Shown here: one piece after another, positions 1-64,000 of the stretch | Layout of the letters: each line of letters starts with the position of its first letter | Position numbering within the stretch: position 1 is the stretch's first letter | Source of the DNA: Phycisphaerales bacterium | Lineage (GTDB): Bacteria; Planctomycetota; Phycisphaerae; Phycisphaerales; SM1A02 | Assembly: GCA_022446885.1 (NCBI GenBank) | Contig: JAKVBU010000006.1 | Location: 186,001-250,000, forward strand | DNA: 64,000 bases | Direction: 5' to 3' | Made by a program: the position numbers and the translations under genes | Notes under the pieces: model-generated | Database searches by the model: none | Told to the model about the DNA's origin: nothing | Seen by the model: only the letters and a program-made list of their open reading frames with translations

Positions 1-2559
1 GGCCGAGACACTTGGCATCACACGTTCTTCGAGATGCTCGGCAATTGGTCATTCGGCGACTATTTCAAGGCTGAAGCCATCACCTGGGCGTGGCAATTGC
101 TCACCGAGGTGTGGGGTTTGCCCAAGGAACGGCTGCACGTGACCGTGTTCGCCGGGGACGAAGCCGACGGCCTCGGTCCCGACGAAGAGGCCGAGCAACT
201 CTGGGCCCAGTGCACCGACATCGACCCGACCCACATCACCCGCTGGGGTCGCAAGGACAACTTTTGGGAGATGGGGGCATCGGGTCCATGTGGCCCCTGC
301 AGTGAAATCCACTTCGATTCCACACCCGACTGCAGTGGTGCTCCACTGGTGAACGCCGATCACCCCGACGTGATCGAGATCTGGAATCTCGTTTTCATGC
401 AATTCGATCGCCGCAGCGACGGCACGCTGGTCGAATTGCCGGCGCGGCACGTGGACACGGGCATGGGGCTTGAGCGAATCGTTCGAGTCTGCCAAGGCGT
501 TCGCAGCAACTACGCCACCGATCTCTGGGCACCACTGTTCAACTCCATCCAGAGTTGCACCGGTGCCCCGGCGTATACGGATGATGACTCCAATCCCGTC
601 GATGTCGCCTACCGGGTAGTGGCTGATCACGTGCGCTGCCTGACCGTGTCGCTGGCAGACGGTGCACGACCCGGGCCCGACGGACGTGGCTATGTGCTGC
701 GACGGATTCTGCGACGCGGTGTGCGCATGGCACGGCAGTCGCTTGGCGCCACCGATCCACTGCTCTGCCGTCTGGTACCGACCGTGGTCGAAGAACTGGG
801 CGACGTATTCGAGGCGTTGCGATCCGACCCCGATCTGATCGCGTCCATCATCGAGGACGAAGAACGTGCATTCCTGCGGACGCTCGATCGAGGGCTGCTG
901 CTATTCGACGAGGCGGCTCAGCGCGGCGGCAACTCGATTTCAGGCGAAGACGCGTTCACGCTGCACGACACGTGGGGATTCCCCATCGATCTCACCGAGC
1001 AGATGGCGCTTGAGCGTGGCATTCAAGTAGACAAAGCCGACTACGAGGCACGAATGGATGCAGCTCGTGCCCTGAGCCGCGCAGGCGGCGGGGCTGACGC
1101 AGCCGCGACGCTGCCGCCCGACGCTATCGCGGGCCTGGAAGCACTTGGTGCCAAGCCGACGGATGACGCAGCCAAGTTCCATGACAAGCCGGTGGCACTC
1201 GCTCGCATCGTGGGCCTGTGGGACGGCACTCAGTTGGTCGATCAACTGCATGGCGCATGCGAGGGCATCGTGATCCTCGACCGGACCACCTTCTACGGAG
1301 AACAAGGTGGCCAGATTGGTGACACAGGCCGCCTCATCACCGAAGCCGAAGGGGCCACGCATGGTGGCGCGACATTTCAGGTAACGGATACGCAGCGTGC
1401 GGGCGACTGGGTGCTGCACATCGGCCGCGTCAGTGAAGGCGACCTTCGCCGCGGGGATCACGTCACCACCCGAGTGAATGTGGCCCGCCGCAGCCAGATC
1501 GAGGCCAACCACACCGCAACGCACGTGCTCAATCATGCCCTGCGAGCCCACCTGGGCACCGAAGCTGACCAGCGGGGATCGCTCGTGGCTGATGATCGAC
1601 TGCGGTTTGACGTATCGACTCGAACCGCCCCGGACACGGAGACCATCGCTGCCATCGAGCAGCACGTCTCGGACATGATCGCGGGCAATTTGTCAGTACA
1701 GGCACGCGAGTGTCCACTGGAAGTCGCCCAACGGATGACCGGCGTGCGGGCCGTGTTTGGTGAGCGCTACCCCGACCCGGTTCGAGTGGTGAGCATCGGA
1801 CCGTCGATCGATGAGCTGATGAACCAGCCCGAAGGTGACTGGGGCGATGCCTCGATCGAGTTCTGCGGCGGAACCCACCTGCAGACAACTGGCGGCATTG
1901 AAGACTTTGTACTGACACAAGAACAGGGGTTGGCCGCTGGTATTCGGCGAGTCGTTGCCGTGACCGGCGAACGGGCCAGATCCCTCCGAGCGAGCGGAGA
2001 GACTCTGCTGCAACAGGTTGAGCAGGCGATGGCCGCAGATGACGCGAGCCTTGAGGCTCATGTTGAGTCGATTGCCCGTGACCATGTCGAACTCGAACTG
2101 GGTTTGGTGCACCGACGGCGCGTTGATGAGGCGCTGGACACGCTTCGAGACAGGGTCAAGAAAGTCCGCAAGGCAGCGTCGGGTGAATCCAAAGCGGCTG
2201 CGATCGATGCCGCACGCCTGCTGGCCGAGGCGGGCGGCGATTTGATTGTGGGCGAAGTACCAGCCGGAGACAAAGATGCCCTGCTGGCTGCGATGGATAC
2301 CGTCAAAGGCAACTGCCCTGAGGCCGCCTGCCTCCTGGCATCCAGAGATGACGCGAGCGTACTGATCGTGGCCCGTGTGCCCGACGCCGGAATCAAGGCC
2401 GGGCTCAAGGCCGGTGATTGGGTCCGCGAAGTGGCGAAGGCCTGCGGTGGAGGCGGCGGTGGCCGGCCCGACATGGCCCAGGCCGGCGGAAAGAACCCAG
2501 ATGCCCTGCCCGAGGCACTCGAGAAGGCGACGACATTCGCCAAGGAGAAACTGGGATGA
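1..2559 (+). CDS. alaS: Alanine--tRNA ligase, 5'-truncated by the window edge
   Basis: Charges tRNA-Ala and edits mischarged Ser/Gly in the cytoplasm. The reading frame is open from base 1 (GRDTWHHTFFEMLGNWSFGDY, the class II catalytic core), so the start lies outside the window. By comparison with the family, roughly the first 80-85 residues are missing. The editing domain is present, with zinc-ligand motifs HTATH (around base 1510) and CGGTH (around base 1865). The C-terminal C-Ala region ends in a Gly-rich stretch followed by GGRPDMAQAGG, which is typical. The ATG of the next gene overlaps the stop (ATGA). Confidence 0.97.
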   Translation, partial: GRDTWHHTFFEMLGNWSFGDYFKAEAITWAWQLLTEVWGLPKERLHVTVFAGDEADGLGPDEEAEQLWAQCTDIDPTHITRWGRKDNFWEMGASGPCGPCSEIHFDSTPDCSGAPLVNADHPDVIEIWNLVFMQFDRRSDGTLVELPARHVDTGMGLERIVRVCQGVRSNYATDLWAPLFNSIQSCTGAPAYTDDDSNPVDVAYRVVADHVRCLTVSLADGARPGPDGRGYVLRRILRRGVRMARQSLGATDPLLCRLVPTVVEELGDVFEALRSDPDLIASIIEDEERAFLRTLDRGLLLFDEAAQRGGNSISGEDAFTLHDTWGFPIDLTEQMALERGIQVDKADYEARMDAARALSRAGGGADAAATLPPDAIAGLEALGAKPTDDAAKFHDKPVALARIVGLWDGTQLVDQLHGACEGIVILDRTTFYGEQGGQIGDTGRLITEAEGATHGGATFQVTDTQRAGDWVLHIGRVSEGDLRRGDHVTTRVNVARRSQIEANHTATHVLNHALRAHLGTEADQRGSLVADDRLRFDVSTRTAPDTETIAAIEQHVSDMIAGNLSVQARECPLEVAQRMTGVRAVFGERYPDPVRVVSIGPSIDELMNQPEGDWGDASIEFCGGTHLQTTGGIEDFVLTQEQGLAAGIRRVVAVTGERARSLRASGETLLQQVEQAMAADDASLEAHVESIARDHVELELGLVHRRRVDEALDTLRDRVKKVRKAASGESKAAAIDAARLLAEAGGDLIVGEVPAGDKDALLAAMDTVKGNCPEAACLLASRDDASVLIVARVPDAGIKAGLKAGDWVREVAKACGGGGGGRPDMAQAGGKNPDALPEALEKATTFAKEKLG

Positions 2560-2882
2560 GCGACTCGAAGCCGGACAACACCCCGGAGCCTCGCCATCAC
2601 GTCACGGCGATTCGCACGGTGGAACGCCAGGTCGGTGACCACGTCATGGCCGCACTTGAAGACGAAGAAACCGTCGCAGTACTGACCACGATCGTCGGTG
2701 GTGTACGAACCGACCGTATCGTGTCATTGCCACTTGACGCCCACCAGGCGCAAGCGGTTTCTGAACTGCTGCAGGCAGCCCAGCGTGAGGCTGAGCAGGA
2801 TGATGACGACGAAGACGGACGACGCGAGGGCTTCCTTGGATTTCACGCCGTGCTCCGAGACGATGCAAAGGACGACGAATGA
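2556..2882 (+). CDS. Small acidic hypothetical protein (108 aa)
   Basis: Family not recognised. It starts at the ATG overlapping the alaS stop by 4 nt and ends in an ATGA overlap with the next gene, so it sits inside a translationally coupled series. The middle (about residues 25-65) is compact and mixed alpha/beta in character. It is followed by a strongly acidic run (EQDDDDEDGR) and an acidic C-terminus. There is no signal peptide or membrane segment. Its position suggests co-expression with alaS, but nothing in the sequence assigns a function. Confidence 0.75.
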   Translation: MSDSKPDNTPEPRHHVTAIRTVERQVGDHVMAALEDEETVAVLTTIVGGVRTDRIVSLPLDAHQAQAVSELLQAAQREAEQDDDDEDGRREGFLGFHAVLRDDAKDDE

Positions 2883-3832
2883 ACGCTGACCGCCGAACCG
2901 TCAACCGGGCCATTGCAGCAACAGCGCTACTGGGCCCGACTGCCTTGGCCTCCGATCCCGATCAGCAGAAGGACCCAATCCTCGTGACCGATTCCTCGAA
3001 ATGGCCCATCTCACTCGCCCAGTGGTCCCTGCATCGAAAGCACCATGCCGGTGAACTCAAGGCGGAAGACTTCCCGGCCTATTCAGCCGACACCTTCGAC
3101 ATTCGTGGAGTGGAGTACGTCAACTCCTTCTTCAAGGACAAGTCAACCGACGAAGCATGGCTGAGCGATCTCAATCGGCGATGCAGAGACGCAGGCGTCA
3201 CCAGCGTGCTCATCATGGTTGATGGTGAAGGCGCATTGGGTGACCCGGATGAAACCAAGCGGATGCAGGCCGTAGACAATCACCGTCGCTGGCTCGGTGC
3301 CGCCAAGCATCTGGGCTGCCACGCCATCCGCGTGAACGTACCCAGTGCTGGAACACCTGAGCAGCAGCGAGATTTGTGCGCCGACGGGCTTGCTCACCTG
3401 TGCGAGCATGCCGACAAGTTGGACTTGAACGTGGTCATCGAGAATCACGGTGGCCTCTCTAGCAATGGCGCTTGGCTGGCCGCCCTGGTGCAGAAGGTCA
3501 ATCACAAGCGGCTGGGTACGCTGCCCGACTTCGGCAACTTCGTGCTCGACTGGTCAACCATGAAGATGTACGACCGCTACAAGGGCATGGATGAACTGCT
3601 GCCCCATGCAAAGGCGTTGAGTGCCAAGTCGCATGAATTCGACGACGAGGGCAATGAAATCTTCTCCGACTACGGGAAGATGTTTGAGCTCGTTCGAAAG
3701 CAAGGATACGAGGGCTGGGTCGGGGTCGAGTATGAGGGCCCAAAACTCTCCGAAGACGACGGCATCAAGGCCACACGCGACCTACTCATCAGACATGGTT
3801 GCACGCTGACCGTGCCGGCAGCCAGTTCCTGA
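2879..3832 (+). CDS. Sugar phosphate isomerase/epimerase-like TIM-barrel protein
   Basis: 317 aa of the AP-endonuclease-2 / xylose-isomerase-like TIM-barrel superfamily. The N-terminus (RRTVNRAIAATALLG) looks like a weak Tat or Sec signal, suggesting export to the periplasm. The barrel begins with PISLAQWSLHRK. A VIENHGG strand end and a later VGVEYEG near the C-terminus carry acidic and His residues of the kind that bind a divalent metal in this fold. Substrate is unknown; these proteins often act on sugars or inositols. It overlaps the upstream gene by ATGA, and the next gene starts 1 nt after its stop. Confidence 0.8.
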   Translation: MNADRRTVNRAIAATALLGPTALASDPDQQKDPILVTDSSKWPISLAQWSLHRKHHAGELKAEDFPAYSADTFDIRGVEYVNSFFKDKSTDEAWLSDLNRRCRDAGVTSVLIMVDGEGALGDPDETKRMQAVDNHRRWLGAAKHLGCHAIRVNVPSAGTPEQQRDLCADGLAHLCEHADKLDLNVVIENHGGLSSNGAWLAALVQKVNHKRLGTLPDFGNFVLDWSTMKMYDRYKGMDELLPHAKALSAKSHEFDDEGNEIFSDYGKMFELVRKQGYEGWVGVEYEGPKLSEDDGIKATRDLLIRHGCTLTVPAASS

Positions 3833-3833
3833 C

Positions 3834-4856
3834 ATGTTGGCACTGGCTATCAAGGCCCAGGGCGATCCAGTTGCGCCAAATGCCGAGATGATTGAACTGC
3901 CCGAGCCCGAGCCCGGGCCGGGCGAATTGAGGGTGCGCACAGAGGCCTCAGCCTTCAATCACCTCGATCTGTGGGTAGGTCGAGGCTTGCCCGGCATCGA
4001 CACGCAGTACCCGCACGTGAGTGGCAGTGATGGCTGCGGCGTTGTAGACAAGGTAGGCGACGGAGTTGATGAGCACCTTATGGGCCGCCGCGTCGTTGTG
4101 AATGCAGCGATGGAACAGCCACAGAAGGGAAAGGTGGCTGGCCGTGACATTGTGATGCTCGGCGAACACACGCAGGGCACCCATGCTCAAGCATTCCTTT
4201 CCCCAGCAAGCAATGTCGTTGACGTGGGCGACGTGGATCCGATCAAGGCCGCCGCCTTTGGTCTGTCGCATCTCACAGCTTGGCGGATGATGGTGACTAG
4301 AGGCTGCCTCCAGCGAGGCGATCTCGTTTTGATCACGGGTATTGGTGGTGGCACGGCGCTAGCTGCCCTGAACATCGCGGAGCATTTTGACTGCACTTCG
4401 ATCGTCACCAGCCGCCATCAGTGGAAACTCGACAAGGCTGTTGCAATAGGCGCCGATCACGGCGTACTCGACACTGGCGAGGGCTTCTCCCGCTCGGTTC
4501 GTGGGCTGACGGACAAGCGAGGGGTAGATGTCTGCGTAGACTCGATCGGTGGCCCGGTACATCACGAGTGCATCAAGTCGCTTGCGCGAGGTGGGCGGCT
4601 TGTCATTTGTGGCTGCACCGCTGGGGCCCGACCTGCCACCGACCTCGCCCGTCTCTTCTGGAACCAGCAGTCGATACTTGGTTCCACAATGGGCGACATG
4701 AGTGAGTTCCGTGAGGCACTGGCACTGCTTACTGACGGCAGTCGAGGACCGGTGATCGACGCGGTCCATCCGGCTCGCGACGGTGCGGCTGCTCTCGAGC
4801 GGCTGGAGTCGGGCGAGCAATTCGGCAAGCTGGTGCTGGACTGGCGAACGGCCTGA
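3834..4856 (+). CDS. Zinc-independent quinone oxidoreductase-like MDR reductase
   Basis: 340 aa medium-chain dehydrogenase/reductase. The N-terminal GroES-like domain contains HLDLWVGRGLPG and the HVSGSDGCGVV strand. The Rossmann domain follows, with a nucleotide loop (ITGIGGGTALAAL) near residues 165-180 and VDVCVDSIGG. The four-cysteine structural zinc lobe of alcohol dehydrogenases is absent, and the usual catalytic Cys is not seen, which points to the quinone-reductase branch using NADPH. It starts 1 nt after the preceding stop, so it is likely co-transcribed. Substrate unknown. Confidence 0.85.
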   Translation: MLALAIKAQGDPVAPNAEMIELPEPEPGPGELRVRTEASAFNHLDLWVGRGLPGIDTQYPHVSGSDGCGVVDKVGDGVDEHLMGRRVVVNAAMEQPQKGKVAGRDIVMLGEHTQGTHAQAFLSPASNVVDVGDVDPIKAAAFGLSHLTAWRMMVTRGCLQRGDLVLITGIGGGTALAALNIAEHFDCTSIVTSRHQWKLDKAVAIGADHGVLDTGEGFSRSVRGLTDKRGVDVCVDSIGGPVHHECIKSLARGGRLVICGCTAGARPATDLARLFWNQQSILGSTMGDMSEFREALALLTDGSRGPVIDAVHPARDGAAALERLESGEQFGKLVLDWRTA

Positions 4857-4866
4857 CCGCTGCGGC

Positions 4867-4872
4867 TACAGT
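4867..4872 (+). promoter_or_regulatory. -10 hexamer TACAGT of a probable leaderless promoter
   Basis: TACAGT ends 6 nt before the ATG at 4879, inside the 22-nt gap between two same-strand genes. Transcription would start at or next to the ATG. No good -35 box is visible. Confidence 0.5.
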
Positions 4873-4878
4873 GCTCGC

Positions 4879-6003
4879 ATGCCACCACTTGAATTCAAGT
4901 CGAGCCCCGAACCGACGCTTGGTGTGGAAATCGAGTTGGGTGTCATCGACGCCGAGACGCATCTCCTCTCCCCCAAAGCCGGTGAGATTCTCGATCGCGT
5001 GCCCGACGGCTGGGGCGAGTACGTCAAACCAGAGTTCATGCAGGCGTATCTAGAGTTCAACACGGGCATCTGCGCCACTGTCGCTGATGCCGGCCGTGAC
5101 CTGAGCGAACGTCTGAAGTGGGGCTACGAGGTCGCCTCCGAATTGGGCTGCACCTACCTCTGGAGCGGAACCCATCCGGTTTCTCGATGGGACGAGCAGG
5201 CCATCACCGAAGACGAGCGTTATCACTGGCTGCTCGACACGATGCAGTTGGTCGCAAAGCGTCTGCTCTGCTTCGGCTTCCACGTGCATGTGGGCGTGAA
5301 TTCACCCGACAAGGCTGTGCAGTTGTGTGACAGGCTCATGCGACATCTGCCGGTGCTGCTTGCGATGTCATCCAACTCCCCTTGGTGGAACGGCCACGAT
5401 ACGGGTCTCGCCTCCTATCGAAGCAAGATCATGGAGTCGCTGCCCACCGCCGGCCTGCCCGAAACCATGCGGAACTGGTCGGAGTTCACGTGGCTGATTG
5501 AGCACCTGCGCAGTACCAACTTTATTCGCTCATCCAAAGAGATCTGGTGGGATGTGCGTCCGGTCGGGCGATTCGGAACAGTCGAAGTGCGGGTGATGGA
5601 TACGCCGTTGCGGATGCGTGATCTGCTGGGGCTGACTGCTTTGGTGCAGTGTCTAATCGTCGGTATCGGTGACGAGATCGACAAGGGCCTGTATCAGGTG
5701 GACTGCCATCCCATGATCGCCCGCCAGAACAAGTGGCATGCAGTCAGGTGGGGCCTCGACGCCACACTCGTCGACTCTGACACGATGCTCGCTGCCCCCG
5801 CACGTCAACTTGCTCGTCGGATGATCGACTTGTGCATGCCGGTTGCCGAGCGACTCGACTGCGTTCGCGAACTCCGATTCGCCGAGGCGATTCTCGATGA
5901 AGGCACCGGCACCGATCGTCAACTGGGCTTCGCCAAGGACGGCGGCGAACACATTGCTCCGGGCATCGTCGATTTGACCGGCCTGCCGTGGGAAGACTGC
6001 TGA
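4879..6003 (+). CDS. Carboxylate-amine ligase, YbdK/GCS2 family
   Basis: 374 aa protein of the glutamate-cysteine ligase type 2 family, which makes gamma-glutamyl or related amide bonds with ATP. Family hallmarks are TLGVEIELGVID at the N-terminus, the metal/ATP motif CFGFHVHVG in the middle, and RPVGRFGTVEVRVMD. I chose the ATG at 4879 because family similarity begins there and a -10 hexamer sits 6 nt upstream; an in-frame extension to 4783 would overlap the previous gene. True substrates in the YbdK group are often unproven, so glutathione synthesis should not be assumed. Its stop is 9 nt from the stop of the convergent gene. Confidence 0.9.
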   Translation: MPPLEFKSSPEPTLGVEIELGVIDAETHLLSPKAGEILDRVPDGWGEYVKPEFMQAYLEFNTGICATVADAGRDLSERLKWGYEVASELGCTYLWSGTHPVSRWDEQAITEDERYHWLLDTMQLVAKRLLCFGFHVHVGVNSPDKAVQLCDRLMRHLPVLLAMSSNSPWWNGHDTGLASYRSKIMESLPTAGLPETMRNWSEFTWLIEHLRSTNFIRSSKEIWWDVRPVGRFGTVEVRVMDTPLRMRDLLGLTALVQCLIVGIGDEIDKGLYQVDCHPMIARQNKWHAVRWGLDATLVDSDTMLAAPARQLARRMIDLCMPVAERLDCVRELRFAEAILDEGTGTDRQLGFAKDGGEHIAPGIVDLTGLPWEDC

Positions 6004-6012
6004 ACCAGCCGG

Positions 6013-7209
6013 TCACAATTGCTTCAAGACGATTTCACCTCGGCCATCACGGCCCCCAGCCCCCTTGGCCTGTACCTTCAACTGAGGTGATCGAACGATA
6101 CTGGGCACGCGCAGGGTGTACACATTCTGGCTGGGATTGTGGCCGGTGAAGCCCTTGTGCACATCAGCGGCCACCTCGCGATTGCCGTCGAAAAGCCGAA
6201 CTTCGGCTACATCCAGGCCGTGTCGCCCACGCTTCCAATTGAAGGTCACTGTCCAGACGCCCGGTTCAAGTACATCGGGCAGGCCCTCGATGCGCCACTC
6301 GCGATACTGATCGGTCAGATGTCGACCCTCCCAGCCCATCTCAATCGAGGGATGACCGTACAACTGCTGGGCCATACGCCTCCCGGCCTTGCCTGCCACC
6401 GTTTCGGGCGCGGTGGTATGAGCCATCTTGTAGTGACGCTCCGCAAGCTCGTCCTTGCCCTCTGAGTGACGATAGACCGACCCAAGGGCATTGTGAATCC
6501 ACGCCTGCTGCTCAGGTGTGTACACGTCGGCAGCAAGCATGCCTTGCAGCCTGTTGATCGCATCCTGGGCCTGACCCTGCCGAGTCTCACGGACAGCGCC
6601 ATGCACAAGATTGTGGAAGTGCCCAAACGACGCCCTTCGTCGCTTGCCACCGGCGTCTGCCGGGTCGATCTCCTCAAGCCGCTCGAGTACAGACTTGGGC
6701 ACTTCGAGATTCTGATCGAGTACTCCGTGAAGTGCGGAGACTTCCGCAGCGACATTCCCGGAAGCCGCAGCAGTTCGTGCCTGTCGTTGCAGCAGCACCC
6801 GCTTTCTGGCCGCTGCGGAGAACGTCGCCAACTCAGTCCGGGTTGATTCGAGATCGAGTGTCAGAGACTCCCCACCCAGCGTGGCGATGCGAGTTCCATC
6901 CGGCTCAAATGCCAGAAAGGCCGGGAATGTGCGGACCTGTTTGACATCAAATCCCTCGAGCACCTCGGCGTCCCTTTCGTCTGGAGATTCTCGAATGTCC
7001 AACGCAACAAGCACCACCTTGTCCAGACCCATGTGGCGATCCCACACGCTCCGCTTGAGTGTCTCACCTCGGACACACCAGTCACTCCCGTGGGCGAGGG
7101 CAATGATGGGCCACCCGGTCTCCTTGGCTGCAATCAGGGCTGCTGGCCAACTTGACTCCCGCTTTGGGGACGCAAGTGCAGCGAGACAGCAGATCAGTGT
7201 CGTGAACAT
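6013..7209 (-). CDS. Secreted thioredoxin-like protein with C-terminal beta domain
   Basis: 398 aa. Starts at the ATG overlapping the upstream stop (TGATG), giving a signal peptide MFTTLICCLAALAS. Residues about 20-130 resemble a thioredoxin_7 fold (IALAHGSDWC, then FPAFLAFEPDGT), but only one Cys remains where CxxC is usual (WCVRGE). This makes classical disulfide exchange unlikely. A helical, TPR-like middle (about 150-290) is followed by a beta-rich C-terminus (about 300-398; WTVTFNWKRGRHGLDVAEV), similar in style to carbohydrate- or ligand-binding sandwiches. It is the second gene of a two-gene unit with the transglutaminase-like protein. Confidence 0.7.
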   Translation of the reverse strand: MFTTLICCLAALASPKRESSWPAALIAAKETGWPIIALAHGSDWCVRGETLKRSVWDRHMGLDKVVLVALDIRESPDERDAEVLEGFDVKQVRTFPAFLAFEPDGTRIATLGGESLTLDLESTRTELATFSAAARKRVLLQRQARTAAASGNVAAEVSALHGVLDQNLEVPKSVLERLEEIDPADAGGKRRRASFGHFHNLVHGAVRETRQGQAQDAINRLQGMLAADVYTPEQQAWIHNALGSVYRHSEGKDELAERHYKMAHTTAPETVAGKAGRRMAQQLYGHPSIEMGWEGRHLTDQYREWRIEGLPDVLEPGVWTVTFNWKRGRHGLDVAEVRLFDGNREVAADVHKGFTGHNPSQNVYTLRVPSIVRSPQLKVQAKGAGGRDGRGEIVLKQL

Positions 7210-9239
7210 CAACTCGCCCTCCTGCCAAAGACCAGAATTCGGTGGTAGTGCAGGCACTGACCATCACGCTCGAAGCGAATGAACCTCGCCCTTGGTGTTG
7301 AATCCGTGAGGTCAATGCGTTGGTGAACACGTCCCGATGTCGTCACGCCGACCTGCTTCCAGTTCGATCCGTCTTCACTGACGAGAACACGTACGCCCTT
7401 CACCCGCGCGGGATGACCACCGCGGGCCTCAAGAACGATCCCGGAGAGGTCCCCATAGCCGGGCAGTTCAACCTCGAACCAGGGAGTCTTGCCGTTGTCG
7501 GTGTGAAAGAACCCTCCATGGTGTTCCAATACACCCCAATGCTGCTCGGGGCTGTCCCATCGGTTTCCCGGCTTGAAGATCCGTAGTGCGCCACCGCTGG
7601 AGAGCAACTCTCCCGGGAACGCTTCGACTTTCAGTTCCTCAAGTGTGGGCCGCGGCTCGAACAAAGAGGAAGCCCTCCGACCGATCCGCTGAAACGTCTC
7701 CAGGTCTCGATTCTGGGCGGCTGCCGGCAGCATGGTGCGGGCCAATTGCCGCAACACAGCCTCTCGCCCCTCACCCTTGCGACCGGATTGGGCCAGAAGC
7801 ACGGTCTCGAATCTCTCGGCCAGTTCGGGGTCGCCTTCAATCTTGCCCTGAGCCCAGGCCACAAATGGCGGGCCTGTGGAAGGATCGTCAATCACACGCT
7901 CGAGGAGGTCCTCCAGCAATTGGGCCCGGCCTGCAGAACTGTCGGCCTGTGCCCACGCCCAATCAAACACCCGCTCGATGTGCCATCGGACAGGCCCCCA
8001 GCCCTTGAGATTCTGCAACCACGGGTTCAGCACCTCGATCGCATCACGGTCCTTCAACAGTGCCGGTATCAAATGGCCACGCATAATGTGCCACGCTGGT
8101 TCGGGGTGGTCCGGCATCAGTGACTGCACCAGGGTGCCCTGCAACTGCCTCCACCAAGCGCCGTTCATCTCATGCCGCGTACCGAAGCGGGCCGCCCTCG
8201 CCCAGACCTCTTCACTCAGAGGTTGGGCCCGGCATGCCGCCATGAGGGCCGCGTTCGCCTTAGCCGGTCGGCCCTCTGCCTCATACCATGCAGCCCGCCT
8301 CAGTTGGTCACCGGCTCTTCGCATGGCGACCTCATCGTCCATGGCCTGTTGCGCCATGACCAGCGCCGACCAGTTGCTGCGAACAACATTGGTGTGCAGC
8401 CCTCGTTTCCAGCTCAGCGAGTAGCACGGCTGCCAAACATGAGGCTTGGTCTGCACTGCATAGGCACAGTGCCCGGGTTCACCCATGGTCAGGGCCGGAA
8501 TACCTGAAGCGAGGGCTGAGGCGGCGCCCACGTGTGAAAGGGCCCCGCAGACGCCCCCCACATGCATGGCCATCTCTGGACTGCTGTCATACGAACCATC
8601 AAATGGCATGTAGTACATTGGGCCCTGTACGGAGTCGCCGAATGCATTTTGTCCTCTGTAGGGTGCATACCACGCCGTGCCTGAATACCGGGATCGGGGC
8701 ACCTGAACTTGATCACGCAGATAGTCGAGTGCCTCAATGGTCGTCATGTTCTTCCACTGCAGACCACTGGCGAGGAACCGACGCTCGAACGTGCTCAGGT
8801 CGCCATAGCCGGCATTGAGCAGTTCATCGTTCCATGAGTCTCTGAACCAGCGATAGCGATCTGCATACACCTCAGAGTTGTCTGCAGATCCACTCATGCC
8901 CAGACTCAAGGCAGTGGCCGTCGCCATGGAGCGATGCACTTGGTGGTCGGCGAGCCCCAGATCTTCACGCCACAGTTCGAACAGAAAGGGGATGACAATC
9001 TCGGGGTGTTTGGTTGGCCCACTGTCGAAGAGCTCGTGCAACCACTCGGGATCTGACTCGAGTTCGTCGAGGAACGCGCGCCCATCGGCAGATGCCTGAA
9101 GCTGACCGATGGTGTCCTCACCAGCGAACTCGCTCAACTGCCATGCCAACAGGCCATCGGCGTCAGGAATTGCCGCACAAGGCCGGGGGCCAAGGCCCCA
9201 GGTAAGCGCCACGACTGTGGTCAGCCTGAACATCCGCAT
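7209..9239 (-). CDS. Secreted transglutaminase-like protein with C-terminal discoidin domain
   Basis: 676 aa with an N-terminal signal peptide. A transglutaminase-like core is indicated by GGVCGALSHVG (Cys231) and GEPGHCAYAV (His257), the spacing and surroundings expected for a Cys-His catalytic pair. A helical middle region follows, and the last ~130 residues read as an F5/8 (discoidin) beta-sandwich with VKGVRVLVSEDGSNWKQVG. Likely role (inference): acts on a surface peptide or glycan with the discoidin domain as anchor. The ATG at 9239 lies 6 nt after TAGACT, fitting a leaderless start. The stop overlaps the next ATG, so both are probably made together. Confidence 0.75.
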   Translation of the reverse strand: MRMFRLTTVVALTWGLGPRPCAAIPDADGLLAWQLSEFAGEDTIGQLQASADGRAFLDELESDPEWLHELFDSGPTKHPEIVIPFLFELWREDLGLADHQVHRSMATATALSLGMSGSADNSEVYADRYRWFRDSWNDELLNAGYGDLSTFERRFLASGLQWKNMTTIEALDYLRDQVQVPRSRYSGTAWYAPYRGQNAFGDSVQGPMYYMPFDGSYDSSPEMAMHVGGVCGALSHVGAASALASGIPALTMGEPGHCAYAVQTKPHVWQPCYSLSWKRGLHTNVVRSNWSALVMAQQAMDDEVAMRRAGDQLRRAAWYEAEGRPAKANAALMAACRAQPLSEEVWARAARFGTRHEMNGAWWRQLQGTLVQSLMPDHPEPAWHIMRGHLIPALLKDRDAIEVLNPWLQNLKGWGPVRWHIERVFDWAWAQADSSAGRAQLLEDLLERVIDDPSTGPPFVAWAQGKIEGDPELAERFETVLLAQSGRKGEGREAVLRQLARTMLPAAAQNRDLETFQRIGRRASSLFEPRPTLEELKVEAFPGELLSSGGALRIFKPGNRWDSPEQHWGVLEHHGGFFHTDNGKTPWFEVELPGYGDLSGIVLEARGGHPARVKGVRVLVSEDGSNWKQVGVTTSGRVHQRIDLTDSTPRARFIRFERDGQCLHYHRILVFGRRAS

Positions 9240-9245
9240 GTGGCG

Positions 9246-9251
9246 AGTCTA
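9246..9251 (-). promoter_or_regulatory. -10 hexamer TAGACT of a probable leaderless promoter
   Basis: On the minus strand TAGACT is separated by 6 nt from the ATG at 9239. It also overlaps the 3' end of the upstream tmk gene, so the two-gene unit has its own promoter. Confidence 0.45.
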
Positions 9252-9905
9252 GTGGGAGGTAGTCTTGGTGACACCGACTGAGGACTGCAGCACTTCAAGC
9301 AGTCGCTCGAAGACGGTGTCCTCGTCGACAGTCGCGTCGATGAGCACCATGTCGTCGGGCCGCTGCTGAGCAAGCAGGTGATAGCCCTCACGAACACGAC
9401 GGTGAAAGGCGGCGCCCTTTTGTTCCATCCGATCGAGGAGCGGGTTGAGACGCCCCGCTGCCGTCCGCTCATCGACATCGAAGATGATCGACAGGTCGGG
9501 CCAACACCCCCCAGTTGCCACCTCCGCCGTGCGAAGAATGTCGTGCATCGGCACACCTCCAGCCGTGCCCTGATAGGCACACGTCGATGCGACAAACCGG
9601 TCGGCCACAACCAGTGCCCCCGACTGCAGCGCTGGCTGAATGATCGTCTCTACGAGTTGCGCTCTGGAGCTCATGTACAGCAGCATCTCGGCCCTCGCCG
9701 TCAGATCAGTGTTCTCTGGATCGAGCAGCAGATCGCGAATTCGCTCCCCTACCGCTGTCCCTCCAGGCTCACGCACCTCTACCACGGCCAGCCCCTGCAC
9801 CCGCGCCCATGCGAGAAAGCGAGACAGTTGGGTTGATTTGCCAGACCCGTCCGGCCCTTCGAAGGCAAGAAAGCGGCCGGCCAGTTGCTGCGTCCATGGG
9901 CTCAT
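9249..9905 (-). CDS. tmk: Thymidylate kinase
   Basis: 218 aa; phosphorylates dTMP to dTDP with ATP. Visible motifs are the P-loop FEGPDGSGKSTQ near residue 15, the DR motif in VVADRFVASTCAYQGTAGG, and the dTMP-binding REPGGT. The length is normal for Tmk. I start at the ATG at 9905 (MSPWTQQ). The frame stays open upstream to 10370, but that stretch has no kinase similarity and is antisense to the divergent gene. Only 27 bp separate its start from that neighbour's. Confidence 0.95.
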   Translation of the reverse strand: MSPWTQQLAGRFLAFEGPDGSGKSTQLSRFLAWARVQGLAVVEVREPGGTAVGERIRDLLLDPENTDLTARAEMLLYMSSRAQLVETIIQPALQSGALVVADRFVASTCAYQGTAGGVPMHDILRTAEVATGGCWPDLSIIFDVDERTAAGRLNPLLDRMEQKGAAFHRRVREGYHLLAQQRPDDMVLIDATVDEDTVFERLLEVLQSSVGVTKTTSH

Positions 9906-9932
9906 GACGGGTACCTTGACACCCGAAGCCTC

Positions 9933-10436
9933 ATGCCGCAAGCAGACTCCACTTCCCAGACTCGACCGATGACCTTGCTGCCGCCCGCTGAGCATCGGGG
10001 CCGCAGGAAGAGCATCCAGATTCCACATGACCAGACGCCAGGTCGTCTGGAAATCGAAGATGGAACAGCCCTCTTTCCTGACTGGGACGGCGCTCGAGAT
10101 GACTCGGGTGTGCTGCGCCGCTGCATTCTGTGCGGTGAGGAGCAGCTCTTCCGGCGCAAACTGCTGCCACAGGTCACGGGGCTGGTCGTGGTGCTGGCGT
10201 TCACCCTCGCGCTGCTGAGCATCCTTGGGTACTTCGGTGGCCCGGTTGTGCTGGGGATCATGGTCGCGCTGTTGCTGATCGATCTGGCAATTCTGTTCTT
10301 CAGCCCGCAGTCGCTGGAGTGCTACCGATGCCATGCGGAGTATCGCGACCTGGAAATGGGCTCGTGGCACAAGCCTTGGAGCAGGTCGCTAGCTCGCCGA
10401 CTTGCTCAGGACGAAGGCCCCCTCGAGTCCGGCTGA
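9933..10436 (+). CDS. Two-TM membrane protein with split zinc ribbon
   Basis: 167 aa, family not recognised. CILCGEE before and CYRCHAEY after a hydrophobic block (about residues 85-125; two adjacent TM helices) make a CxxC...CxxC pair that could bind one zinc ion on the cytoplasmic side. The start at 9933 is chosen from the divergent spacing with tmk; ATG at 9969 is an alternative. It converges on ubiB with a 3-nt gap. Confidence 0.6.
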   Translation: MPQADSTSQTRPMTLLPPAEHRGRRKSIQIPHDQTPGRLEIEDGTALFPDWDGARDDSGVLRRCILCGEEQLFRRKLLPQVTGLVVVLAFTLALLSILGYFGGPVVLGIMVALLLIDLAILFFSPQSLECYRCHAEYRDLEMGSWHKPWSRSLARRLAQDEGPLESG

Positions 10437-10439
10437 CTC

Positions 10440-12137
10440 TCAGCGTCGCTTCTTCTTGCGCCAATCCACCCGAACTCGATGAATCAGGTTCTCGCCCAGA
10501 ATCAGCCCGGCGAGGGAGAAACTGATGATGAAGCCGATGAAACCGACTGTCTTCAGCGCAGCACCGTCCTCTCCCGCCGCGAGCACAAGAATGGCTGAAG
10601 CCATGATCATCGCAGCGATGAGCATGCTGTAGGAGATCTGCCGGGAGGCATGATGGATCGTGTGTTCCATCGTGCCGAGGCCATCAACGTCAATGGTCAC
10701 TCGAGTCTTGTTGTGGAGGAGGCGGTCCATGAAGGTCCGCACCCGGGTTGGCAGGATCTCGGCCAACTTGACCCATGAAATCGCGTTGTTTCGCAGGCGA
10801 CGCTTGATCTCCGGCAGGGCGTATTGCCGCTTGATGAGCTTCTCCACGTGCGGGCGAGCAAATGTGATCAGATCGAATGATGGGTCGAGGTCTTCCGCGA
10901 CACCTTCGATTGTGGTGAGGGCTTTGATCATCATCACGATGTCGCCTGGACACTGCAGTCGGTGCTTTCGCAAGCCCTCGGTAAACGCTGTCAGCACCGC
11001 TGACATGTCGATCTCTGAGAATGCCTTGCTGGTGAATTGATCAAGAAACTCCTGCAGGTCACGTCTCAACGCGCGATCGTCCACCGCAGTCTCGTCAACT
11101 CGCCCCAGTGCGAGGAAAGACTCGTAGACGCGATCGATGTCGCCATCGGCCACGCCGTGAATCAGGTTCGCCAGATCGGTGACCGTCTCCTTGTCAACTC
11201 GCCCGGCCATGCCGCAGTCGATAAAGCACAACCGCCCATCGGGCATGGCGAACAGATTGCCTGGATGCGGGTCCGCGTGAAAGAAGCCCTTCTCAAGCAC
11301 CTGACGAAGCACCGTGTAGGCCCCCGCCCGAACGAGCTTGCGCCGCTCCACTTCACTCAGCCCCGCTTCACGCCAGTGCGAGAGGATCGTGCCCTTGATC
11401 TCCTCCAGCCCAAGCACCCGCTTGCGGGTCACGTCCCAGTGAACTTCTGGGAACCAAGCCTCTTCATCAGGTTCGAGATTCGACCTGAACAGGTCTGTGT
11501 TTCGGCCTTCATGCTCCAGATCGAGCTCGTAGCGCATTGCCTCGGAGAAGTTCTTCACAACAGCGACCGGATCGAACGGGAGGTCATCGACGTGCTCGGC
11601 CACCCATGCGGCGACCGCCGTGAGAATCTCCATGTCCTGATTGACGGTTTTGTCGATCCCCGGACGCAGCACCTTCAGGATGATCTCGGTGCCATCTTTG
11701 AGTTTGGCCCGATGCGCTTGTGCCATGGAGGCTGCGGCGAGTGGAACCTCTTCGATGTGGTCGAAGAGCTCATCCAGATTGCCCAGGTCCGCTCGCAACT
11801 GAGCCTCGATCTTTGGCCAAGGCACGTGCGGCACGTCGTCTTGCAGCTTCTGCAGTTCGGCGATGTACTCCGGCCCCAGCACGTCGGGCCTTGTACTGAG
11901 CACCTGTCCGAGTTTGATGAACGTTGGCCCGAGCGCTTCCAGAGCGAGCCTGAGACGAGCGGGCCGACGAAGATGCTCCGTCTCGGGGCGAGGCTTGCGA
12001 TGAATGATCCGGCTGCTCTTGGCCAGCAACAGGTCAAGTTTGGCCTGGTCAAAGAACTCCCGGAATCCAAACCCCACGAGCACCGAGAGAATCTCGCGAT
12101 AGCGCCCCGCGTGCCGGATGAACTGCAGCATGGACAT
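10440..12137 (-). CDS. ubiB: ABC1/UbiB-family atypical kinase
   Basis: 565 aa, membrane-anchored UbiB/ADCK-type protein linked to isoprenoid quinone biosynthesis. The family-specific KxGQ helix (FIKLGQVLSTRPD) and Ala-rich nucleotide loop (AAASMAQAH) are present, along with catalytic HADPHPGN and the metal-binding FIDCGMAG. Two C-terminal TM helices are visible (about residues 500-550). It follows the DEAD-box gene by 5 nt with GGAGGAG as its Shine-Dalgarno, so the two form an operon. Activity in this group is ATPase-like; the direct substrate is unresolved. Confidence 0.92.
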   Translation of the reverse strand: MSMLQFIRHAGRYREILSVLVGFGFREFFDQAKLDLLLAKSSRIIHRKPRPETEHLRRPARLRLALEALGPTFIKLGQVLSTRPDVLGPEYIAELQKLQDDVPHVPWPKIEAQLRADLGNLDELFDHIEEVPLAAASMAQAHRAKLKDGTEIILKVLRPGIDKTVNQDMEILTAVAAWVAEHVDDLPFDPVAVVKNFSEAMRYELDLEHEGRNTDLFRSNLEPDEEAWFPEVHWDVTRKRVLGLEEIKGTILSHWREAGLSEVERRKLVRAGAYTVLRQVLEKGFFHADPHPGNLFAMPDGRLCFIDCGMAGRVDKETVTDLANLIHGVADGDIDRVYESFLALGRVDETAVDDRALRRDLQEFLDQFTSKAFSEIDMSAVLTAFTEGLRKHRLQCPGDIVMMIKALTTIEGVAEDLDPSFDLITFARPHVEKLIKRQYALPEIKRRLRNNAISWVKLAEILPTRVRTFMDRLLHNKTRVTIDVDGLGTMEHTIHHASRQISYSMLIAAMIMASAILVLAAGEDGAALKTVGFIGFIISFSLAGLILGENLIHRVRVDWRKKKRR

Positions 12138-12142
12138 CTGCT

Positions 12143-13558
12143 CTACTCCTCCGGGCGCACGATACCGCGGCCCGGCTTGTCCTTCGGATTTACTCGAGAT
12201 GATGCGGACTTGCGCCGCCCCGGCCCAACACGCCGTTTGCCTCCGGCCCGTTTGCCCTTCAGCTCATCCTGTAGCCAACCCGGCAGACGCTCAGTATCGC
12301 CACCTCGCTTGGACTTACCCTTGGAGGCGCGTGCAGTCGAACTTGAACCAGCACGTTTGGCCTTCGCTCCAACAGGCCTGCCAGCAGGCTTGAACCCCTC
12401 CACCGACTCAGGCCGAGCAACGACCCGGGCATCTGAAGCCATCTTTCGCCAGTCGCCTCGCTCACCCTCGGCGATGAACGTCCATGCGACGCCTGGGGCC
12501 TTTGACCCGTGTGCAGCCCGCCCCGAACGGTGCACAAGATCCTCGGCCCCATTAGGCAGGTCGTAGTTCACCACATGCCGTACGCCGGGAATGTGCAGGC
12601 CACGGCTGGCGACATCGGTTGCGACCAACACATCCAGATCGCCCTCTGCAAAGGCGGCCAGTGCTCGACGCCGCTGCGCCTGGGATCGATCGCCATGCAA
12701 CTGCCCCACCGTGACCCCATTTCGACGGAGCGCCGTGGCGACCCAGCCGGTTCGCCTTCTCGTGCGGCAGAAGATCAGTGCCTTGCGTAACTGGCCGGCC
12801 GAAATCAGGTGCAGGAGCAGATCCACCCGGTCTCCGGGATGAACTTCCACCATGTGATGCCGGACATGGCCGACGGCGTGGGTGTTGGGATGCACTTCCA
12901 ATCGAATTGCACCCTTGAGCAGATCCTGCGCCAGGGACTCGACCTCCGCTGGCATGGTGGCGCTCAGCAGAAGCGTTCTGGATCGCCGCGGCAGCCGTTC
13001 AACCAACCACCGAATCTGCGGCCGAAAGCCCATGTCGAGCAGCCGATCCGCTTCGTCCACAACGAAGACCCCGGCCTCGGAAGGGTCCAACACGCCGGCC
13101 TCAACCAGCTCACGCAGCCGCCCGGGTGTGCCCACCAGAATGTCTACGCCCCGTTCAATGGCCTCTGCCTGCTGCCCCATGGACACCTTTCCCCACACAG
13201 CCGTCGATCGCAACACTGTGTCTCGAATGAGCCCGGCAACCACCTTGCCCACCTGCTCTGCGAGTTCTCGAGTTGGCACGAGCGCGATGCACCGCAGCCG
13301 CTCAGTCGGCGACATACGAGTGCCCTTGGCGGGCTTGTCCTCCAGCAGTTGCTGTGCAATGGGCACTGCCCATGCAAGTGTCTTTCCACTGCCAGTAGAG
13401 GCGAGCGCCAACACGTCACGCCCTTCGAGAATTGCGGGAATGACCTGTGCCTGCACATCGCGAGGGCGGCGAACACCCTCGCGTCGGAGATTGTCGATCA
13501 GCCGCGGGCCGATGCCCAATTCAGAGAATCCGCTTCGTGTTGAATCGTCCAAAGTCAT
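12143..13558 (-). CDS. DEAD-box RNA helicase, RhlE-like
   Basis: 471 aa ATP-dependent RNA helicase. In order: a Q-motif-like FSELGIGPRL, motif I ASTGSGKT, VVDEADRLLDMGF (motif II), SATMP (motif III), and motif VI HRSGRAAHG. The last departs from the usual HRxGRxGR because the second arginine-finger position is His. A basic C-terminal tail (about 70 residues rich in Lys/Arg/Gly) probably binds RNA. The start is the ATG at 13558; an upstream in-frame extension to 13651 lacks family similarity. It heads an operon with ubiB. Confidence 0.93.
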   Translation of the reverse strand: MTLDDSTRSGFSELGIGPRLIDNLRREGVRRPRDVQAQVIPAILEGRDVLALASTGSGKTLAWAVPIAQQLLEDKPAKGTRMSPTERLRCIALVPTRELAEQVGKVVAGLIRDTVLRSTAVWGKVSMGQQAEAIERGVDILVGTPGRLRELVEAGVLDPSEAGVFVVDEADRLLDMGFRPQIRWLVERLPRRSRTLLLSATMPAEVESLAQDLLKGAIRLEVHPNTHAVGHVRHHMVEVHPGDRVDLLLHLISAGQLRKALIFCRTRRRTGWVATALRRNGVTVGQLHGDRSQAQRRRALAAFAEGDLDVLVATDVASRGLHIPGVRHVVNYDLPNGAEDLVHRSGRAAHGSKAPGVAWTFIAEGERGDWRKMASDARVVARPESVEGFKPAGRPVGAKAKRAGSSSTARASKGKSKRGGDTERLPGWLQDELKGKRAGGKRRVGPGRRKSASSRVNPKDKPGRGIVRPEE

Positions 13559-13907
13559 GAAAAATCGGTAGTCCGCGCTTGCCTTGTCGTGCCGAGGGGG
13601 GCACACTTCCCCGGCAATGATGCAGCCTACGGGAAACCGCCGACGAAACATCGCTCACACCCATGCGGGTGCCAGAGCGATCGCTGCATCTGCGCCGACG
13701 CAGCATGGCATGCATCAGGCCACGTATCGCGGCCTCCTTTGCACCTTTGTCTGCCTGTGCAAGGCGATCTGGACCACGCTCACTGTTCGAGCGGGGCACT
13801 CCCGGAGAGACTGACCAGAACACCACGTTCCCAAGTCACCTTCGACGCCCCGCCCGAAACGGCGGGGCGTCTTTCATTCATTGGACCCCTACACACAGAG
13901 AACCCTC
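13559..13907. other. 349-bp intergenic region without a convincing gene
   Basis: Lies between the divergent helicase and a plus-strand hypothetical gene. Several short inverted repeats are visible, such as CTGCG-CCGA-CGCAG near 13690 and TTGCAC/GTGCAA near 13740-13762. The region ends with a GC-rich hairpin at 13845-13870. No ORF in it has plausible codon use. A structured RNA is possible but unproven. Confidence 0.4.
13845..13875 (+). terminator. Intrinsic terminator-like hairpin
   Basis: A 10-bp perfect GC-rich stem (ACGCCCCGCC at 13845-13854, GGCGGGGCGT at 13861-13870) with loop CGAAAC is followed by CTTTC. The T-run is short. No plus-strand gene lies upstream, so it would end an unannotated transcript or act as an attenuator before 13908. 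Confidence 0.5.
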
Positions 13908-14612
13908 ATGGAGATGCACGACGACACCACAAACTCCCTCCCTCCCCCCGCGGGCGCCGCCCGCCGCTCCCCCGGCACGCCAGGCCTTGCCTCGCTGCTG
14001 AGCGGGTGGTGGCTCCGCGTCGAGACTGCGGGCGGTCCCCGATCCGATCAACGGACCAGGGCGACCGTCTGTGGTCCGGGGGTTCGATCACTTGGCCTGA
14101 CGCTCGCTCGCATGGCCGCCCAACCTCAATGGATCGTCGATGGCTCTATCCATGCTCAGGCGGACCTCGCCTTGAAGGCTGGCCAAGAGTCTGCCCAGCG
14201 GTTGCTGCTGGTTGATGGAGTGTTGGAACAGGCCGATGTCGAGGTCATCCAGCGAGTGATCGCCGGCGGCGGGTCGGCCTTCGATGTTGAGATACGGGCG
14301 CTGGCTGAGGTGTGCGTGCGTGAAGACAGCATCGAGATCGAGTGTCTTGACCCGGAGGCGGTGGACATGCTCGCAGCGAATCTGCTGCGGGCACATGTCG
14401 CGCGGTGCCTGCAGTGTGCACCAGGGTCGATCACTGAGCCGCCGCTCGACATCGTCGCTCGGGCCCGCAGTGGATCTGATCTCATGCTGCGACCGATCGA
14501 GACTGACGTCATGCGATCAACTGTGGATGTGGGCCTGGGTCGCCGAACCAACAGCCCCGCCCGCGATTCGATCATCTACGACCGATTGACCGGGACATGG
14601 CATATGGACTGA
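13908..14612 (+). CDS. Hypothetical protein
   Basis: 234 aa from ATG 13908; not recognised. The first ~68 residues are Pro/Gly/Arg-rich and low in predicted structure. From MAAQPQW (ATG 14112) onward the sequence looks like a folded alpha/beta protein: QWIVDGSIHAQAD, LLLVDGVLEQADVEVIQ, IEIECLDPEAVDML. The true start may therefore be 14112 (166 aa). No signal peptide or TM segment. It converges on the PAAR gene with a 46-bp gap that holds only a weak hairpin. Confidence 0.55.
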   Translation: MEMHDDTTNSLPPPAGAARRSPGTPGLASLLSGWWLRVETAGGPRSDQRTRATVCGPGVRSLGLTLARMAAQPQWIVDGSIHAQADLALKAGQESAQRLLLVDGVLEQADVEVIQRVIAGGGSAFDVEIRALAEVCVREDSIEIECLDPEAVDMLAANLLRAHVARCLQCAPGSITEPPLDIVARARSGSDLMLRPIETDVMRSTVDVGLGRRTNSPARDSIIYDRLTGTWHMD

Positions 14613-14658
14613 CTCAAGTCTTGCCAACAAGGCCTTGACTCGCTCAAACGATGCTGGC

Positions 14659-14958
14659 TCACACAATTATTGTGGGCTCGCCCTCAAGCACACAGCCACC
14701 GTGATCCGTCATGGCGGTGAGTGTCGCCACGGGCAGAACGTCTGCGATGAACGCGGGCGAGCCTTCCAAGATGGTCGCGGGTGGACCGATGCACATAGCC
14801 ATGCTGGTGATGGTTGCTGCTGGCAGGATGCCGAGAATGATGTTGTCGGCCTCGGTCTCGAGAATCACGCCACCAACATGCGGCACGGGGCCATCGAGCA
14901 TCGGACACACTTGCATGCAGGTCAGAAATGCGGCTGGCATCACCATGGCAGCGAGCAT
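14659..14958 (-). CDS. Orphan PAAR-repeat protein
   Basis: 99 aa from ATG 14958 (ATGs at 14946 and 14940 are equally possible, the last giving MPAAFLTCM). The pattern matches the PAAR family that caps the spike of type VI secretion and related contractile systems: three PAAR-like turns (PAAF, PAAT, PVAT), alternating with VCPMLDGPVPHVGG, CIGPPATILEGSP and DHGGCVLEGEP. The Arg of the PAAR signature is lost in all three turns, while the His/Cys candidates for metal binding at the tip remain. It lies 76 nt downstream of rpsG on the same strand. No VgrG, sheath, baseplate or Rhs genes are in the window. Confidence 0.75.
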   Translation of the reverse strand: MLAAMVMPAAFLTCMQVCPMLDGPVPHVGGVILETEADNIILGILPAATITSMAMCIGPPATILEGSPAFIADVLPVATLTAMTDHGGCVLEGEPTIIV

Positions 14959-15034
14959 ACCACGCAACAGCAGAGGGAGAGGAAACGCGCCCTGATCCCC
15001 CTCCAAGTTGCCTGACCTGCCTATGTTCCCTGAA

Positions 15035-15529
15035 TCACCAGGCGAAGTGGCTGAAGGCCTTGTTGGCCTCGGCCATTCGGTGGGTCTGCTCACGAGTGGT
15101 GACGGCCTTGCCTTCATTATTGGCGGCGTCATAGAGCTCGCGAGCCAACCGATCGGCGATGGGCTTGCCCTTCTCGCCGCGGGCGGCACTGATGATCCAA
15201 CGGAACGCCAGGCTCTGGCGGCGGCGCTGTGTCACGGGCATGGGCACCTGATAGTTGGCACCACCGACCCGCTTGGATCGAACTTCGACGTTTGGCTTGA
15301 CGTTCTCAATGGCCTGCCGGAAAGCCTCGATGGACGTCTCAGGCATGCCGTCGCGCTTGTCCTTGTCGATCCGCGCCTGGATTTTGTCCAGCGCGTCGTA
15401 GACAGCACGTTGGGCCGTGGACTTCTTGCCATCGACCATGACGCAGTTGATGAACTTGGCCAAGACCTTGTCGCCGTGGCGGGGGTCCGGGCGGAGCTGC
15501 TTTTCAGAGTGAGTGATACGACCAGCCAT
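15035..15529 (-). CDS. rpsG: 30S ribosomal protein S7
   Basis: 164 aa, slightly longer than the usual ~156. It nucleates assembly of the 16S rRNA 3' head domain and contacts tRNA in the exit site. Clear S7 motifs: [37 protein letters not shown] and [15 protein letters not shown] at the C-terminus. It follows rpsL by 136 nt. The usual downstream fusA/tufA are absent; the next same-strand gene is the PAAR protein. Confidence 0.97.
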
Positions 15530-15665
15530 GATCGGCTTCCTTTCGGCTCATCCTGCCCGTTTCTCGGGCACCTGTGTTCACCGCTCCGGTCGTGGAGCGA
15601 TTACTTGCCTGCACGCACCAACTGCATGCATGAGTTGTCACGACGCACGTTGCGTCGCACAGAGA
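15530..15665 (-). promoter_or_regulatory. rpsL-rpsG spacer with three small hairpins
   Basis: Perfect short stem-loops are visible: CGACGCA-CGT-TGCGTCG (15641-15657, just after the rpsL stop), a CGCTCC/GGAGCG hairpin near 15580-15597, and GCCCG-TTTCT-CGGGC near 15556-15570. None has a T-run on the minus strand. RNA processing, partial termination or S7 autoregulation are possible; the choice is inference. Confidence 0.4.
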
Positions 15666-16040
15666 TCACTTCTTGCCGCGCTTGACGCCGTACTTGGAAC
15701 GGCCCTTCTTGCGGCCTTCGACACCGAGTGTGTCGTGCGAACCACGAACGACGTGGTAGCGAACACCGGGAAGGTCACGGACACGCCCACCACGCACAAG
15801 CACGATCGAGTGCTCCTGCAGGTTGTGTCCTTCGCCGCCGATGTAGGCAGTGACTTCCTTGCCATTGCTCAGACGCACACGTGCAACCTTTCGAAGTGCC
15901 GAGTTGGGCTTCTTCGGGGTCACGGTTCGCACCTGCAGACACACGCCTCGCTTCTGCGGGCAGGCATCCAGATCGCGGACATTCGACTTCACTGCCGGGG
16001 ATCTGCGGGGCTTGCGAACGAGCTGATTAATGGTTGGCAT
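15666..16040 (-). CDS. rpsL: 30S ribosomal protein S12
   Basis: 124 aa; decoding-centre protein that controls translational accuracy. [14 protein letters not shown] and [18 protein letters not shown] are diagnostic. Lys43 is normal, but residue 88 (the Lys in [10 protein letters not shown] of most bacteria) is Arg here, codon CGT in [11 protein letters not shown]. Start MPTINQL at 16040 follows an AGAGGA Shine-Dalgarno, and TACACT at 16085-16080 gives a ~33-nt leader. The gene heads the rpsL-rpsG unit. Confidence 0.97.
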
Positions 16041-16079
16041 CGGTGTCCTCTGTACACACGCCGAAATGGCGAGCCGCGA

Positions 16080-16085
16080 AGTGTA
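16080..16085 (-). promoter_or_regulatory. Extended -10 promoter of rpsL
   Basis: On the minus strand TGCTACACT is an extended -10 (TGnTACACT), preceded by a T-rich spacer. A -35 match is poor. Predicted start is near 16073. Confidence 0.5.
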
Positions 16086-16205
16086 GCAAAAACCGCCCTC
16101 AACGCCACAAATCAAGCCCGCTCTGCGCCCCAATCCAGCTTGCCCAAAGGCTGACACCTACCCCCACTGGGGGGCTCTGATCGACGCATCGGACCCGGGA
16201 TGCCC

Positions 16206-16317
16206 TGTGGATAACTTGGGATACGTCCGGATAAGTCCGTATTGAGGACCTCTGAGGCCCGATCAGCGGGGATCGCTCGGTGGGCATAAACTATGCCGCT
16301 TCAAGGGGCCTTTTTTT
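16206..16317 (+). other. Structured spacer upstream of rnhA with hairpin and T-run
   Basis: Part of the ~300-bp gap between rpsL and rnhA. It contains CGATC-AGCGGG-GATCG (16260-16275), a perfect GGCATA-AAC-TATGCC hairpin (16283-16297), GGGGCC, and then seven T residues (16311-16317). GGCCC at 16256-16260 could pair with GGGCC just before the T-run, closing the whole element like an intrinsic terminator. Could be a small RNA or a leader attenuator for rnhA-purLQ; no family was recognised. Confidence 0.35.
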
Positions 16318-16340
16318 CGGTCCCAGGAGCCTGTGGCCTC

Positions 16341-16799
16341 GTGCCCCACACCCCCAACACCATGGTGGAATTGCACTTCGATGGCGCCTGCCTTGGCAAC
16401 CCAGGGCCGGGCGGATGGGCCTGCATCGTTCGCCAAGATGGGAATGAGGCGTTGCTCACGGGTGCCCAAGCCCAAACGACCAACAATCGCATGGAACTCT
16501 CGGCCGCGATCGCCGGGCTTTCTGAAGCGCCAGATGGCGCACATGTGTCGATGCACGGCGACTCGCAGTACGTGCTCAAGGGCATCGACGAGTGGATCGA
16601 CGGGTGGAAACGTCGCGGCTGGAAGCGAGCCGGCAACAAACGGGTCGAGAATGAAGACCTGTGGCGGATCATCGACGGACACCGTCAACGCCTCGTGATC
16701 AACACGACTTGGGTACGTGGCCATGCAGGCCATGAAGAGAATGAACGTTGCGACAAGGCTGCTCGCGCAGCAGCACAGGAGATCGCGCAGGATGGGTGA
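16341..16799 (+). CDS. rnhA: Ribonuclease HI
   Basis: Degrades RNA in RNA-DNA hybrids. All four catalytic acids are visible: Asp in FDGACLGNPGPGG, Glu in NNRMELSAA, Asp in HGDSQYV, and Asp in NERCDKAAR. The His of VRGHAGHEEN is also present. I chose GTG 16341 (152 aa) because AGGAG lies 11 nt upstream; ATG 16362 (145 aa) is the alternative. Its 3' end overlaps purL by 8 nt, so the two are translationally coupled. Confidence 0.93.
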   Translation: MPHTPNTMVELHFDGACLGNPGPGGWACIVRQDGNEALLTGAQAQTTNNRMELSAAIAGLSEAPDGAHVSMHGDSQYVLKGIDEWIDGWKRRGWKRAGNKRVENEDLWRIIDGHRQRLVINTTWVRGHAGHEENERCDKAARAAAQEIAQDG

Positions 16800-19701
16800 C
16801 ACACGCGTCTTTCGCATTGAAGTCCGTCCGACACAGGAGGCTGGCGATCCGCTCGGTCGCGCGATGATGACGGCGGCCCGCAGCGCTCGGCTCGACGATG
16901 TACCCGAGCGGATTGATTCGGCCGCGATCTACCTGCTCGAGGGCGCGCTTGATGACGCACACATCGAACGCCTTGCCCATGAACTGCTCGCGGATCCAGT
17001 TGCCCAGATCGCGACGATCGGCGCTGCTGAAACCGATGCCTGCACACTGATCGAAGTTCATCCTCAACCAGGCGTGATGGATCCGGAAGCGGAAGCGGTC
17101 GAAGGCGCGATTGAGGCGTTGATCAACACCCCGGTTACGGTGCGCACAGGCCGCCGATGGGATCTGCATGGAATCGATGCGCAGGCCGCGAACACGCTCG
17201 CCCGCCGCTGCCTCTCGAATCCGCTGATTCACGACATCCATTCGACGCCTCACCACCCGGAAGCATTCGAACACGGGCATGTCCGCCCGGTCGAAGTTCG
17301 TTCGGTGCAGTTGACGGGGCTGGACGACGAAGCTCTGAACACCCTTTCTCGCGAAGCTCACCTGTTTCTGAGTCTGGACGAGATGCGTGCAATTCAGGCC
17401 CACTATGCAACTGCTGGACGTGAGCCTCGCGAGATCGAACTGGAGACGCTCGCCCAGACATGGTCGGAACACTGCGTTCACAAGACGCTGAAGGCCACGA
17501 TCGACTATCACGGCGACCTGCCGCGACCAATTCCAGACACGCACCCGACCGACTCGGGTGCTTTGCGGATCGACAATCTGCTCAAGCGCACCGTGGCAGC
17601 TGCGACGCACACGCTCATGGCCGATGGTCTCGATGAGTGGTGCTTGAGTGTGTTCGTGGACAACGCCGGCATCGTGGGCTTTGACGACGACACGGCTGTT
17701 TGCTTCAAGGTCGAGACGCACAATCACCCCTCAGCCCTTGAGCCATACGGCGGCGCCGCAACCGGCATCGGCGGGTGCATTCGAGACGTACTGGGCACGG
17801 GTCTGGCCGCTCGCCCGATCGCTGCAACCGACGTCTTCTGCGTCGCGCCGCTGGGCATTCAAGCCGTGCCCGAGGGTTGTCTACACCCCAGACGAATTCT
17901 CAATCAGGTTGTTGCCGGCGTACGCGACTACGGCAACCGAATGGGCATTCCCACGCTCAATGGCGGCGTGTGGTTTGACCATGGGCATGTCGGCAACCCA
18001 CTGGTGTTCTGTGGCTGCGTGGGCGTGATGCCCCGCGACCGCACACACGGCGATCCTCGATCAGGAGACCGCATCATCGCGGTGGGCGGTCGTACTGGTC
18101 GCGATGGCATTCACGGCGCCACCTTCAGCAGCGCGGAACTCACCGACACCCATGCGGACGAGTTCAGCCACGCCGTGCAGATCGGCAACGCGATCACGGA
18201 GAAAAAGGTGCTCGATGCCATCTTGGAGATGCGAGACCATGCGTCGGGCTGCCTCTTCAGTGCCATCACCGACTGCGGCGCAGGCGGGTTCTCAAGCGCG
18301 GTTGGTGAGATGGGTGAGCATCTTGGGGCAACAGTTCAACTTGAGCGGGCGCCTCTGAAGTATGTCGGCCTCACCCCGGTAGAGATTTGGATCTCGGAAG
18401 CGCAAGAGCGCATGGTGATGTCGGTGCCTGAGGATCGTGTTCAAGCGATCGCCGACATCTGCGCCGACCATGAGGTGGAGTGGTGTGACTTGGGCCAGTT
18501 TGGCACAGAGGGTGCTGAGTTGATCCTCAATCACGGCGATGTTGAAGTCGGCCGCCTGTCCATGGACTTCATGCACAACGGGCTGCCTGATCGAGTCCGT
18601 GAGGCACGCTGGACACCCCCACAGGTCAGTGTGCCCGCCTCAACCGCCGAGCCGGACATTGGTGACACCCTTCTGTCGCTGCTTGCCCATCCCAACATCG
18701 CCGCTCGCAGCGAGATCATCCGCCAGTACGACCACGAGGTGCAGGGCCGAACGATTCTCAAGCCTCACGCTGGCCTGAATGCGGGCCCCGCCGACGCCGC
18801 AGTTGTCACACCAGTGCGTGGTTCAACGAGAGGGTTGGCCATCGCCAACGGGCTGGCCACGGGTTTGTGCAGCGATCCATACCACATGGTCACTGCTGCC
18901 ATCGATGAGTGTGTCCGCAATCTGGTTTGCGTTGGCACGGACCCAAGCCGCATCGCCATCTTGGACAACTACTGCTGGCCCGGGTGCGATGACCCTGATC
19001 GATTGGGCGCTCTGGTTCGAGCCAGTGCGGCCTGCCACGATGCCGGAATCGCATATCGCACTCCATTCATCTCGGGCAAGGACTCACTCAACAATCAGTT
19101 CACCACTGAGACGGGTGAGACCATCCGAATTCCAGCGACGATGCTCATCAGCGGATTCGGCATCGTCGATGACATCCGGTCCTGTGTGACGATGGACGCA
19201 AAGCACGCTGGCCATCTGCTTGTGCTCGTAGGCGAAACATCCGACGCCGTGGGTGGGTCGCACCTGCTGCAGGTTGCCTCCGACGCCCCCGGCGATCGAG
19301 CCCTGCCAAGCACCGATCTTGTCCGCGGTCCGGCAACAGCACGAGCAGTGGCTCGAGCAATCGCCGCCGGGCAGGTGTACGCAGCTCACGACGCCAGTGA
19401 GGGTGGAGCACTGCTGGCAGCTGCCGAGATGGCGTTTGCCGGTGGTATCGGGTTGGCCCTCGACATGCCCGCCGTGCGAGGAGACCTGTCCTCAATGGCT
19501 GTGGCTTGTTTCGCGGAGACACCCAGCCGATACCTGGTTGAGGTGTGCCCCAACGGCCTCGACGCCTTGGCTGATTCGCTGGGCGACACACCCCATCGCG
19601 TCATCGGCCGCTTCGACGGTACCAATCGCCTGCACGGCGACAGCCTCAATACACCGCTCAACGACCTGCATCGGGCATGGGCCAATGGACTTCGACTCTA
19701 G
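16792..19701 (+). CDS. purL: Phosphoribosylformylglycinamidine synthase, PurS-PurL fusion
   Basis: 969 aa; converts FGAR to FGAM in purine synthesis using ammonia from PurQ. The AIR-synthase-like core has KVETHNHPSALEPYGGAATG and the second-half GKDSLNNQ. The N-terminal ~150 residues look like two tandem PurS-type repeats (RVFRIEVRPTQ... and TLIEVHPQPGV...). Small PurLs (~740 aa) use a separate PurS, and large ones also carry the glutaminase; this one has PurS-like parts but leaves PurQ separate. Start ATG 16792 lies inside rnhA; longer in-frame starts lack family similarity. Confidence 0.95.
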   Translation: MGDTRVFRIEVRPTQEAGDPLGRAMMTAARSARLDDVPERIDSAAIYLLEGALDDAHIERLAHELLADPVAQIATIGAAETDACTLIEVHPQPGVMDPEAEAVEGAIEALINTPVTVRTGRRWDLHGIDAQAANTLARRCLSNPLIHDIHSTPHHPEAFEHGHVRPVEVRSVQLTGLDDEALNTLSREAHLFLSLDEMRAIQAHYATAGREPREIELETLAQTWSEHCVHKTLKATIDYHGDLPRPIPDTHPTDSGALRIDNLLKRTVAAATHTLMADGLDEWCLSVFVDNAGIVGFDDDTAVCFKVETHNHPSALEPYGGAATGIGGCIRDVLGTGLAARPIAATDVFCVAPLGIQAVPEGCLHPRRILNQVVAGVRDYGNRMGIPTLNGGVWFDHGHVGNPLVFCGCVGVMPRDRTHGDPRSGDRIIAVGGRTGRDGIHGATFSSAELTDTHADEFSHAVQIGNAITEKKVLDAILEMRDHASGCLFSAITDCGAGGFSSAVGEMGEHLGATVQLERAPLKYVGLTPVEIWISEAQERMVMSVPEDRVQAIADICADHEVEWCDLGQFGTEGAELILNHGDVEVGRLSMDFMHNGLPDRVREARWTPPQVSVPASTAEPDIGDTLLSLLAHPNIAARSEIIRQYDHEVQGRTILKPHAGLNAGPADAAVVTPVRGSTRGLAIANGLATGLCSDPYHMVTAAIDECVRNLVCVGTDPSRIAILDNYCWPGCDDPDRLGALVRASAACHDAGIAYRTPFISGKDSLNNQFTTETGETIRIPATMLISGFGIVDDIRSCVTMDAKHAGHLLVLVGETSDAVGGSHLLQVASDAPGDRALPSTDLVRGPATARAVARAIAAGQVYAAHDASEGGALLAAAEMAFAGGIGLALDMPAVRGDLSSMAVACFAETPSRYLVEVCPNGLDALADSLGDTPHRVIGRFDGTNRLHGDSLNTPLNDLHRAWANGLRL

Positions 19702-19704
19702 AAT
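19699..19704 (+). promoter_or_regulatory. -10 hexamer TAGAAT before purQ
   Basis: TAGAAT spans the purL stop and ends 7 nt before the ATG at 19712, the same geometry as other leaderless starts in this window. Confidence 0.4.
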
Positions 19705-19711
19705 GAACGAC

Positions 19712-20497
19712 ATGCCACGACCCAAGGCGCTGGTTCTGACCGCACCTGGCATCAATTGCGATGCCGAGTTGTGCGAGGCGTTCGATTTGGCCGGCGCCGA
19801 GCCGATGCCGGTGCACCTCAACCGGCTCACAAGAGCACCAGGCCTGATGGATGAAGCGGCGCTCATCGGCTTGCCCGGTGGGTTCAGCTACGGCGACGCA
19901 GTGGCGGCCGGTCGTATCTGCGCCGCCCTCATTCGCACTCGCATCATTGACGGCCTCAAGTCTGCGGTTGCCCGCGGTGTTCCGATGATTGCGCCCTGCA
20001 ACGGATTCCAGATCGCAGTGCAAACAGGGTTGTTGCCTGACATCGATGGGCACGATGGCAAAGTCGCCCTGCTGCACAACGATGGAGGCCGCTTCATCGA
20101 TCGTTGGGTGCGAGTCGAGTACCCCAAGTCCCGATGCATCTGGACAAGAAATCTCAGCGTGCCTGAGGGGGCTGACCTGCTACCTATCGCTCATGGTGAG
20201 GGTCGATTCATGTGTGATGACTCGGCAACCATGTCAGCGATCGACGCCGCCGGGCAGATCGCTGTGAGATACGGCGCCGATGATGATCCCAACGGATCGC
20301 ATGGGCTCGTTGGTGGCATTTGCGACTGCAGTGGACTGGTACTGGGGCTGATGCCTCATCCGGAACGCTATCTGCACTGGACGCAGCATCCAACCTGGAC
20401 TGCAATGCCAGATACGATGCACGATCATGTTCCACCTGGGTTGGCCATGTTCAAGAATGCGGTTGCTCATGTGAGCGAACCGGCCTGCACCACCTGA
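19712..20497 (+). CDS. purQ: Phosphoribosylformylglycinamidine synthase glutaminase subunit
   Basis: 261 aa class I glutamine amidotransferase that feeds ammonia to PurL. The nucleophile elbow is APCNGFQ, with the catalytic His/Glu in MPHPERY near the C-terminus. GLPGGFSYGD is the PurQ hallmark. Two starts are possible: ATG 19703 (MNDMPRPK) and ATG 19712 (MPRPKALVL). I prefer the second because the first lies inside the TAGAAT hexamer. The gene directly follows purL, consistent with one complex. Confidence 0.95.
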   Translation: MPRPKALVLTAPGINCDAELCEAFDLAGAEPMPVHLNRLTRAPGLMDEAALIGLPGGFSYGDAVAAGRICAALIRTRIIDGLKSAVARGVPMIAPCNGFQIAVQTGLLPDIDGHDGKVALLHNDGGRFIDRWVRVEYPKSRCIWTRNLSVPEGADLLPIAHGEGRFMCDDSATMSAIDAAGQIAVRYGADDDPNGSHGLVGGICDCSGLVLGLMPHPERYLHWTQHPTWTAMPDTMHDHVPPGLAMFKNAVAHVSEPACTT

Positions 20498-20509
20498 GGG
20501 GCGATCCAC

Positions 20510-21655
20510 ATGCCGATCGATCCGTACTTCCTCAAGCAGATGGCAGGGGAACCGGATCGCCACGTGGCCGAGCAGCCGCCTTGTTGCCCCGAGTGTGGCT
20601 ACGACCTGCGGGGCGTCTCTGCCCAGCGACCCTGCCCCGAATGCGGTTGGACGGCGAGCGGTGACAGCGGCGCAGCCCGTGGCTCTGATGACGCGGAAGA
20701 AGGCACACCCTGCGCCAAGTGCGGCAATCGAGTGGAGGGCCTTCCGCTGGGTGCGACCTGTGAGAACTGCACAGTAGGCCGCCCACACGGCTCAGCGGTT
20801 TCCCGAGTTTGTCAGTCATGTGGCTATGACCTCAAAGGCCTTGGGGCCGATTCAGCCTGCCCAGAGTGCGGCGCCGGCGCAGAGGCAACTCGCGCTGCCC
20901 CCACACGTCTCCTCGCCCTTCCTGTGCTTGACACGCAGACGCTGGGCACGATGAGATTTCGCCTTGGCACGTTTCTACTCATGCTGCTCGGGCTGGGTTG
21001 GATGGTGGTCGTGGTCGCCCGGACACTGGGTTTGATCGGTGAAGATGGATGGTTGATCACGCTGCGCATCTGGGGATCAGGGCTGCTGATTGCCGGCGTG
21101 CTGGCAACACCGTCGGCGGCTGATGGGCCGGCTCGATCTTGGATGCGGCCGATGCGTTGGATCACTCGCATCCTGCTGATCGGATTTCCGTTTGCCGCTT
21201 TCGCCCATCCGGACACGGTGGCGGCAGTCGCCGCTTTCGGAGGCCTGTTGGGGCTCGCCGGTTTGCTCTGGCTGATGGCCATGTACGCTCGCGTGGTCGA
21301 ATTGGAGCAGACTTCCAGGCGCTTCGAGTTGGGGTGGATCTTCTGCCTGCCATGTGGCGTGCTGGCCTGGTTCCTGCCATTCCCTGGGCACGTCGCGAAC
21401 CTGCCGCAAAGTGTTGTTGGCTATGTCGTCATGTTCTTCGTGCTCTTCATGCTCATCCCGACCTGGATGATGAGTTGGTTTCTGTTCAGGCCGGCCGAGA
21501 CCATGTGGCGTGCCTCAGAGTGGGCCGCCCGATACACAAGCCAACAGGTTGAGTTGGAGCGACGGCGTTCACTTCGCCGCTGCGAGGCCTGCGGAGCCTC
21601 ACTTGAACCCCATGAAGGCGGGTGGGTCTGCCCCACATGCCCAACTGCGGGCTGA
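20510..21655 (+). CDS. Membrane protein with four zinc ribbons
   Basis: 381 aa, function unknown. Three cytoplasmic-type ribbons lie in the first ~130 residues (CPECGYDLRG...CPECGW; CAKCGNR...CENC; CQSCGYDLKG...CPECGA). They are followed by about six TM helices (residues ~150-335) and a fourth ribbon at the C-terminus (CEACGASL...CPTC). The first and third ribbons are near copies. CPECGYDLRG modules on membrane proteins are common in Planctomycetes. It follows purQ by 12 nt with GAGGGG upstream of its ATG, so it may be co-transcribed, with no evident purine link. Confidence 0.7.
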   Translation: MPIDPYFLKQMAGEPDRHVAEQPPCCPECGYDLRGVSAQRPCPECGWTASGDSGAARGSDDAEEGTPCAKCGNRVEGLPLGATCENCTVGRPHGSAVSRVCQSCGYDLKGLGADSACPECGAGAEATRAAPTRLLALPVLDTQTLGTMRFRLGTFLLMLLGLGWMVVVVARTLGLIGEDGWLITLRIWGSGLLIAGVLATPSAADGPARSWMRPMRWITRILLIGFPFAAFAHPDTVAAVAAFGGLLGLAGLLWLMAMYARVVELEQTSRRFELGWIFCLPCGVLAWFLPFPGHVANLPQSVVGYVVMFFVLFMLIPTWMMSWFLFRPAETMWRASEWAARYTSQQVELERRRSLRRCEACGASLEPHEGGWVCPTCPTAG

Positions 21656-21682
21656 ACCCTCCGGCAAGAGGCCGACCTCACC

Positions 21683-21688
21683 TACAAT
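21683..21688 (+). promoter_or_regulatory. -10 hexamer TACAAT of a probable leaderless promoter
   Basis: TACAAT, 6 nt (GCCGGA) before ATG 21695. No Shine-Dalgarno fits in the gap. Confidence 0.55.
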
Positions 21689-21694
21689 GCCGGA

Positions 21695-22735
21695 ATGACT
21701 GATGCACGAGTATTGCGGTGTGGTGTGATTGGAGTGGGTCGAATGGGGCGCCACCACGCGCGGATCTACGCGCAGATGGAGGGCGTGGAACTTGTCGGAG
21801 TGGTCGATGCTGACGAGGCACGCCGCGCCGACATCTGCGAGATCTGGGGAGGCACGCCATACGACACCGTGGAGGCGTTGATCAACGCCGGTGTTGACGC
21901 GGTGACGATCGCGACGCCGACTTCACATCATCGTGAAGCCGCCGAAGCCCTGCTCGCTGCAGGTGTCGCCTGCCTCATCGAGAAACCGCTCGCTGCAACT
22001 GAAGAAGACGCCAACGCCATCGCTGAAGTTGCTGAAGCCGCAGGGGTGGCGCTGCAAGTCGGGCACGTGGTGCGATACGACCCGGTGATGCAGGCCATCG
22101 CCAGCCTTGGTGAATTGCGGCCACGGCACCTTGAACTGCATCGAATCTCGCCGATGACATTCCGAAGTACAGACGTTGGCGTCGTGCTCGACATGATGAT
22201 TCACGATCTCGACTTGCTGACGATGCTGGTTGGCCGCGAGCCGAATCAAGTTGATGCCTCGGCGGTGAGTGTGCTTGGAGATGCCGAAGATGTCTGCAAC
22301 GCCAGGCTCGTGTACGGGCCTGATGACCGTGGTGACGGGTGCGTTGCCAACGTCACAGCATCTCGTATGGCGATGAAGACCGAACGCACGCTTCGAGTGA
22401 TCAGCGAGGACATCTACATCTCAGCTGACTTCGGTGAGCGGCAGGTGAAGGTGATTCGCAAGAACGCCAACTCCGATCGGATTGTCGAATTGCGTGAGAG
22501 ACTGGCCGCCGGAGAAGACCTCTCCGATGTCAACTACTTGGACTTGGTCGAGTTCGAAGAGCTCGAGATTCCAGACGTCGAACCGCTCAAAGCGCAGGCG
22601 GAGGCCTTCATCAATGCTGTCCGCTCCGGCGAGCGTCCTCCTGTGGATGCCCAAGCCGGGTCAGCAGCAGTACGCACCGCGGGTCGAATCGTCGAAGCCG
22701 CGCGGGCCGAGCAACTGTGCGTGGCCGGAGACTGA
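21695..22735 (+). CDS. Gfo/Idh/MocA-family NAD(P)-dependent oxidoreductase
   Basis: 346 aa, cytoplasmic (no signal). Rossmann motif GVIGVGRMGRHHA at residues ~10-22, IATPTSHH, and the EKPLAAT substrate/catalytic motif. The C-terminal domain carries MIHDLDLLTML, with His/Asp that usually take part in sugar binding and proton transfer. Substrate unknown. Enzymes of this type can oxidise UDP-GlcNAc at C3 in lipid A routes, but no lpx or gnn genes are next to it here. Confidence 0.88.
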   Translation: MTDARVLRCGVIGVGRMGRHHARIYAQMEGVELVGVVDADEARRADICEIWGGTPYDTVEALINAGVDAVTIATPTSHHREAAEALLAAGVACLIEKPLAATEEDANAIAEVAEAAGVALQVGHVVRYDPVMQAIASLGELRPRHLELHRISPMTFRSTDVGVVLDMMIHDLDLLTMLVGREPNQVDASAVSVLGDAEDVCNARLVYGPDDRGDGCVANVTASRMAMKTERTLRVISEDIYISADFGERQVKVIRKNANSDRIVELRERLAAGEDLSDVNYLDLVEFEELEIPDVEPLKAQAEAFINAVRSGERPPVDAQAGSAAVRTAGRIVEAARAEQLCVAGD

Positions 22736-22768
22736 GGCTGCCCGGCGACTCGATCTGCCCCCTCCGAC

Positions 22769-23428
22769 ATGTCCAAACAACGCGACATTCACGACCACTG
22801 GTTCAACCAGGCCAAACGTGAGGGGTACCGGTCGCGCGCGGCATTCAAACTGATCCAGATCGACGACCGCCGCTCGGTGCTCAAACGGGGTGATTGCGTG
22901 CTCGACCTGGGTTGCATGCCCGGCTCATGGCTCCAGGTTGCCGCTCAGCGCGTCGGGCCGCGTGGCGAAGTCTGGGGCATCGATCTCAAGGAGACGGCAT
23001 CTCATGATCTGCCTGATCATGTGCATGTGTGTGTTGGAGATGCCGCCCATCTATCCGATGCTGGTGTGCCCGATGGCAAGCGCTTCGACGCGATCGTGTC
23101 GGACATGATGCCCAACACCACAGGGTCTCGAGAAACAGACCACTTTCGCAGCGTTGGTGTAGTGGAACTCGCGCTCTGGCTTGCCCCGCGCTGGCTCAAG
23201 AAGGGCGGCAATCTGGTGATGAAGGTGCTGGAAGGGTCTGAGATGCCCCGGCTGCTGAAAGATGCACGGGCCAGTTTCGACAAGGTCAAGCCTTTCAAGC
23301 CAGACGCCTCTCGAAGCGACTCGACGGAGATCTTCATCATCGCGCACGGGTTCAAGGGTCCGCTGATCGACCCTTCGTCCGAGCCGATTCCGAGTGCTGG
23401 CCCGCCCGAGACGCCTGCCGGGTGGTGA
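22769..23428 (+). CDS. rlmE: 23S rRNA (uridine-2'-O)-methyltransferase, RlmE/FtsJ family
   Basis: 219 aa SAM-dependent enzyme expected to methylate U2552 of 23S rRNA. The K-D-K-E tetrad is visible: Lys in RAAFKL, Asp in SDMMPNTTG, Lys in VMKVLEG, and Glu in STEIFIIA. The SAM site is VLDLGCMPGSW (the usual GAAPGGW is altered to GCMPGSW). Length matches RlmE (~209 aa in E. coli). Starts 33 nt after the oxidoreductase. Confidence 0.93.
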   Translation: MSKQRDIHDHWFNQAKREGYRSRAAFKLIQIDDRRSVLKRGDCVLDLGCMPGSWLQVAAQRVGPRGEVWGIDLKETASHDLPDHVHVCVGDAAHLSDAGVPDGKRFDAIVSDMMPNTTGSRETDHFRSVGVVELALWLAPRWLKKGGNLVMKVLEGSEMPRLLKDARASFDKVKPFKPDASRSDSTEIFIIAHGFKGPLIDPSSEPIPSAGPPETPAGW

Positions 23429-23443
23429 TCTTCGCCTGACCTC

Positions 23444-23449
23444 TACACT
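23444..23449 (+). promoter_or_regulatory. -10 hexamer TACACT before the AtoE-like gene
   Basis: TACACT is separated from ATG 23458 by 8 nt, which gives a leaderless or near-leaderless mRNA. Confidence 0.45.
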
Positions 23450-23457
23450 TGCCCAAG

Positions 23458-24801
23458 ATGCGTCGCCTGATTCCCGATCCCTTCGTCATCGCCATCGTGC
23501 TCACCTTGTTCACGATGGTGGCTGTGCTGATCTGGGGCACCTTGCCCGAAGACCAGTCTCGGTTCACGGGAATGATCAGAGCATGGTCGTCGGGCGATGG
23601 CATGTGGAAACTGCTGGGGTTTGCGATGCAGATGTCGCTGATCCTGCTGGGCGGGCACGTGCTTGCCGAAACCACACTTGTGCAACGTGCGCTGTATGGA
23701 TGCGCCAAACTGCCTCAATCCTCCGTTGCTGCTGCATCAATGGTCGCGTTCGTCGCAGCGGTGCTTGGCGTGCTCAATTGGGGCCTCGGTCTCGTCGGAG
23801 GCGCGCTCTTGGCTAGAGCGACAGGTCGAGCCATGGAACAGCGTGGCATACGCGTGCACTATCCGCTGCTGGCCGCCGCTGGATACATGGGTCTGCTGGT
23901 CTGGCATGGCGGATTCAGCGGCAGCGCCCCGCTGGCGATGACCACACGAGCCGGCGCCGAAAAAGTGCTGCCGAGCGATCTGGTCGAGCAGGTGGGCGCT
24001 GTCGGCCTCGAATCCACTGTCCTCTCGGAACTCAATCTGGTTGTGACTGGCGGCCTGCTCGTGCTACTTCCAGTGCTGCTGGGCCTGTTGGGAAGTCGCA
24101 CGGATTCAGTTGTGCAGGCGAGCGAGGTGCTGGGCCCGGAGTCTGATGAGATCGCCCAGGGGCCCGAGATCGACACGTTCACCGATCGCCTGCTGCACGG
24201 CTGGTGGCTCGGCGGCACGCTCGGTGTGCTGCTGCTGATTGCGGCAGTGATCAGCATTGGTGACAGCGGAATCGGTCGGCTCGGGCTCAATCAAGTCATC
24301 ACACTGCTGCTGGGCTTTGGACTCGTGCTCCATAGATCACCTGCTCGTTTCGCAGATGCCGCGACACAGGCTGCGGCTGGCTGCGCGGGCATCATCGTTC
24401 AGTTTCCGCTCTATGCCGGGATCATGGGGCTGCTCATTTCGTCGGGGCTGGCAGCCGACATGACCAGAGCCTTGGTGGAGTCCGCTTCCGGAGCGTTGCT
24501 GCCAGTGGCCACCTTCCTGTCGGCGGGTGTCGTCAACATGCTCGTGCCCAGCGGCGGAGGACAGTGGGCGGTACAAGGGCCAATCGCTCTGCAAGCCGGC
24601 CTCGACGCGGGCGTCGCACCGGCGACCATGCTCATGTCTGTTGCGTACGGCGATGAACTCACGAACATGCTGCAGCCGTTCTGGGCCCTGCCGTTGCTGG
24701 CGATCACGGGTGTCCGCGCTCGCGACATTTTCGGCTACACCTTCATCGCGATGTGCCTGGCAGGCGGCTGGATGATCCTCTGGCTGGTGGTGTTCGCCTG
24801 A
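23458..24801 (+). CDS. Short-chain fatty acid transporter, AtoE-like
   Basis: 447 aa, about 11-12 TM segments. The N-terminus RRLIPDPFVIAIVLTL, the interior WHGGFSGSAPL, and the late VNMLVPSGGGQWAVQGP plus MSVAYGDELTNMLQPFWALP are typical of the AtoE/DcuC-like carrier family for acetoacetate or butyrate. Start is ATG 23458; TTG at 23449 is the only longer option. The stop overlaps the crotonase ATG (TGATG), which suggests uptake linked to acyl-CoA metabolism. Confidence 0.88.
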   Translation: MRRLIPDPFVIAIVLTLFTMVAVLIWGTLPEDQSRFTGMIRAWSSGDGMWKLLGFAMQMSLILLGGHVLAETTLVQRALYGCAKLPQSSVAAASMVAFVAAVLGVLNWGLGLVGGALLARATGRAMEQRGIRVHYPLLAAAGYMGLLVWHGGFSGSAPLAMTTRAGAEKVLPSDLVEQVGAVGLESTVLSELNLVVTGGLLVLLPVLLGLLGSRTDSVVQASEVLGPESDEIAQGPEIDTFTDRLLHGWWLGGTLGVLLLIAAVISIGDSGIGRLGLNQVITLLLGFGLVLHRSPARFADAATQAAAGCAGIIVQFPLYAGIMGLLISSGLAADMTRALVESASGALLPVATFLSAGVVNMLVPSGGGQWAVQGPIALQAGLDAGVAPATMLMSVAYGDELTNMLQPFWALPLLAITGVRARDIFGYTFIAMCLAGGWMILWLVVFA

Positions 24802-25448
24802 TGTGTACCGACGCACTGCATGTGTTCACGCTGTCCAATCCAGACCGCCGCAATGCGCTTACGGTCAATGTGCTTGAGTCAATCGCTCAGGCCGCCAGAG
24901 ATGCCGACGCCGCATCGGTTCTGTTGATCAAGGGCGAGGGGCCCGTGTTCTGCAGCGGTTTCGACATGGATCTTGTTCGGGCGGACCCAGAAGAATTGCA
25001 GCGCCTGATTCACGCGCTGTCACATGCGATCAGGGCGATCCGCCGGACAAAGGCAACGACCGTGGTGCACATTCAGGGCGCTGCTGTAGCTGGAGGATGC
25101 GCTCTGGCCATGGCCTGCGACGTCGTGGTTGCCAGAGCCGGCGCTCGCCTGGGCTATCCCGTGCATGCGCTGGGTATCTCTCCCGCAGTCACACTGCCGG
25201 TGCTGCTGCCCGCAGCAGGCGGTGTCGCCCGTCGGATGGTGATGGATGGACGCTTGCATCGGGCTGAGCAACTTCTGACACACGGCATCGTGCATCATCT
25301 GCTGGAGGCGTCTGACTCAATCGACCCGATCATCGAGTCGCTGCTCAAGCGAGGATTGCACGCTTCCCATGTCACCAAGCAGTGGCTTAATGAACTGGAA
25401 GCCGCATGGGACGACAGTCGATTCGACGGCCCCGCCGCAGCTCAGTGA
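24801..25448 (+). CDS. Crotonase-fold protein lacking both catalytic glutamates
   Basis: 215 aa, enoyl-CoA hydratase/isomerase superfamily. The oxyanion-hole strand (VFCSGFDMDL) and AVAGGCALAMACDVVV are clear. The first catalytic Glu position (GGCE in hydratases) is Ala, and the second (FGxPE) is Val in LGYPVHALGISPA. Normal hydration of enoyl-CoA is therefore doubtful; isomerase, hydrolase or decarboxylase chemistry as in other crotonases is possible. Coupled by 1-nt overlap to the transporter. Its end overlaps the convergent NDH-2 gene by 7 nt. Confidence 0.85.
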   Translation: MCTDALHVFTLSNPDRRNALTVNVLESIAQAARDADAASVLLIKGEGPVFCSGFDMDLVRADPEELQRLIHALSHAIRAIRRTKATTVVHIQGAAVAGGCALAMACDVVVARAGARLGYPVHALGISPAVTLPVLLPAAGGVARRMVMDGRLHRAEQLLTHGIVHHLLEASDSIDPIIESLLKRGLHASHVTKQWLNELEAAWDDSRFDGPAAAQ

Positions 25449-26776
25449 TGTTCCTGCGCTGATTCAGACTCAACTTTCTGATGGCCCAACTCACGACGTG
25501 ACTTGGGGCTCAAGCCAAGTTGCACGAAGTCTCGACGGCAGAACAGATCGATGAACCAGTCGAGGGCAACTCGAATTCGACGGCCCAACCGCGGCGTCTT
25601 CATGAGGTAGATGCCTCGCCACATCATCCAGGCGAGGATGCCATGGATCTTGATGCCCTTGATCGAGGCGATGCCCCGGTGGCGACCCAGCGGCACGAGA
25701 ATGCCCTGAACCCCCACGTGCCCTTGTTTGAGCGAGCCGCCCTGGATCGACGCCGCGATGTTGTCGGCCAGTTGCGGTGCTTGCCGAATGGCGATCTGGG
25801 CCAGTGGTGGCATCGGCTTTCCATCCGGCCCCGGTACCGCCGCATTGTCGCCCAGCCCCCAGACATGATCGAGCCCTGCGGCACGGTAGTCGCCCGTGCA
25901 CTCCAGACCGCCGAACTTGTTGAGCGGCAATCCGTCGAGTTCCTTGAGAAGCGGATTGGGTGCGATGCCGGCAGTCCAGATCACCGTGCTGCAGGGCACG
26001 ACCTCGTCGTCGCTCTGCACCACATGGTCGGCGTGCACTTCCTTCACACTGATGCCGGTCTTCAACCTGATGCCACGCCGAGTGAGTGCCTTTGCTGCCC
26101 AGTTGCGCAGGTGTTCGGGAACGATCCCCAGAATCTCCGGCGCCAGTTCATACACCGTGAATGTGCAATCACTCTCTGACACATTGTGATACAGGGCACA
26201 TGCTTCACGAACAAAGGTCTCGAGTTCGCCTACCACCTCGATGCCAGTGACATTTCCACCCACCACGACAAAGTGCAGCAGCCGCTTCTTCTCGTCTGGA
26301 TCATCTGTGGCGTTGGCCAGTTCGAGCGCCTCGATGGCCCGGTCGCGCAGCACGATCGCATCGCCCATTGTCTTCATGAAGAAGGCATGTTCCTTGACGC
26401 CGGAACAGATGTGTTCGGGCAGAATCCGAGTCACGCTGCCGAGAGCCACAACGAGGTGGTCGAATTCAACCCAATCTTCCGCACCCTTGCCGCAGCACTC
26501 GACTCGCACACGCTTGCCATCAAGATCAAGCCCGGTGATCTCGGCCATGAGCAACTCGGCCTTTGGCGCGAATTCACGAATCGGCACCGTGCAATGCCGG
26601 GGCTCAATGGACCCACAACCAGCTTCCACCAACAACGGATAGAAGATGAAGTAGTTGTTGCGGTCGATGATGATTACTTCGGCTTCAGACAAGCCCAGCC
26701 GACGAGTGAGCGCCTTGGCCAGATAGGCCCCGCCGAATCCACCACCCAGAATCACGATGCGAGTTCGTTCCGCCAT
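25442..26776 (-). CDS. ndh: Type II NADH dehydrogenase (NDH-2-like)
   Basis: 444 aa membrane-associated flavoprotein that oxidises NADH and reduces quinone without pumping protons. FAD site VILGGGFGGAYLAKAL at the N-terminus, NADH Rossmann VVVGGNVTGIEVVGEL near residue 175 (an Asn replaces the third Gly), and VWGLGDNAAVPGPDGKPMP, the second FAD motif. Hydrophobic and basic C-terminal helices (ILAWMMWRGIYLMK) fit peripheral membrane binding. ATG 26776 is preceded at 7 nt by TACCAT. Confidence 0.9.
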   Translation of the reverse strand: MAERTRIVILGGGFGGAYLAKALTRRLGLSEAEVIIIDRNNYFIFYPLLVEAGCGSIEPRHCTVPIREFAPKAELLMAEITGLDLDGKRVRVECCGKGAEDWVEFDHLVVALGSVTRILPEHICSGVKEHAFFMKTMGDAIVLRDRAIEALELANATDDPDEKKRLLHFVVVGGNVTGIEVVGELETFVREACALYHNVSESDCTFTVYELAPEILGIVPEHLRNWAAKALTRRGIRLKTGISVKEVHADHVVQSDDEVVPCSTVIWTAGIAPNPLLKELDGLPLNKFGGLECTGDYRAAGLDHVWGLGDNAAVPGPDGKPMPPLAQIAIRQAPQLADNIAASIQGGSLKQGHVGVQGILVPLGRHRGIASIKGIKIHGILAWMMWRGIYLMKTPRLGRRIRVALDWFIDLFCRRDFVQLGLSPKSRRELGHQKVESESAQEHH

Positions 26777-26783
26777 GCCCGCG

Positions 26784-26789
26784 ATGGTA
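26784..26789 (-). promoter_or_regulatory. -10 hexamer TACCAT before ndh
   Basis: On the minus strand TACCAT lies 7 nt before ATG 26776, in the 30-nt gap after the upstream DUF5658 gene. Confidence 0.4.
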
Positions 26790-26806
26790 CTGGAGGGGGT
26801 GCCGGC

Positions 26807-27223
26807 TCAATGCCCCACTGCGAACGGGTCCTGAGGGATCATCATCTCGTTGGCACCACCGGAGAGTGCCATCTCCAGAAGAAGGAATGATGACCAAACC
26901 ACCGGAAAGGCCGCGATGCACACGCCGATGATCGCCAGCCGTCGCCCGTGCGGCCGTGACAGGCGGCCGATGTACTCACATGCAACGATCACGCCCGCAA
27001 CGATGAAGAATTTGTAGAGCGAAAGCCCGGGCATGCCCCAGTCATGGATCACCATGTCGGCAAGTGGATTGACCTCCCGGCCTCCAAGAAAGAGGATCAC
27101 CCGGGTGAGCATGACATCAAGGGCGGACAGAAACACCAGCCACAAGTAGCGGTCTGGGAAGAGCACTGGCCCCCACCAGTGGCTGGTGCTGGCATGGTCG
27201 ATGTCGTCAGATGATCGGGTCAT
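26807..27223 (-). CDS. DUF5658-like small membrane protein
   Basis: 138 aa with three to four TM helices. The pattern [22 protein letters not shown] (first helix and loop) followed by [22 protein letters not shown] matches my recollection of the DUF5658 family, whose role is unknown. Its start lies 17 nt inside the 3' end of thiC, so expression is probably coupled to thiC and the TPP riboswitch. Confidence 0.7.
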
Positions 27224-29120
27224 GCTTGGGAAGACGGTTCACTTCGTCGGTGTTCAACTGTACAACCGCCACGCCTTCAAGCGCCTGCAATCGGCGGGCA
27301 TCATCAGCGGAAACACTGTCGCTATGGCATGCTGCCTTGACCTCTCCCGCAGCCATGCCCTTTCGCGTCTTGCTTGCCAAGCGGTGAATCTCGGCCGGGT
27401 CGAGCACACCACGCTGCTGCAGAATCGCCTGCTGCTCCTCGCTGAGGGCATCAGTAATCTTGGGCTTGTCCCAGGCATAGTCGTCGGCCTTGCCCGAGGC
27501 GAAGTCTTGGATCTCCTTCGAAATCCGCACCGAACACCAATCGTGGCCGCACATGGCGCAGAAGTCGGTGTCTACGTCTAGGTCTTCATCGTGCAGCGCC
27601 CGAGCCGTGTCCGGATCGAAGGCAAGATCGAAGTGCTTCTGCCAATTGAGCGCCGCTCTGGCCTTGGTGAGTTCATCATCGCGATCCCGCGAGCCAGGAA
27701 TGCCCAGTGCGATGTCGGCTGCATGAGCCGCGATCTTGTAGGCGATGCAACCTTGTTTCACATCGTCTTTCTTGGGCAGCCCGAGATGTTCCTTGGGCGT
27801 GACGTAGCAGAGCATCGCCGCGCCATGCCAAGCGGCATTGGTCGCACCGATACAACTGGTGATGTGGTCGTACCCGGGGAAGATGTCGGTGACCAATGGG
27901 CCAAGGACATAGAAGGGTGCGCCGTGACATCGACGCCGCTGCAACTTCATGTTGAACTCGATCTGATCAAGCGGCACATGCCCCGGCCCTTCCACCATCA
28001 CCTGCACACCATGTCGCCAAGCCCGCTCGGTGAGTTCGCCGATCACTTCGAGTTCACCCAACTGAGCTTGATCGGTGGCATCAGCGAGCCCGCCAGGTCG
28101 GAGCCCGTCGCCGATGCTGAAACTCACGTCATGCTGCCGCAGGATCTCACAGATGTCATCCCAACACTCATAGGTGGGGTTCTCCTGCTCGTGGTGCAGC
28201 ATCCACTTGGCCAGCAGCGATCCGCCGCGTGAGACCACGCCGATGAGACGATCTCGGATCAGCGGAATGTGGGCACGCTTGAGACCGGCGTGGACGGTCA
28301 TGTAGTCAACGCCCTGACGGGCCTGATGCTCGATGCACTTGAGGATCCACTCGCGGTCGAGGTCTTCCAACTTGCGATCGATGATCATCGAGTAGATGGG
28401 CACCGTGCCGATGGGAAGCGTCGAAGCTTCGATAATCGCTTCTCTGCACGCGTCCAGATCGCCGCCGGTAGAGAGGTCCATGACGGTGTCGGCCCCCCAC
28501 CGATCGGCCCATTGGAGTTTCTCGACTTCTTCGTCGGTGCCGCTACTCACGGGCGATGCGCCCATGTTCGCGTTGACCTTAGTTCTGCTGGCACGGCCGA
28601 TTGCCATCGGATCGAGTGCCCCCGCCAGGTGGTGAATATTGGCAGGAATGATGAGCCGCCCCGCTGCAATCTCATCGCGAACCTGCTCAGGGGTGAGGTG
28701 CCCCTCACGCTGGGCGACTCGCCGCATGGCCTCGGTGATCGTGCCCAGCCGAGCATGCTCCAATTGCGTGACCGGCTCGAAGCCATCGGGGGCCACGGCC
28801 CGCACAGGTGCGGTGCCCTGATTGTGCCCCATGCATCCTTCACTGGCATCACAGGGCTCGACCCTCCATCCCTCGGGAAGGAAGTCCCAAGCCGTGCGAG
28901 TGCTCGGTGGTGGCATGCCTGGTGTGTCCGGGCTCGCGTACATGTACGGGCCACCGACATCGGCGGCTCGAGCAAATGAGCCCGGCGTGGTCCCCTGCCC
29001 CTCGGTCGAGGGGTCTGTCGCCCCGTGCATTGGCAGCGCCGCAGCGAATCCATCGCTGGTGGCGCGTGTGATGTCGATATCGCTGGGGTCGCTCGGAGCG
29101 GTTAAAGGTGGCTTGATCAT
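27207..29120 (-). CDS. thiC: Phosphomethylpyrimidine synthase
   Basis: 637 aa radical-SAM enzyme that converts AIR to HMP-P in thiamine synthesis. The C-terminal iron-sulfur motif CAMCGHDWC (CX2CX4C) is present, as are [20 protein letters not shown] and [19 protein letters not shown]. Start is ATG 29120 (MIKPPLT). The open frame upstream to 29285 is the riboswitch leader read through and is not coding. It heads a unit with the DUF5658 gene and is divergent from thiF. Confidence 0.97.
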
Positions 29121-29142
29121 GGGGCCGCAATCGCCTTGACAG

Positions 29143-29187
29143 GGCGGAGTGGAGCCGTGCGATCGCGTCGCGTGCCTTCCCTCCGCC
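29143..29187 (-). promoter_or_regulatory. Candidate switching helix of the thiC riboswitch
   Basis: On the minus strand GGCGGAG (29187-29181, at the 3' side of the aptamer) is perfectly complementary to CTCCGCC (29149-29143, in the leader). Pairing would compete with the folded aptamer, giving ON and OFF forms. It lies about 22-66 nt before the thiC ATG. Confidence 0.45.
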
Positions 29188-29253
29188 GGTATGAACCGGA
29201 TCAGGTGCGACGGGTGCGTCTCAGCCCCTCGACTTTGAGGGGCGCCCCGAGGC
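29171..29253 (-). ncRNA. TPP riboswitch (THI element)
   Basis: Leader of thiC. On the minus strand the conserved blocks occur in order: CCTCGGGGCGCCCC, GGGGCTGAGA, ACCTGATCCGGTTCATACC, and CGGCGGAGGGAAGGC. These are the P2/P3 and P4/P5 parts of the thiamine pyrophosphate aptamer. A TAGGAT -10 hexamer at 29265-29260 places the transcript start a few bases before the aptamer. TPP binding should reduce thiC expression. Confidence 0.95.
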
Positions 29254-29289
29254 CCGGGGATCCTACCTGAAAAGGGCCCAGCCACTTTC

Positions 29290-29295
29290 TAGGCT
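29290..29295 (+). promoter_or_regulatory. -10 hexamer TAGGCT before thiF
   Basis: TAGGCT ends 6 nt before GTG 29302, supporting that start over TTG 29296. It lies ~25 bp from the divergent thiC -10. Confidence 0.45.
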
Positions 29296-29301
29296 TTGGG
29301 C

Positions 29302-30348
29302 GTGTCCAGATACCACCGTCAGATGCTGCTCGACGACATTGGCCCCGAAGGCCAGCAGGCCATTGGTCAGGCCCGGGTGCTGATTGTCGGGCTGGGGGCG
29401 CTCGGCTGCGGTGTAGCCGACTGGTTGGCCCGCGCGGGCGTGGGCCACCTCCGGATCGCCGACCGTGACATCGTCGAGCACACCAATCTCCAGCGGCAGG
29501 TGCTGTATTGCCACGCGGATGCTCAAGACAGCCGGCCCAAGGCAATTGCCGCCGCACGTCGTCTGACCGAAGTGAATCCCGACATTGAAGTCGATCCCCA
29601 CGTGACCGACGTCACTGCAGCCACGGTCGAGTCACTTGCTGCAGGCTGTGATCTGATCATTGACGGTCTGGACAATCTGGACACCCGCTACCTGATCAAC
29701 GACTTGTGTGTCCGTGAGGGGCTTCCGTGGATCTATGGCGGGGCGGTCGGCACGGGGGGGCTTGTGATGCCCTTGCTGGGGCCACATTGCGGCGGCCGCA
29801 TTCGCTGGGACACCCCCACCGGCTGCTTGCGCTGTGTCTTCCCTGACCCGCCCCCACCGGGCACACTGCCGACCTGCGACACAGCCGGTGTCCTTGGCCC
29901 GGCGGTGGGCGCCGTCACTTCGCATCAAGCAGCGCTGGCAATGTCGATTCTGGTTGGCCGAACAGGTGATGCCCTTGATCGCACCATGCACGCCATTGAT
30001 CCCTGGAGCGGTGAGTCAAGGCGTATGGCGCTGCCCGGGCCGCGCGACGCTTGCCCTTGCTGCAGTGGCGGCACGTTTGACTGGCTGGAAGGCGGCCGAG
30101 GCGATCACGCCACTGTGCTCTGTGGCCGCGGGGCGGTGCAGGTGCACCCCCCTACGCCCGGAACAATCGATCTTGCTCTGCTGGCCGATCGACTTCAGAG
30201 CCATGGGCAGATTCAGCACGATGAGCACGTGCTGCGATGCACGCTTCCCGACGACATCAGCCTGACGGTCTTTGCAGACGGTCGAGCGTTGATCTCAACT
30301 GACGATACGGCCGTGGCCCGAACGCTCTACGACCGGTACATCGGCTGA
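29302..30348 (+). CDS. thiF: ThiF/MoeB-family sulfur-carrier adenylyltransferase
   Basis: 348 aa E1-like enzyme that adenylates the C-terminus of a ThiS or MoaD-type carrier. N-terminal RYHRQMLLDDIGPEGQQ, ATP loop VLIVGLGALGCGVADWL, and GLDNLDTRYLIND. Two CxxC pairs (CLRC and CPCC) bind structural zinc, and CDTAGVLGPAVG carries the likely catalytic Cys. About 75 extra C-terminal residues resemble no rhodanese. The divergent thiC makes ThiF the likely identity; a MoeB role cannot be excluded. The nitroreductase follows 6 nt downstream. Confidence 0.9.
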   Translation: MSRYHRQMLLDDIGPEGQQAIGQARVLIVGLGALGCGVADWLARAGVGHLRIADRDIVEHTNLQRQVLYCHADAQDSRPKAIAAARRLTEVNPDIEVDPHVTDVTAATVESLAAGCDLIIDGLDNLDTRYLINDLCVREGLPWIYGGAVGTGGLVMPLLGPHCGGRIRWDTPTGCLRCVFPDPPPPGTLPTCDTAGVLGPAVGAVTSHQAALAMSILVGRTGDALDRTMHAIDPWSGESRRMALPGPRDACPCCSGGTFDWLEGGRGDHATVLCGRGAVQVHPPTPGTIDLALLADRLQSHGQIQHDEHVLRCTLPDDISLTVFADGRALISTDDTAVARTLYDRYIG

Positions 30349-30354
30349 TCTGAC

Positions 30355-31104
30355 ATGACCCGGAGCCTGAACGTGAATGACGTCCTCGACCTGATGCTTG
30401 CCCATCGCTCCATTCGGGCGTACACCGACGAGCCTGTCCCCCAAGATCACATCAAGGCGGCGGTCGCGGCAGGGCAAAAGGCCGCCACCAGCAGCAATAT
30501 CCAAACCTACAGCCTCGTCCACGTGACAGACCCGGCTATGCGAGAGGCCTTCATTGAGATCAGCGGAGGACAAGAGAAGGTGCGCGACTGTGGAGCCTTC
30601 TTCGTGATGTGCGCCGACATGCGTCGTCACCGTCTGCTGGCCGATCGCTGCGGAGCCCCCTGCGAAGAGAACGTCGAGTCGTTCTTGCTCAGTGTGATAG
30701 ACGCCTCACTCTTCGCCCAGAACATGGCGTTGGCTTTCGAATCGCTGGGCTGGGGCACCTGCTTCATCGGCGGCATTCGCAACAACCTCAATGCTGTGCA
30801 AGACCTGCTGGATCTGCCCATGAGCGTGTCGCCGCTCTTTGGCATGACGGTTGGCAAGCCGGCCGAGGATCCCTGGCCAAGGCCGAGATTCCCGGTGGAC
30901 ACGATCATGCAGGCAAATGGCGTGATGGATGATGAGGCGGTGCTTGCCCAATGCGACGCATATGACGATCTGATGAAGGACTACTACCTCAAACGCGGCG
31001 CCTCCGGTCGCACCTGGTGCGGGCAAATGGAGCGGTTCTTCGAGCAGCCAAAGCGGCCGCATCTGCGGGCTTTCTTCGAATCCAAGGGCGTTCGCTGGCG
31101 GTAG
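30355..31104 (+). CDS. NfsA-like FMN nitroreductase
   Basis: 249 aa flavoprotein of the NADPH-dependent nitroreductase/FMN reductase family. RSIRAYTDEPVP (FMN phosphate binding), AATSSNIQTYS, and a C-terminal GRTWCGQMERFF region as in NfsA/Frp proteins are visible. Dimer-type, cytoplasmic, reduces quinones or nitro compounds. It follows thiF by 6 nt, so it is probably in the same transcript, though no thiamine role is evident. Confidence 0.88.
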   Translation: MTRSLNVNDVLDLMLAHRSIRAYTDEPVPQDHIKAAVAAGQKAATSSNIQTYSLVHVTDPAMREAFIEISGGQEKVRDCGAFFVMCADMRRHRLLADRCGAPCEENVESFLLSVIDASLFAQNMALAFESLGWGTCFIGGIRNNLNAVQDLLDLPMSVSPLFGMTVGKPAEDPWPRPRFPVDTIMQANGVMDDEAVLAQCDAYDDLMKDYYLKRGASGRTWCGQMERFFEQPKRPHLRAFFESKGVRWR

Positions 31105-31162
31105 ACGCACGGCAGCCGACACGGCGGTAGGCTGGCAGGTCAGGAGATCGAGGAGACCCACC

Positions 31163-32455
31163 ATGCCAATCACCCGCCGCCGAATGCTCACCGCAACCGC
31201 TGGATCAATGCTGCTGCCTGCCGTGTCCTGGGGGCGAGTGCTGGGTTCGAACAACCGCCTGAACATGGCCGTGATCGGGACCGGCGGCATGGGCACTGGT
31301 CATCTCCGAGGACTGGTCAACGACAAGGACAAAGAGAACATCGATGTGCTGGGCGTATGTGATGTCTATCGCCGTCGACTGAACGAGGCTCAACGCATCG
31401 CCAAGGTGCCCGACAGTGGCGCAGTGATGGAGTACGAGCGGATTCTCGACAACAAAGATGTCGATGCCGTGCTCATCGCCACACCTGATCACTGGCACAC
31501 GAAGATGGCCATCGAGGCCATGGAGGCGGGCAAGGATGTCTACGTTGAGAAGCCACTGTCGCACACCATCGAGCAGGCTCTGGCCTGTCGAGACGCCGTC
31601 AAGCGCACCGGCCGAACGCTGCAGGTGGGGCCACAGGGCACCAGTGACAGTCGCTTTTGGGCAGCTCGCGAGGCGATCAGAGATGGCCGAATCGGACCAG
31701 TCACCTGGAGTCAGGGGGCCTACTGCCGCAACTCCAGAGGTGGCCAATTCAACTGGCCCATCCACCCCGGGTGTGGCCCGGAGAACGCCAAAGACTCAGA
31801 TGACTACGTCTGGTGGGACAGATGGCTCGGGCATGAGCACGGCCTCGCCCCGGAGATTCCCTGGAACGAAGATCACTTCTTCAGATTCCGCAAGTACCTG
31901 GCCTACAACGGCGGTCTGGCCACCGATCTCATGTATCACCGACTGGCGCCACTGCTTCTGGCCATCGAAGGACACGACGGGGCCTACCCCAAGCGAGTGG
32001 TCGCCAGCGGCGGTCGATATCTGGAGAAGGACGAACGCGACATTCCCGACACCTTCTTCATGATGGTTGACTACCCCAGAGAACACACAGTCGTGCTCTC
32101 CAGCGTCATGACGAACGACGACACATGGCCGTACATCATTCGTGGCCGCCATGCGACGATGGAGTTTGGGGACGGCATAGAGATGCACCAACAGCGCCCA
32201 TGGGCGAGGGAATTCCGAGAAGCCAACGGTGACCTGTTGAATTCCGATGATCAAACCTCCTGCTCGATGCCCCGCGCTGGCCGACGATCGCACCGTGACA
32301 ACTTCTTTGACGCGGTGCGCAACGGCGCCACGCTCGCCTGCAACGTCGATCTGGGCTGCTCCACCATGGTTGCCATCAAAATGGGCGTAGACGCATGGCA
32401 TCAGGACAAGGTGTTGCGATGGGACCCGGATACAGAGACGGTCGTCGCCTCCTGA
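31163..32455 (+). CDS. Tat-exported Gfo/Idh/MocA-family oxidoreductase
   Basis: 430 aa. The N-terminus ITRRRMLTATAGSMLLP is a twin-arginine signal, so it probably acts folded in the periplasm with bound NAD(P). Rossmann motif AVIGTGGMGTGHLRG, IATPDHWH, and EKPLSHT are canonical. The C-terminal DDYVWWDRWLG and NGGLATDLMYHRL segment is typical of planctomycete members involved in sugar conversion. Good Shine-Dalgarno GAGGAGA before ATG 31163; TAGGCT at 31128-31133 is a plausible -10. Confidence 0.9.
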   Translation: MPITRRRMLTATAGSMLLPAVSWGRVLGSNNRLNMAVIGTGGMGTGHLRGLVNDKDKENIDVLGVCDVYRRRLNEAQRIAKVPDSGAVMEYERILDNKDVDAVLIATPDHWHTKMAIEAMEAGKDVYVEKPLSHTIEQALACRDAVKRTGRTLQVGPQGTSDSRFWAAREAIRDGRIGPVTWSQGAYCRNSRGGQFNWPIHPGCGPENAKDSDDYVWWDRWLGHEHGLAPEIPWNEDHFFRFRKYLAYNGGLATDLMYHRLAPLLLAIEGHDGAYPKRVVASGGRYLEKDERDIPDTFFMMVDYPREHTVVLSSVMTNDDTWPYIIRGRHATMEFGDGIEMHQQRPWAREFREANGDLLNSDDQTSCSMPRAGRRSHRDNFFDAVRNGATLACNVDLGCSTMVAIKMGVDAWHQDKVLRWDPDTETVVAS

Positions 32456-32464
32456 CCCACGGGT

Positions 32465-32713
32465 TCAGACGACGGCGCGAACGGCCTCGGCCTCGCTCAA
32501 TTGCTGAAACTTCGCGTCGCGGTCGGCCTCGTCCTGCACCTGAGCGGACACCTCGATGCTGCGCCAGCGGCCGCTGGAGCTGACATTTCCTGCCTTCACC
32601 GTGTGTTCACGATCACCGAAGACCTCGGCAATCACAGCCCGGATGGCTTCGTCCTGCTCGCCAATGACACGAAACTGCCATTCGCACGGGTATTCGATCG
32701 TGGGTCGTTGCAT
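32465..32713 (-). CDS. DUF493 (YbeD-like) protein
   Basis: 82 aa small cytoplasmic protein. PCEWQFRVIGEQ near the N-terminus and the alternating beta pattern to the end match DUF493/YbeD, an ACT-like fold of possible regulatory role (YbeD lies near lipoate genes in E. coli). The start at 32713 (MQRPTIEY) is chosen because similarity begins there; the frame is open to 32998 with no family signal. Convergent with the preceding oxidoreductase (9-nt gap). Confidence 0.85.
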   Translation of the reverse strand: MQRPTIEYPCEWQFRVIGEQDEAIRAVIAEVFGDREHTVKAGNVSSSGRWRSIEVSAQVQDEADRDAKFQQLSEAEAVRAVV

Positions 32714-32793
32714 GATCTGAGGGGGCCCAGCGTACCGATTCTGCCTTCTGGACGGGCGGCGCAGGCTGCCTGATCCGGTGGTCGGTGGACAAC

Positions 32794-32821
32794 TTCCTGC
32801 ACCTGAGACCGGCGGTATCCT
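32794..32821 (+). promoter_or_regulatory. Candidate promoter of the metalloprotease gene
   Basis: TTCCTG (32794-32799), a 16-nt spacer, and TATCCT (32816-32821). Leader of about 65 nt ending in a perfect AGGAGG (32879-32884), 7 nt before the ATG. This conventional leader contrasts with the leaderless starts elsewhere. Confidence 0.4.
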
Positions 32822-32891
32822 TGGCCCTGGCGCGTTCGTGGGGAGCGCCACTCGATCGACCCATTGCGAACTGAACGCAGGAGGATATGAC

Positions 32892-35800
32892 ATGCGGACC
32901 CTGATCAAGATCGCCGCGATCGGATCGCTCGGCATCGCCACGCTGGCATTGGCGCTCGACAGCGCCCAGGCCGAGCGGCAAGCCGTCGACCCAACCATCG
33001 CAGCCCCTTCCGGAAGTGGTGGAAGTCACGGCGACTTCCCATCATTCGACAGCGTGAGCCGCGGCTACAGCGAGGTGATCTCCAACCTCGATGGCAAGCC
33101 CGGCATGTACACGTTGTTCGTCGACAAGAAGAACAACAAGGTGCTCGCCGAACTCCCACGGAATTTCGGCAGACAGAATGTATTCGTCGCATACACCGTC
33201 TCGGGCGGCGTCGGTCAGGCCGGCGTTCAGACTGGCGACCTGTATGGCCGCTGGGAGCGCATCGGCAAGAGACTGGCGTTGATCGAACCGAACTTCGACA
33301 CGCGAACAACTGGCGACTCACAGAGCCGGGCTGGTCACAAGCGGGTGTTCACCGACCGTGTGATTCTCGACGTCCCGATTCTGGCAAACGGCCCCAAGGG
33401 TGGTCCGGTCATCAGCCTCAGTGACCTGTTCGGCAAGAGCTCCGGCAACTTCTTTGGTGGTGCCACCGCTGGGGCCAACACCAGGCTCATGACCGTCGAG
33501 AAGGCAAAGTCGTTCCCCAAGAACGTGGAACTCGCCTTCAAGATGCCCTTGCGCGGCGGCAAGTTCGGCGAAATCGCCTACTCCATCGCCGAGATCCCGG
33601 AGAACACCGGCTACCGGCCCCGCAAGGCCGATGAGCGCGTGGGCTACTTCACCACCGCCCACATGGACATCGGCGACGCAGCCAGCGATGAACCTTGGGT
33701 GCGGTACATCAACCGCTGGGACGTGCAGAAGGCCGATCCCAAGCTGAAACTGAGCCCTCCCAAGCAGCCCATCGTGTTCTACATCGAACACACGACGCCG
33801 GTGCGATACCGCCGCTGGGTGCGAGACGGCATTCTCGAGTGGAACAAGGCATTCGAGAAGATCGGCATCGTCAATGCCATCGAGGTCTACCAGCAGGATG
33901 AAGCAACCGGCGCCCACATGGACAAGGATCCCGAGGACGCCCGCTATGACTTCGTGCTCTGGACCAACTCGAACATGGGCTTCGCCATCGGCCCCAGCCG
34001 TGTGCACCCCAAGACGGGCCAGATTCTCGACGCCGACATCGTCATGGACGAGGGCTTCGTCACCTCCTGGGCCACCACCTGGGACAAGCTGATCCCCGAG
34101 ATGGCAATGGAAGGCATGGGCCCAGCCGTGCTCGAGTGGCTCGAGCAGAATCCCGGTTGGGACCCACGGGTGGCTCTGGCCGACAGCACAGATCGCCCGG
34201 CGATCCTGCGTGAGCTTCAACTTCGAGCTGCCAAGCGAGCCTCCGGCGAATTGCCCGGGCACGGCGAGACCGCCGTCAGCACTGACCTTCTTGGTGATGA
34301 ACATCTCGACGGGCTGGTTGGTCGCCGCAGTCAGGTCAACGGCAACTGCCGCCATGCCGCCATCAAAGCGCTCGACGTGGCGATGATGCGTATTGCGCCT
34401 GAGATTCTCATGAACGTCGATGTGCCCAAGCCCAAGGCCATTCGCAAGGATGACCCCATCACGGGCACGTGGCTTGGCACCATCGTCATGACCGGCCCCG
34501 AAGGCGCGATTCCCGCAATGGAGATTTCGCTGGTGCTTGAGATGGACGAGTCCAACTACGTGTCGGGCAGTGTCTTCCTCGGGCCCATGGGTGATGTTCA
34601 GGTGGCCGGCAAGTGGGATGCCCAAGCAGGCGAACTCACGCTCGAGCCGGTTGACGAAGAGCAGGCAAGCGAAGAGCCGCTCATTCTCAAGATCGCCGAC
34701 GGCCAGATGACCGGTTCCATGGAAGCCGAGCAGTTCTCGATGCGAATCGAGGCCACACGCGAAGCTGCCGTCGAAGATGCGCCCATCGAGGAGACCCAAC
34801 TCGTCGAAGCAACTGACGAAGCGCCCGCCGACGCCCCCGAGGCCGAGGAGACGCTCGAGGAAGAGCTCACCGAAGAGGAGGTCGTCGCCGAGGCTGATGC
34901 CGAGGAGGAGGCCCCCGCATCCGCTCGTGCCGAAATCAAGGGTGAGCAGATGATTGACGGTGTGCCGGAGCGATTCATCGGCCCGATGCTCCGTGAAGTG
35001 ATCATGCACGAAGTCGGGCACACGCTTGGCCTGCGTCACAACTTCAAGGGCAGCACCATCTACACCCTCGAAGAGATCAACTCGGAAGACCACAAGGGCA
35101 TCGCACAAAGCGGCTCCGTGATGGACTATCTCCCGACGAACATCAACTTCGAATTGGGTGAGACGCAGGGCGACTGGACCACCGTCACACTTGGCCCCTA
35201 TGACTATTGGGCCATCGAGTACGGCTACGGTTTCGGGAAGCCCGAGAAAGTGCTGGAGCGCGTCAACGAGCCACTGCTCGTGTATGCAACCGACGAGGAC
35301 ACATCGGGCCCCGACCCGCGTGCTCGCCGATTCGACCACGGCAAGAACCCCCTCAATTACGCCCAGTCGCAGATCAAGCTGATGCAGCACCTGCGTTCAA
35401 AGATCCTCACCGACATGGTCGAGGATGGAGAAAGCTGGGCCAAGGCCCGTGAGGCCTATGAGATGTCATTGGGCAAGCAGGCCCAGGCCATCTCGATCGC
35501 ATCCAACTGGATCGGTGGTTCCTACCTGAGCCGCAACAAGAAGGGTGACCCGGGTGAAGTTGACCCGGTGCAGCCGATTGAAGCAGAGCAGCAGCGGCGT
35601 GCATTGAATCTGGTCATCAACTACTCCATGCCCGACGAGGCCTATGGACTGACTCCAGAGCTGCTCCGGAAGATGACCCTCGACAAGTGGTACGACGGCG
35701 GCGGCATGCGGAACATCTCACGCGATGAAACGTTCCCCGTGCACGATCGCATCGCCGGCATGCAGTCGGTTGCTCTGACGCAGGTGCTCAACCCACAGAC

Positions 35801-36257
35801 GCTGGGCCGCATCTACGACAACGAGTTCCGAGCCAAGGCCGACGAGGACGTACTCACGGTGCCAGAGACCATGGGTATGGTTCGCGACGCCGCGTGGACG
35901 GAATTGGGCAACACGCCCGAAGCCGACTGCTCGGATCGAAGCCCGTACATCACCAGCCTCCGGCGCAATCTGCAGCGATCGCACCTCGATCGTCTGATTG
36001 CCCTGAGCATGCCCGGCAATGGATTCGGATCGGCATCGACGCCGGTGTCGAACCTCAGTCGCATGCAACTGCGTGATCTGCAGACCCAGATTGATCTGGT
36101 CCTGCAGCGTGACGGCCGACGGATGGACGCCTACTCACGAGCGCACTTGGCCGAGGCCAGTTCGCTCATCGGTCGAGCGCTCGATGCTCAAATCACCACG
36201 ACCGCCGGCAGCGGCGGTGGAGGTCGGAGAGGTCGATTCGGTCACGTCTCTGAGTGA
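32892..36257 (+). CDS. Secreted zinc metalloprotease (DUF5117/DUF5118 type) with an inserted domain
   Basis: 1121 aa with a signal peptide ending near AQA (residue ~25). DUF5118/DUF5117-like N-terminal and middle parts are followed by the metzincin-like zinc site HEVGHTLGLRH (residues 706-716) and NFKGS. Between about residues 518 and 680 an extra module splits the catalytic half: ~95 residues of a beta-rich domain (ITGTWLGTIVMTGPEG...) and then a strongly acidic Glu/Ala linker. Relatives I know run straight into the zinc helix here. A C-terminal Gly/Arg tail (GSGGGGRRGRFG) ends the protein. Preceded by AGGAGG; followed by an intrinsic terminator. Confidence 0.9.
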   Translation: MRTLIKIAAIGSLGIATLALALDSAQAERQAVDPTIAAPSGSGGSHGDFPSFDSVSRGYSEVISNLDGKPGMYTLFVDKKNNKVLAELPRNFGRQNVFVAYTVSGGVGQAGVQTGDLYGRWERIGKRLALIEPNFDTRTTGDSQSRAGHKRVFTDRVILDVPILANGPKGGPVISLSDLFGKSSGNFFGGATAGANTRLMTVEKAKSFPKNVELAFKMPLRGGKFGEIAYSIAEIPENTGYRPRKADERVGYFTTAHMDIGDAASDEPWVRYINRWDVQKADPKLKLSPPKQPIVFYIEHTTPVRYRRWVRDGILEWNKAFEKIGIVNAIEVYQQDEATGAHMDKDPEDARYDFVLWTNSNMGFAIGPSRVHPKTGQILDADIVMDEGFVTSWATTWDKLIPEMAMEGMGPAVLEWLEQNPGWDPRVALADSTDRPAILRELQLRAAKRASGELPGHGETAVSTDLLGDEHLDGLVGRRSQVNGNCRHAAIKALDVAMMRIAPEILMNVDVPKPKAIRKDDPITGTWLGTIVMTGPEGAIPAMEISLVLEMDESNYVSGSVFLGPMGDVQVAGKWDAQAGELTLEPVDEEQASEEPLILKIADGQMTGSMEAEQFSMRIEATREAAVEDAPIEETQLVEATDEAPADAPEAEETLEEELTEEEVVAEADAEEEAPASARAEIKGEQMIDGVPERFIGPMLREVIMHEVGHTLGLRHNFKGSTIYTLEEINSEDHKGIAQSGSVMDYLPTNINFELGETQGDWTTVTLGPYDYWAIEYGYGFGKPEKVLERVNEPLLVYATDEDTSGPDPRARRFDHGKNPLNYAQSQIKLMQHLRSKILTDMVEDGESWAKAREAYEMSLGKQAQAISIASNWIGGSYLSRNKKGDPGEVDPVQPIEAEQQRRALNLVINYSMPDEAYGLTPELLRKMTLDKWYDGGGMRNISRDETFPVHDRIAGMQSVALTQVLNPQTLGRIYDNEFRAKADEDVLTVPETMGMVRDAAWTELGNTPEADCSDRSPYITSLRRNLQRSHLDRLIALSMPGNGFGSASTPVSNLSRMQLRDLQTQIDLVLQRDGRRMDAYSRAHLAEASSLIGRALDAQITTTAGSGGGGRRGRFGHVSE

Positions 36258-36322
36258 CTCGACCAACTGAGGGCCCCTTCCGGGTGTCCCTGCCAAAATC
36301 CTCCTTGATGGAGGTCGATCGA

Positions 36323-36360
36323 CCGCAGGCCCGCCACAACGGTGGGCCTGCGGCGCTTTT
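36323..36360 (+). terminator. Intrinsic terminator after the metalloprotease
   Basis: 13-bp stem (CCGCAGGCCCGCC at 36323-36335, GGTGGGCCTGCGG at 36341-36353, one G-U pair), loop ACAAC, then CGCTTTT. The strongest terminator in the window. Confidence 0.85.
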
Positions 36361-36414
36361 GCAGAAGTCGCAATCGCGTTCAGCGGCCACCGGAATCGCT
36401 ACGCTTGAGTGCCT

Positions 36415-37554
36415 ATGAAGACGATTCACGCCGGCATCCCCGCATCAAACAACACGCTCTATAGGGCCATCCGATTTCTGGTCGGAGATCCAGCGGCGCT
36501 GATCATTGACGATGACGGCACCCGCACCCTGATCATCCGTGACATTGAGATGGGTCGAGCACGCGAGCATGCCCGTGCCGATGTCGTGCACTGCCCTGGG
36601 GACTTCACGCCAGAAGGTGGCCTTTCGGGCGATCGTGAGACGGCGACCGCTCAGGCGTTGGCTGAGGCCCTGCGACGCGCCGACGTCGCCTCGGTCCGGG
36701 CCGATCGCACGCTGGCCATGTCGTTCGTGCACGAATTGCAGCAGGCGGGCGTCGAGATCGTTTACGACCCGGATCTGGGTGTGCTTGATCGACGGGTGAA
36801 GGATGCCGAAGAGGTCCAGCATCTGCGAGCTGCGCAGGCCCGAACCCAACTGGCCATCGAGAAGGCCTGCCGAACAATCGCAGCGTGCACAGCCGATGCC
36901 GATGGCGTGTTGCAACTACAAGGTGAGCCTGTGACCAGTGAGCGTGTCCGTGCGCTGATTGATGCTGATCTTCTACAGGCGGGATTCGACAACCCCACCA
37001 GCATCGTCGCTGGAGGCCCACAGGGCGCTGATTGCCACGACCACGGCCATGGCCCCTTGCGAACCGGTGAGCCGATCATCATTGACGTCTTCCCTCGCTC
37101 AAAGACCACGCGCTACAACGGCGATTGCACTCGCTGCGTGGTGCACGGCGACATTCCCGATGTCGTCGTCTCCATGCACGCTGCCGTGCTTGCGGCCAAG
37201 GCAGCCGCCGAGGCAGCAACCCGGCCGGGCGTCACCGGCGAAGATGTGCACGCGGCCACGAGCGGGGAGATCCTCGCCCATGGATTTGAGATGGGCTTGC
37301 CCGATGACAACTCACCCGATGATCGCATCGCCATGGTCCATGGCACCGGGCACGGCATCGGGCTGGACGTGCACGAACCACCCCTGCTCGATGCGGGCGC
37401 CCCCGCATTGCTTCAGGGTGATGTGTTGACCATTGAGCCGGGGCTCTATGGGGCACGTGTGGGCGGCATCCGGGTGGAGGACATGGTGCTCGTCACTGCC
37501 GATGGCTGCGAAGACCTGGGCATCGGCCTGCACATGGGGCTCAACTGGGCGTGA
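36415..37554 (+). CDS. M24-family aminopeptidase (Xaa-Pro peptidase-like)
   Basis: 379 aa pita-bread metallopeptidase. Dinuclear metal ligands are visible in order: Asp in IIIDVFPR, Asp in NGDCTRC, His in HGTGHGIGLDVHE, Glu in LTIEPGLY, and Glu in RVEDMVLV. The N-terminal ~140 residues form the creatinase-like accessory domain. Acts on N-terminal Xaa-Pro or similar peptides; substrate is not fixed by sequence. ATG 36415 is preceded by TACGCT (36400-36405); GTG 36409 is an alternative start. Confidence 0.9.
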   Translation: MKTIHAGIPASNNTLYRAIRFLVGDPAALIIDDDGTRTLIIRDIEMGRAREHARADVVHCPGDFTPEGGLSGDRETATAQALAEALRRADVASVRADRTLAMSFVHELQQAGVEIVYDPDLGVLDRRVKDAEEVQHLRAAQARTQLAIEKACRTIAACTADADGVLQLQGEPVTSERVRALIDADLLQAGFDNPTSIVAGGPQGADCHDHGHGPLRTGEPIIIDVFPRSKTTRYNGDCTRCVVHGDIPDVVVSMHAAVLAAKAAAEAATRPGVTGEDVHAATSGEILAHGFEMGLPDDNSPDDRIAMVHGTGHGIGLDVHEPPLLDAGAPALLQGDVLTIEPGLYGARVGGIRVEDMVLVTADGCEDLGIGLHMGLNWA

Positions 37555-37587
37555 TCGACTGAGTACGATCTGACAAGGGAGACGAGC

Positions 37588-38379
37588 GTGACGAAAAACA
37601 TCGATTCATGCACTCATGGTCGAACCTCGGGCACGACCCATGCGCTGCTTGCAGCCTTCCTCTCGGTCATTCCCATGATCTCGGGGTGTGGAGGAGGGGG
37701 GACTACGCCAGCCGACGCAACTGCTCAACTCCAGACTGCCTGCCAGTCGATGCTCGCTGCTGCAACCTCCGGAGATGTGCAGCGTGGAGTCGCCGCCTTT
37801 GAGCAGTTGACCGTGGCCACTGAATACGCTGCGGCGACCTTGCTCCGGATACCCCCCACACTTCGACCAGCCGCAGCCAGGACATTCCAGGCCGTCATGG
37901 AGCAGTTTAATGAGCAATACAAACTGCTTCCCAACAGCCGCGACTTCATGCGGGCCGTGATAGACCAGCCCGCCTACGACGAACTGGATGATCGAATCGA
38001 CAGTGCCGCAGACCTGATAAAGGAGTGGGCCCGCAAAGCCCCGCCGCCGGGGCTTGGAAGAACCGACCTGCGACCCTACAAGACGGCGATCGCCAAGACG
38101 CAGGCCAGCAAGATCGCGCAGGCGCTCTACATGTAGGTCGCCGAGACCGGGGGCTCCGACATCGAGGACAACTTCAATCTTGAGATTCTCGTGCTCGGGC
38201 CGGAGGACGGCGGCGGGCCGCGGAAGTATCTCCCCAAGGCCGACGACATCATCGACCCATGGGGCAACCTCTTCGCCGTGCTCGTACCCGGCGACATCAA
38301 CGCCGCCTTCGACATCCTCTCCTACGGCAAGGATGCCTCGCCCGGCGGCGAGGGCGAAGACCAGGACATCACGCAGTAG
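37588..38379 (+). pseudogene. Lipoprotein/GspG-like chimera interrupted by TAG
   Basis: GTG 37588 begins a protein with a lipobox (MISGC) and a helical domain to about residue 150. The same frame then turns into the C-terminal half of a GspG-type pseudopilin (KTAIAKTQASKIAQALYM), is stopped by TAG at 38134-38136 where relatives have Tyr, and continues in frame after the stop with VAETGG, DPWGN-like DPWGNLFAVLVPG, FDILSYG and GGEGEDQDI up to TAG 38379. The GspG prepilin leader is missing. The 182-aa product may still be made as a lipoprotein; the GspG part is broken. TAG is an ordinary stop elsewhere in the window, so recoding is unlikely. Confidence 0.75.
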
Positions 38380-38387
38380 GCTCCACC

Positions 38388-38754
38388 ATGCAAACGGACG
38401 GCCGAGGATTCACGCTGATCGAGGTCCTCATCGTCACGGTGCTTGCGGCGGCAATGGGGATCAGCGCCAAGAGCCTGAAGGCAAAGGCGCAGGCTGCATG
38501 CACAGTTGGAGCAGGAGGCAGCAGCACTTCGTGCCCGGCTGGATGGACACCGCGACGCGATCGCCGCGGCACGACCGATCGATCATGGTGCGCTTGCCGA
38601 GATCCGGAATGCATCCAGGCAGTGGGATGAACACGCACGATCGTTCGTCAAACGGCAACTGACTCAGTTGGTCGAACATCAAATGACACTGCAGGCACCA
38701 TGTCTTCACACCACACTGGCAGACTGGAACATCTCGACCACGCCCTCTCCGTAA
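38388..38754 (+). pseudogene. Frameshifted pseudopilin-like gene
   Basis: ATG 38388, 8 nt after the GspG remnant, encodes MQTDGRGFTLIEVLIVTVLA, a type IV prepilin leader and N-terminal helix. After about residue 35 the frame degrades into Cys/Arg-rich sequence ending at 38630. The +1 frame from about 38485 instead encodes a helical, coiled-coil-like tail (LEQEAAALRARLDGHRDAI... to TAA at 38754). One indel near 38480-38500 would join them into a ~120-aa pseudopilin. It is either a recent frameshift or a sequencing error. Confidence 0.6.
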
Positions 38755-38900
38755 TCAATCTTCGACTCAACCTTCCCCACCCCAGCGATCAATCCTGGAC
38801 TTCCTCTTCAAGAGAAAGTGGGAAGCGCTGCTCTGGCAGCCCAATCGTGAACCGAGCAACCCTTCGGCGGGGCCTGCTGGCGATCGCACTACATCGCCGC
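38755..38900. other. Short spacer after the pseudopilin remnants
   Basis: 146 bp separating the plus-strand remnants from the 3' end of the minus-strand M48 gene. I see no ORF, terminator or repeat here. Confidence 0.4.
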
Positions 38901-40898
38901 TCAGGCCGCGTCAGGGACGACCGGCGGCATGGGCACGGCGAGCATCTCGGCCACCGCTCTGACCATCTCCGCCTCGGCGATCGTGGTTTGGCCGTCGTGC
39001 TGCACCGCGGCCACCAACGCCTCGAGCAGCCGACCTCGCTCACAGAATCGCAGCGTTCGCAGGTCGTGCACCGCATCGTTGAGCTGCGAGAGGGTCACCG
39101 CGGGAACAGAGGCGGGTGCTTGAATCTTCAACATGGCACTGGCCCGCTGCAGCGCCGCCAGCGCCTCCCCGTCATCCGTGTGTCCGGCACGAACCGTTAC
39201 GGCCAGCACTGTCTGCGTTGCCCCACTCACGGAGCTGATGGAGGCCACCGGCCGGTGAGACGCATCGCCGCCACGATCGAGCGCTGTGTCGATCAACATC
39301 GCTGCTACCCACTCGAATCGCGACACAGCCCCATCGGCCATCACAACCCGTTCCACGAGCTGTCGCAACTCGGATCCCTGCGTCACGGACAGTCGTGACA
39401 AGGCTGGCGAGGCCAGATCCAGCAGGGGCACGCGACATCGTTCGTCCAGATGTGCGAAGTGTGGCAGCAGCACCTGGATCTTCTGTTTCGCCATGGGAGC
39501 GGCTGCTTCGAGTTGGTCGAGTTGCTTGTCGATGAACGCGTCTCCCCCGCCCTGCTCATGCAGCAGCATCGCCAGCACCAGCGCTGGCACCTGATCCGGG
39601 GCGTGGGCCGCCGTTGCCAACCGCTCGGGAATACTCGACATCATCTGTCGAGTCCAGGCGACATCTACGTTTGCAACCTGCCCGATGCTGCCCAGAGAGT
39701 CGGCCATGGCCGCGGCCGTCACTGCGCCGATCATGTGCCCCATACCTCCACCGGTTGCGGCGCGGCGAACACTCTGGCCACTATCCCAGCGGCTGCTGGC
39801 CTCCTCGGCGGTCAGCTTGGGCTTGAGTTCACCGATCTGATCTACAGGGATGTTCTCAATGCGGGCGATTCGAATGGGCAGCGGCGGATGCGAGTCGAAC
39901 ATTGACGGCATGGCCTGATTGAAGAACATGTGGTTGAACTGGCTGGTCTCGGTCGCCAGTTTGGTCTTGGCGTCGGCAAGCCCGCCGATGCGACGCAGTG
40001 CCCCAGCGATGCCGTCGGGGTTGCGGGTGTACTGCACGGCACTGGCATCGGCCAAGAACTCACGCTGCCTGGATACGGCTGCCTGAATCAATCGGGCTAC
40101 AAGCGTGCCCGCGAACCCGATCACGCACAGCAGAAAGCCCAGCAACATCACACCAAGAGCAACAGGTAGAGCGTTGTTCCCCTTGCCATTGGAACTACTG
40201 CGGCCGCCGCTGCTGAACAAGAGCGCGTAGCCCACATAGCGCCAGAGGATGTAGCCTGTGATCCCCAGTGCCATCACGCCGGAGATCACCGACACCAACT
40301 TGATGTTCAGTCGCATGTCGCCATTGAAGATGTGGCTGAACTCGTGGGCCACCACACCCTGCAGCTCATCGCGGGTGAGGTTGGCCACGCATCCCTCGGT
40401 CAGACCGATCACCGCCTGATCAACACTGTGCCCGGCGGCGAAGGCATTGATGGCGTCGCTGGGCATCATGTAGACCGGGGGCACTGGCATGCCCGAAGCG
40501 ATCGCCATTTCTTCAACCACATTGAGCGCCTTGCGCTCGCTGGGATCGCGAGTGTCCAGGTCTATCAGGCGACCGCCCAGCATCTCAGCGACGTAATCGC
40601 CGCCCTTTCGCATTTGCAGCCACCGATACAGGTAACCGCCACCGACGATGATGACCATGAATCCGAACACGACAAAGGCGACACGTGGGTCCCACCACTG
40701 TGTCTCCTGCTCAACCCATCTGGAGACATCGCCGCGCGCATCTTCCTGGCGCAGATATCCACCGGTCAGGTGAACGATCAGCATGACGGCGGCATACACA
40801 GCCACGGTCATCGCGACCAAGCCCGTGATGAGCATGGCCACAAGACGACCGGTCTTGCGGTGCGCCTGATCCTGTGCGGCGAAGAAGTCCACGGTCAA
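38901..40898 (-). CDS. M48-family membrane metalloprotease (HtpX-like) with C-terminal extension
   Basis: 665 aa, twice the length of HtpX. Two N-terminal TM helices, then ALNVVEEMAIASGMPVPPVY and the zinc motif in VVAHEFSHIFNGD, with the third ligand Glu in QREFLADASAV. Two more TM helices flank residues ~200-290. The C-terminal ~250 residues are helical with a TerB-like look (LVERVVMADGAVSRFE, VQHDGQTTIAEAEMVRAVAE). LemA lies immediately upstream, as in many bacteria. The start is TTG 40898 or GTG 40892; no ATG fits. Confidence 0.9.
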   Translation of the reverse strand: MTVDFFAAQDQAHRKTGRLVAMLITGLVAMTVAVYAAVMLIVHLTGGYLRQEDARGDVSRWVEQETQWWDPRVAFVVFGFMVIIVGGGYLYRWLQMRKGGDYVAEMLGGRLIDLDTRDPSERKALNVVEEMAIASGMPVPPVYMMPSDAINAFAAGHSVDQAVIGLTEGCVANLTRDELQGVVAHEFSHIFNGDMRLNIKLVSVISGVMALGITGYILWRYVGYALLFSSGGRSSSNGKGNNALPVALGVMLLGFLLCVIGFAGTLVARLIQAAVSRQREFLADASAVQYTRNPDGIAGALRRIGGLADAKTKLATETSQFNHMFFNQAMPSMFDSHPPLPIRIARIENIPVDQIGELKPKLTAEEASSRWDSGQSVRRAATGGGMGHMIGAVTAAAMADSLGSIGQVANVDVAWTRQMMSSIPERLATAAHAPDQVPALVLAMLLHEQGGGDAFIDKQLDQLEAAAPMAKQKIQVLLPHFAHLDERCRVPLLDLASPALSRLSVTQGSELRQLVERVVMADGAVSRFEWVAAMLIDTALDRGGDASHRPVASISSVSGATQTVLAVTVRAGHTDDGEALAALQRASAMLKIQAPASVPAVTLSQLNDAVHDLRTLRFCERGRLLEALVAAVQHDGQTTIAEAEMVRAVAEMLAVPMPPVVPDAA

Positions 40899-40906
40899 TC
40901 AGGCCA

Positions 40907-41530
40907 TCAAGCGCCGAAATCCACCTTGGGGGCGGCCTTTACTTCAGCACTCTCAACTTCCCACATGGCGGACGCGGCGAAGTTGAACATGCCCGCGATG
41001 ATGCTCGAAGGAAACTGCTCACGGCCGTTGTTGTAGTGCATGACCGAGTCGTTGTAGGCCTGACGAGAGAACGCGACCTTGTTCTCGGTCGTCGTGAGCT
41101 CTTCCTGTACCTGCATCATGTTCTGGTTGGCCTTGAGATCAGGATAGGCCTCAGCCACCATCATCAACTTGCCCAGAACGCCAGTCAGACCGGCTTCGGC
41201 GCCAGCGAGGGCCTTCATGTTGGCGGCGTTCGTCGGGTCGGCGCCCATGGCCTGAGCGGCGGAGTGGGCCATGTTGCGAGCTTGTGTCACGGCTTCGAGC
41301 GTGTCCGCCTCGTGCTTCATGTATCCCTTGGCCGTCTCGACGAGATTTGGAATCAGGTCATATCGGCGCTGCAGTTGTACGTCGATCTGGGCCCAGGCGT
41401 TCTTCACCCGATTGCGCAACGACACCAAGCCGTTGTACATGCCGATGACCCAAATGATGAGCAGGAGTACGACGACGCCGATGACGATGCCGACGATGGC
41501 TCCAGTAGACAGAGCGAGTAGAGATGTCAT
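40907..41530 (-). CDS. lemA: LemA family protein
   Basis: 207 aa, one N-terminal TM helix (GIVIGVVVLLLIIWVIGMYNGLV) and a helical-bundle domain. Characteristic VKNAWAQIDVQLQRRYDLIPNLVETAKGY-type start (shown here as VQLQRRYDLIPNLVE). Function is not settled; LemA often accompanies M48 or TPM-domain membrane proteins. Start ATG 41530 follows a GAAGGG Shine-Dalgarno; an upstream frame to 41572 lacks similarity. The M48 gene starts 8 nt after its stop. Confidence 0.93.
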   Translation of the reverse strand: MTSLLALSTGAIVGIVIGVVVLLLIIWVIGMYNGLVSLRNRVKNAWAQIDVQLQRRYDLIPNLVETAKGYMKHEADTLEAVTQARNMAHSAAQAMGADPTNAANMKALAGAEAGLTGVLGKLMMVAEAYPDLKANQNMMQVQEELTTTENKVAFSRQAYNDSVMHYNNGREQFPSSIIAGMFNFAASAMWEVESAEVKAAPKVDFGA

Positions 41531-41558
41531 TGAATTGATCCCTTCCAAAGTAGTGATT

Positions 41559-43682
41559 TCATTGTGCGACACTCACGACCGATCCGGTCGTTGTCACGCA
41601 GAGTCTTGCCCCGGGCAAACCGGTGGGCTCAGCGACGATGCAGTGTTCGCCATCAGTGCCTTTCATCGCGCCGCCGCCAACGATCAGGTATCGGGCATCA
41701 TCGTGCCCCGGCACCGTCAGTTCATGCCGCGTGATGTGCCCGCTGCGGACAAGGTCTCGAAGACTCTTGATGGTCTTGTCCTCAGCATGTGCCAAGTGCA
41801 TCGCCGTGCCGATGGTCTTCAGCCGCTGGATGCGCTTCTCATCGGCCGGATGGCTGGGGGCCCTGTGGTCTGCATGTTGAGCCTGCTCGGCGGCAAACCG
41901 AACTGCGCGTACCTGCGCCGCCTGCTGGGCGGCCTCTCGAGCTTTGATGGCAGCCTCATATGACTGCACCCCTGCCACCGCAGCAACGGGAATGACGATT
42001 GGTGCGAGTGCCACGAGTTGCCCGAGCCCAGCCGACATCTGTGCGACCATCGACCTGTCGGCGTTTCCCGTAACCGTGATCGCGGTACCGTCCATCCGTG
42101 CGATGCACAGGCCGGAACGCACATCTCCCGTCAATCCTGCAAACGGAGGCACTGCATTCGGTGCCACCTGGTCAGCCTTGTGCACAGGCCGTGTGTAATT
42201 GTCGATTGCCGCACCGATCATGGCCGCGAGCCAGTAGCCCTCTCTGGCTCGCAGACGCTCATCGAGATACTGCACCTGCACAGCACCCACACCCTTCACG
42301 CCACCGGCATGCTGGAAGCCAACGGCATCAAGAATCGAGTCCTTGGCGTCAAACTGAGCAATCGCTGCCGCGACCGACTGTGGGAACAGCCCGGCAACAA
42401 GCCAACCGTCAGCCACTGCGATAGTGGGCTCCAGTGGCAAGGGAATACCCGGGAACCGGAGCGAGACAGCACGCTGAGCGCCGTGCATGTCTACGTCGAG
42501 CATCCGTACATACCCACTGGTCTCGGCGGCCGCGATGCGGTCAAGCGCGGCGCTGATCTTGCCAAAGGTGTCCGCCATCTTGGAGGCGTCTTTGAGACTC
42601 ACCATGCACACGGCCGACAGCACACCATTGCCGCCAGTTTCCTCAGACAGGTAGCAGGTGAATGCGTCGCCCATGGGCGCGAGAAGATCGGCGTGGATGT
42701 CGATCCCCAGCATCGCCTCAGCCATCGCCTTGCCCTGTTTCGCCATTTGCTGATCGCGGTCTGACGATGCCGCGGTCAAGGACTCGATCAACCCAGACAG
42801 ATATGTCGCCAGATCGAGCCGTGTGCACTGGACACAAGCTGCGCTGCGAGGCACTCGCTTGAGCTGATCTTGAGTTACGCCGCCTGCCGGAATGATGTAC
42901 CCGAAGTGCTTGCCATAGTTCTCTACCCGGCCAGCCAGATGCACCGACTCGTCTGTACCACCTACCGCAAAGACACACCGCAGTGCATCCTGCCCGGTCA
43001 ATCCCCACGACTTGAGAATCGCTGCTTCCGCTGGGCTAACTGATGCCTCCTTCTCGAGCATCGGACTGAGTGCATCGAAGTTCACCCGCAGGCCGCCGAG
43101 CAATGTGGTGCCTGCCGGAAGGCCGGCATCTGCGAACGAATCTCGATCATGCACCGGCGGGTGAGGCGCAGACAGATAGAACGTGCCCTCTTCGGCGCCG
43201 GCCCAGGCCATGTTGCCTGATGTGCCTGTTTCAAACTTGGTGAGGCCGGGGTGACTGGGATCCGGGCCTACCAGCTGTAAGCCAAAATCATGCGCGATCG
43301 GCTGCATGCGCCGCAGCATGCTCTCGCCTCCAAATCCCCGCACACCTTGAGATGCAAACTGCACGAAGGCAGGCACGCCGGGGGTGTCGGGGGGCAGAAT
43401 GTCCAATTCAAACGACGTCTCGCCAAGAATGAACGGCATCACCCAGTCCATCTTCATGCGATCGTCATTGGATGTGCCTGGCGGCAGTGTCAGACCGTTG
43501 ATGATCAACCGCCGCAGCGCCTCACGCATGCCCGCATCACGCGAGTCGGCAAGCCACCCATCAATGCCTGATGAGTAGATTGAGATGAACCGCTCACTCG
43601 AAGGCTCGGCCTGCGCCTGCACGCCGAAGCCTGCCCAAGAAAGCACAAGGCCCGCACAGACTGCTGTTCCATTCTTCCTCAT
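41559..43682 (-). CDS. Large secreted hypothetical protein
   Basis: 707 aa, family not recognised. Signal peptide NGTAVCAGLVLSWAGFGVQA. Two halves with alternating beta/alpha character follow, then a short Ala-rich helix (AAIKAREAAQQAAQVRA, residues ~570-590) and a C-terminal domain with RYLIVGGGAMKGTDGEHCIV. A CVQC motif sits near residue 285. ATG 43682 overlaps the stop of the SpoIIE phosphatase gene by 1 nt (TGATG), so it is translationally coupled to it and may be its partner. Confidence 0.7.
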   Translation of the reverse strand: MRKNGTAVCAGLVLSWAGFGVQAQAEPSSERFISIYSSGIDGWLADSRDAGMREALRRLIINGLTLPPGTSNDDRMKMDWVMPFILGETSFELDILPPDTPGVPAFVQFASQGVRGFGGESMLRRMQPIAHDFGLQLVGPDPSHPGLTKFETGTSGNMAWAGAEEGTFYLSAPHPPVHDRDSFADAGLPAGTTLLGGLRVNFDALSPMLEKEASVSPAEAAILKSWGLTGQDALRCVFAVGGTDESVHLAGRVENYGKHFGYIIPAGGVTQDQLKRVPRSAACVQCTRLDLATYLSGLIESLTAASSDRDQQMAKQGKAMAEAMLGIDIHADLLAPMGDAFTCYLSEETGGNGVLSAVCMVSLKDASKMADTFGKISAALDRIAAAETSGYVRMLDVDMHGAQRAVSLRFPGIPLPLEPTIAVADGWLVAGLFPQSVAAAIAQFDAKDSILDAVGFQHAGGVKGVGAVQVQYLDERLRAREGYWLAAMIGAAIDNYTRPVHKADQVAPNAVPPFAGLTGDVRSGLCIARMDGTAITVTGNADRSMVAQMSAGLGQLVALAPIVIPVAAVAGVQSYEAAIKAREAAQQAAQVRAVRFAAEQAQHADHRAPSHPADEKRIQRLKTIGTAMHLAHAEDKTIKSLRDLVRSGHITRHELTVPGHDDARYLIVGGGAMKGTDGEHCIVAEPTGLPGARLCVTTTGSVVSVAQ

Positions 43683-45544
43683 CACTCCTGCTCCTCCTTC
43701 GTCGGCACTGGAGGCCGCATCTCAGATCCTAACGGACCCAACCAACGCAACGCCACCACGGTCAAATCGTCGGCCAACACACCATCCTGATGCGATTTGG
43801 CCAACCCGATCGTGTTTGCGCACAGGTCGGAAGCGGTGTCCTGCTCAAGCCCTTTCTCCAAGCCTTCCTGCCCGAGCATCTCCCCCTGGGCATCCATCGC
43901 CTCAGTAATCCCATCGGTATAGATGACGATTGATGCACCGGGGTCCAAAACGCCTTCCCTGATCGACCACTGTCCGTCGGGCATGATGCCTAGAAGCGGA
44001 CCGGTGGGATCCCCTTCAGCGCGGGCACCGTCTGCGTCGACCAGCATCGCTCTCGGGTGCCCCGCATTCACGATGCGATACACACCTGTCTGCACATCAA
44101 GTTGCAGCATGATCGCCGTGATGAACATCTGGCGAGGGTTGTTTTCAGCGAGTGACTGATCGACGGAAGAGGCCAACTCATCAATGTCAACTCCCTTGGC
44201 TGCCGCATCTCGAAGCACTCGACGCGCCATGGCCATGACGAGCGCCGGACCGATGCCGTGCCCGGACACATCGGCGACCACCACCGTCAGTGTGTCTCCC
44301 TGCATCCACCAGTCATAGAAATCTCCCGCCACTTGATCCGCCGGCTGCAGCACAGCATGCAGATCGAACTCCGCCCGATCGTGAAATGGCTCGGTCTCTG
44401 TTGGAAGCATCGACTGCTGAATCTCGCGTGCAACTTGCAACTCCCGCTCAATCGCCTGCCGTCGCCCTGCCTCCTCAGCAATCTGGTCCAAGGTCTCGCG
44501 TAGACGTGAGGTCATGGCATTGAATCCAGCGGCCAGTGCGCCTACTTCGTCGGTACCCAAGTCTGGCACTGTGGCACCGAGATCGCCGCCGGACACTTGG
44601 CTGACGCCTGTTGACAACTGCCGAATTCTCCCGGCCATACGCAAGCCTGCCCGCAGCAGAATCGCCAACACAATGATCGCTCCGACTGACAACAACAGGC
44701 CGTTGAACAGCAGCTGTCGGTCAACCGATGCGAACACTTCATGGGCGCCGATTTCAACATCGAATGTCCAGCCCAGCGTGGGCAGTTTCGCAGACTTCTC
44801 GATGTGATCCTCACCCGGGTCGTGCGCACCCTCAGGGAGTGGCGTCTTGATCTTGTCCCCATCGGCTGTCGTCAGACTCGGAATGACATCTTCAAAGCCA
44901 TTCACATCAAGTTGCTTGAACAACTCCGTCATGCCGATGTCGACAACCACCCACCCCTTCACGCCGTCTTCTGAAATGAATCGGGTTGTGTAGGAGACGA
45001 TTTCCTTCCCCACGACTTCTCCGTAGAACGGATCGGTCCACTGGCCGGGGCCCGGCTTCAAGTTCGGCAGATACCACGGTGTGTTCTTTGTGATGTCGAA
45101 CTTTGCCGCAATGTCGGCCATCTTGATCTTGCCGTCATGCAGATAGACATAGCCCGCCTGCTGGACCTCTGGTGGCGCATGACCGATGTCGAAGGCAACA
45201 GCAATGCCAACGACCAGTTGAAGTCGCTCGACCAGTTCAGAGCTGAGAATCGGACTCGACGACCATGTCACACCACCCAGTGAGAGCGCATCGGCGAGCG
45301 TGTCGGCGGCTCCTGCAGCGGTCGAGAGCTCGCTGTCGAGCAATTGTGCCGTTTGCTGGGCCAGCAGCCGGGCCCGTTCCATTGCATTTGCGGAAGCTGA
45401 TCGACGCAACGCCACCGTCTCGATGGTGATCAGTACAACGAATGTCAGAACAACCGGAAGGCCGACAAATACGAGTAGCCTCAGACGAAGAGACACGTCA
45501 GCCTTCGCCACGCGCTGCAGCGTCGGCCACCAGAATCGCGTCAT
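43682..45544 (-). CDS. Membrane sensor with HAMP and SpoIIE/PP2C phosphatase domain (RsbU-like)
   Basis: 620 aa. TM1 (residues ~22-42), a periplasmic sensor of Cache type (~45-280, with WYLPNLKPGPGQWTDPFYGE), TM2 (~285-310), HAMP, a short coiled coil ending EIQQSMLPTE, and a SpoIIE-type serine phosphatase with VAGDFYDW, VVADVSGHGIGPAL and DGITEA. Such proteins dephosphorylate anti-sigma-factor antagonists; no such partner is in the window. ATG 45544 overlaps pgl by 47 nt. GTG 45496, just after the pgl stop and behind GAAGG, is a good alternative start. Confidence 0.9.
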   Translation of the reverse strand: MTRFWWPTLQRVAKADVSLRLRLLVFVGLPVVLTFVVLITIETVALRRSASANAMERARLLAQQTAQLLDSELSTAAGAADTLADALSLGGVTWSSSPILSSELVERLQLVVGIAVAFDIGHAPPEVQQAGYVYLHDGKIKMADIAAKFDITKNTPWYLPNLKPGPGQWTDPFYGEVVGKEIVSYTTRFISEDGVKGWVVVDIGMTELFKQLDVNGFEDVIPSLTTADGDKIKTPLPEGAHDPGEDHIEKSAKLPTLGWTFDVEIGAHEVFASVDRQLLFNGLLLSVGAIIVLAILLRAGLRMAGRIRQLSTGVSQVSGGDLGATVPDLGTDEVGALAAGFNAMTSRLRETLDQIAEEAGRRQAIERELQVAREIQQSMLPTETEPFHDRAEFDLHAVLQPADQVAGDFYDWWMQGDTLTVVVADVSGHGIGPALVMAMARRVLRDAAAKGVDIDELASSVDQSLAENNPRQMFITAIMLQLDVQTGVYRIVNAGHPRAMLVDADGARAEGDPTGPLLGIMPDGQWSIREGVLDPGASIVIYTDGITEAMDAQGEMLGQEGLEKGLEQDTASDLCANTIGLAKSHQDGVLADDLTVVALRWLGPLGSEMRPPVPTKEEQE

Positions 45545-46199
45545 CTGGATCAACGTGACCGGCGGGAATACTCAGGTCCCCATCAAGCAGTTTGCGTACG
45601 GCGTCCTGCTTTGACTCACCGATCACATACCAAACGATCGTGCCTGCGCGATTCAGCGCGCCTCGAGTGAGCGTCATTCGGCGGTGTCCGTTGAATGGGC
45701 CGCTGGTTGTGCCCACATCTTCGACAGTCAGATCACACACCGGGTCGCCAGGAGCCAGAGATGCCGTGTGGCCATCGTCGCCAAGCCCCAGTTGAATGAC
45801 ATCAATCTGCCCATCAGGGCGTAGCGATCGAATCTGCTTCTGGTACTCGCGACCGGCACCGAAGAGGTCGTCGGTAGTGACCGGCATGGGCCAAGCGTGA
45901 TCTTCAGAGATCAGGCCGCTGTCAAGGAAGATGCGCTTGATGGCCGTCCAGTTCCGATCAGCGTCGCCATCGGGCGCAACACGCTCATCAACCTGAAGCA
46001 GGTGCACCTTGTTCCACTCGACGACCGAGTCCTTGGCCAGTTGCTCAAGCATCGGCCATGGGGTCGTGCCGCCACTCACCGCAAAGGTCGCTTCGCCCTT
46101 GGCGATGATCGCTCGGCGGAGCAGGTCCGAAAGCACCTGCGCCCCGCGAATGGCTGCGGATGCTTCATTTGGAACAACTTGGACTCGTAGTGCAGTCAT
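45498..46199 (-). CDS. pgl: 6-phosphogluconolactonase
   Basis: 233 aa; second step of the oxidative pentose phosphate pathway. The NagB/RpiA-like fold shows FAVSGGTTPWPMLEQL, LLQVDERVAPDGDADRN, and GLGDDGHTASLAPG, all typical of DevB/Pgl. ATG 46199 lies 11 nt after the zwf stop; GTG 46214 overlaps that stop (GTGA) and is also possible. Position between zwf and a phosphatase gene supports co-expression. Confidence 0.93.
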   Translation of the reverse strand: MTALRVQVVPNEASAAIRGAQVLSDLLRRAIIAKGEATFAVSGGTTPWPMLEQLAKDSVVEWNKVHLLQVDERVAPDGDADRNWTAIKRIFLDSGLISEDHAWPMPVTTDDLFGAGREYQKQIRSLRPDGQIDVIQLGLGDDGHTASLAPGDPVCDLTVEDVGTTSGPFNGHRRMTLTRGALNRAGTIVWYVIGESKQDAVRKLLDGDLSIPAGHVDPDDAILVADAAARGEG

Positions 46200-46210
46200 G
46201 GGGAAAGTCG

Positions 46211-47602
46211 TCACAGTCTCTCAGGCGAGAGCGGATCATGCCATCTGCCAAAGCCCTTGATCAGGCCGTCGGCCTCAGAGGGCCCCCAGGACCCCTTGGG
46301 GTAGTCGAATATCGGCGTCCCAGCGGCCAGTACCGGGTCAACGACCTGCCAAGTGCTCTCAACCTCATCGACCCGAGCGAACAGGCCCGAGTCGCCGGAC
46401 AGCGCATCGCCGATCAGCCGATCGTATGCCTCGAGTTCCTCGGGCTCCTGATGCAGTGCGATCATCTCGATCTGCTCTCCAACCATCTCCTCACCGCCCT
46501 TCTTGGCGCTGGCGCCGATCGCGATGAGTGTTGATGGCTTGAGTTGGAATCGGAAGTAGTTGCGGGAGGGGCCGCCCTCTGCCGCAAAGAGCCGCTGCGG
46601 CGGCTTGTGCATGGACACAAGCACCTCGGTAGCTGTCACTGGCAGATGTTTGCCGACTCGAATGAAGAAGGGCACGCCCGCCCACCGCCATGAGTCGATG
46701 TTGATCCGAATTGCGGCGTACGTCTCAGTGGTAGAGCCCTGGGCTACTCCCGGCTCGTTCTTGAATCCCTCATACCTGCCACGCACGACATCGTCTACCT
46801 GCAGCGGAAGCATCGATCGGAACAGCCGGACCTTTGCGTCTCGCAGTGACTCATCATCAGCCGCTGCTGGTGGATCCATTGCCAACAGAGCCACGGCCTG
46901 CATCATGTGATTCTGAACGACATCCCGGATCGCCCCGGCTTCGTCATAGAAACCTCCACGCCCCTCGACACCGAAATCCTCGGCCATGGTGATCTGAATC
47001 GCTCGCACATGCTCGCGATTCCAGATGGGTTCAAGAAACCGATTGGCGAATCGGAAGTACTGCAGATTCAGCAACGCTTCCTTGCCCAGATAGTGGTCGA
47101 TGCGGTAGATCCGGTCTTCGGGAAACACCCGGTGCAGCACCTTGTTCAGCGCTTGAGCTGACTGCAGATCGCGTCCGAATGGCTTCTCCACCACCACCGA
47201 TGCGCCCTCTGCACAGCCGGAGGCCTTGAGTTCTTCCACGACCGATTCAAAGACGCTGGGCGGAATGGCGAGGTAGTACAGGGGCCGCTTCCTGCTGCCC
47301 AACTTCTCTCGCAGCCCAGCGAAGCAGTCTTTCTGGCTGTAGTCAACCATGCAGTGGTGCAGCCGCTGGGCAAGGCGATCAAAGATGGCATCGTCCAACT
47401 CGCCACCGAATCGCTCAATGCCGTCACGAGCACGCGATCGAATCGCCTCGTCAGACATTGCATCGCGGCTGATGCCCACGACAGGCACGTTGAGCGCCCC
47501 ACGCTTCTCCATGTCGTACAACGACGGGAAGATCTTCCGGTGGGCCAGATCACCCGTTGCGCCAAAGAGCACAAGAACATCAGACTCCCTTTGTTCGCTC
47601 AA
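46211..47602 (-). CDS. zwf: Glucose-6-phosphate 1-dehydrogenase
   Basis: 463 aa; oxidises glucose 6-phosphate with NADP(+). The coenzyme site is VLFGATGDLAHRKIFPSLY, and the substrate-binding active site RIDHYLGKEALLN is intact. IRVGKHLP and VVEKPFGRD are further family marks. The start is TTG 47602, whose TTGA overlaps the gnd stop and follows an AGAGGC Shine-Dalgarno; no near ATG is in frame. Confidence 0.96.
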   Translation of the reverse strand: MSEQRESDVLVLFGATGDLAHRKIFPSLYDMEKRGALNVPVVGISRDAMSDEAIRSRARDGIERFGGELDDAIFDRLAQRLHHCMVDYSQKDCFAGLREKLGSRKRPLYYLAIPPSVFESVVEELKASGCAEGASVVVEKPFGRDLQSAQALNKVLHRVFPEDRIYRIDHYLGKEALLNLQYFRFANRFLEPIWNREHVRAIQITMAEDFGVEGRGGFYDEAGAIRDVVQNHMMQAVALLAMDPPAAADDESLRDAKVRLFRSMLPLQVDDVVRGRYEGFKNEPGVAQGSTTETYAAIRINIDSWRWAGVPFFIRVGKHLPVTATEVLVSMHKPPQRLFAAEGGPSRNYFRFQLKPSTLIAIGASAKKGGEEMVGEQIEMIALHQEPEELEAYDRLIGDALSGDSGLFARVDEVESTWQVVDPVLAAGTPIFDYPKGSWGPSEADGLIKGFGRWHDPLSPERL

Positions 47603-48630
47603 GCGCCCGCCTCTTTCTCATGATGGCCGCCAAACTGAAACCGCATGGCCGAAAGCACCTTGTCGGCGAACATGGCCTCGCCCCGGGAACTGAATCGCTG
47701 GAAGAGCGCCGCTCCAAGAACGGGCGCAGGCGCCGAGACATCGATGCCGGCCTCGAGTGTCCATCGCCCCTCGCCCGAGTCAGATACGCGGCCTTCGAAA
47801 CCGCCAAGTGCCGGATCATCACGCAGGGAGAGGGCCGTGAGGTCGAGCAGCCAAGAAGAGATCACGCTGCCCCGACGCCAGACTTCAGTGATGCCCGCGA
47901 GATCAAGGTCGTACTGGTAATGCTCGGGATTGCGAAGCGGCGACGTTTCAGCGTCTTGTTCCCGCCCTGCGGTTCCGGCATCAGCGTGGTGAAGAATGTT
48001 CAGCCCCTCGGCATAGGCCGCCATCAGGCCGTACTCGATGCCGTTGTGCACCATCTTCACGAAATGACCCGCGCCATGGCGTTCGCCGCAGTGCAGCCAC
48101 CCTTGCTCTGCCGGGCCTGGTGCACCTGATGCCCCCGGCGTTCGAGGGGCCGCCTCAACGCCAGGCGCCAGCGTCTCGAAGATCGGAGACAGATACTCGA
48201 CCGCATCTCGCTGGCCTCCGATCATCTGGCAGTACCCCCGCTCGGCCCCCCAGACACCACCGCTCACGCCAACGTCGAGATACCTAATCCCCGCTGACTC
48301 CAGGCGTTCGCCCCGAGTGATGTCGTCTTGCCAACAAGAGTTTCCGCCATCGATCAAGACATCACCGGCCTGAAGCAGCGGTTCGAATCTGGCAATGGTG
48401 TCATCCACGAATGCTGCAGGCACCATGAGCCAGACAACCACCCGGCCCTCCTGGGCACGAAGGTGCTCAACCATGGCCTCGGGTGTGTCTGCTGGGTGGG
48501 CGCCATCGGAAGCGAGCGCTGCAACCGCTTCAGCAGAGACATCCCAAGCCGTGACCGCATGGCCAGCGTTCATGATGCGGCGCGACATGTTCGCGCCCAT
48601 CCGTCCCAGCCCCACCATTCCAATGTGCAT
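47599..48630 (-). CDS. gnd: 6-phosphogluconate dehydrogenase, short form
   Basis: 343 aa; decarboxylates 6-phosphogluconate to ribulose 5-phosphate. N-terminal MHIGMVGLGRMGANMSRR Rossmann motif, substrate loop VLIDGGNSCWQDD, and catalytic HFVKMVHNGIEYG. It belongs to the short (decarboxylating, often NAD-preferring) class, lacking the long C-terminal repeat of ~470-aa enzymes. GAGGAG precedes ATG 48630, and the gene lies 15 nt after the rpiB-tal fusion. Confidence 0.94.
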   Translation of the reverse strand: MHIGMVGLGRMGANMSRRIMNAGHAVTAWDVSAEAVAALASDGAHPADTPEAMVEHLRAQEGRVVVWLMVPAAFVDDTIARFEPLLQAGDVLIDGGNSCWQDDITRGERLESAGIRYLDVGVSGGVWGAERGYCQMIGGQRDAVEYLSPIFETLAPGVEAAPRTPGASGAPGPAEQGWLHCGERHGAGHFVKMVHNGIEYGLMAAYAEGLNILHHADAGTAGREQDAETSPLRNPEHYQYDLDLAGITEVWRRGSVISSWLLDLTALSLRDDPALGGFEGRVSDSGEGRWTLEAGIDVSAPAPVLGAALFQRFSSRGEAMFADKVLSAMRFQFGGHHEKEAGA

Positions 48631-48645
48631 CGCCCAGCTCCTCGA

Positions 48646-50199
48646 TCAGGCCGACTGCAGCGAGGCCGTCTTCTCGGCGATCGCTTCCAGCAGTGCGTCC
48701 CAAGACTTCACAAATGCTGCGGCGCCCTCTTCCTGCAGTTGAGCGGCGAGCGCCTTGAGATCGACGCCGGATGCTTCTGCCGATGCCAACACGGCATCAG
48801 CCTGCGCCCACTGCGTTTCACCCAGAAGATCACCGACCGTACCGTGATCGGCGAAGGCCAGCAGCGTAGCCTCGGGAATCGTGTCAACCGTTCCCTCTGC
48901 AGCCAGCGCCTCCACGTACATGGTGTCCCTCAGGGCTGGATCCTTGGTGCTTGTGCTGGCCATGAGCACCTTCTGTTCGTGCGCACCTGCTGCAGCGAGT
49001 GTCTCCCAGCGAGGTCCACTGAAGATGTCCTTCGAGGCCTGATGGCACTTGACCGTCGCTGCGATACCGACCTTGAACCGGGCATCTTCACCGACGACTT
49101 CATGAGTCGGCGTGTCCCATCTTGAGACAAAGATCGATGCCACTGAGGCCACGTCAAGCGACAACCCCTCAGCATGGCGGCGTTCGAGCCCTCGAACATA
49201 GGCTTCTGCGGCAGCTCGATACTGGCATTCGTCAAACAGCAACGTCACATTCACGTTGACGCCGCGGTAAATCAACGCCTCAATAGCCTCCGGGCCGGCA
49301 GGCGTGCCCGGCACCTTGATCATGAGGTTTGGCCGATCAGCCTGTGCATACAGCGACAAACCTTGCTCGATGGTTCCCTTGGCGTCCATCGCCAACCCCG
49401 GAGACACTTCCAGCGAGACGAATCCGTCGGTGTGGCCGGAGACGTCCCAGGCTGTACGAAGAATGTCGGCCGCCCGCGTGAGGTCGCTGATCGCAAGCGC
49501 GAAAGCGAACGTCTCCGGATCGCCATCGGGGTTGGAGGCATGCAGTTGCGCCAACTGGTCGTCGTACAGATCGCTGCCCTCGACTGCCTTCTGCAGAATT
49601 GACGGATTCGAAGTCAGCCCCGTTACAGCCAGATCGCTGGTGTATCGCGCCAGTGTGCCGTCGTCGAGGATGCTACGACTGATGTAGTCGAGCCAGATGG
49701 CCTGGCCCGCGTCGTGCAGTTGCTGACAGGGATTCATCGTGCGATGCCTTTCGATGCGTATGAGATGTGCCAGCCGCCGCCGGTGACGTTCCTGCCCGCT
49801 GAATCGGGCCTCTAGGAAGGCGACTGCAAGTTCGTGTGCAACCTCGATGCCGATGACCCGAGCCCCCAACGTGAGGACATTCGCGGCGTCATGCTCGACC
49901 ATCTGGTGTGCCGTGTAGGTGTCGTGAGCGGTGGCCGCCCGAATCCCGGGAAAACGATTCGCGGCCATGGACATGCCGGCCCCGGACCCGCACAGCAGGA
50001 TGCCATGCGTTGCTCTTCCGGCGCCGATCTCCCGACACAGATCGCCTGCCACACAGGGGAAGTCAACCGACTCACCGGAGTCGGGGCCCACACCTCGGGC
50101 GTCCCATCCCAGGGCACGGAGCTGATCGATCAAGGCGTTGCGCATGCCCAATGCCGCGTGATCCGCAGCCAGAACGACGGTGGTCGAGGAGGGTGTCAT
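48646..50199 (-). CDS. Ribose-5-phosphate isomerase B / transaldolase fusion
   Basis: 517 aa in a single frame. Residues 1-~150 are RpiB: AADHAALGMRNALI, the Cys-containing LLCGSGAGMSMAANRFPGIR, and HDAANVLTLGARVIG. Residues ~155-517 are a full-length transaldolase of the ~360-aa mycobacterial type: AIWLDYISR, TGLTSNPSIL, and the Schiff-base Lys in NLMIKVPGT. No stop separates them. An internal ATG at 49737 with GAAAGG upstream is where a free-standing tal would begin, so both a fusion and separate Tal could be made. Start ATG 50199; TACGAT lies 9 nt upstream. Long in-frame sequence above 50199 is antisense to the kinase gene. Confidence 0.88.
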   Translation of the reverse strand: MTPSSTTVVLAADHAALGMRNALIDQLRALGWDARGVGPDSGESVDFPCVAGDLCREIGAGRATHGILLCGSGAGMSMAANRFPGIRAATAHDTYTAHQMVEHDAANVLTLGARVIGIEVAHELAVAFLEARFSGQERHRRRLAHLIRIERHRTMNPCQQLHDAGQAIWLDYISRSILDDGTLARYTSDLAVTGLTSNPSILQKAVEGSDLYDDQLAQLHASNPDGDPETFAFALAISDLTRAADILRTAWDVSGHTDGFVSLEVSPGLAMDAKGTIEQGLSLYAQADRPNLMIKVPGTPAGPEAIEALIYRGVNVNVTLLFDECQYRAAAEAYVRGLERRHAEGLSLDVASVASIFVSRWDTPTHEVVGEDARFKVGIAATVKCHQASKDIFSGPRWETLAAAGAHEQKVLMASTSTKDPALRDTMYVEALAAEGTVDTIPEATLLAFADHGTVGDLLGETQWAQADAVLASAEASGVDLKALAAQLQEEGAAAFVKSWDALLEAIAEKTASLQSA

Positions 50200-50208
50200 C
50201 AGAAGGGA

Positions 50209-50249
50209 ATCGTACCCGAACGGTGCCGGGGCTCGGTTGGGTCTACTAT
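50209..50249. promoter_or_regulatory. Divergent near-leaderless promoters of the sugar hub
   Basis: Minus-strand TACGAT (50214-50209, 9 nt before ATG 50199) and plus-strand TACTAT (50244-50249, 8 nt before ATG 50258) are back to back, 29 bp apart. Any -35 contacts of the two promoters must overlap, so a single bound regulator or mutual exclusion could set both directions. Confidence 0.5.
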
Positions 50250-50257
50250 TCCAATCA

Positions 50258-50950
50258 ATGGGCGATTCAACTGAGCACAGAACACTTGTCATCGACGTCG
50301 GCGGCACCAATCTCAAGGTGCTGGCCGAAGGCGCAGCTGACCGCATCAAGATCAAATCTGGCCGGTCGCTGGGCCCCACAGACATGGTGGAAAAGGTGCA
50401 GTCGGCCTGCAAAGAGCAGGGATGGACATGGAACAGGGTCTCCATGGGCTTTCCAGCCCCCGTGGTTGGCGGGCGAGTGCTCACCGATCCCAGCAATCTG
50501 GGTGACGGGTGGCAGGGGTTCGATTTTGCCTCAGCGTTCAACTGCCCCGTTCGGATCATCAACGACGCCGCCATGCAGGCCCTCGGCTCATGGCACGGTG
50601 GTGGCATGATGTTCCTCGGGCTCGGCACGGGTCTGGGCGCAGCTTGGGTGGAGAATGGGCGCGTCGAGCCGGTCGAGTTGGGCCATATGCCTTGGGATGA
50701 CACCCACACTTGGGAGGATCTGGCTGGTAAAGCCGGCCTCAAGCGCCTCGGCTTTGATGCTTGGAAGGCGCATCTCTGGGCCATGATCGACCGCCTGACC
50801 CAGTCCATCGATCCGGACTATTTCGTGCTTGGGGGGGGCAATGTGAAGAAGCTCGATGAACTCCCTCCTCGGTGTGAGCGTGGCGACAACCGCAACGCCT
50901 TTACAGGTGGTTTTCGGATGTGGGCACCCGACGAGGCGGCCGAGCGGTGA
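50258..50950 (+). CDS. ppgK: ROK-family kinase, polyphosphate glucokinase-like
   Basis: 230 aa, short for ROK kinases and close to PPGK. Phosphate-binding VIDVGGTNLKVLAEG at residues ~12-25, GFPAPVVGGRV, and the catalytic Asp in IINDAAMQALG. LGLGTGLGAA and VELGH follow. The ROK zinc motif CxCGxxGCxE is missing, as in PPGKs. Phosphorylates glucose from polyphosphate and/or ATP; the donor cannot be told from sequence. Its stop overlaps the pgi GTG (GTGA). Confidence 0.85.
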   Translation: MGDSTEHRTLVIDVGGTNLKVLAEGAADRIKIKSGRSLGPTDMVEKVQSACKEQGWTWNRVSMGFPAPVVGGRVLTDPSNLGDGWQGFDFASAFNCPVRIINDAAMQALGSWHGGGMMFLGLGTGLGAAWVENGRVEPVELGHMPWDDTHTWEDLAGKAGLKRLGFDAWKAHLWAMIDRLTQSIDPDYFVLGGGNVKKLDELPPRCERGDNRNAFTGGFRMWAPDEAAER

Positions 50951-52584
50951 CCACAATCGACCAGGCCTGGTCTGCATTGAGTGCCCACGCGGAGGCGCTT
51001 CAAGATGTCCATTTGCGGCACTTGTTCGACCGTGAGCCCGAGAGATTCCAACGCCGAAGGGCCCAAGTGGGTGAGCTGTTTATCGACTGCTCCAAGCATC
51101 TGGCGACTGAAGAAACCGATGCCTTGCTCTGTGATCTGGCTCGCGCTGCAGATGTTGAAGGCCGCCGAGACGCCATGTTTGCCGGTGAGCACATCAACGT
51201 CAGCGAAGGGCGGGCTGTTGGGCACGTGGCCCTGCGCAATCAGACAGATCAGCCGTTCATGATCGACGGCACCGACGTCATGCCGAGTGTTCGCAGAGAA
51301 CTCGATCGCATGCGTGCGTTCTGTGCAAGCATTCACGATGGCACATGGACCGGGCACAGTGGAAAGAAGATCACGGATGTCGTCAACATCGGCATCGGCG
51401 GCAGTGATCTGGGGCCGGTCATGGTGACTGAGGCACTTCGGCCCTTTGCCCGACCCGATCTGGCCTGCCACTTCGTCTCCAACGTTGACCCAGCACACAT
51501 TTGCGACACTCTGGCCAACCTTGATCCAGAGACAACCCTATTCATTGTGGCCAGCAAGACGTTCGGCACCCTTGAAACCCTCACCAATGCTCGCGTGGCC
51601 CGACGGTGGTTGTTGGACACGGTGGGATCAGAAGAGGCTGTTGCCCGCCACTTTGTCGCCCTGTCAACGAATGTCGAACGAGTTACCCAGTTCGGCATCG
51701 ATCCAGACAACATGTTTGTCTTCTGGGATTGGGTGGGCGGGCGGTATTCGCTGTGGTCGGCAATCGGGCTGTCGATCGCGCTGGCCGTGGGCTTCGATCG
51801 ATTCGAGGCGCTTCTTGAGGGAGCGCATGAGATGGACGAGCACTTCCGCAACACCCCTCTGGAATCGAATGTTCCCATTCGACTCGGGCTGCTCGACTGC
51901 TGGTACCGCAATTGCCACGACATGCAGTCGATCGCCGTTCTGCCATACGACCAGCACCTGCACCGCCTGCCCGCATATTTGCAGCAGGCGATGATGGAAA
52001 GCAACGGCAAGCACGTGAACCTGCACGGCCAGCGTGTGAGCCAAGCGACCTCTCCAGTGCTCTGGGGAGAGCCGGGTACCAACGGTCAGCACGCGTTTCA
52101 TCAGATGCTGCATCAAGGCACAACTCGAGTGCCGTGCGACTTCATCGTGGCCATGGAAAGCCACACGAGTCTCGGTGAACAACACCTCGATCTGGTCGCC
52201 AACTGCATCGCCCAGTCGGAAGCCATGATGCGTGGTCGCACTGACAGTGAGGTTCGTGAAGAACTCGCCGCGATGGGTATGGCCGTAGACCAGATCGATG
52301 CCATTGCCCCACACAAGGTGATGGAAGGCAATCGGCCATCTACCACAATGCTGTACCCCCGCCTGACACCTCACATGCTGGGCATGCTCATCGCCCTGTA
52401 TGAGCATCGAATCTTCACTGCCGCTGCAGTCTGGGGCATTGATGCCTTCGACCAATGGGGTGTCGAGTTGGGCAAGTCACTGGCCGTTTCGATACGACCG
52501 ATGCTGAGCGCTGACGAGTCGCCATCCGATCGAGATGCGTCAACGATCGGGTTGATCGAACTGGTCCGCCAGCATGCCCACTGA
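50947..52584 (+). CDS. pgi: Glucose-6-phosphate isomerase
   Basis: 545 aa; interconverts glucose 6-phosphate and fructose 6-phosphate. The family signatures DWVGGRYSLWSAIGL and GEPGTNGQHAFHQMLHQGT are intact, as are GIGGSDLGPVM and ASKTFGTLET. Start is GTG 50947 overlapping the kinase stop; the longer frame to 50920 adds only 9 unrelated residues. It overlaps the debranching enzyme by 11 nt at its 3' end. Confidence 0.97.
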   Translation: MTTIDQAWSALSAHAEALQDVHLRHLFDREPERFQRRRAQVGELFIDCSKHLATEETDALLCDLARAADVEGRRDAMFAGEHINVSEGRAVGHVALRNQTDQPFMIDGTDVMPSVRRELDRMRAFCASIHDGTWTGHSGKKITDVVNIGIGGSDLGPVMVTEALRPFARPDLACHFVSNVDPAHICDTLANLDPETTLFIVASKTFGTLETLTNARVARRWLLDTVGSEEAVARHFVALSTNVERVTQFGIDPDNMFVFWDWVGGRYSLWSAIGLSIALAVGFDRFEALLEGAHEMDEHFRNTPLESNVPIRLGLLDCWYRNCHDMQSIAVLPYDQHLHRLPAYLQQAMMESNGKHVNLHGQRVSQATSPVLWGEPGTNGQHAFHQMLHQGTTRVPCDFIVAMESHTSLGEQHLDLVANCIAQSEAMMRGRTDSEVREELAAMGMAVDQIDAIAPHKVMEGNRPSTTMLYPRLTPHMLGMLIALYEHRIFTAAAVWGIDAFDQWGVELGKSLAVSIRPMLSADESPSDRDASTIGLIELVRQHAH

Positions 52585-54418
52585 AGCGGCTGATCCTGCC
52601 GACGAGTGGATCCGCACCGATGGGCTCGGTGGATGGGCCATGGGCACGTTGGATGGCATCAACACACGCCGCTATCACGCCTTGTGGATGGCCGCCGATG
52701 CACCGCCGGTGCAGAGATTCGTCGCGCTGCGTGCCGTCATGGACGAAGTCGCCCTTGACGATGGGCAGGTGTTCTCCCTGACAAGAGGTCGATTCGGTCC
52801 AGACGCCCAGCTGCACCCGATCAATTGCGCAGACCTCATTGAGACGGATGTCTCGGGCTCCGGCATCTGCTGGCGTTTTGCGATTCAAGGAGCCGGCGAA
52901 GTCGTACGAACTCTTGCCCTCAATGCGACTGGTTTGAAACTGCAATGGACAGCCATCAACTGCACCCTCCGGTTGAGACTGCTTCCATTGACCACCATGC
53001 GCAGTGCCCATCATCTTCAGCACGGGCCAAGTGACGATCTGGCCGTGCGTGATGAAGGTGACGTCATGCATGTGATGCGCGGGTCACGGCAGGTTCAGTT
53101 CTCACTGGCTGGTGGCCGTTGGACTGACCAACTGCCTGATTGGTGGCACGCACTCCGATACACCGAAGAGGCAGCACGCGGTTATGACGACACAGAAGAC
53201 GCACTGGCCATTGGACAGGTGGAGGCTGTTCTGTCACCGGGGCAGTCTTGCATGTTGAAAGGCGTATCTGCCCGAGCGCAGACCGCCCCGGACATGGTGC
53301 CTTCCCATTGCTCGCTGGAACAAGCCGCCGATCAGTTCATCGTTCGTAGAGGCCAGGCAGGACAGTCGATCATCGCGGGCTATCCCTGGTTCGCTGATTG
53401 GGGCAGAGACACGATGATCAGTCTCCCCGGCCTGCTCATTCACCGAGGCCAATTGGACTGCGCTCAGGACGTACTCCAGACGTGGGCCAGCGCCATGCGA
53501 AACGGGCTGCTGCCCAACCGATTCGACGACGTCGATGGAACGCCGCATCACGACACGGCTGACGCCTCACTCTGGTTCATTCTGTCCCTGTGCAAGTGGA
53601 TCGACGCTGGCGGCAGAGACCCCGACCTGCTCGATGCTGCTTGGCAGGTCGTTGACGCCTACCTTGGCGGCACCGACTTTGGCATCTGTGTTCGCAGCGG
53701 TCTCGTTGAAGCCGGGGCCGACGGCCATGCGCTCACTTGGATGGATGCGCAGCACGATGGCATTGCGATCACCCCTCGTCGAGGTCGCCCGATCGAACTC
53801 TCGGCACTTTGGCTGGAGAGCCTGCGTCGGCTGTCGGCGCTCCTCCCGGAGCGAGACTCAGTTCTACAACGCGAAGCCACACGTACTGCTGACGCCTTCG
53901 GGCAGTTCTGGAACGAAGCAACGGGCTGCTGCCACGATGTCTTGGGAGATACGCCTGACCCATCAATTCGGCCAAATCAGGTCATTGCGTGCGCCATGCC
54001 CTCATGTCCTCTGCCCTTGACCCAGCGGCGTTCGATCCTCCGACTCGTCGAACAGCGCCTATTGACATCAGTAGGCTTGCGCACCCTGGACCCCAGCGAC
54101 GCTCGCTACATGGGGACCTGCGAAGGCAGTCAGCAACAGCGTGACCTCGCCTATCACAATGGCACTGTCTGGCCCTGGCTGATCGGACCGTGGCTGGATG
54201 CCCGCATGTTGGCCAAGATGCCCGCTGCCCTTCCTCAATCGCTTCTTGAGACCCTCAACTCTGGCTGCATCGGCCAACTGGCCGAGATCTTTGATGGTGA
54301 CGCACCACACCGCCCCCGCGGATGCCCGGCGCAGGCATGGAGTGTGGCTGAAGTGCTCCGGCACTGTCCAGAAGCCAACCGGCCGCACGCTGAAGCATGC
54401 GGTCGGCCGGGAAATTGA
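52574..54418 (+). CDS. Glycogen debranching enzyme (amylo-alpha-1,6-glucosidase type)
   Basis: 614 aa, archaeal/bacterial GDE form. N-terminal sandwich domain begins WIRTDGLGGWAMGTLDGINT and RRYHALW. The (alpha/alpha)6 catalytic GDE_C domain follows, with GYPWFADWGRDTMISLPGLL, DASLWFILSLCKW and NGTVWPWLIGPW. It removes alpha-1,6 branch glucose from glycogen, giving free glucose for the kinase two genes upstream. ATG 52574 lies inside the pgi 3' end. No clear terminator in the 36-bp gap to the convergent porin gene. Confidence 0.93.
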   Translation: MPTEAADPADEWIRTDGLGGWAMGTLDGINTRRYHALWMAADAPPVQRFVALRAVMDEVALDDGQVFSLTRGRFGPDAQLHPINCADLIETDVSGSGICWRFAIQGAGEVVRTLALNATGLKLQWTAINCTLRLRLLPLTTMRSAHHLQHGPSDDLAVRDEGDVMHVMRGSRQVQFSLAGGRWTDQLPDWWHALRYTEEAARGYDDTEDALAIGQVEAVLSPGQSCMLKGVSARAQTAPDMVPSHCSLEQAADQFIVRRGQAGQSIIAGYPWFADWGRDTMISLPGLLIHRGQLDCAQDVLQTWASAMRNGLLPNRFDDVDGTPHHDTADASLWFILSLCKWIDAGGRDPDLLDAAWQVVDAYLGGTDFGICVRSGLVEAGADGHALTWMDAQHDGIAITPRRGRPIELSALWLESLRRLSALLPERDSVLQREATRTADAFGQFWNEATGCCHDVLGDTPDPSIRPNQVIACAMPSCPLPLTQRRSILRLVEQRLLTSVGLRTLDPSDARYMGTCEGSQQQRDLAYHNGTVWPWLIGPWLDARMLAKMPAALPQSLLETLNSGCIGQLAEIFDGDAPHRPRGCPAQAWSVAEVLRHCPEANRPHAEACGRPGN

Positions 54419-54454
54419 ACATCTTGAACATCAAAAAATCAGGTGGGCATGCAC

Positions 54455-55915
54455 TCAGAAGATGAGTTGCAGCTGTGTTCGCACCAGCCACTGGCCCGTG
54501 TTGTCATCTACATCACTACGCCAGCCATTGCCTGAGCTGACATAGTCGACACTGGGGCCGGGAGGGACAGGTGGACCCGAGGCACCGCCATTGTTCAGAG
54601 TCGAGAAGCTGTATCCCAGATCAGTGGTCCACTTGATGGTGCGACCGGAAGACAGCCAGACATTTGCCCCGACAGTCAGTGCATTGACCCTGCCATGACC
54701 TCCCTGCGCGGGGGGCACAACACCACCGTCGTAATCGCTGACACGACCATGCTCATACCGGCCGAAGACCTGCAGATCGTCGTCGAGCATCAGGCCGATC
54801 TGGGCCAGCACACCCCATGCTTGATTACCATCGACCATTGCCCCTGTATTAGTCACCGTGCTGCCGTTGTCGGCCCACATGAAGGCGGCGTAGGCCGTCC
54901 AGTTGTCCCCACCAACTGATCCATCGACAGTGAGACCGTAACTACGAAGGCCCAGATACCCGCCAAACTCCGTGTGGTTGTAGGCATCACCATTGGCCTC
55001 ATAGCCTCTATGGCTGTTGTTAAACCACTGGAACGCGGCCCCGATGAAAGCGTAGGTTTCGGTAGGCACGCTGCGACCGGTGAACGACTTCCAGTTCTTC
55101 CAATCACCTGCGAGTCGGAAGTCCGCCCTTGCCACGATGGACAGGGTGTCGTCCTCGCCCTGAGACTGCTGGTTTGCGGCGTTAGGGCCGTCGTTGAACA
55201 TCGCTCGCCACCAGAATGACTCATCCTGATTGCCGACCTCTACGCCTTGCGTCCATCCATAGGTGAACTGGTTGTTGAGCATTGATCGTTCGACAGTGAG
55301 TTGTGCACTGCTGGAGACAAGTTCCTCTCGCAGCATCGGCGCCTTGAACTGGCCAGCCTTCACATACACACCACTGTCAAACTTCTTCTGAATCCACGCA
55401 TCTTCAGCGTAGAAGCCCGCAGAAGCGTTGCCCTGTGAGTCTCGCTGGTTGATGACCGCAAGGCTGTAGGTCCAACTCTCGTCGATGACGTGGCCGTGAA
55501 ACTTGAGCTTCAGCCGCCGTACTTCGAAGCCGTAGTCCGCGGCCTGTTCCTTGGCGTCGTTGTACATGTAGCGAGCCTGGATCTGCCCATTGATCTTCAT
55601 TGCAAAGGCGTTGTCCGCACTTCGAATGTAGAACCCACCCGAGTATCCGCTCGTGGAACCGTCGCCCTGCAATGAGGCTCGGGTGTCCGCGTCAGCCAGC
55701 ACATCTGTGACCAGACTCCGTATCTGCTCGGATCGCTGCTGCGTCAGCCAACTATCGTCACTCTCTGCGCGAAGTTGATCAACCTCGCCGCGGAGCGTTT
55801 CGACCATGGATCGCAACTCAACGATCTCCTGGTCACTGTTTGCCGTCGCCTCTGGAGCCCCGCTGGCAGTGGCTGCCGCCAACAGGCTCCCGAGGAGGTG
55901 TACCGAAACTGCCAT
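54455..55915 (-). CDS. Phosphate-selective porin O/P-type outer membrane porin
   Basis: 486 aa. Signal peptide (MAVSVHLLGSLLAAATASGA), then a short coiled coil (IVELRSMVETLRGEVDQLRA) typical of trimeric porins, and a 16-strand-like beta barrel ending in QLQLIF with the C-terminal Phe. FEVRRLKLKFHGHVIDESWTY and GQFKAPMLREELVSS are typical of the Porin_O_P family. Presumed role is anion or phosphate uptake. AGGAG sits 9 nt before ATG 55915. Divergent from the PSCyt1 gene, with a direct repeat upstream. Confidence 0.9.
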   Translation of the reverse strand: MAVSVHLLGSLLAAATASGAPEATANSDQEIVELRSMVETLRGEVDQLRAESDDSWLTQQRSEQIRSLVTDVLADADTRASLQGDGSTSGYSGGFYIRSADNAFAMKINGQIQARYMYNDAKEQAADYGFEVRRLKLKFHGHVIDESWTYSLAVINQRDSQGNASAGFYAEDAWIQKKFDSGVYVKAGQFKAPMLREELVSSSAQLTVERSMLNNQFTYGWTQGVEVGNQDESFWWRAMFNDGPNAANQQSQGEDDTLSIVARADFRLAGDWKNWKSFTGRSVPTETYAFIGAAFQWFNNSHRGYEANGDAYNHTEFGGYLGLRSYGLTVDGSVGGDNWTAYAAFMWADNGSTVTNTGAMVDGNQAWGVLAQIGLMLDDDLQVFGRYEHGRVSDYDGGVVPPAQGGHGRVNALTVGANVWLSSGRTIKWTTDLGYSFSTLNNGGASGPPVPPGPSVDYVSSGNGWRSDVDDNTGQWLVRTQLQLIF

Positions 55916-55972
55916 GTCATGGCTCTCCTGAATTGGTCGCGAGGGACCGTGATTTGTTGTGAGAATGCTCGC

Positions 55973-55997
55973 CCTGAATGGTTCAGGACCTGTTCAG
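55973..55997 (-). promoter_or_regulatory. Pho-box-like direct repeat / palindrome upstream of the porin
   Basis: On the minus strand CTGAAC occurs twice with an 11-bp period (CTGAACAGGTCCTGAAC), about 65-80 nt before the porin ATG. The second copy also takes part in a perfect CCTGAA-TGG-TTCAGG palindrome (55973-55987). The 11-bp spacing is that of PhoB/PhoP half-sites. Both divergent genes could be controlled. Confidence 0.4.
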
Positions 55998-56043
55998 ATC
56001 CGCTTTGTTCCATGCCAAGAGCGATCCCCGGGCCCCGTGGAGG

Positions 56044-56049
56044 TAGCAT
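56044..56049 (+). promoter_or_regulatory. -10 hexamer TAGCAT of a probable leaderless promoter
   Basis: TAGCAT ends 6 nt before ATG 56056; no Shine-Dalgarno is possible in the gap. Confidence 0.5.
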
Positions 56050-56055
56050 CGACTC

Positions 56056-58830
56056 ATGCCGGCTCTGGCCCTGTCTCTCCTGCTCCACACTCCGGCAATG
56101 CAGGTTGACTATTCGCGGGACATCCAGCCGCTGCTGGCCGCACGCTGTCTGGCATGCCATGGCCGAGACGAAGCGTCTCGCGAGGCGGGGCTTCGGCTTG
56201 ACACCCGCAGTGGAGCTCTGGCCCCTCGAAGGGGCGGGGCCGCCATCGTGCCGGGTGATCCTGAAGCAAGCCTCCTCATTCAGCGGGTGCAAGCGGCAGA
56301 TCTCAGCGATCGCATGCCTCCCGAGGGGCACACCGCCCTGACCAACGAGGAAGTCAAGGCGCTCCGGGGCTGGATTGCAGAGGGTGCCGTTTACGAACAG
56401 CACTGGGCGTGGAAGCCGCTTGTTGATGCCCCCATACCTGATGCCGGAGGTAACTGGGCCGCGGATCCGATCGATGCCTTCGTCGCGCAGCGGCTGGATG
56501 ATGCGGGCCTGCAGCCAAGCCCGCCCGCGGAGGCAACCCTCTGGCTTCGACGGCTCGCGTTCGACCTCACCGGGCTGCCCCCGAGCACGGAGTTGATCAG
56601 ACGGATTCAGTCGGACGACTCCCCTGCCACAAGGCAAGCCATCATTGAGAACATGCTCGACTCCCCTGCATTTGGGGAGCACTTCGCGCGGCACTGGCTC
56701 GATGCATTCAGCTACGCCGAAACCTGCGGGCATGAGTTCGACTACCCACTGCACGGCGCCTGGCGGTTTCGCGACTGGCTTGTTCGGGCGATCAACAGCG
56801 ATGTGCCTTGGGGCCGCATCGTCTCCGAATTGATCGCCGGCGATTTGATCTCGCCTCGGGTGGATGAAGTGACCGGGCTTGATGCCGCCCCGCTCGGCAC
56901 CGGCTTCTGGTGCATGCACCAAGCGGTGCACGCACCTGTAGACATTCTTCGCGATGAAGACGACCACCGCAGCGATCAACTCGACGCACTTGGACGCGGG
57001 CTGCTGGGCGTAACGATCAGTTGCGCGCGTTGCCATGACCACAAGTTCGACCCCATTTCTGCCCGTGACTATCAGGCGCTGGCGAACATGCTGAGGTCAT
57101 CCAGACGAGTGCTTGCCGGACGCGACCAAAACGCCGCAACTGCCCAGCAGATTCAGGAACTTCGCAGTCAGCGTGCTCAACTAGATGGCGAAATCACCCG
57201 TCTTCGAGGCTGGATTGCTGCGGCGGGCGCAATGGGCGCCGGGCGGCCTCGGGTGGGTGATGCACCTCGGCCGCTGCTGCCCCCTACCGATGATGTGTGG
57301 GCGGACTTTGAGTCGGATACAGACTGGGCCTTCCACGGCCATGCCTTTGCCCTCGCCCCCGCCGGCACCTGGTATCCCACCACAGACGGACCCGGCCTCG
57401 CCCAACGAGGCATGCTGCACTCGGGCCTGCTGGGTGGCGGGCCACGGGGAACGGTCTGCTCGCCTGAATTCACCATCGATACCGACCGCATCCACTGGCG
57501 TGTTCGAGGCAACGGCACGCTGCGGGTGATCGTTGACGACTACATCATGGATGAGTTCAACGCTCTCTTGTTCGAAGGCCACCGCCAGTCGGTGGACAGC
57601 GAAGATTGGACCACCATCTCCCATGACGTTGCCAAGTACCGCGGCCACCGCGCTTATCTGCAAGCAAGGGACGTTGGCGATGGCATGCTCGAGATTGATG
57701 CCGTTTCATTCGCCCAAGACGCTCCGTGGGAAGTCCCAGCAGAAGACCTTGATGTGCAAGGTCTTGCCCGTCTCGACTGGAGGCTGAGTCGAGCTGACGA
57801 TGAAGTTGTCCGAGAGGGGTGCGAAACGCTGGCGGCCAGTGCTGGTGCGCTGCAGCCTCCGGTCGCTGCGTTGCGCATGACAGATGCGTCGATCGTTGAG
57901 CAGCCAATCTGGGATCGCGGCGAACCGTCAACGCCGGGCGATCCCGCGCCCAGAGCTGTTCCGGCGTTGCTTGGGTCTGGAGGCGCCATTGAGAAGGGCT
58001 CTGGAAGAATGCAGTTGGCTGAGGCTGTCACATCTCGAGCGTCTCCACTGCTCTGGCGCACCGCTGCCAATCGGATCTGGCATCACCTCACCGGCCGTGG
58101 CCTGACCCCTTCGCTGGATGACATGGGTGCCATGGGTATGCCTCCCACGCACCCGCTGCTGCTCGATCATCTTGCACTGATTCTGGCTGACGGTGGCACC
58201 GTGAAGGACGTTGTTCGGCGAATCGTCTCATCTTCGACATGGGCACAGTCGAGTGCCCGTCGCACTGAGGCTCAAGGACAGGATCCAGACAATGCGCTGC
58301 TGCATCGAATGCGAGTGCGGCGGCTGACCGGTGAGCAGATTCGCGACTCAATGCTCGCGGCAAGCGGCAGGCTGGATGCGACGGTGGGCGGGCCACCTGT
58401 GCCGATTCATCTGACCGAATCCATGACAGGCCGAGGCCGTCCCGGCGAGAGCGGTCCGGTCGATGGCGATGGTCGCCGATCTCTCTATCTGGGCGTACGG
58501 CGAAACTTCGCCATTCCGATGATGGAGGTGTTCGACCGCCCCACGCCGAACCGCCCCTGTGGCCGCCGAAGCGTATCCAACGTCCCAGCCCAGTCGCTGA
58601 CGCTCATGAACGATCCCTTCGTGAGGCAGCAGGCCCAGACGCTGGCCCGAGATGTGCTCGACAAACACGGTGCCAATGAGGCGGCGCTGCAGGACTTGGC
58701 CCTGCGGGCATGGTCGCGGAACCTCACCGATCAGGAGTGCGACCGCTTGCATCCGGGAGAAGTCGAGGGAGACTGGACAGACCTCGCCCATGCAATGCTG
58801 TGTGCCAAGGAGTTCGTCTTCCTGCAATGA
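56056..58830 (+). CDS. PSCyt1/DUF1549/DUF1553 planctomycete cytochrome protein
   Basis: 924 aa, secreted. An N-terminal cytochrome c-like PSCyt1 domain has one heme motif (CLACH, residues ~32-36) and axial-ligand candidate Met in RMPPEGH. DUF1549 (PSCyt2; WLRRLAFDLTGLPP, CARCHDHKFDPI) follows, then a beta-sandwich insert of ~150 residues, and DUF1553 (PSD1; NRIWHHLTGRGL, SNVPAQSLTLMNDPFV). This architecture is hallmark Planctomycetes. It lies 9 nt before a DUF1501 gene, its usual partner; the pair is thought to work on exported polysaccharide breakdown. Confidence 0.94.
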   Translation: MPALALSLLLHTPAMQVDYSRDIQPLLAARCLACHGRDEASREAGLRLDTRSGALAPRRGGAAIVPGDPEASLLIQRVQAADLSDRMPPEGHTALTNEEVKALRGWIAEGAVYEQHWAWKPLVDAPIPDAGGNWAADPIDAFVAQRLDDAGLQPSPPAEATLWLRRLAFDLTGLPPSTELIRRIQSDDSPATRQAIIENMLDSPAFGEHFARHWLDAFSYAETCGHEFDYPLHGAWRFRDWLVRAINSDVPWGRIVSELIAGDLISPRVDEVTGLDAAPLGTGFWCMHQAVHAPVDILRDEDDHRSDQLDALGRGLLGVTISCARCHDHKFDPISARDYQALANMLRSSRRVLAGRDQNAATAQQIQELRSQRAQLDGEITRLRGWIAAAGAMGAGRPRVGDAPRPLLPPTDDVWADFESDTDWAFHGHAFALAPAGTWYPTTDGPGLAQRGMLHSGLLGGGPRGTVCSPEFTIDTDRIHWRVRGNGTLRVIVDDYIMDEFNALLFEGHRQSVDSEDWTTISHDVAKYRGHRAYLQARDVGDGMLEIDAVSFAQDAPWEVPAEDLDVQGLARLDWRLSRADDEVVREGCETLAASAGALQPPVAALRMTDASIVEQPIWDRGEPSTPGDPAPRAVPALLGSGGAIEKGSGRMQLAEAVTSRASPLLWRTAANRIWHHLTGRGLTPSLDDMGAMGMPPTHPLLLDHLALILADGGTVKDVVRRIVSSSTWAQSSARRTEAQGQDPDNALLHRMRVRRLTGEQIRDSMLAASGRLDATVGGPPVPIHLTESMTGRGRPGESGPVDGDGRRSLYLGVRRNFAIPMMEVFDRPTPNRPCGRRSVSNVPAQSLTLMNDPFVRQQAQTLARDVLDKHGANEAALQDLALRAWSRNLTDQECDRLHPGEVEGDWTDLAHAMLCAKEFVFLQ

Positions 58831-58839
58831 GAGACTGCC

Positions 58840-60267
58840 ATGAGTGACTGTCATGAATGTGGGCGATACGCCCCCGCTTTGATGTCTCGGCGCGACATGC
58901 TGACACGAGCGGCTGGCGGCTTCGGCGCCATGGCACTTGGTGCGATGGCTGCACGTGGCGGGCTCTCTGGGGCACTCGCTCAGTTGGGAACGGCTGGCCT
59001 GCATCACGCGCCACGAGCCCGCAACGTGATCTTTCTCTATATGGACGGTGGCCCATCGCAGGTGGACACGTTCGATCCCAAGCCCCGCCTGACTCGTGAG
59101 CATGGCAAGGCATTCCCGATGGAGATCGAGGCCACACAGTTCGACAACAATGGCGCCATTCTCGGGTCACCGTGGACATTCCGCCCCGGCGGCCAATGCG
59201 GTCTTCCCGTGAGCGATCTGTTCCCCCATGTTCGTGAGTTGGCGGATGAACTGTGTGTGGTCCGTTCAATGACATCTCGCTTCAGCGAACACACTGCTGC
59301 AAACTATTTCCTGCACACCGGCTCAGGCATCGCCGGCAGACCCAGCATGGGCGCATGGCTCGCATGGGGCCTTGGTTCGGAAGCCCGTGATCTTCCCGAC
59401 TATGTAGTGCTCAATGGTGGGCTGACTCCACCAGGCGGGCTGGAGTGTTTCGGCAGCGGCTTCCTGCCCCCGGAGCATCAGGCAACCAGACTGCGTCCAG
59501 AGGGCGCGGGTCTTTCGAACATTGCTCCCCTGACTGATCCCCAGCAGCAACGGCGCATGCTGGATCTGGTGAAAGAGATGGACGCAGCCTTCCTTGACCG
59601 AACGGCAGGCGACATCGCAGTTGAGTCGGCCATTGCCAACCACGAGATGGCCTTTCGCATGCAGGCTTCCGTACCTGACCTGATGGGCCTGGAGGGTGAG
59701 TCAGACGCCACGAAGGCCATGTATGGGCTCGATGCGAAGTTCAAACCCACCCAGATCTTCGGCCGCGAGTGCCTGCTTGCACGACGGTTGGTCGAGCGTG
59801 GCGTTCGATTCGTCGAACTCACCTGTCCTGCGGTTGAGGGAGATCGGTGGGACCAGCACAACAATCTCAAGGCCGGACACGAGAACAACGCAAGAGCAGT
59901 TGACCAGCCCATTGCTGCACTGCTTCGAGACCTGCGACAGCGCGGGCTGCTCGAGGAAACGCTCGTCGTCTGGACAGGCGAATTCGGCCGCACGCCATTC
60001 GCCCAGGGATCCGATGGCCGGGATCACAATCCGTTCGGGTTCACGTCATGGCTTGCGGGGGCCGGCGTACGCGGAGGCATGGTGTATGGGGCGACCGATG
60101 AATTCGGCTACCGAGCGACGGAGAACCCACTGGAAATCCATGATCTCCACGCAACCATGCTGCACCTGCTCGGCGTGGATCACACGCGACTGAACATGCG
60201 TGTCGGTGGCCGTGACATGCGGTTGACTGATGTGCACGGGCACGTAGTCAGCCCATTGCTCACCTGA
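58840..60267 (+). CDS. DUF1501 (sulfatase-fold) protein, Tat-exported
   Basis: 475 aa. N-terminus MSRRDMLTRAAGGFGAMALG is a twin-arginine signal. IFLYMDGGPSQVDTFDPKP, RSMTSRFSEHTAANYFLHTG, WTGEFGRTPFAQGSDGRDHN and the C-terminal DLHATMLHLLGVDH match DUF1501, with metal-ligand Asp/His residues of alkaline phosphatase superfamily type. Enzyme activity is unproven in the family. Co-transcribed with the PSCyt1 protein. Confidence 0.94.
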   Translation: MSDCHECGRYAPALMSRRDMLTRAAGGFGAMALGAMAARGGLSGALAQLGTAGLHHAPRARNVIFLYMDGGPSQVDTFDPKPRLTREHGKAFPMEIEATQFDNNGAILGSPWTFRPGGQCGLPVSDLFPHVRELADELCVVRSMTSRFSEHTAANYFLHTGSGIAGRPSMGAWLAWGLGSEARDLPDYVVLNGGLTPPGGLECFGSGFLPPEHQATRLRPEGAGLSNIAPLTDPQQQRRMLDLVKEMDAAFLDRTAGDIAVESAIANHEMAFRMQASVPDLMGLEGESDATKAMYGLDAKFKPTQIFGRECLLARRLVERGVRFVELTCPAVEGDRWDQHNNLKAGHENNARAVDQPIAALLRDLRQRGLLEETLVVWTGEFGRTPFAQGSDGRDHNPFGFTSWLAGAGVRGGMVYGATDEFGYRATENPLEIHDLHATMLHLLGVDHTRLNMRVGGRDMRLTDVHGHVVSPLLT

Positions 60268-60268
60268 C

Positions 60269-61333
60269 TCAGCGCAAGACGCCTTCCTGCGGCCAACCCC
60301 ACTTCTGCATCAGCGACGTCCACTGCACCGACTGCATCGCCTCGAGCAGGGCCACATTGAGTTCACGGGCCTGGCTCAACCCCGGCCGCATCGCGAATGC
60401 CAGCCGCTCAGGGCGCAGGCCCGACCTGATCTCGATGTCGCTGATGCCCTTGTGGAGTTGCCCCCAGCGAAGCACCGGGGCATCGGCCACCAGTGCGTCC
60501 AACTTGCCATCTACAAGTTGTTGCAGACCGGCTTGAATCGACTCGACCCCGGTCACAGCCACGCCTTGTTCACGCAGCCAACTCTGCGTGTCTCCCCCGT
60601 CGAGGGCGGCGACTCGCTTGCCGGTGAGATCCGAAAGATGAGCCGTGTCGGACATGGCCCGTTGCGTAAAGGCGGTAGCGGCCGCGCCTGTGAACACCGA
60701 AACCAGAACGAGCCCCATCATGATCCAGATGCCCGCCACCAGACGCCCCGACCAAGTACGTGGCGACTTGTCGCCATACCCGACAGTACTCATGGTCACC
60801 ATTGACCACCACAATCCGCTGCCCAGACCATGGTGATGGCCTCCGCCGAACTCACCGTGATTGTGTCGCCGCTCACACAACCAGATGGCAATGCCAAACA
60901 GAAGCACCATTGAAATCATGACCAGGCTCAGGCCCAAAAAGGCACTGTCTGCAAGCGCTCCGATCATCGTCGTGAATTGCAGTCCATCTACTCTCGGCGT
61001 GGCGACTCCGGTCGAGGCCGACTCCCATGCGGCGAGAAAGTCCACACGCTCCGCTCGCTTTGGTGTGACAGTGAATCCACCTACTGCGAGATCGATCTGG
61101 CCCTCGGCCAGGGCGTCAATGGTCTGGTTGTGGGAGTCATGCTCGACCGGCGTCCACTCGACATTCAGACGGGTAGCTGCAAGCCGCCACAACTCCACTG
61201 CCACGCCGGTCCACACGCCAGACTTGTCTTTCGTCGCGAATGGCGCCGACTCCACAAGACCGATGCGCAGTGGTTCGGCACCTTGCGCCGACGACACACA
61301 CATGGTCAGAGTCAACAATACTGCGCGGATCAT
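60269..61333 (-). CDS. GluR0-like ligand-gated K+ channel (prokaryotic ionotropic glutamate receptor)
   Basis: 354 aa. Signal peptide to ~19; lobe 1 of a periplasmic amino-acid-binding fold (LRIGLVESAPFATKDKSG...); TM1 (~125-150); a pore loop with TMSTVGYGD, the K+ selectivity signature; TM2 (LVAGIWIMMGLVLVSVFTGA); then lobe 2 (DLTGKRVAALDGGDTQSWL...) to the end. A binding protein split by a pore is the GluR0 plan (~400 aa in Synechocystis). Its ATG overlaps the MATE stop (ATGA). Ligand unknown. Confidence 0.9.
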   Translation of the reverse strand: MIRAVLLTLTMCVSSAQGAEPLRIGLVESAPFATKDKSGVWTGVAVELWRLAATRLNVEWTPVEHDSHNQTIDALAEGQIDLAVGGFTVTPKRAERVDFLAAWESASTGVATPRVDGLQFTTMIGALADSAFLGLSLVMISMVLLFGIAIWLCERRHNHGEFGGGHHHGLGSGLWWSMVTMSTVGYGDKSPRTWSGRLVAGIWIMMGLVLVSVFTGAAATAFTQRAMSDTAHLSDLTGKRVAALDGGDTQSWLREQGVAVTGVESIQAGLQQLVDGKLDALVADAPVLRWGQLHKGISDIEIRSGLRPERLAFAMRPGLSQARELNVALLEAMQSVQWTSLMQKWGWPQEGVLR

Positions 61334-62787
61334 GGATGCGTCTCGAGGGTGGTGGATCCAGTCTGAAGCAGTTCAATGCGGCGCCACCGCCCGCGCTCGA
61401 ACCGCCAAGCCATGGTAAAGCCCAGAGCAATCACATACACAGCCGCTGCGATCCACGGCCCAATGGCACCCCACTCAGGCACATACACGGCCAACAACCA
61501 GCCACCGAGCACCAGCGGGCCCCATGCATAGATGACTGTCAACACGCCCGGCCAGATGACATCTCCAGCGCCACCAAGTGCGCCTGAGTACACGATGCCC
61601 AATGCGTCAATCGTTTGGAAGAATGCCACAACGAGCATGAGTCCGGCGCCGATCTCCACGATCTGCTGGGCTTCCTCCGGCAGAGTGTCGCCACCGATGA
61701 ACATGGCGATCATGTCATGCCGGAAGATGATGAAGAGCCCGGCACAGACTGTCATCCAGACCATCGTCAGAAACACGCTGAGCCTGGCCCGTGATGCGGC
61801 AGTGTCCGGTTCACCCGCTCCGATGTACCGCCCCACAAGGCTCTTGGCCGCCACGCCAAAACCATTCGCGGGCATGAAGGACAGCCGCATCCATGACAGG
61901 CAGATCCACCCCGCGGTCAAGGAAGACTCGCCGAAGCGACCCACCAGCACCGTCATGAAGATCGACCAGCAGACAATCTCATTGCCCCACTGCAGCGCCG
62001 AGGGCCATCCCAGCCGGAGTACATCCTTCGTCGCTCGCCAGTTCGGGCGCCACGATGACCGAGTCGCATATTGCCGGTGCACCGAGGGGCTCAGGAAGAT
62101 CGCCATCGGCACAAGAAACTCCATGAACACACCGGCAACCGTGCCCCATGCAGCCCCGGCCACTCCCATCGGCGCGACACCGGGGAAGCCCGGCAACCCG
62201 TGCTGAGGCAGGCCAATCTCACCAAAGACCAACAGGTACGAGACGAAGATGTTGACGATGTTTCCGCAAACGGCTGACACAGTCACCACGCCAGGGCGCA
62301 GGGTGCCAAAGAAGAACTGATGTATGCCCCGGGCACCGAGCATGAATGCCCCACCGACCATCAGAATCTGTCCGTATTGCGACTCCATGCTTCGGAGTTC
62401 ATCCGAGGCATGTGGATGAACCAGATCGAAGAAGCTGGGCAACAACCCCGCCCAAGGCAGCAGTACGAGTACCCAAATCGCCAGCGCCATCCAGACCGCG
62501 GTCCAGCCATAGACCGAGGTTCGCTTCATGTTGCCAGCCCCAGCATTCTGGCTCACCCACGTATTGACCACTGTGAGCAAACCCATGGAGAAGGACAACG
62601 GAACAAATGCCCAGATGGCCCCACTACCTTGTGCGGCAATCTCGGTGGGGCCAACCTGGCCCACCATGAGTTGGTCCACGAACTGCATGATCGTGAACGA
62701 CGTCATCGTCAAGACGGTCGGCCATGCGACGGCCCACACCTCGCGCAGCGGGTTGGCATGCGGATTGGACAGGTGGTCGCGGGACAT
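61330..62787 (-). CDS. MATE-family efflux transporter
   Basis: 485 aa, 12 TM helices. N-terminal VWAVAWPTVLTMTSFTIMQFVDQLMVG-type start (Pro and Asp in the first helix), NTWVSQNAGAGN, and in the second half GFGVAAKSLVGRYIGAGEPD. Exports cationic drugs or metabolites in exchange for Na+ or H+. ATG 62787 is 9 nt after TATGCT (minus strand); a TTG start at 62826 has no support. Translationally coupled to the GluR0-like channel. Confidence 0.92.
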   Translation of the reverse strand: MSRDHLSNPHANPLREVWAVAWPTVLTMTSFTIMQFVDQLMVGQVGPTEIAAQGSGAIWAFVPLSFSMGLLTVVNTWVSQNAGAGNMKRTSVYGWTAVWMALAIWVLVLLPWAGLLPSFFDLVHPHASDELRSMESQYGQILMVGGAFMLGARGIHQFFFGTLRPGVVTVSAVCGNIVNIFVSYLLVFGEIGLPQHGLPGFPGVAPMGVAGAAWGTVAGVFMEFLVPMAIFLSPSVHRQYATRSSWRPNWRATKDVLRLGWPSALQWGNEIVCWSIFMTVLVGRFGESSLTAGWICLSWMRLSFMPANGFGVAAKSLVGRYIGAGEPDTAASRARLSVFLTMVWMTVCAGLFIIFRHDMIAMFIGGDTLPEEAQQIVEIGAGLMLVVAFFQTIDALGIVYSGALGGAGDVIWPGVLTVIYAWGPLVLGGWLLAVYVPEWGAIGPWIAAAVYVIALGFTMAWRFERGRWRRIELLQTGSTTLETHP

Positions 62788-62884
62788 GGGGTTCAGAGCA
62801 TAGGGCCCCGTCGTGGCCCCTTCCAAGCGACCAAGCCGAGCTTCAAATTTGCAGAGGCTTGGAGGCTACAAACCTCTCCGCCAC

Positions 62885-64000
62885 TCAGGGGCGAACCACT
62901 TTCAGGACGCCATTCATCATCTGCCAGTGCTGTGGGTACGTGCACACATAGGGGTATCGGCCCGGGCGATCCGGCGCAACAAAGCGGATCGTCTTCGACT
63001 CGCCTTCAAGGACCAGCCCCATGACATGCAGAATGTCATCTGGCATGTCGGGCACATACTCTCGAGCAGCGGCATCTGACCCCATGCCCTGAGCATCCGA
63101 GGCACGCCCCACCTTTCGAAGCGCACCTCGCCGACAGAGCACAAGATTGTGTGGCATGGCATCGTCATTGATCAGGGTGATCTCGACAGGTGCGCCAGGC
63201 GCAACTTCGAAACTCTTGACGTCGTAGAGCATCTGATCCTTGATAGTGCGGATGGGCTGGCGCACGAGTGTGAGCTCGGGCGCGAGCCCCTGCCGTGCAT
63301 GCTCCGGCAGCGCGGCTAGTGCAATGGCGGCTTCTATTCGCATGTTGTCGTCAGCGCATCTGGCCCACGGCTCCAAGATCGCCCGTGCGTCGTCTGCCCG
63401 AGCATCGACGACCGCTAGAAGTTGCAGCACCGGCCCAGTCACCGGCGGCACACCGGTACCACCTGTCTCGATCAGTACGTCAGGACGGGGCCGAGCGATG
63501 CCATCTTGACGCCAGATGGTGTTTCGATCGGCATCCATCAACTGCACCGAGAAGTTGTTCAGCCTGCTGCCGTAGTCGGAGTCAGTGCGGTTGTAGACTC
63601 GTACACCCTCCAGGGGGTACACCTGCTCCAGATCCACCTCCCACCAAGGGCTGTCCTCACCCTCATTGCTATGGGTTGAGGATCCCGCCCCATAGCGGCC
63701 GTCGGCGTTCCCATCCACGGCCTTCTCGGCAGTTCCGCCCCAACTGGTAGAGGACTGCTGAGCGGGCTTGTTAAGCGCGACGTTCGATCCACCGCTGAGC
63801 ACCTCTACTTCAGGCAGCGTCAGCGTGGCCGACCCGTTCATCGAGATGCGAACGAAGCGAGCAGCCGGCCGCTCAACCACCTCTTGTGGTGGGTCGGTGA
63901 GCCGGCCCGAGAGGACATCAAACGCCTCATTCAGGCGGGAATCAGTCAATTCGCCCTCAGGCATCGCGTGCATGCCCCGCAACAGTGACACTCGCGCGGA
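62885..64000 (-). CDS. Discoidin/azurin-like copper protein, 5'-truncated by the window edge
   Basis: The frame is open to base 64000, so the start is outside; about 371 C-terminal residues are visible. A discoidin-like sandwich (NVALNKPAQQSSTSWGG, VRVYNRTD) is followed by a helical linker and a C-terminal cupredoxin. The type 1 copper ligands are His in MPHNLVLC and Cys/His/Met in CTYPQHWQMM, spaced as in azurin. Likely a secreted electron carrier domain on a larger planctomycete protein. The 97-bp gap before the MATE gene has only weak hairpins. Confidence 0.85.
   Translation of the reverse strand, partial: SARVSLLRGMHAMPEGELTDSRLNEAFDVLSGRLTDPPQEVVERPAARFVRISMNGSATLTLPEVEVLSGGSNVALNKPAQQSSTSWGGTAEKAVDGNADGRYGAGSSTHSNEGEDSPWWEVDLEQVYPLEGVRVYNRTDSDYGSRLNNFSVQLMDADRNTIWRQDGIARPRPDVLIETGGTGVPPVTGPVLQLLAVVDARADDARAILEPWARCADDNMRIEAAIALAALPEHARQGLAPELTLVRQPIRTIKDQMLYDVKSFEVAPGAPVEITLINDDAMPHNLVLCRRGALRKVGRASDAQGMGSDAAAREYVPDMPDDILHVMGLVLEGESKTIRFVAPDRPGRYPYVCTYPQHWQMMNGVLKVVRP

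Follow-up and report, generated by a model that had tools for sequence, protein, structure and literature searches.

In the 64,000-nucleotide stretch of a Phycisphaerales genome analysed here (the window), one gene on the minus strand at 48646–50199 encodes an RpiB domain and a transaldolase (Tal) domain in a single frame. The gene, rpiB::tal, heads an operon for the pentose phosphate pathway. We put the probability at about 75% that it specifies a bifunctional ribose-5-phosphate isomerase B (RpiB)/Tal, the only such enzymes found in the genome, and that both the fusion and a free Tal are most likely translated from its mRNA.

The fusion gene and its two domains

The reading frame of rpiB::tal starts with an ATG at 50199, and its TGA stop ends at 48646, giving 517 codons without an internal stop and a predicted product of 517 amino acids (about 55 kDa). 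The first-pass annotation, which reported a single-frame RpiB–transaldolase fusion here, had the coordinates right but left the strand unstated; the plus strand of this interval contains several stops. The frame stays open upstream to 50808, and homology starts only at about residue 7.

The RpiB domain (residues 8–145; 49765–50178, minus strand) was recognized by Pfam LacAB_rpiB (PF02502) over profile positions 1–137 of 138, with an E-value of 4e-42 and 143.8 bits against a curated cut-off of 24.7, and by PDB RpiB chains in sequence and fold searches. It also exceeds the cut-off of PRK05571 (151.2 bits against 135) and falls under those of the narrower equivalogs TIGR01120 and TIGR02133. In an alignment of the Phycisphaerales and Brocadiaceae fusions (A1), D13-H14, C70-G-S72, H103, R138 and R142 are invariant. 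Four of these, C70, H103, R138 and R142, were aligned to solved RpiBs and correspond to the catalytic residues Cys66, His99, Arg133 and Arg137 of the E. coli enzyme.

The transaldolase domain (residues 168–507; 48679–49698, minus strand) covers the whole TAL_FSA profile (PF00923, positions 1–285 of 285) with an E-value of 7e-72 and 242.7 bits against a cut-off of 27, and passes the cut-offs of both PRK03343 (401.9 against 367) and TIGR00876 (243.9 against 233.75). D171, N198, E264 and the Schiff-base K295 are conserved in A1. K295, D171 and E264 are invariant there, were aligned to solved transaldolases, and correspond to the Schiff-base Lys132 and the acid/base residues Asp17 and Glu96 of TalB. 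Both domains of the fusion are thus complete, as the first-pass annotation had it, with their catalytic residues kept, and the product is predicted from its sequence to have both catalytic activities. The transaldolase of Neisseria carries a Lys-Cys (NOS) redox switch, which we considered for the window enzyme as well. Residue 193 of the fusion (49621–49623, minus strand) is a threonine at the aligned position of the Neisseria Cys38, and the switch is therefore not expected.

The AlphaFold2 model of the fusion has a mean pLDDT of 92.6 and a pTM of 0.91. In the model, a junction of about four residues connects the last RpiB helix (residues 137–152) with the first Tal helix (residues 157–163). 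The Tal half best matches the Neisseria gonorrhoeae transaldolase 3clm in the PDB (Z 51, 41% identity), and the RpiB half matches RpiB structures with Z up to 25 and identity up to 40%. No solved structure covering both domains was present among the 50 best matches of either fold search.

Occurrence, operon and origin of the fusion

Sixteen genomes, including that of the window, carry this single-frame fusion. They belong to four genera of one Phycisphaerales family, and the 15 relatives are 52–78% identical to the window protein. Relatives that encode only separate proteins, the outcome named in the first-pass annotation as speaking against a fusion, are therefore not what we observed. Genome searches returned one RpiB and one Tal in each of the 16 genomes and RpiA in none of them, while the RpiA search did match controls such as E. 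coli. On these counts, taken from draft MAGs with a completeness of 84–99%, the fusion probably serves these genomes as their one R5P isomerase and their one transaldolase. In most of the family's other genomes with search matches, the two enzymes are encoded apart, by genes that lie on different contigs wherever both are listed. Neither enzyme was detected in four drafts of close relatives from fusion-carrying genera (G001, G533, G536 and G538), which may reflect assembly gaps or a true loss, possibly of the non-oxidative branch. A search of viral contigs returned no close relative of the fusion.

As the first gene, rpiB::tal is followed on the minus strand by gnd (6-phosphogluconate dehydrogenase, 47599–48630), zwf (glucose-6-phosphate dehydrogenase, 46211–47602, overlapping the end of gnd) and pgl (6-phosphogluconolactonase, 45498–46214, overlapping the end of zwf), all three assigned by profile matches and synteny, with short or overlapping gene junctions throughout. 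Divergent from the operon, on the plus strand, lie a ROK-family gene resembling glucokinase or polyphosphate-glucose phosphotransferase (50258–50950, by profile matches), whose listed ORF begins at 50180 and whose first ATG ahead of the conserved region is at 50258, and a separate canonical phosphoglucose isomerase gene, pgi (50920–52584; PF00342, E = 3e-211). Those fused relatives that were examined share this gene order, both in the operon and in the divergent glk-pgi pair; at two loci (L082 and L083), about 2 kb of spacer precedes the glucokinase-like gene. By these assignments, the genes of the locus together account for glucose phosphorylation and the oxidative branch and contribute two of the non-oxidative steps. 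A possible regulator is encoded immediately downstream of pgl (43682–45553, minus strand), a sensor-like protein that combines PDC, HAMP and SpoIIE phosphatase domains. Beyond it, 38901–43685 (minus strand) encodes an M48 peptidase of 665 amino acids, a small membrane-like protein and a 708-residue protein with no Pfam match; in G002 and G036, frames with N-termini resembling those of these proteins lie close to the fusion.

The first-pass annotation did not recognize RpiB-Tal as a known combination. We found the pair, however, inside single RpiB-Tal-PGI proteins of Brocadia and Jettenia (anammox bacteria), Flexilinea, Leptolinea and a MAG labelled Nitrospirae. Like the window fusion, these proteins carry RpiB and then Tal in one frame, but they are about 1,100 residues long and end in a phosphoglucose isomerase (PGI) domain of another family. 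A Pfam search found no match to PF00342 in the window protein, and the Phycisphaerales form is the only one without a PGI domain among those found. The window protein is also distinct from the bifunctional transaldolase/phosphoglucose isomerase (NF007080, PRK09533), which has a homologous Tal half together with PGI and no RpiB; it scores 368.9 bits against the PRK09533 cut-off of 712.

The Phycisphaerales fusions cluster together in the domain trees, while those of the Brocadiaceae lie nearest to Acidobacteria and those of the Anaerolineaceae nearest to other Chloroflexota, placing the RpiB-Tal-PGI proteins apart from the Phycisphaerales fusions in origin. These three placements indicate that the RpiB-Tal fusion probably arose at least three times; the trees that separate the Brocadia from the Phycisphaerales fusions support the clade of fused Tal domains modestly (0.55) and the RpiB clade at 0.996. 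Loci at which rpiB, tal and pgi are neighbours, in many cases along with gnd and zwf, are common across Chloroflexota, Acidobacteriota and some other phyla, and such operons hold rpiB, tal(-pgi), gnd and zwf side by side as in the window, with rpiB and tal as separate genes. At 26 of 63 loci among L085–L156, in a sample biased by search ranking to same-frame cases, nothing but the rpiB stop codon parts the two open frames, which share one register, and losing that codon would fuse the pair.

Two further observations concern the larger fusions. In the Leptolinea proteins (L138:1000-2124 and L147:4454-5545), Tal has lost the Schiff-base lysine (NILIGIPA and NLMISVPA against NLMIKVPG) along with other active-site residues, and this middle domain is possibly a dead-enzyme spacer or has an altered function. 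Just upstream of the RpiB-Tal-PGI gene in a relative of the Brocadia/Jettenia group, a short frame (L059:4570-4950) encodes only the N-terminal part of a transketolase; either a leftover of the gene or a frameshift in it may account for this.

A conserved start codon at the domain junction

Within the window gene, the junction reads ATC GAA AGG CAT CGC ACG ATG AAT CCC. The in-frame ATG is codon 155 (49735–49737, minus strand), and the Shine-Dalgarno-like GAAAGG spans codons 150–151 (49747–49752, minus strand), leaving a gap of 9 nt. Initiation at this ATG would give a free Tal of 363 amino acids (roughly 39 kDa) with the N-terminal peptide MNPCQQLHDAGQAIWLDYISR, or the same without Met. The first-pass annotation had already suggested free Tal as a possible product of the internal ATG at 49737 with GAAAGG, a suggestion now supported by the conservation of codons.

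Codon 151 (Arg151) is AGG in 14 of 14 fusions from three genera, and codon 155 is ATG in 12 of them and GTG in two, whereas the codons in between vary. Met155 is thus replaced only by a GTG-coded valine, which is still a start codon. In both genes of the fourth genus, g304, codon 151 is CGC and codon 155 is AAT, both elements being missing together. On the protein tree, Arg151 underwent no codon change among the 14 genes, compared with a mean of 5.83 (sd 1.58) over 115 invariant columns that are at least 4-fold degenerate, the next lowest column having two. AGG makes up 6.3% of the remaining arginine codons, and the sole other column with three or more AGG falls, in genus g306, within the Shine-Dalgarno region ahead of the main start, which is a built-in positive control. 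Of 499 in-frame positions, codon 155 is the only one at which a start codon with a Shine-Dalgarno-like motif occurs in all 14 genes. This is also where most of the family's standalone tal genes that were examined have their start, 14 residues before WLD/WID. The absence of codon changes at Arg151, together with the identity of codon 155 with the usual start of free tal in the family, points to selection on internal initiation, which appears to maintain a free Tal of 363 amino acids; this pattern comes from 14 genes of only three genera. The fusion of g304 lacks the internal start, indicating that free Tal is not indispensable. The case for the internal start is built on conservation and not on the strength of the Shine-Dalgarno pairing: the duplex in the window gene has an energy of -2.6 kcal/mol, close to the gene-wide mean of -2.58, and with so weak a site a low yield of free Tal is expected.

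We weighed this reading against a plain bifunctional fusion with a single 55-kDa product, in which AGG and ATG/GTG would have been kept for the protein sequence, for mRNA structure or by chance. Such a gene would fit the weak Shine-Dalgarno motif of the window gene and the g304 fusion without an internal start, as well as the Brocadia, Jettenia, Flexilinea and Leptolinea fusions, which, unlike the window gene, have neither Met nor Val at the start position. However, the conservation of AGG151 is unmatched by any comparable codon in the gene, AGG151 is missing exactly where the start codon is missing, and changes at Met155 among the 14 genes lead to GTG-coded valine, which can still start translation. 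We therefore regard a lone 55-kDa product as unlikely, if still the most serious competitor.

Considerably less probable is that the gene mostly gives two proteins, by cleavage of the linker or by translation mainly from the internal start, with the fusion itself having no role. An internal start apparently under selection would suit this arrangement, but in 16 of 16 genes the RpiB frame continues into Tal in the same register with no stop, though a stop would cost nothing; moreover, the same pair was fused at least three times, and in the predicted structure both domains are placed confidently with a short linker. Finally, the source is a draft assembly of 108 contigs, in which a lost stop or an indel might have created the fusion. 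Its recurrence in 16 genomes of four genera excludes chance or assembly error, and we give an artefact almost no credence.

Proposed products and their meaning

The reading that we favor is the fusion together with a free Tal from the same gene. The fusion would have come from joining two genes that neighbour each other in many bacteria, and a ribosome-binding site with ATG or GTG would have been retained at the domain junction in three of the four fusion-carrying genera. One mRNA would then most likely be translated into the full-length two-enzyme protein and a free transaldolase. Enzymes of the RpiB family interconvert ribulose-5-phosphate and ribose-5-phosphate, and those of the Tal family move a three-carbon unit between sedoheptulose-7-phosphate and glyceraldehyde-3-phosphate; the two halves of the full-length chain would carry out these respective reactions. 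Transketolase stands between R5P and the transaldolase substrates. Because the two reactions are not consecutive, we did not adopt substrate channelling between the RpiB and Tal sites, the coupling of pentose isomerisation with C3 transfer put forward in the first-pass annotation.

The fusion would fix the synthesis of RpiB and Tal at one to one, and the internal start would shift the balance towards Tal. Free Tal could raise the amount of transaldolase above that of isomerase, or complete an oligomer that has an RpiB dimer at its core. We tentatively propose, at somewhat less than even odds, that a fixed mix of RpiB-Tal and free Tal from one mRNA co-assembles through the oligomer contacts of the domains, and that the internal start thereby sets the cell-wide ratio of isomerase to transaldolase.

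Neither the fusion of pathway enzymes nor the in-frame internal start is a new kind of thing, and the RpiB-Tal pair also exists inside the larger fusions of other phyla. The G6PD::6PGL fusion described for Giardia, Trichomonas and Plasmodium (PMC10819308) likewise joins two pathway enzymes in one chain, but with other enzymes, in another pathway branch and in eukaryotes. In bacteria, pairs of N-terminal proteoforms arise from in-frame internal starts (PMC11005335), giving two products from one gene through a second in-frame start as proposed for rpiB::tal; unlike in those pairs, the short form of rpiB::tal would be a whole enzyme freed from a fusion and is predicted from conservation only. We found no paper on an RpiB-transaldolase fusion in the open-access literature, though an earlier description elsewhere is possible, and the covered passages of a survey of archaeal fusions (PMC11237513) and of a survey of carbohydrate cassettes (PMC5702140) do not mention RpiB-Tal. 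What is new, as far as the searched literature shows, is the two-domain form, its apparent status as the sole enzyme of both kinds, and the conservation of the internal start.

If our reading is correct, rpiB::tal is a fused enzyme gene in which selection preserves both the fusion and a start site that un-fuses it, and annotation by the longest frame can miss such a second product. The conserved internal start would offer a clean natural experiment, with the sister genus that lacks the signal as its control. That the same two neighbours were fused independently in three or more lineages suggests a benefit from linking them. With no other R5P isomerase or transaldolase found in these genomes, the fusion should be central to growth.
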